The translations under genes and the position numbers were made by a program. From contig JADIIU010000175.1 of assembly GCA_027603945.1 (NCBI GenBank), forward strand, positions 1 to 22,664: a stretch of 22,664 nt of DNA. The letters are read 5' to 3'. Under the pieces are notes generated by a model. It worked only from the letters and a program-made list of their open reading frames with translations. It did no database searches and was not told where the DNA came from. Of this stretch, positions 1 to 22,664 are shown one piece after another. How positions within the stretch are numbered: the stretch's first letter is position 1; every line of letters begins with the position of its first letter. The stretch is from Terramyces sp. JEL0728. Lineage: Eukaryota; Chytridiomycota; Chytridiomycetes; Rhizophydiales; Terramycetaceae.

Positions 1-38
1 CGCCAGAGTAAATTGCATGAATATCACGTCAACTTCAA

Positions 39-245
39 ATGTCTAAAAAGGCAAAGGCTACAGAGAAATCAACCACCTCACTGAACTCAAAATCAAACGA
101 ATCTTTAGGCGAAACGAAAAAGAAGACTGGGATTTCGTTTAATGATATTGCGCATGCATTACGCGTATATACTAGCGGTATCGATGATTCAATTCTAGAC
201 ATCTCTTACCATAGAGATGCTTTGGAGCAAGACAAAAAAGAATAA
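39..245 (+). CDS. small protein, paralogue of the protein at 1105-1356
   Basis: I do not recognise this 68-residue protein. Residues 1-32 are rich in Lys, Ser and Thr and probably disordered. Residues 32-55 form a compact conserved block (ISFNDIAHALRVY, then GIDDSILD) that recurs in the 83-residue protein at 1105-1356 as ITFNDVARSLAIY and GIDHSMLD. Conservation of this block between two short ORFs with unrelated N termini argues that both are real. There is no signal peptide, membrane segment or cysteine. The stop TAA lies inside an AATAAA hexamer (241-246), the arrangement seen at most genes here. Upstream sequence is cut by the window edge, so an upstream exon cannot be excluded. Confidence 0.6.
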   Translation: MSKKAKATEKSTTSLNSKSNESLGETKKKTGISFNDIAHALRVYTSGIDDSILDISYHRDALEQDKKE

Positions 246-283
246 ACTTTGTCCAATATTTTATTTAGAGGATAAATTGGGCT

Positions 284-874
284 ATGAATTTCTGCCATGA
301 AACCTGTGGCTCGGTTCGTACAAACCCTATTTCAAGCAGAAATTTTAGCTTCAAAACAATAATGGTCGATCCAAATCCAACGCTATCAAATACAATGGTC
401 CCGCTTATCACTAGATCTGGAATAGTATTTCATTTTGTCAGCTCTTCCAATATCTCATACATTAAGCCAGATGGTATGGTTCAGCTAGCCAGACATGCAC
501 AACACAAGATAGTGCATTTGCAACTCCCACCAGATATAACTTACGATGACTACTTGGCCAAATTCTTGCCAAACTTTGTTAAATTAGCCAGTATCGCATT
601 CAACATGGATAATGTCATTTCAATCTACCCCACTGGTCCTGCAACTACTGCAATTGAAGTGCTATCTGCCAAGGTAGGAGATGGCGGTGGAGGAATGGGA
701 CTGTTTGAAAGCAGACAAACATGGCTGTCTGACCAAGGAACCCAAACAAAAACTTTGAATTTGACTGTAAATAGTGGTTATGTACTTCAAAAAATGAACA
801 AGAAATGCTTTGAAGACTGTGCTTCTCTGTATCCGACAAAGGATATCGGATATGGACAGAAATTATTGGATTAG
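284..874 (+). CDS. uncharacterised protein, start uncertain
   Basis: Unrecognised protein of 196 residues if started at 284, or 170 if started at the ATG at 362, which has A at -3 and G at +4. The sequence from 362 on looks like a folded soluble domain: hydrophobic strands (SGIVFHFVSSSNISYI), a helix near KFLPNFVKLASIAF, then a Gly-rich turn (GDGGGGMG). The first 26 residues are low in hydrophobics and may be untranslated. A separate 21-codon reading frame at 297-362 ends in TAA overlapping the 362 ATG, so this leader may be a uORF. AATAAA (876-881) begins one base after the stop. It sits between the two copies of the small paralogous family. Function unknown. Confidence 0.6.
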   Translation: MNFCHETCGSVRTNPISSRNFSFKTIMVDPNPTLSNTMVPLITRSGIVFHFVSSSNISYIKPDGMVQLARHAQHKIVHLQLPPDITYDDYLAKFLPNFVKLASIAFNMDNVISIYPTGPATTAIEVLSAKVGDGGGGMGLFESRQTWLSDQGTQTKTLNLTVNSGYVLQKMNKKCFEDCASLYPTKDIGYGQKLLD

Positions 875-1058
875 CAATAAAGACCTTGTAGTAATTGAAC
901 CAAAAAGACTATAAAACGTACACTTGCGTCAATGATATGAAAACAAGTTAACGCAAGGTAATGATATTCAATCCGTTATCTAATCACACATCTAAACCAC
1001 GTTTTGTGGCACAATAAATTATGCAATATTGTACTGCCTCAAATATGGATGTTTACGA

Positions 1059-1067
1059 TATAAATAC
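1059..1067 (+). promoter_or_regulatory. possible TATA box of the small protein gene at 1105
   Basis: TATAAATAC lies 46 bases before the ATG at 1105. Several other genes in the window have a TATA element 23-40 bases before their ATG, so this is a plausible though slightly distant match. Confidence 0.4.
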
Positions 1068-1104
1068 AACACGCTCATAGGCTTGGGTCATAACTTGATT
1101 CGAA

Positions 1105-1356
1105 ATGTTTATTAAATCTCCAAAGAAAGACCAACCAGCTATCGCACAAAAGAAAAGTATATCCAGCTTGTTTTCTATAAAATCAAGAAAATCTACAGAT
1201 TCTGAAAACACCACAGACAGTAGTGCATCGTCTAAAAAGCCTTGGATCACGTTTAATGATGTTGCCCGCTCGCTTGCTATCTATTCACATGGAATCGACC
1301 ATTCGATGCTTGATGCGTATAATAGAGAAAATTACATGGATAACCATGATCAATAA
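1105..1356 (+). CDS. small protein, paralogue of the protein at 39-245
   Basis: 83-residue unrecognised protein. The first 46 residues are Lys/Ser-rich and low complexity. The C-terminal block (WITFNDVARSLAIYSHGIDH, then SMLDAYNREN) aligns without gaps with the protein at 39-245, with most positions identical or conservative. The family signature is [IT]-F-N-D-[IV]-A-x2-L-x2-Y-x2-G-I-D-x-S-[IM]-L-D. The gene is intronless. Its stop codon lies inside AATAAA (1352-1357). The next gene, the Zn2Cys6 factor, starts 80 bases downstream on the same strand. No function is suggested; a short adaptor-like segment is possible. Confidence 0.65.
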   Translation: MFIKSPKKDQPAIAQKKSISSLFSIKSRKSTDSENTTDSSASSKKPWITFNDVARSLAIYSHGIDHSMLDAYNRENYMDNHDQ

Positions 1357-1436
1357 ATATTTATTCTTTTTGCAACCAATAGATTTTTGCTGTTTCAACT
1401 CTGCCAGTTTCAAAATTCTGACAAAATAAATAGCTT

Positions 1437-3014
1437 ATGGGAAAAAAGATTACTACCTGTTCCAGTTGTACAAGAAAGAAACAGAGGTGCGGCAGAGAAA
1501 GACCAACATGCCGCAGTTGCTTGGATTCAAATGTCCTTTGTATATATCCTGACAATGTAGACTATGCAAATCTGAAAAAAGGTCTGCAAGTTCAGCAAAA
1601 ACTGTTCAATCAAGTAGACATATCCGGAACATTTGCAGACAAACTGGGCACATTTACAGGGGGGAAATCTCTTGAAATACAAAATGAGCTAAAAGGGGAA
1701 GCTGCAGAAAAACTATCTGTGGAATTACTTGCCAGATACTCGTTCATGTCTGCGAATGCCTTGATTTCAGCCAAAGAATCTTCATTAATGCTCAAATATA
1801 CCAATCGCGCTTTGGGGTTTGATCTAGCAGGAAAGACTGGCTTGGCCGAAAAATACATGGAGATTGCATTGTATTACTTTCAAGAGACAATATCTAAACC
1901 CAGCGTTGTCCATATCCGTGCAATTTTATCACTAGCACTGTTGAAAATTCGTAAGAACTCGTTAATTCAGGATTGAATCAATTTCAGCAAGGAGCTTTAT
2001 TTTATGTTTACGCAGTCAGTATGGCAAAACTAGTTGGAATCAACCGTGAAGCATCGCTCAATGTTTTATGCAATACTGACTTTGAAAAGGAAGAATGTCG
2101 AAAGTTGTGGTGGCATATTTACAGTTTAGATCAATGGATGAAATACAGGGGTAAATCAGTATTACACGACGAGGATAATAGAGTCTTTTTGCCAGATTCA
2201 AACAGTGATCGATCCAGCAGTTTGAGCTATCCACAATTAGGAATGGTGATTCTGTCCTCAACCGACTGGTTTACTCCTCCATTGGAAAACCAAAGCATTT
2301 CCGCAAACAGAATTTTGCTGACTAGGATGCTGAGCAAATCATTGCGCTTTAATCAACTCTATTATGGCAAAAAAAATAAGATCAATGTCTATTATATCCA
2401 TTCTGTTTTGGATGGCTCACTTCAATTGTGGTGGAACAACATCTCTCCTAAATTCGCACCGCATTTGTTACCACTGTACTCTGGAAAACAAGATTTTGCA
2501 ATCGAAAGTTGGAAAGTGTATGAACTTTGCATTTTATACAATTATCTTAAAGCCGACGTGTTGGTCCCATTTCTCATCAACCATATTTTAGAAAGAGAGA
2601 CAACTATCCAGCCGTTCTACCAGTTAGCTATTATTGCCAGCGAAAATGCACATTTATTAAATTTGATGCTGAACGCAAACGCAAAAGCAGTGTACTCAAA
2701 CTCTAGTTTTGCAGTAAACCAGACTCATTTAGGTTCCTATTTTCCATTTGACTTTTATCATCTATTGCGCGTCGCTGGCAACTCTACCTGACGGATTGAA
2801 ATCAGAATTACAGCAATCATTGACTGTGCATCTCGGCTGTGTATTAGAATTTAGCAAAGCGTCTCAAGCAAAACATCTGATCTCAAACAAGATCGAGTAT
2901 TTGATTTCAATCACTGATGTCAAACAATTGATTAAAGCTTTTATTGAACACAAAGTTCCTGATGATAATACCCGCAAAAGCAATTTTACTGTTCACAGCC
3001 TTGTCCCAGTCTGA
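1437..3014 (+). CDS. Zn2Cys6 fungal transcription factor (2 ultrashort introns)
   Basis: Predicted sequence-specific nuclear transcription factor of 512 residues. The DNA-binding domain is at the N terminus with C8, C11, C18, C25, C28 and C35 in a C-x2-C-x6-C-x6-C-x2-C-x6-C binuclear zinc cluster, with basic residues between C11 and C18. Residues about 150-350 match the fungal-specific (middle homology) domain, including ALFYVYAVSMAKLVGINREA and ECRKLWWHIYSLDQW. Three exons (1437-1950, 1971-2713, 2733-3014) are separated by introns of 20 and 19 nt. The first junction restores LLKIRLNQFQQGALF and the second NSSFAVPIFHLTF, each joining reading frames that otherwise end within a few codons. AATAAA follows the stop by 10 bases (3025-3030). 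Target genes are unknown. Confidence 0.92.
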
Positions 3015-3237
3015 TACCCATGGTAATAAACAGTCGTATATTTACGTGTTGCCGCATTGAAATAGAATTTTCACTTTACCAGAATAGAAATATCATGTCT
3101 TGCAGCTATTCGTTTCTACCAAAGTCAACGCTTGCTCTATTTCCTACATCTGTTGAATCCATTGATAAGATCAAAGGGTTACAATACATCCATCGCGTCA
3201 TTAAACGCACAAAATTCTTATACACGTCATCCAATAA

Positions 3238-4376
3238 ATGCCAAACGAATCCTATTTGTTTCAAATATGCGACTTTCACATTAACTACGCCAATTGTGGT
3301 AATTATACCCAGTACTTTGCCCAAGTTGATCACGCACTTATATTGCTATATGGTCTCACTTCATTTTGTTATGCAATGGTTATTCCGATTCAGTTGATTG
3401 CGGTTGGATTCACGAAAGGAGCTGCTTTGTCTAAATGCTGGACTAATATGGAAACGGCAATGATACTGAATGTTGCCTTTCAGCTAATCCGCATTGGATT
3501 CCATGTCAACTGTAATTCAAACTAATCTAGTATCCTCCATATCCACCGCAAATCTAAATTCTTGGACAGATTACGATATAGTATATTATATGCAAACGAA
3601 TATTGCGCTGGAATTAGTTTATTATCTTATTGGCGGTGTTTCAATTAGTATTTTTGTGTTTTCAATAATTGATGTTGCAGATGCCAGTCACTTGTATGAT
3701 AAAATCAAAATTGGAGAAAAGATTGTGGATTGCGGCAAGCTGCTTAAAGTCGTTCGGTTGCTTGGGATGATTGTATTCATTGCTTTCACAAGTCTATGGG
3801 CAACGAAAGGTTCTCTATATTAATATAGGATTGCACACGGATTACGAGACATACAATTTCTATCGCAGGTGTTTCTACAGTGGATTCGGTATTTTATCCA
3901 TGTTTTTGTCGTTCCCGGTTGTCTTGTTTTTTGGCAACAAGATTATCAATACAATGCTGCAAGTAGAATATTCCAAAACACACAGTTCCAGAGAGATTGA
4001 CGCTGCAAACAAATCTGAATTCAAGAGCGAGAAAACACATACGGGCAACTCTATTCAAAATCAACAAAAGGATACCAAAAGTGCAGAGCAAAAGACACGC
4101 CGTACTTCGCTCTCGAAATCATTTAGAGAAACAGTAAAGATGAAAAAGATCAATGATGCGATAAGCTTTAAGTTGCTAATTCGCGCAATAGCATTTTGGT
4201 TGTACTTTATGCTTGGTCTCACGATGGCTGTAATTATTATAGTTCATGAAACAACGCATGATCATTTGGCCCTACTAATCACCAAATGCCTCACTGAACT
4301 ATACATTTGGTCTTCGTCTGGATTTGCTGCTCTGTACTTTTTCAGGAGAGCAATGAATGCGAGAGTGAAATTATAA
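3238..4376 (+). CDS. seven-transmembrane receptor-like protein (2 ultrashort introns)
   Basis: 366-residue integral membrane protein with seven hydrophobic helices at about 32-58, 74-90, 116-140, 164-184, 203-224, 302-325 and 333-353. A Lys/Ser-rich loop of some 75 residues lies between helices 5 and 6, with a short basic tail. This is the layout of a G-protein-coupled receptor with a long third cytoplasmic loop. Possible N-glycosylation sites (NES, NYT) in the short N terminus suit an outside N terminus. I see no DRY or NPxxY-type motif and cannot place it in a family. Exons are 3238-3511, 3531-3809 and 3829-4376, with two 19-nt introns. The start follows an in-frame TAA directly. The stop overlaps AATAAA (4375-4380). 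Confidence 0.8.
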
Positions 4377-4495
4377 TAAAAAGTGATATTAACTATTCAA
4401 ACTTGTTTTAATCACTGTGCCAGATACTTATTGGTGGGATTCATACTAATATCTTGCTAATCTGATTTCAAGGAATTTTTTTTTAAAAAAATCAA

Positions 4496-5581
4496 ATGCA
4501 AATGATCAGGAATATCAGGCATTTGAAACGAATGTCGACTGAAGTTGAAAAAGTGTCCATTGTAAATCCACTACCACTGATTCCACGCTTAGAAACACAT
4601 TATTACGAAACTTTATATGATGATTTAATGGTTTTAACTTATGACCACAGTTCACCTCAAGCTTCACTAGAAAAATTGGCAAAGTCCAAATTCTGGAAGT
4701 CAAATTTGGATGCATTGGATGAAAACGTCTTTACTACCACCGTTGCGGATTTACCCACCAAACCAACTACCAGCGTCACATCTAATTTAAATACAGTATT
4801 GTATGAACACATTGGTCTCCCTATATTTCCAAAAATGATTAGAAACAAATTAAAGAATCCTATAGACTTTACCCCAATCAAAAAGGAAGAGTTTCTGGCA
4901 CCTGCTCTTCCTCCGCAACAATCTTCATACACTCCGTTCCCTAATAGAATTCCAGATTTAAAGAAAATCCAATTGAGAATATGGGCTGAAGAAGCAGTGG
5001 CCAACAAGTAGCCTTATCTTAATCCAGGTCCATTTTGCTATCCGCAATCATGTCATTGCAGTCTATAACTGGCAAGAGGCCAGATCCATTGTTTGCAGAA
5101 ACTGGCGATCACTCCAAAAAGATTAGAAAAGGAATGCCATTAGGTGCTACTGTTGAAATTAAAGGAGAGCAAATGTATTCATTCTTGGATAAACTGGTAC
5201 AATGCGTATTACCACGTATTAGAGAATATGAAGGTGTCAACCCTATTGGAAATGACAAAGGGTCTCTCACAATCACCTTGCCGGCATCAGCAATAGGTAA
5301 TTACACTTAATCTAGGTACTTTTCCAGATATCGAACCACACTTTGATTCCTTCCCTAGATTGTTTGAAACTGACGTAACATTCATTACAAGTGGAAGAAA
5401 TGACTACGAAACCTGTCTATTACTCTCTGGATTCCAGATACCGTTCTTGCCTGAAAAGAAAATTGTTGAAGAACGTAAAGTTGTATCAGATGATCCATGG
5501 GCGGCTATCAAGAGTGCCAAAACAAGAGAAGAAAGAAAGGCACTGTACGCAGATATTCAAAAACAGCGCCAAAAGAAATAA
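4496..5581 (+). CDS. MRPL7: mitochondrial large-subunit ribosomal protein uL5m (2 ultrashort introns)
   Basis: Mitochondrial ribosomal protein uL5 (Mrpl7 in yeast), 348 residues, expected in the central protuberance of the large subunit. The N terminus MQMIRNIRHLKRM is basic and lacks acidic residues, as in a mitochondrial presequence. The L5 core occupies roughly 180-330: SITGKRPDPLFA, KIRKGMPLGATVEIKG, LVQCVLPRIREYEGV, and the C-terminal domain FPDIEPHFDSFPRLFETD followed by GRNDYETCLLLSGFQIPF. A long fungal N-terminal extension precedes it and a basic coiled tail ends it. Exons are 4496-5007, 5028-5296 and 5316-5581, with introns of 20 and 19 nt; both junctions restore the L5 reading frame. 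The stop lies inside AATAAA (5577-5582). Confidence 0.9.
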
Positions 5582-6022
5582 ACTCTGCGTATTTCTTCCA
5601 ATATGCGGTTGTATGAACCAGTACTTGTGTGAGCCAGTACTTGTATGAACCAGTACTTGTATGAACCAGTACTATGTCTGCTTTTAATTTTGAATGAGGG
5701 CGGCGCGGATACAAGCAATGGTGCAACTTAAAAACAAATGTACGCCAGATTGATATTGAGGTCCGGATTTATGCAATGGCTGTATCCAGAGACTACCAGT
5801 GCAAATTCATGGTACGTTTGGTTGCGCATTGAATTCATCCTCTACATCCAGGAGCCTTAACGCCGGCTTCAATGGAAAATATCAGCAGCCGAGGGCCGTT
5901 ACTATCGATGGAGAGGCGATTCCGATTAAAACAACCTGCAGCATAATTAAATCACTCTTTAGCACAGCAACCGTCAGCCACAAAATAATCAAAGGCTCCA
6001 AAAAACTTTACAATCTAGTAAA
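5582..6022. other. intergenic region upstream of the GCK kinase
   Basis: This 440-base stretch holds a 4x16-base tandem repeat near its start and otherwise no convincing gene. A frame open from 5799 to 6062 overlaps the kinase start in another frame, has no neighbouring AATAAA and looks like chance. No clear TATA element is seen. It probably contains the kinase promoter and leader. Confidence 0.5.
5609..5672 (+). repeat. tandem repeat, four 16-base units
   Basis: Four head-to-tail copies of TTGTATGAACCAGTAC. Copies 1, 3 and 4 are identical; copy 2 differs at two positions (TTGTGTGAGCCAGTAC). The repeat begins 27 bases after the AATAAA of the uL5m gene. Each unit contains GTAC, so the array carries evenly spaced short palindromes. 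Confidence 0.95.
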
Positions 6023-9000
6023 ATGTCAATTGCACAGTATGCAAGGGACTTTCCCGTTCTGAAGACCATGCAAAATCCCAGAGGGCAAGTGCAGCTGATA
6101 GAAACAATCGGTAAAGGAAACTACGGCTCAGTATACAAAGTAACTCTGGTCTAACGGCAGGCAAAAATGCTCAAAGAGAATGAGCTTGTAGCGATTAAAG
6201 TTGTATTTCTAAAGGAGGACGAAATCAAGGAAACTTTATTAGAAATGGAAATACTGGAGAAATGCGTTCATCCAAATATCACCCGATTTCATCAATGTTT
6301 TCTGAAAGGATTGGATTTGTGGATTGCTATGGAATATTGTGGAGCGGGTGCTGTTGATTCAGTTTACAAAGGTTCCTGTTGTTAATAGTAGCGCTAAAGA
6401 AACCGTTGCCTGAAGAAGCAATTTCAGCAATTATTTATGAAACCGTATTAGCTCTTGAATACTTGCATACCAAAGTAGGTTTGATCCACAGAGATATAAA
6501 GTCTGGGAATTTGCTGTTGACCGAATCGGGAGAAGTGAAGTTGGCAGATTTTGGTGTATCTGCAATGCTGAAAAATGTTGGAGGAAAGGCAAGCACGTTT
6601 ATTGGGACACCGTAACTATTTCTAATGTAGATATTGGATGGCTCCTGAAGTTATCATGTGCGACCCTGACAACCCAAAAAGTGCCAGTGCTTCATATTCT
6701 GACAAGTCAGACATCTGGTCGATTGGAATTACGGTTATTGAAGTCGCGGAAAAGAATCCACCACTATGCGATATTCATCCGATGCAAGCGTTAAATTTAA
6801 TCCCAAAAACCAACATTGGCCTTGCAAAACCAAAGAATTTCTCCAAGCAGCTGGTTGATTTTGTTGCATTCTGTTTAGAAAAGAATCCAGACAAGAGACC
6901 GTCTGCCACAGAGTGCTTAAAGCATCCTTTCTTGGCACCTTCTGCAACTGCTGAGCGTGGCCAAATATTAACGCTTTTGGTGGACAAAGTTAAAAATATC
7001 AGAGAAAAAAAGAAGCTCGGAATTGAGATTGTTGATGAAGATGAAGACTTTACCCGAGATCAAAGCCAAATACCGCCAAAAGCGATTCAAGAAACTATCA
7101 AGAATGCACAGAAAGCCCAAGAAAGCCTTGCGCAACAAGAACAAGGGTTCCAAGGACATACAAATCAAGAGTTTGCCCCGCCTCCTTCCTTTAGCGACTT
7201 TCCAAATCTGGAAAACAAAATCCAAGACGGCGCCTCTCCTATATTTGATCCAATTGCGCTCACCTCTCTTACTACAGAAGTCAACACGGCTGCATTCCTC
7301 GATGGCCAATATATTTTGCTTGGAACTGAAAGGGGAATGGCTTATCTGAATATTATGAAACCGGCCATGAAGATTCCTGTAATACTAATCCACAACGTGC
7401 GTTTCCGCCAAATAGAAATATTGCCAGAATATAATGCATTGATTGGCTTGTCCGGAAAGCATGATCAAATCAGACAATACAACCTGTCATCTATCAGAAG
7501 ACTTATCCTCTTTAACGAAGGCAATGCAGCATCCTTAATTGCAAAGACCGACACTACTGTTCCTCTGCCAAATGTTGTTTTAGGAGGAAACGAGGTGCCA
7601 ACGAACGAATACTCTTACCTCAACAGAGAAGACAATGTTGATGAGGCCACACTCGTATCAAGATGGACAAATGAATTTATTAAAATAGTCGGGACAAAGG
7701 ATACTAAAGAATTCTACATTGAGCAGACTGAATCTACTGCATTCTTGATCACTTTTGGGGCTGGAATTGTGTTGTTCAGATGGGCCGCAGAACCATACAA
7801 GAAATTCATGAAAATCAAGGAATTCTGGGTTCCAGAACAGCCGAAATTCGTTTCATTTGCCCAAGACGGACTTGAAATTACTGATATTTTCCTTGGATAT
7901 TCTGGCGAACTTAATCGTGTATCAGTTGCAACCTCAAGGGTAACCACCATCAATACACACAAGGAAATGAAATCCAAAGGGTTTGGATCCACAAGATGGC
8001 AAGCCATCCTGCAGATTCCGTACTCTGACGCAAAACTGGCTGAAGTTTTACGAGAAAACGCAAGAGCTTCTGGCACATCGATTAGAAAGCTTGCTGCCGT
8101 CAACGGCCCAACTCTTAAACGCCAACCAACCATGCAGCAGCGTTATTTCTTGGGAACCTATCACAGAATGACCAAAGTTGTTGATGAAAATGGACATCCC
8201 ATGGTTGGCGCAAGTGTTGGTGGTTGGCAAAAGGGTGTCATTTGGAGTGATCCTCCTATGGAACAAGTTCTCCGTCCCCTTCAAACCGTTGCTTCAGTTG
8301 GAAAAAACAATATCGAAATCGTAGACTGGAAGTCTGCTGAACTGCGCCAAAGATTAACTGTTAATTCAAATGGCACATTCAAGGTATTCTCAAACAAACA
8401 TGGACAAACGTTGATTGGTGTTGAAAAGAAGAAGCAGGGTATCTTGCTGTACTGGATGAGAGAATCTTCAGAGCCTCCCCGTGTAGTTGGTACTTTATTG
8501 GCAAAGGTAATCATGGAACAGCAGCCGCAAGGGTACGATTTGAAGGCACAGTCTCCGATTACAAATGAGCCAAAGATTGATAATCAATTAAAACGACTAG
8601 CGATTAATCCTGGAGAAACCTTTGACCAGCAATTTGGAATTGACAAGGATCTTCCTCAGCAACCGCAAGATGACTTTGATCACCAGCCGCGTGTGGTCCA
8701 GCACTCTTACGATGAACCTCGTGTGTTTCAATCTTATGACAAAGTAGGAGATAGTTTGAAATCGACTTCGCACGAATCATTCAACAAACCGCCTCCTATG
8801 AAGGAACCGTCAGCAGTTTCGCTAGGCAATGCATCCCTCTCAACACCTCTCCCATCCCGTGATTCGCCAGCTGTTTCTCCAAATAATCAACCGTACAATT
8901 TACCAAAGCCGGCCGACTTTATGAAAAGACCAGATTCACCCAGTTCAAAAGCGGATTTGGAAAGGAAAGGCTCAAGCTCCAGTATAAACACTGGCCCTCC

Positions 9001-9943
9001 CAATCAATACAGGCCGCCAAATGCAAATAATCCACCTAGAGTGACTTCCCCGGATGGATATGATCCAAGATACCGCCCAAGACCTCCAGTTGAAGAGAGA
9101 ATGTTTGCAAGACCAAACGATGGATTCTACAGACCGCCACCTGAAGGGTTTATCCGTCCTCCGCCAGAAGGATTCATTCGTTCGCCACAAGAAGGTTTTG
9201 CCAGGCCACCTCATGAAGGGTTCGCCCGGCCTCCAGAAGGATTTAGGCCGCCTATTGATGACCCTCGCTATCATGGATACAGGTCAAATTCACCAAGTAT
9301 GCCTCGTCCTTATCCACCTGGGGCTCGGCCAATGCCAAGACCTGACCCTCGTTATATGCAAGGACCTCCACCACCAAACTTTGATCCTAGATACCGCCCA
9401 CATGCAGTTGATAATAGATCAATGAGTATTAGTTCCGATGGTCATGATCACCCAGATCCTCGCTTCCACAACCGTCCGCCAATGGATCCACGAGATCCTA
9501 GATATCACCAACGTCCTCCAATGGATCCAAGATTCCAACAGCGACCTCCAATGGATCCAAGGGATCCTAGATATCACCAACGTCCGCCTCCGATGGATCC
9601 AAGAGACCCTAGGTTCCAACAGCGACCTCCGATGGATCCAAGAGACCCAAGGTATCAGCAGAGACCACCATTTGAAAGAACTCAGTTTGAAGGTAGACAA
9701 GGACCTGATTTTGATTATGGTCGAGGGCCAAGCTTTGATGGAAATAGAGGTGGGTTCAGTCCTCCTCCTCCTCGACCAGGCTTTGATCCAAGACGTCCTC
9801 CATTTGATCAGCATCGTGACCCAAGAGATATGCGTCCACCACAAGATCCAAGAGATATGCGTCCACCACAAGATCCAAGATATGCTTATAGGCCGCCAAT
9901 GGATCCAAGAGACAGATATGACCCAGCACCGCCAGGAAACTGA
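6023..9943 (+). CDS. germinal-centre (MAP4K-like) Ser/Thr kinase with CNH domain and Pro-rich repeat tail (3 ultrashort introns)
   Basis: Cytosolic Ste20/GCK-family kinase of 1286 residues. Visible catalytic motifs are glycine loop [10 protein letters not shown] (30-39), VAIKVV lysine, [17 protein letters not shown] and the Ste20 signature GTPYWMAPEV, ending with [13 protein letters not shown] charged linker leads to a citron-homology (CNH) domain at about 392-810, the arrangement of metazoan MAP4Ks, which act above JNK/MAPK cascades. Residues about 990-1286 are a disordered tail of PPPEGFIR repeats and [11 protein letters not shown] repeats. Exons are 6023-6139, 6161-6371, 6392-6611 and 6631-9943, with introns of 21, 20 and 19 nt; the last splits the Pro codon of GTPYWMAPE. 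The start was chosen as the first ATG in frame with the glycine loop. AATAAA lies 22 bases past the stop (9966-9971). The gene converges on the thioredoxin-like gene with 47 bases between stops. Confidence 0.95.
9130..9936 (+). repeat. coding repeats in the kinase tail (RPPPEGF and [11 protein letters not shown] units)
   Basis: In-frame degenerate repeats in the kinase 3' end. About five RPPxEGF units occur around 9130-9250, and about six [12 protein letters not shown]-xQ units at 9473-9670, with shorter DPRDMRPPQ copies at 9820-9900. The DNA repeats mirror the protein repeats (ATGGATCCAAGAGA recurs), so unit number may vary between strains. Confidence 0.85.
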
Positions 9944-9990
9944 GGGTAATAGTATAAATATCATCAATAAATAAATCAAGTTTAAATTTA

Positions 9991-10779
9991 TTAGTCGTCG
10001 TACGATTTACCAGAAACAGATCCATAGGTGTGCTTGTTTCTTCTTTGAACATATGCAACAGCTGCAACAGCAACAACACCAACCACCAACAAGAATGGTA
10101 AAATGGAGGCAGTTGAGGTAACAACCTAAATTAAACTGAATTTACTGGAGTGTCTTCGACAACTTGGTCTTCCAATTGAACTGGTGGATGAACATCGTGA
10201 TGGGATTCATCGTCATAGTCTTTGTTTGCTTTGACAACTGGCTTGACTTCGTGGTCAGCAATTCGCGCTTTCCCGTCTGAATTTTCCTTGACCAAAAGCT
10301 TAATGTAATTGAACAAAGTTTCGGTTTCGTCTTCAGATGGATATTCTTCCAATAGTTTGCCATCAACATATGTCAGAAGGGTTGGGAATCCATCAACGTC
10401 ATATTTGTCAATGCAAAACTCTGAAATTAAAAACTCTAGTTACTTTCTTTATCAATAGCGCATTCGACTTTGTACATTTCGAATCCGTGTTCCTTGTAGC
10501 CGGCAGCCTTTACTTTGTTTTGAACTTCTAAATATTTGGGATTAAATCTATGTGAATTGAAAAATACTTTTGGGTGTTATGGCACCAATTAGCTCCAAAG
10601 AATATGATTAGAGTTTTTGCGCTCTTGATTTTTGGTGCAATTTCATTGAATTTCAAGAAATCGAGGCTCTTGTCAATTGCATCGGATTCCTTGCGCAATT
10701 GCACTTTTTGTTCGTGGGTCATTTTCCCCGATACCAGAGAGAATATCCAGAAGAAGACTAACAAGGTATTCCCAAGCAT
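9991..10779 (-). CDS. ER-type thioredoxin-like type I membrane protein (3 ultrashort introns)
   Basis: 241-residue predicted secretory-pathway protein. A signal peptide (MLGNTLLVFFWIFSLVSG) is followed by a thioredoxin fold (about 30-150) with IIFFGANWCHNTQKF at the active-site position and GFPTLLTYVDGK containing the cis-proline. An acidic, His-containing linker, one C-terminal membrane helix (ILPFLLVVGVVAVAAVAYV) and a short basic cytosolic tail follow. The active site has C-H-N-T instead of CxxC, so only the first cysteine remains. That favours a mixed-disulfide, chaperone or binding role over a full oxidoreductase. Exons run 10568-10779, 10444-10547, 10146-10420 and 9991-10125, with introns of 20, 23 and 20 nt. 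The stop overlaps AATAAA (complement of 9987-9992). The promoter space is only about 70 bases and contains a TCACGTGA palindrome. Confidence 0.88.
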
Positions 10780-10825
10780 TCTTTTTTCGAAACAAAGAAA
10801 CTCGCAAAAAGCAAATCAACCACAG

Positions 10826-10833
10826 TCACGTGA
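10826..10833. promoter_or_regulatory. E-box palindrome TCACGTGA
   Basis: A perfect 8-base palindrome containing CACGTG, the core site of bHLH factors such as Cbf1 or USF-type proteins. It lies in the roughly 70-base gap between the TCAIM-like gene's AATAAA and the thioredoxin-like gene's ATG, 47 bases upstream of the latter. Function is inferred from position only. Confidence 0.45.
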
Positions 10834-10873
10834 TCGTATAACAAGGCGTCGTTTATTAAAAGTCAGATTGAGA

Positions 10874-11673
10874 TTACTGTAATGCTTTAAGCCAATGTTC
10901 ATAGTTTTGGATATCCAACATTTCCAGTACACCACCACTTCTGTAAGTCTATGAGTTCAAGTGAATGAATCCACAAGGTGGTATTCAACAGTCTAAACCT
11001 CAGTGAATTCCCTGGACACTCTTTCAAAGTTGCTTTGAATATAATTTTGCAAAAGCTTGTCATTAAAATCCCACGGTACAACAAAAATGCCCCTGGCAGC
11101 CCTAAATTCATATTCAACTAGCCATGGAAGACCATTCAGGAATTTGACCAGCTTATTCGCTGCTATTGACTTTTGCTGAACGGACAAGCCTTTGGCATAT
11201 ATCACCATCGGCAATCGGTACGACTGACACTGACGATCCATAATAATAGACTTTAGTTCATCTTCAAATCGTTCTTTTTCCTTGCTCTCTGGTTTCGGAT
11301 CGTCGCTCCACATATCCAAATCATTTTCGGCTATTTTAATTCCAAATTCTTGGCATAGTTTGATAATCTCTCCAGTCCAGCTTTTCATCAATACTTTGTT
11401 CCTTTTCTTGTGATTCCTCAAAGATAATGGAGTGAAATGTCTGTATGGATCCAGCTTTAATGATTTTTGAGTTGATTTCGTTGCAAGGTGAATTTCTGTT
11501 GGGGATAATTTATCCAAGTTTGAACTGGCAATATTGGAAAGGATTAAATTCAGCTCTTGAACAGACTTTTCATTCATACGCCTGACAAGTGGGTTATTTG
11601 CAAAATAATCAGGGTGAACTTTCAGCAGCAATTGGTTGTAGTATTTCCTCGTCACTGAAATTACTTTTTCCAT
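10874..11673 (-). CDS. TCAIM-like (DUF4460/DUF4461-type) protein, 3' end tentative
   Basis: Likely mitochondrial protein related to TCAIM. Residues 8-30 (YYNQLLLKVHPDYFANNP) resemble the DUF4460 J-like segment with its HPD motif, followed by VRRMNEKSVQELNLIL. Later, GLPWLVEYEFRAARGIFVVPWDFND resembles the DUF4461 end. It is much shorter than animal TCAIM. The unspliced frame stops at 10993 (FTEV), but no AATAAA lies near that stop. A further open segment ending at 10874 (SGGVLEMLDIQNYEHWLKAL) does have AATAAA 17 bases on (complement of 10852-10857). Joining the two needs a 50-nt intron (10949-10998) or two smaller ones, so the C terminus (249 versus 226 residues) is uncertain. Its start codon is only 31 bases from the Snf2 stop. 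Confidence 0.68.
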
Positions 11674-11704
11674 TTGAAAAAATTAGAACTGATACTCGGC
11701 TTTA

Positions 11705-14700
11705 TTAAAAGTCTTCATTTGGAATTGGTCGGATGCGTTTTCCACTGTCAAAATCACCGTCATCGTCTTCAATCACTCGCGGCCTTTTTTGGTTTACAGT
11801 TTGAAATTCACGATTCAAAGTATCTTGGAACGCCTGTCTCATCGTGATAGCATCATGATAGACGTCAGAGCCTTCCAAATTGTATTGTAACGCATTATTG
11901 AACATTAAAGTCATATCGTTTACGAATTGATTCACAGTTGTATAGTATGGAGAGTGGATTCTGTGCGCAATCATGTCCAATGCAATTGGGTTCTGAATAA
12001 ACTTGTAATAATCGGCGTAATCTTGGCGATCAGGAAGCTGTAGGAATAGTTCCGATCTTCTCCTTGTATATCTATCGTTAGACTCATTCTACCCTTCGAC
12101 TTCAACTTCAAGTTCTTCCACTGCCCTGTAGCAAGCCTTGAAAATTCTAGTGTAGTTTTCACGAGTGTCAGGATCAAGCACGTCTTGCATTTCAGGGTCG
12201 ACTCCTGCAAAGTGCTTCTTTGTTCTCCCTCTCTTCTTTTTAGACAGTTGTCCTTCTTCAACTTTTTGACGAGCTGCCCTTTTCTTTGGGTTTTCAGAAT
12301 CTGGCTCAGGGTCTGGCAATTCAAGCGGATCGTCAATGTATTCATCTTCATCGGAATCGACAATTTCACCGGCATCTCTTCTTGCTTTTCTGTCTGCAGC
12401 CTGTCTTTCTTTACGAGCCCTGATTTCTGCTTGCCTAGCTTTCTTTCTGGCAATGAATCCATTCAAATCGCCATCATCGACTGCATTCAGCCATTGATCT
12501 TCATTCAAACCATCATCATATGCAACATCTTTTCTTTGACGAGCACCACGACCGGTATGTAGAATTTCGACAGGCTTGTCATCGTTAGGATCCTTCAAGA
12601 AGATATCTGGCAATTCGCTGTCTTGCATTAATCTTGGTGGAACAGTGCCAACACCGCCATGGAATTCCCAGCTAGCTTGTTCGGCAGCTCTTCTTTCAAC
12701 ATCCATCTTGTTGTAGAGTTCCAACTCTTCTTCATTTCTTGCAATTATTTCATTAAGATCAGTATCTTCAATTTCTCCTTCCTTATCTTCAATTTTTTCA
12801 TCTGGATCTTCATCTTCGTTACCAAAAAGAGATCGAAGCAGCTCTTCTCTCTCACGATCGCTGGTTTTGTTGTCGAATTTACCAGCTTGAATAACTTTAC
12901 CATCAATATCAAGCTTGTATTGAGCACGAGCAAGAATTGTTTCTTCAACGGATTTGGAAGTTACAAGACGCAGGATACGCACTTCTTTCTTTTGGCCGAT
13001 TCTGTGAGCACGATCCTGGGCTTGTAAATCCTGGTGGGGATTCCAGTCGGAATCATAAATAATTACAGTATCGGCAGTTTGCAGGTTCAAACCCAGACCA
13101 CCTGCCCTGGTACTGAGCAAGAAGATGAAGGGTGGATTTTCAGACTTGTTGAATTTGGTCAACATGTCTGTCCTATCATCTGCTTTGGTATGGCCATCGA
13201 GCCGCAAGAACGAGAAATTCTTCCATCGCAAGTAATCTTCCATAATATCCATAATCTGGGTCATTTGGAAGAACATTAGCACACGATGGTCATTTGCTTG
13301 AAATTTCGGTAATATACGATCCAAAAGTTCGAATTTGCCAGCCACTCTAAACAAATTCCTGTCAGTAATGTGTCCAGGATTCATGATATCTTCCACTTCA
13401 TCAAATACGTATGGGTGGTTACAAATCTTTCTGAATTGCATGACTAGGTTGTTTAAAGCTTTTTTCCTAATGTTAGGAGATTTTACTTTGTGAACCCTTC
13501 GTTGCCAAACTTTCTGTTTTTAATCTGCTCAGTAAGGCGATATTGAAGGGCAGACATTGGGCACTTGATGACAACTTCAACTTTATCAGGAAGATCTGCT
13601 TCCACATCTTTCTTTAACCTACGAAGCAAGAAAGGTCGCAGCACCTTGTGCAGACGTCTAATAATCAACAATTGTTCTTCTTCATTAAGTTCTATACGTT
13701 CTTGGATACTACTAGCATTGAATGGAGAATTGAACCATTCATCAAACGACTTTACAGAGTTGAAGATTTTTGGTAGAATAAAGTTTAAAAGTGCCCACAG
13801 TTCTGGCAAGTTGTTCTAAATTAAACAGAGAATACCTGGAGCGGGGTTCCAGTAAGGATCAGGCGATATCTAGAAGAGTAGAACTGCATCAAAGTAAGCG
13901 CCAATTTGGAGTTGGCATTCTTCATTCTATGGCCCTCATCGATAATCATGTGGACCCACTTGATCTTTGACAAGATTGGACGATCTTTTGGATTAATAAT
14001 ATATTCATAGGTGGTTAGCAAGACGTTAAAGTTTCCAACTCGGACCAAGTTGCTTAAATTCTTACGCTCGTTAGGAGAGCCTTTGTACACGATTTTCACA
14101 ACAGAAGGAGCCCATTTTTCAAATTCCAATACCCAGTTGGTCATGGTAGACAGTGGAACAATAACCAAGAAAGGACCAGGCTGTTTCTTTTTGTCAATCA
14201 AATAAGTGATCAAAGCAAGGGTTTGAATCGTCTTTCCGAGCCCCATCTCATCTAAAGTTATCGATGTGGATACCTGCGAGGATGCCATTCAATCTGTTGT
14301 TGTAAAGAGAAACCATCCATTGCAGACCTTTAACCTGATAATCCTTCAGCGTACCGCCAACCAATAAACTGGACTGTTCATTAATTTCCTCTTGTATTCT
14401 GTGCGCGGTGGCATAATAGTCTTTAACTCCTTCTTCCTCTTCATCTTCCAGCATAGAAATGTTTGCTCCGGCTGGCAGAACCGATACATCCACTTCTTGA
14501 ACAGAGGATTTTTGTTTTTCTACAGCGTTGGTAAGAGTTGTCAAGAACTGGTTGGTCTGCTCCAAAATTGTAGTGATACGGGTATCTTTAGTTTTATCAA
14601 GCAGACGCATATAAGCTTCTTCGTCATTGGCTTTCAATGCATTCAAACGCTCTTGGGAATGTTTCTGTAATCTTCGTTCTTCTTCCTTTAATGCGGCATT

Positions 14701-15651
14701 GTGGAAACGCATTACAGCAGCACCAAGCTTGACCATTCTGCCCGCCTGATGACGATGGGCGGTAAGGAAATCTCTACCATGGGCCAGGATAGAGTTGATG
14801 TAATCCAAATGCTTTTGACGTTCACGCTTTTCCTTTTCTCCACGCAGGGCCCGCTCTTGTTTTTCGGTCTGTCTTGCTTCACGAAGCGATTGCTTCTTCA
14901 TCCTTCTGAAAGAGCTTCTGTCAATAGCTGTGGTTAGAGTGGTGGATTTTGAAAGAGAGGTAAGCAGCTCTGCACGCAGGTTTCTTTGTTTATCCAGCAA
15001 TTGCAACGACTTTAGCTCAATAAGAGCCTTTAATTTCGCATCTTCGTTATTGGTAACAGTGCTTGGTAGATTTGCCAGCTCTTCAACACGGTAATCCACT
15101 CTGGCACGAATGAAACGCTCCTTTTCCTTCATCAGAGCTACAGGGTCAACTGCAGGAGGTAATAGGGACGGAACAAGTAATCGCTGGCCATGTTCAGCTG
15201 CAGCAATTGGCTTTTTGATTGCTGCATAAGCATTTTGCTGACTTAGTTTGACTGTAGTTTCCACAACTTTTTGGGCTACATTTGTAGCAGCTTCTTCAGT
15301 GTTATTTTCAAACAATAATTGTTGTAATGTTGCTGGAAGCTGTTCATTATTTGACAAGAGCTTGTAGCTTTGAATTTGAAATTTTAGAGTCGACAATTGC
15401 TGAGGAGTTAGTTTAGTATCTCCTCCGGCTTGATGAGCTTGAACTTGGGTCCAAGATCGCAAGACTTGCATCAGACGAGCATACTCTGGGTCAGTTTCTT
15501 CAGTTGCTCCCATTTCCTTTTTCTTTTTCGCAGACTAGATTAATATTTTAATTACCTGGATGAATCCGTTTACTTGTTCTGGAGTTAGTTGTGTAGGATT
15601 CATAATATGCTGGGGAATTCCGGCAGGGCGAAATCCCATTGGAGATTGCAT
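11705..15651 (-). CDS. snf2: SWI/SNF- or RSC-type chromatin remodelling ATPase, Snf2/Sth1 (5 ultrashort introns)
   Basis: Catalytic subunit of a SWI/SNF-class nucleosome remodelling complex, 1280 residues. In order: a QLQ motif near 73-108 ([19 protein letters not shown]); a basic HSA helix near 245-325, which binds actin-related proteins; the SNF2 ATPase from about 427 with DEMGLGKT (Walker A) and DEGH; the helicase C lobe with [12 protein letters not shown] and QDRAHRIGQ; a SnAC segment ([12 protein letters not shown]); a basic AT-hook-like [10 protein letters not shown]; and a C-terminal bromodomain ([20 protein letters not shown]) that would read acetyl-lysine. Exons are 15556-15651, 14274-15534, 13836-14251, 13487-13815, 12093-13466 and 11705-12071, with introns of 21, 22, 20, 20 and 21 nt. 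One intron interrupts the Asp codon of DEMGLGKT. The stop overlaps AATAAA (complement of 11701-11706). The sequence does not decide between the Snf2 and Sth1 subtypes. Confidence 0.96.
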
Positions 15652-15748
15652 TTTGAGATCTGAAGTGAAAATTTTCGTGGGGCTTAGACTTGATCACTCA
15701 AAATGATAACCGAAATTCTTTTTTCACTTTTTCACTTTATTTCGCAAT

Positions 15749-16014
15749 CTAGACACATTTTACAACTTTGATAATGGGAAGAATTGGATTTTCGTGAATA
15801 CCGCCCTTTTTTCGAATTTGAAAAAGTTTAAAATTCATAGATATAGGGAAATATAATTGCCGAGACAGTTGTGCGATAATTTCAGCTTGGGATTGTACCC
15901 GCCATTGGTTTTCATGGTATTTAGAATCTTGCAAGGATAATACGACTAAATATAGATTGCAGCATAACACAATCTCTGCGGTGAATTATCATTACCACTA
16001 TTTAATTCATCCAT
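15749..16014 (-). CDS. probable small hidden gene, 81-residue protein (1 ultrashort intron)
   Basis: Not recognised as any family. A 74-codon open frame begins without its own ATG. A 20-nt sequence (15976-15995) with the exact local intron pattern (GTAA start, TTCAC six bases before a CAG end) joins it in frame to a 19-base first exon starting ATG GAT GAA. The result is an 81-residue protein with a hydrophobic stretch (VLCCNLYLVVLSL) and a charged middle (YHENQWRVQSQAEIIAQLSR). AATAAA (complement of 15736-15741) lies 7 bases past the stop, as at the proven genes. It fits snugly between the Snf2 promoter and the ML gene end. Evidence is structural only, so a chance arrangement remains possible. 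Confidence 0.55.
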
Positions 16015-16050
16015 AGACAAGTACCATAAAAACATATGCAATGACATTTT

Positions 16051-16544
16051 TTATTTTTCGAATTTCAAGTCCCCAGACATACACGCAATTTCGGTATTGT
16101 TTGCATCATTTACCTTGATTTCTACATTATAGGTGCCGGAAGGAATGAGCGAGGATACCTCTTGAGAAGCTTGAACATCTTGCGAGCCAGCAGGAATTGG
16201 ACAGGTTTTGTTTGCTTTCTTTGCCTGAGTGCAGAAATCTTCAGTCTTGCTGAAAAAAGGGATTCCCAATGCTTTCACAGTGAAAGTGATTGTTGTTCCA
16301 TTTTGGATTGGGGCAGATAAAGTGCCATTTGCGTTTACATGTACGTCTTGGCCGATTTTAATCTACGTTAGCGCGAGCTTACCGGATAAGGCGTTAAAGT
16401 AATGTCGGCCAGCTTGAATATGTCAGATTTATCTCCGCACGACTTTAATGGATTGGCGTTATTGGAGGAGTCATCTTTGATATTTCCATGAGTAAAGGGA
16501 GTAGCAGCAGCAGTTACAACAGAAGCAATCGCAATGAATTTCAT
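16051..16544 (-). CDS. secreted ML-domain (NPC2-like) lipid-binding protein 1 (1 ultrashort intron)
   Basis: Secreted MD-2-related lipid-recognition protein of 157 residues, expected to bind sterol or phospholipid in a beta-sandwich. A signal peptide (MKFIAIASVVTAAA) is followed by the conserved cysteine pattern PLKSCG, DFC, CP and EIACMSGDLKF. The frame is continued by a 20-nt intron (16363-16382), giving TLTPYP then IKIGQDVHVNANG. The MKF start was chosen because it gives the same length as the neighbouring paralogue and lies about 25 bases after a TATA box; an ATG five codons upstream is in frame. The stop lies inside AATAAA (complement of 16050-16055). It is the tandem paralogue of the gene at 17013-17486. 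Confidence 0.92.
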
Positions 16545-16568
16545 TTTGATAATCAGCATATATGGTTA

Positions 16569-16577
16569 CTATTTATA
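16569..16577 (-). promoter_or_regulatory. TATA box of ML gene 1
   Basis: TATAAATAG on the minus strand, 25 bases before the MKF start codon, implying a very short 5' leader. Confidence 0.7.
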
Positions 16578-17004
16578 CTGCTATTTCTTGAATTGGTATT
16601 GCATAAACATTGGCGCGTCAGTCAAAACATTCACATGAATTTCCGCCAATGCATTGGCAATGGAAAAATATTCATGCATAAGGAAAACAAGCAAAAGAAA
16701 TCAACACAATATTGGACATGCACATTCTTAAGCCGGTAGGAATACCTTGCGCTTGGCGACCTTGAATAATCCACTCCATAAGCAGTTTCCGGCAAGAGCC
16801 GACACAGTGTATATCGGTTCATGATTAAATTGCATATAGATGGTTTAAACTGTTAAAAGTATTTTAAACTCAATGTATCGGCTATTCCTTTTTTCCATTG
16901 AGGATTGTCGCGTACTAATTAGGAAATGATCAAAGAAATATGATCTGTGTCCATCAATGTTCGGAATAAATGAGATCCGTGCAACACTAATCTAGTAAAA
17001 CATT
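16578..17004. other. intergenic region between the two ML genes
   Basis: About 430 bases with no convincing gene on either strand. Short open frames (for example 16631-16822 minus) lack an associated AATAAA and have unremarkable composition. A plus-strand AATAAA at 16965-16970 has only a 9-codon ATG frame in front of it. This is probably the upstream regulatory region of ML gene 1. Confidence 0.5.
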
Positions 17005-17012
17005 TTTATTCT

Positions 17013-17486
17013 TTATGGTTTGACAATTTGAACCTTTCCAGCCAAGCAGACGATTTCATTGTTGCTTGGGTCATTGACGGTAATGTGCAAGTCAAAGGTT
17101 CCGGCTGGGACAGAGCTTGGGATAAGTTCAGTCAATTGGATTTGTTGAGGTCCTGGAGCAATTGGGCATGAAACGTTGACTTTGGCAGCTTCATCGCAGA
17201 AATCCAACTTTTTATTGATCAATGGGATCAAGCCAAGTTTGACTGCTACATTGACAACAGTTCCAGCTACAATGGTTGAAGATAAAGCTCCTGATGCTGC
17301 AATGACGATAGATTGGCCAGCTGGGATTGGATATGGAGCCAAAGTGACTTGGCTGACAGTCAAAGTATCTGCTGAGGTTCCGCAAGATTTGAGTGGAGCA
17401 ACTGGGTCTTGGAAGATGTTTTTCATCACCAAGTCAGTTCTAGCAGAGACGACAGCGATAGCAGCAAAGATGGTTGAGAATTTCAT
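17013..17486 (-). CDS. secreted ML-domain (NPC2-like) lipid-binding protein 2
   Basis: Paralogue of the ML protein at 16051-16544 and of the same length, 157 residues. A signal peptide (MKFSTIFAAIAVVSA) is followed by APLKSCG, VTLAPYPIPAGQSIVI, KLDFCDEA, VSCPIAPG and NNEIVCLAGKVQIV, the ML-domain cysteine and strand pattern. It is intronless: the position of the paralogue's 20-nt intron falls between P and I of TLAPYPI, where coding sequence runs through. The start was chosen by alignment with the paralogue and by a TATA box 30 bases upstream; an ATG four codons earlier is also in frame. AATAAA lies 2 bases past the stop (complement of 17005-17010). The ligand is not predictable. Confidence 0.93.
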   Translation of the reverse strand: MKFSTIFAAIAVVSARTDLVMKNIFQDPVAPLKSCGTSADTLTVSQVTLAPYPIPAGQSIVIAASGALSSTIVAGTVVNVAVKLGLIPLINKKLDFCDEAAKVNVSCPIAPGPQQIQLTELIPSSVPAGTFDLHITVNDPSNNEIVCLAGKVQIVKP

Positions 17487-17515
17487 TTGATTGTACAAAA
17501 GCTAAATTTCTGTTC

Positions 17516-17523
17516 AATTTATA
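17516..17523 (-). promoter_or_regulatory. TATA box of ML gene 2
   Basis: TATAAATT on the minus strand, 30 bases before the start codon, matching the spacing at the paralogue. Confidence 0.65.
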
Positions 17524-18264
17524 CCAACTTGAGCCGTGCGTCTGGTGGAACGTGCACAAACGTTGAATGTGCCGTTTGCCGCTCATTGCCAGCAAACAAC
17601 TTGTTTTCAATAAAACTGCAGATTCAAAAAAATTAGCTGCAGGGTACGTTAACCTCTTTGCCTGAGAGAAGCTTATCCGTTAATACCTAGTTTACCGATA
17701 GATTTCGCTGGGTCCATAGCCGTTTGGTTCCTTGGAGGTCAATGTATCCCATCAGGCTATGGTCACACGTTCCAAATGTGTGCGTGGTTCGTTCATGCTC
17801 TGATCTGTGCGGGAAGAAAAGAGAAAAAATAGATGCAGCTTACTCTATCCAGTGTATTAATGGTTGTCAAGCTTTTCATTTTACACTGCGGCAAATTCCA
17901 ATTGTAGCAAATCAGATGGTTTATCATAGAACTAACTAGTTGGATAATCTCTCCAAATGTTTAATGTTAGCTCTAAATGGTTTGAGATTTAATTTAGATT
18001 AGGCTAATACCCAAAGACCAGCACAGATATGTTGGGCTACGGTATTGGCAGTGATGATTGGAGTCATTCATTCCGCGGTGGTTTGCAGATGTCTTTTATT
18101 TCTGCAAATAGAAACTCCGCACCATTGCTCTAGTTTTCAATCCATTCACTTTCTGGCATGATACAGTGCAGCCATTCGTTCTTGGGACTAATGCTGAATC
18201 CACACTGTTAACTCTGTTGAAACTTTACTAGACCCGCTTCGGACGAAACTGCGGTGGAAAAACC
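17524..18264. other. divergent intergenic region between ML gene 2 and glutathione peroxidase
   Basis: About 740 bases shared as upstream region by two divergent genes. No protein gene of useful length is seen; the frame 17724-17939 plus has a Cys/His-rich random look and no AATAAA. It holds an 8-base inverted repeat (17714-17721 and 17755-17762) followed by a 5-base hairpin (17764-17782), and a possible micro-ORF on the minus strand ending at an AATAAA near 18095-18100. I found no tRNA boxes. Confidence 0.45.
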
Positions 18265-18272
18265 TTTAAAAA
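18265..18272 (+). promoter_or_regulatory. TATA-like element of the glutathione peroxidase gene
   Basis: TTTAAAAA, 33 bases before the ATG, at the spacing seen for stronger TATA boxes of neighbouring genes. It is a weak match to TATAAA. Confidence 0.4.
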
Positions 18273-18297
18273 CCAACTGAAACCAATTTGGCCAAAA

Positions 18298-18786
18298 ATG
18301 ACTGTAGGTGAAAACATTTATCAATTCCCATTGAAGCAGCTGAATGGAAAGGACTATGACGTTAGCCAATTGGAAGGAAAGGTTGTATTGATTGTAAATA
18401 CTGCTTCTAAATGTGGATTCACTCCTCAGCTAACTGGCCTCGAAGAATTAAACAAGCAATATGCAGATAAAGGTCTGGTAGTTCTCGGATTCCCTTGCAA
18501 TCAATTTGCAGGCCAGGAGCCATTGGAAGGCGACGAGCTTCAGCAAGTTTGTAAACGAAACTATGGAGTGTCATTCCAAATTATGGAAAAGCTTGAAGTC
18601 AATGGAGATAATCAAGCACCAATTTATGAATATCTCAAGAGAACCAAGCCAGGAATTCTTGGACTGAAGAGAATCAAGTGGAACTTTGAAAAGTTTTTGG
18701 TTAATCGTGAAGGTGTTGTAGTAGAAAGATTTGCCTCCACCACCGACCCAAAATCCATTATTCCTTACATTGAAAAGCTGTTGTAA
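18298..18786 (+). CDS. glutathione peroxidase-like thiol peroxidase (Gpx3/Hyr1 type)
   Basis: Thiol peroxidase of 162 residues that reduces hydrogen peroxide and lipid hydroperoxides, in fungi normally using thioredoxin. Peroxidatic Cys39 lies in NTASKCGFTPQ, the GPx signature FPCNQFAGQEP follows at 65-75, and WNFEKFLV supplies the conserved Trp/Asn. Cys85 in QQVCKRNYGVSF occupies the place of the resolving cysteine of yeast Gpx3, so this is a Cys rather than selenocysteine enzyme. There is no targeting sequence, which suggests the cytosol. It is intronless. AATAAA begins 3 bases past the stop (18790-18795). The compact length matches non-animal GPx proteins, which lack the oligomerisation loop. 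Confidence 0.97.
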   Translation: MTVGENIYQFPLKQLNGKDYDVSQLEGKVVLIVNTASKCGFTPQLTGLEELNKQYADKGLVVLGFPCNQFAGQEPLEGDELQQVCKRNYGVSFQIMEKLEVNGDNQAPIYEYLKRTKPGILGLKRIKWNFEKFLVNREGVVVERFASTTDPKSIIPYIEKLL

Positions 18787-18795
18787 TTCAATAAA

Positions 18796-19914
18796 TTCGA
18801 GTATTAATTGTGCATATTATTTTTCCGCACTGTTTATCGAGAAACTTTAGAGGAATGAGTGGTTCAGCACAGATACAAGTTAACAATATGAACCCTATGC
18901 CCAGATCTGCTGGATCCGATCTGCGGCTAAACCAAAATGTAGTCTACATTTGATGTAATGCTTCAAAAAGCCGTCCAACCTAAACATTACAGCAGTTGGA
19001 AATCCTGAGTCACAAGCGCGTGAAACCAATGCACATAATCTTGAATCATCCCAAGGAAATACTCTGCAATATCCAAGTATTTAAAGAAGGAAGCTTGTCA
19101 TGCTGCCTTCAATCAAGTCTCTGAAAGTAAACAAGTTTCAAATACGCTCCTTCAGTTGTACGCCTTCAAATTGTAAGAATTACTTGCAGACAACTGGAAT
19201 AATGTAGCTTAGTAACGGAAAAGGAATAATTAGTCATAGCCCTTCCATATGGCGAAACTGCGTAAATTAAAGTCAGTTGAGTCTGTGAGAGATCTATCAA
19301 TTCAAATTTTTAAGCAAACCAGGATTTCAAACTGAAACGGACTAAACGTCTCAAGCAGACAATTAAGCTTTGCTGAATCACAAATAATATATTTCAAGCA
19401 GAGGCTATTTGGTCACAAGCGCTCTTTAGTTTCCCTGTTTGTTTGTCGTGTTTCCAAACTCACCTCTTTAACGCAATTTAGGCTATCTGGAACTGCGAAG
19501 ACAAAATGTCAAAAATGAGCGATTTTTGCGTGAACGATGTGCAAAAGCGTTGGACTTGATTCAGCCTGGAATTATTACCCAGGAGCTGGTGCTACGAGTT
19601 AGTGAAATTACATAACAAACACTGGTAGTTTTGGAATTCAATTTCGATTTTTTTTCAATAGACAAAGATTTCCGATATACCACATGAATTGAGTTTGCCA
19701 AGACCCCCACAGGTGCAATAGATACAGAAAAAGCAGTAGAAACGATAAACAGCCCTTTATCTGCTTGATTTTATTCTAGATCACGTCAATCTGGCAAGTT
19801 TACTCCAATTCGTTCCAAAAAATTCCAGTTAGTGGTTCTCGATGTCCGGAATTGGAAAGACTCGATCATGGATTATTACCATACCTTAGCAACGTTAATG
19901 GGCGCCATAGTGAC
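18796..19914. other. long region upstream of tyrosinase 1, with unresolved open segments
   Basis: This 1.1-kb stretch has no gene I can define. Several plus-strand segments look protein-like: an ATG frame from 18855 (MSGSAQIQVNNMNPMPRSAG), a frame at 19472-19612 (ERFLRERCAKALDLIQPGII), and one from 19662 (TKISDIPHELSLPRPPQV). They can be joined only by introns of variable length, and no AATAAA follows the last stop. It could be a decayed gene, a gene with unusual introns, or chance. The 11-mer GTCACAAGCGC occurs twice here and once in the tyrosinase signal-peptide codons. Confidence 0.35.
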
Positions 19915-19922
19915 TATAAAAG
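19915..19922 (+). promoter_or_regulatory. TATA box of tyrosinase 1
   Basis: TATAAAAG, 30 bases before the ATG at 19945. The open frame extends upstream to an ATG at 19852, but that would place the TATA box inside the coding region, so this element decides the start. The second tyrosinase has the same octamer at nearly the same distance. Confidence 0.75.
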
Positions 19923-19944
19923 CACTGAAGTTCACAGTATTTTA

Positions 19945-21231
19945 ATGCAGTTCCTTGCTTTATTGGTCACAAGCGCTTTAGCAGCTACTGTCCCATGCTC
20001 AACAGTAGACACTAGAGTAGAATGGAGAAGACTGCCAGCTGCAAATCAAAATGCTTACATTCAGGCTGTTCGCTGTTTGAAGTTCAATACTCCATCACGC
20101 TTACCAAACTCTGGGAGTTTTTCTCTCTATGATGATTTGGTTTATATTCACAGCCAAGCTGTCCAAGTAGCACACAATCACCCTGCTTTCTTGCCATGGC
20201 ATAGACTAATGTTGTCTGTATACAACGGGTTCTTGCGTTCAGAGTGCAAGTACACTGGACCTATGCCATACTGGGACTGGACCATCGACTCCCAAGCTCC
20301 TGAAATGTCTCCAATTTGGGCTTCAACTGCTTTTGGTGGAAATGGCAACCAATTTGGCTGTCTTCAAGCACCATTCGCTGATTTCTACCGTAGAGATGCC
20401 AACAACCCTCAGCAATTTGTTTGTGTGCAAAGAAAATGGGTTAACGCTGGAAACCCGCTTCAAGGTGCGTATGTTGCTCCTGTATCCATTCAATGGATTA
20501 ATCAACAATCCACCACCTATGATCTTTTCAGGCAATACATGGAAATTTACCCACACAACACTGTCCATGCTTCTATCTGCGGGGATATGTGCGACCCAAG
20601 AATCTCTGTCAATGACCCAATCTTCTTTATGCACCATGGAAACGTCGATAGATTATGGTCTGTTTGGCAACACTCTAATCCTCAACATCAAAATGCTTTT
20701 GGGGGTTCTGGTGCTGATGTTGCTGCTGCAATCACTGATATCATGAACATGTTTGGGCTTGTAAACAACTATCCGGTTTATGAATTGCTCTCAACTATTG
20801 GCGGTGGTGCTGACGGAAAAATGTGTTATGTCTATGACAACACAGCTCCAACTGCCGCACCTTCCAAAGCTGTTACTCCATCAAACGGCAGTGCGGCAAA
20901 CTCTAATATTTCAAAGCGCAACAATATCTCACCCCATCCGTTTGATCGTACCGACAAGCTCAATATTCGTTACGTAGAACCTCTCTCGACTGAATTCCTA
21001 AAGAAATGGAAGTACAATGACAACGAAATCAAGCTTGTTCGAAAGATTGAAGAAACTCTGCGAAAGATTACCGAGGAAATCAACCTGGATCCAGAATATC
21101 TTTCTCCTGTCAGATTGGAATTGTTGGAAAAGGGAGTACAAAATGGATGGGTCGACAAGACTCCTGAACAACAAGCAAAAGACGAACAGTCTGTCTTGGC
21201 TGCATTGAAAAGGGCAATGACTCATATTTAA
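19945..21231 (+). CDS. secreted tyrosinase 1 (type-3 copper monophenol/diphenol oxidase)
   Basis: 428-residue tyrosinase that would hydroxylate monophenols and oxidise diphenols to quinones for melanin-like pigment. A signal peptide (MQFLALLVTSALAA) is followed by the CuA site with H69, H77 and H86 (YIHSQAV, HNHPAFLPWHR) and the CuB site with HNTVH and NDPIFFMHHGNVDRLW. PMPYWDWT is the usual conserved core. After about residue 310 comes a C-terminal extension with a dibasic SKRNN and a charged helical end. In fungal tyrosinases such extensions cover the active site until cleaved; here that is inference. The gene is intronless. The start was chosen from the TATA box position and by alignment to tyrosinase 2. 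The stop overlaps AATAAA (21230-21235). Confidence 0.96.
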   Translation: MQFLALLVTSALAATVPCSTVDTRVEWRRLPAANQNAYIQAVRCLKFNTPSRLPNSGSFSLYDDLVYIHSQAVQVAHNHPAFLPWHRLMLSVYNGFLRSECKYTGPMPYWDWTIDSQAPEMSPIWASTAFGGNGNQFGCLQAPFADFYRRDANNPQQFVCVQRKWVNAGNPLQGAYVAPVSIQWINQQSTTYDLFRQYMEIYPHNTVHASICGDMCDPRISVNDPIFFMHHGNVDRLWSVWQHSNPQHQNAFGGSGADVAAAITDIMNMFGLVNNYPVYELLSTIGGGADGKMCYVYDNTAPTAAPSKAVTPSNGSAANSNISKRNNISPHPFDRTDKLNIRYVEPLSTEFLKKWKYNDNEIKLVRKIEETLRKITEEINLDPEYLSPVRLELLEKGVQNGWVDKTPEQQAKDEQSVLAALKRAMTHI

Positions 21232-21235
21232 TAAA

Positions 21236-21927
21236 TGTTTTCATTCAGAGTAATAATTCATGTAATCACATTTTGAAAAAAGATCTTGTTCAAGTCTATT
21301 GAGATATTCAACCAGGACTTTTGCCCTGAAGGTTTGTGCCAAATTTGGCCAGGATGAATGGGTATATAGTAGTTCATATTTTGTGATTAACCCCACACAA
21401 TATTAAATTATTCCTTGGGTTTCCTTTTTTGATGTTTGCTAAATTAAAAACACAGCACTGGAAACTGTTTCACAACGGCTCGAATTATGCGTTATTTTTG
21501 CTTTGGCTTCTTGTGCAGCTAAAAAATTCAAAGTAACTTTGATACAGCTTCGGCATTGCCTGGCTACGCATATGTCGGGCAAGGTGATTTTGATTTATCA
21601 CTCAAACGTAGAATTGGGGTTTAACTGGCATCCAAAAGAGACAGTTTCTTGTTTACTTTGGGTTGGGGGTACACTGTCTCAAGCCCGGGGCTGGGATTTG
21701 AAAAAAAAATTTGACATGCCCCACACTGGATTCCGTGTCCAAAGTTGTAGATAAATGGAATTTTCTTTGACAACTTCAAAGATAGCCCATCCAATATGCA
21801 GAACCCAAGTTTCTACAGCGGTTTAGACCTGCAGGAAACAGAAATATCGTAAAAACCACGTTTGTTTTGGCATCCCAATATAGCAACACCGCGGCCTGAG
21901 AAACACAAAGAAACGGTGAGAAATAGG
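21236..21927. other. intergenic region between the two tyrosinase genes
   Basis: About 690 bases upstream of tyrosinase 2. There is no AATAAA on either strand and no gene I can support. A frame from ATG 21487 becomes open to about 21619 (TASALPGYAYVGQGDFDLSL) if a 21-nt GT...AAG segment is removed, but that acceptor is not TAG or CAG and there is no polyadenylation signal. It probably holds the tyrosinase 2 promoter. Confidence 0.45.
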
Positions 21928-21935
21928 TATAAAAG
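21928..21935 (+). promoter_or_regulatory. TATA box of tyrosinase 2
   Basis: TATAAAAG, 40 bases before the ATG at 21968, the same octamer as at tyrosinase 1. Confidence 0.75.
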
Positions 21936-21967
21936 CTGTCAAAATCTGTACACTTTACTAAAATAAA

Positions 21968-22664
21968 ATGCAAGTTATTAATTTATTGATTGCTACTGCT
22001 ATCGCTGGAAATGTTCCTGCTTCTACTGGCTGCAAAACTGTCACCAACCACGTGGAATGGAGAAGAATGACTCCTGCCAACCAAAAGGGCTATATCCAAG
22101 CTGTCAGATGTTTGAAATTCAACACCAAATCAAAGTTGCCAGCTTCTGTCGGGTCAAAGTCCATCTACGATGATATGGTCTACATCCACAACCAAGCTGT
22201 GGAAATTGCTCACAGCCACCCAGCTTTCTTGCCATGGCACAGATTGATGCTCGGCACTTACTGGGGATTCTTGCAAAACGAGTGCAAGTACACTGGACCA
22301 ATGCCATACTGGGACTGGACCATCGACTCTCAAGCTCCTGAACTGTCTCCAATCTGGGCTTCAGCTGCTTTTGGTGGAAATGGCGATGCTGCTACTGGCT
22401 GTATCCAAGCTCCATTTGCTGATTTCACCCGCAAAGATATGGATAATCCAAGCCAGACTGTTTGTGTCCAGCGCCAATGGAGCAACGCAACCAACCCATT
22501 AATGGGAGCCCAAGTTTCTCCAGTTACTATCCAATTCATTATGCAGCAAAAAGATTTCGACCACTTTAGACAATACTTGGAAGGTTACCCACACAACACG
22601 GTCCATGAATCTATCTGCGGGGATATGTGCGACCCAAGAATCTCTGTCAATGACCCAATCTTCT
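21968..22664 (+). CDS. secreted tyrosinase 2, cut by the window end
   Basis: Tandem paralogue of tyrosinase 1 with 232 codons visible and the frame still open at the last base. A signal peptide (MQVINLLIATAIAGNVPA) precedes CKTVTNHVEWRRM. The CuA site has YIHNQAVEIAH and HSHPAFLPWHRLML, PMPYWDWTIDSQAPE follows, and the visible part of CuB shows HNTVH and NDPIF. The third CuB histidine and the C-terminal extension lie beyond the window. No intron is seen. Codons end in C more often than in tyrosinase 1, which may reflect higher expression. The last 55 bases are identical to the matching part of tyrosinase 1. Confidence 0.95.
   Translation, partial: MQVINLLIATAIAGNVPASTGCKTVTNHVEWRRMTPANQKGYIQAVRCLKFNTKSKLPASVGSKSIYDDMVYIHNQAVEIAHSHPAFLPWHRLMLGTYWGFLQNECKYTGPMPYWDWTIDSQAPELSPIWASAAFGGNGDAATGCIQAPFADFTRKDMDNPSQTVCVQRQWSNATNPLMGAQVSPVTIQFIMQQKDFDHFRQYLEGYPHNTVHESICGDMCDPRISVNDPIF

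Follow-up and report, generated by a model that had tools for sequence, protein, structure and literature searches.

Introns of about 20 nucleotides appear to be the normal class in a chytrid fungus genome

The chytrid genome (15.0 Mb) appears to hold thousands of introns, almost all of which are 19-22 nt long. A rough extrapolation puts the total at ~10,000. Introns of this size appear to be near the minimum recorded for any organism, and fungal introns are usually much longer. They are very probably ordinary U2-type introns that have been reduced to ~20 nt and are held there by a two-part ruler. This reading draws on GT-AG ends, a branch motif and exact removal that restores conserved protein at all five junctions of a Snf2/Sth1 gene and at eight junctions within Pfam domains.

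The window, a stretch of 22,664 nt, has 18 such introns. All 18 are present with the coordinates and lengths (19-23 nt) listed in the preliminary description. Each begins with GT and ends with YAG (14 TAG and 4 CAG), and the donor is GTA in 16 of them. In every intron the best branch-like A is 13-16 nt away from the 5' end, with the 3' end 5-6 nt further on. The branch matches YTRAY in 15 introns; the weak variants are CTCAT in the intron at 2714, TTCAC at 10548 and ATAAC at 14252. Once the introns are removed, each gene has a single open frame from its start codon. At its working setting the gene finder recovers 15 of the 18 with exact boundaries; a stricter setting recovers 8.

The best-validated gene encodes a Snf2/Sth1 protein (11705..15651, minus strand, 6 exons, 1280 aa). 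Its introns are located at 12072..12092 (21 nt), 13467..13486 (20 nt), 13816..13835 (20 nt), 14252..14273 (22 nt) and 15535..15555 (21 nt), and removal of the fourth gives ADEMGLGKT. The unspliced reading meets a stop at all five junctions. In the spliced reading the protein is gap-free at the join in six of six relatives at four junctions and in four of six at the first, where the other two relatives have no N-terminus.

A further eight junctions are within Pfam domains that score above the cut-off. Three are in the kinase domain of a protein kinase with a CNH domain (6023..9943, plus strand, 4 exons, 1286 aa, with Pfam run on the first 1022): 6140..6160 (21 nt), 6372..6391 (20 nt, GTT donor) and 6612..6630 (19 nt). 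The second of these has an alternative end at 6388 that would give 17 nt; 20 nt is the better fit to the geometry. Two are in the domain of a thioredoxin-domain protein (9990..10783, minus strand, 4 exons, 241 aa), at 10421..10443 (23 nt) and 10548..10567 (20 nt). The others are 1951..1970 (20 nt), within the Fungal_trans domain of a Zn2Cys6 fungal transcription factor (1434..3016, plus strand, 3 exons, 512 aa); 5297..5315 (19 nt), within the Ribosomal_L5_C domain of an L5-family ribosomal protein (4497..5581, plus strand, 3 exons, 346 aa); and 16363..16382 (20 nt, minus strand), within the ML domain of a small secreted-type protein. The earlier claim that splicing restores family protein is backed by relatives or by Pfam at 13 of the 18 junctions. 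At one of the other five, 5008..5027 (20 nt), also in the L5-family gene, the Pfam L5 match is below the cut-off. For the other four, the backing is the open frame and the motif. These are 2714..2732 (19 nt) in the Zn2Cys6 gene; 3512..3530 (19 nt, plus strand) in a membrane-protein-like gene with no Pfam match; 3810..3828 (19 nt, plus strand), which has a GTT donor and for which the finder favours a donor at 3792; and 10126..10145 (20 nt), outside the domain of the thioredoxin gene. The preliminary description had also placed a 19th intron at 15976..15995 (20 nt, minus strand) in a probable gene. This segment has the branch geometry and joins an open frame of 88 codons, but no Pfam domain matches the hypothetical gene, nor is the intron called by the finder, so it is kept as a possible, unproven intron.

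The sample beyond the window brings the sequence covered to ~287 kb including the window, or ~2% of the genome. A length-flat, motif-scored gene finder that allowed introns of 14-500 nt was run on 200 kb of one contig (C1:1-200000). At the working setting, 128 of its 222 calls are 19-22 nt long, compared with 1-5 in six decoy runs, which excludes chance, and this is the only bin above the decoys. Loci on 16 other contigs, which are outside the finder's training sequence, give 44 introns of 19-22 nt among 81 calls, compared with 0-1 in three decoys. GT-AG ends are imposed by the finder in this wider sample. A motif-free finder gives 25 GT-AG junctions of 17-23 nt, compared with 1-4 for five other dinucleotide pairs. 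A motif-only scan of the genome has 268 matches against 178 for the reversed pattern, and 76 of the 100 matches listed are 20-22 nt long, where 17-47 nt was allowed. In-frame stops occur in 26 of the 28 introns whose length is a multiple of three; since the finder is poor at seeing stop-free introns of such lengths, this count is not used as evidence of selection. Nearly all introns in the ~287-kb sample appear to fall within a few nucleotides of a single length under 25 nt. This coding-based sample shows no distribution with its centre above about 40 nt, and the whole-genome motif scan is concordant. Among named proteins, the closest come from the chytrid Boothiomyces. The proposal of a fungal-type genome with ultrashort introns for its normal class is supported by the 200 kb at the working setting, and the loci on the 16 other contigs agree with it.

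The position of the branch site is as narrow as the length. The motif-free finder made 43 calls of 17-23 nt, and 39 of them contain a branch-like motif; the A is followed by 5 or 6 nt in 32 of these 39. In a larger set of 133 scored introns, 13-15 nt precede the branch A in 128 and 4-7 nt follow it in 128; a further nine introns have no scorable branch. The spacing after the A is partly imposed, since the finder confines the branch to positions 2-9 nt short of the end, whereas the spacing before it is free. YTRAY occurs in 118 of the 133, as scored by a matrix that was learned from such motifs. The branch motif fits the pairing stretch of U2, which carries GUGUAGUA.

These spacings suggest how the ruler may work. 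The spliceosome would remove the segments in the cell, measuring 13-15 nt between the 5' splice site and the branch A and then 4-7 nt (mostly 5-6) to the 3' splice site. U6 would pair with the first bases (GTA...) and U2 with YTRAY. Only a few nucleotides would stay unpaired between these helices, which would set the minimum length, and with so short a distance from branch to AG, whichever AG comes next would serve as the 3' splice site. A replaced N-terminus of Isy1 may help the tight loop to fit the active site.

Several parts of the spliceosome were searched for in the genome. U2 snRNA has one match (140 bits), which is canonical and has an intact branch-pairing stretch. U1 was not found in the genome with the Rfam model, in a search that had no positive control genome. 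The U6 model, likewise with no positive control genome, reaches only ~27 bits against a cut-off of 44; the two loci concerned are nearly identical and lack the AGC triad. Two sequence patterns for U6 yielded no U6 match among the hits scanned with Rfam (all but one), and the Rfam scan of the window had no match.

Among the proteins, Yju2, Cwc25, Isy1, Slu7 and Prp18 are all found. The N-termini of Yju2 and Cwc25 are full, and Cwc25 keeps its N-terminal glycine plug, where MGGGDLNLKKSWHP is conserved with human. Loss of the plug as a general need of tiny introns is therefore rejected. Yeast work leads to the expectation that Slu7 and Prp18 are dispensable at so short a distance from branch to AG. 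Each is above its Pfam cut-off in this genome, and their loss is rejected as well. Isy1 begins with MAPKTLAQKQE where a MARN..EKA start is usual, and the same N-terminus occurs in Boothiomyces sp. JEL0838. Of 98 Isy1 homologues sorted by a sequence pattern, 39 have the canonical start and 59 do not; this count says little, since in many of the 59 the first residue is an internal Met, and some starts (such as MARSSEKA) are near-canonical. What is retained for Isy1 is the comparison among chytrids, together with its ATG12 neighbour. The Isy1 gene itself has an apparent, likely 70-nt intron, its first, which may instead be three short units that are removed step by step. Tandem short-intron units such as those in Isy1 are absent from C1:1-200000, the window and the reversed control. 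It is possible, if somewhat doubtful, that the chytrid lineage has a retuned spliceosome, which takes hardly any introns but those of ~20 nt and is limited at the upper end as at the lower, partly through the replaced active-site arm of Isy1 and with the Cwc25 plug, Slu7 and Prp18 kept.

Errors in sequencing or assembly, or lesions in pseudogenes, could also break reading frames by chance. Indel errors alone can do this, and the assembly has repeated stretches; however, a GTA start, a YTRAY at a fixed place and a YAG end are not expected from errors across many genes. The Snf2/Sth1 alignments and the decoy runs leave this explanation with a negligible probability, and it is taken as refuted. 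Translation of the segments, or their bypass by frameshifting or reassigned stops, would dispense with splicing altogether. The length is not a multiple of three in 114 of 142 introns, so bypass would need a change of frame at these. The splice and branch motifs at fixed spacing, the lack of extra residues in relatives at the tested junctions and the normal ends of the genes at stops all make it exceedingly improbable.

The short introns could instead be real but only one class, with many longer introns missed by the finder. At the stricter setting the 200 kb has a small excess at 121-250 nt (14 compared with 5-11 in decoys) and 3 calls at 14-18 nt compared with 0-2. Outside C1 there are 5 calls at 32-60 nt compared with 0-2, and 2 at 23-31 nt compared with 0-1. 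The likely 70-nt intron of Isy1 points the same way, a coding-based method does not see introns of untranslated regions, and the sample is a small part of the genome. In contrast, no bin above 22 nt exceeds the decoys in the 200 kb at the working setting, and all 18 introns of the window are short. Several of the long calls have a complete short-intron unit at their start or at their end and therefore seem to be fusions over an exon that was missed. A large missed class is very unlikely; because of the small excesses, a small class of longer introns may exist besides that of 19-22 nt. The preferred reading remains that of U2-type introns held near 20 nt.

Introns this short are known elsewhere, as the preliminary description had said of ciliates and a nucleomorph, and the literature adds mikrocytids. 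Those of the chlorarachniophyte nucleomorph are 18 to 21 bp (PMC10245619). Like the chytrid it has many spliceosomal introns in a nearly equal narrow size range, but it is the relic nucleus of an endosymbiotic alga and not a 15-Mb fungal genome. Mikrocytid introns are 16 or 17 bp, with 224 introns in 179 genes (PMC10245619). The very narrow range and strong sequence conservation are similar to the chytrid; mikrocytids are intracellular rhizarian parasites, and their 224 introns compare with the roughly extrapolated number given above. Paramecium and dicyemid introns are named among the shortest known (PMC2483917). Both groups share short introns at relatively high density with the chytrid and differ in being non-fungal. 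Intron lengths in Paramecium are broader. The heterotrich ciliate Stentor coeruleus has introns of 15-16 bp (PMC10245619). It is described as having a GUA intron start, a conserved GUAGUA in U2, a conserved Yju2 N-terminus, a non-conserved Isy1 N-terminus and a loop of about 10 nt without the Cwc25 glycine plug, and a table gives Slu7 and Prp18 as not found (PMC9505925). Tiny introns with a GUA start, the U2 GUAGUA and the Yju2 N-terminus are therefore common to both organisms. The Isy1 N-terminus, non-canonical in the chytrid, is likened to that of Stentor by the published description only. The Stentor loop is tighter, and the plug, Slu7 and Prp18, missing or not found there, are present in the chytrid.

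Among fungi, Cryptococcus neoformans is described as rich in short introns, with an average of 56 nt; below 60 nt counts as ultrashort, and a small population below 40 nt splices poorly (PMC11913375). Both are short-intron fungi, but 20 nt is the norm only in the chytrid. The available text of PMC3569864, PMC5364385 and PMC3629993 gives no intron lengths for Batrachochytrium or Encephalitozoon, and a search of the open-access literature found no fungal report of such tiny introns.

The minimum length of an intron is a physical question of how near the helices at the 5' splice site and the branch can come. Descriptions of such introns were found for ciliates, a relic nucleus, parasites and dicyemids, and the chytrid would add a fungal comparison. 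Since relatives of this chytrid include groups with a conventional Isy1, intron length could be set against changes in spliceosome parts. Gene prediction that expects longer introns may break genes in this lineage. If the tentative retuning of the spliceosome is true, Isy1, whose N-terminus is also the part described as non-conserved in Stentor, would be a convergent determinant of active-site size in splicing.

The Terramyces sp. JEL0728 genome consists of 15,016,339 bases in 231 contigs, and the window is contig 175. The preliminary description had proposed 18 introns of 19-23 nt between positions 1951 and 16382, and the coordinates and lengths of all 18 were confirmed. Every segment starts with GT and ends with YAG, and 16 of the 18 start with GTA. 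Once the segments are removed, each gene that carries them has a single open frame beginning at a start codon. These genes encode a Zn2Cys6 transcription factor, a membrane-protein-like product without a Pfam match, a ribosomal protein of the L5 family, a CNH-domain protein kinase of 1286 aa and a Snf2/Sth1 helicase of 1280 aa, together with one thioredoxin-domain and one ML-domain protein. The window also has two adjacent tyrosinase-like genes (19946-21231 and 21968-22664), both open without any intron; the second runs past the window edge, and the Pfam search was run on the 19946-21231 gene only. Two similar small secreted-type proteins are encoded by adjacent genes on the minus strand; the one at 16050-16544 has the ML domain and one short intron, and the one at 17013-17487 reads intron-free. 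Two other similar small predicted proteins (41-245 and 1105-1356) have an FND(I/V)A motif in common; a Pfam search, run on 1105-1356 only, gave no match.

Related proteins and Pfam domains support 13 of the 18 junctions. Among the matches listed for Snf2/Sth1 (120 of 6036), the best is from the chytrid Boothiomyces sp. JEL0838 (94% identity, full length), the second reaches 65%, and further ones from Gorgonomyces, Batrachochytrium, Polyrhizophydium and other chytrids are at 58-63%. Boothiomyces is placed in the Terramycetaceae (Rhizophydiales, Chytridiomycota), and JEL0838 also provides the nearest named sequence to Isy1 (91%). At the five Snf2/Sth1 introns the relatives align without a gap, six of six at four junctions and four of six at the first, where the remaining two lack the N-terminus. 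Each of the five, if left unspliced, brings the reading frame to a stop. Since the alignment has no gap at the junctions, the public JEL0838 protein already lacks these segments; in effect, the JEL0838 gene model has spliced them. Pfam domains scoring above cut-off span eight further junctions (three kinase, two thioredoxin, and one each in Fungal_trans, L5_C and ML). The intron at 5008 is within a Pfam match below cut-off, and those at 2714, 3512, 3810 and 10126 have the open frame and the motif as their support.

The same length class was recovered by a purpose-written gene finder based on coding statistics. In the first run, which was length-neutral with GT and AG as the sole motif, the finder called 25 junctions of 17-23 nt in C1:1-200000 (contig C1) and the window. 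Five other dinucleotide pairs, used as controls, gave 1-4 each, and at longer lengths GT-AG resembled these controls. Donor, branch and acceptor scores were trained on calls of this kind, and the scored finder, also length-neutral (14-500 nt), gave 128 introns of 19-22 nt in C1 versus 5, 1, 3, 2, 3 and 4 in six shifted-site decoys. The other classes (decoy range in brackets) were 3 (0-4) at 14-18 nt, 4 (3-7) at 23-31 nt, 6 (10-17) at 32-60 nt, 17 (18-27) at 61-120 nt, 32 (27-36) at 121-250 nt and 32 (25-36) at 251-500 nt. A stricter setting gave 80 at 19-22 nt versus 0-3 in the C1 decoys, with a slight excess at 14-18 nt (3 versus 0-2) and 121-250 nt (14 versus 5-11). Several long calls have a complete short-intron unit at their beginning or end, which suggests that such calls are fusions across a missed exon. 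An independent sample outside the training set, comprising 64,075 bases in 19 loci on 16 other contigs, yielded 44 introns of 19-22 nt versus 1, 0 and 1 in decoys, and a run on 18 of these loci gave 43; in the full sample the counts were 5 versus 2, 1 and 0 at 32-60 nt and 2 versus 1, 1 and 0 at 23-31 nt.

A pattern free of any coding model (GTAA, 3-33 free bases, CTAACNNTAG) had 268 matches over the whole genome compared to 178 for its reverse. Among the first 100 of the 268, 76 were 20-22 nt long, one was 18 nt, five were 23 nt, and 18 were spread over 26-46 nt. A strict 19-22 nt intron pattern gave 229 matches on the two strands of C1:1-200000 versus 54 in the reversed sequence. Scaling 0.64 introns per kb by the window sensitivity (15/18) gives roughly 10,000 introns genome-wide, an extrapolation from one contig that assembly duplicates would inflate. 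Some loci come in pairs whose match scores are equal or nearly so (G000:C30:109246-109529 and C33:23205-23488 in the genome assembly; kinase matches on contigs C18, C3, C26 and C42), and some pairs share one contig, tens of kilobases apart. Such pairs may reflect recent duplication, or the assembly may have kept haplotypes uncollapsed.

The 92 predicted genes of at least 100 codons in C1 and the window have 151 introns of up to 31 nt, of which 142 are 19-22 nt, and 58 of the genes carry at least one short intron. Among the 142, 127 start with GTA and 100 end with TAG. The branch was scorable in 133 but not in the other nine, and the most frequent motifs were TTAAT, TTAAC, CTAAT, CTAAC and TTGAC. 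Of the 133, 128 have 13-15 nt ahead of the branch A, and 128 have 4-7 nt behind it. The latter spacing is partly imposed, since the finder seeks its branch at 2-9 nt from the intron end. Among the 43 motif-free training introns, where this spacing was not imposed, 39 have a branch-like motif, and 32 of these 39 have 5 or 6 nt past the A. The 18 introns of the window follow this two-part spacing (13-16 nt, then 5-6 nt).

Genome-wide tiny introns are of an already known kind. Lengths reported in PMC10245619 include 18 to 21 bp in a chlorarachniophyte nucleomorph, 16 or 17 bp in mikrocytids and 15-16 bp in heterotrich ciliates. The shortest known as of 2008, according to PMC2483917, were in Paramecium, a nucleomorph and dicyemids; the same source places fungal branch points typically ~13-25 nt from the intron end. 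For fungi, a 2025 paper applies "ultrashort" to introns under 60 nt and describes Cryptococcus introns as averaging 56 nt, with a small population under 40 nt that is spliced poorly (PMC11913375). Among the papers listed by searches of open-access literature, none was seen to describe a class of this sort from chytrids or any other fungi, which is not proof that there is none.

The genome search matched U2 snRNA once, at 140 bits, and the GUGUAGUA stretch that pairs with the branch site is intact. It gave no match for U1 and only weak ones for U6 (~27 bits), a repeated stretch at two near-identical loci (L030 on contig C199, L031 on C111) in which ACAGAGA is present and the AGC triad absent; two sequence patterns recovered no U6. 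Since the control genomes of the search are prokaryotic, these results are not evidence that U1 or U6 is absent. Yju2 aligns to the human protein from residue 1, Cwc25 retains its MGGGDLNLKKSWHP start, and Slu7 and Prp18 were both found. In the account of Stentor in PMC9505925, the Cwc25 plug is absent, the Isy1 N-terminus is not conserved, and the table enters Slu7 and Prp18 as not found. The Cwc25 plug kept here is therefore a difference from Stentor, and the Isy1 N-terminus, not conserved there and replaced here, is a likeness.

The match to human Isy1 runs from about KPKRPF on, and the part upstream is MAPKTLAQKQE instead of the usual MARN..EKA. The JEL0838 protein has an identical start. 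Gorgonomyces (MPPKASQL) also lacks the usual start, and Globomyces (MANNQKEK, then HRFREQ) departs from it in part. The usual start is kept in Thoreauomyces, Gonapodya, Capsaspora and a sequence labelled Hompol1, which we take to be Homolaphlyctis. A divergent ATG12 gene has its start codon 32 bases upstream of that of Isy1 (locus L042, minus strand); therefore, any missed upstream Isy1 exon would need to overlap ATG12 or sit beyond it. The first Isy1 intron (same locus and strand; G000:C35, near 112,300) appears to be 70 nt long and resembles three consecutive short-intron units. Removing the 70 nt whole gives the JEL0838 protein start; removing the three units singly gives an open frame with three extra residues. 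The link between the Isy1 N-terminus and tiny introns is a correlation in two lineages rather than a demonstration.

The likely route is normal two-step splicing. By analogy with the pairing and active-site geometry of known spliceosomes, the first nucleotides of the intron would be paired by U1 and then by U6, and YTRAY would be paired by U2. The few nucleotides between the two helices would set the lower length limit. The branch A would attack across 13-15 nt, and the AG 4-7 nt past it would be used. The upper length limit may reflect recognition that now expects the branch and the AG at fixed places.
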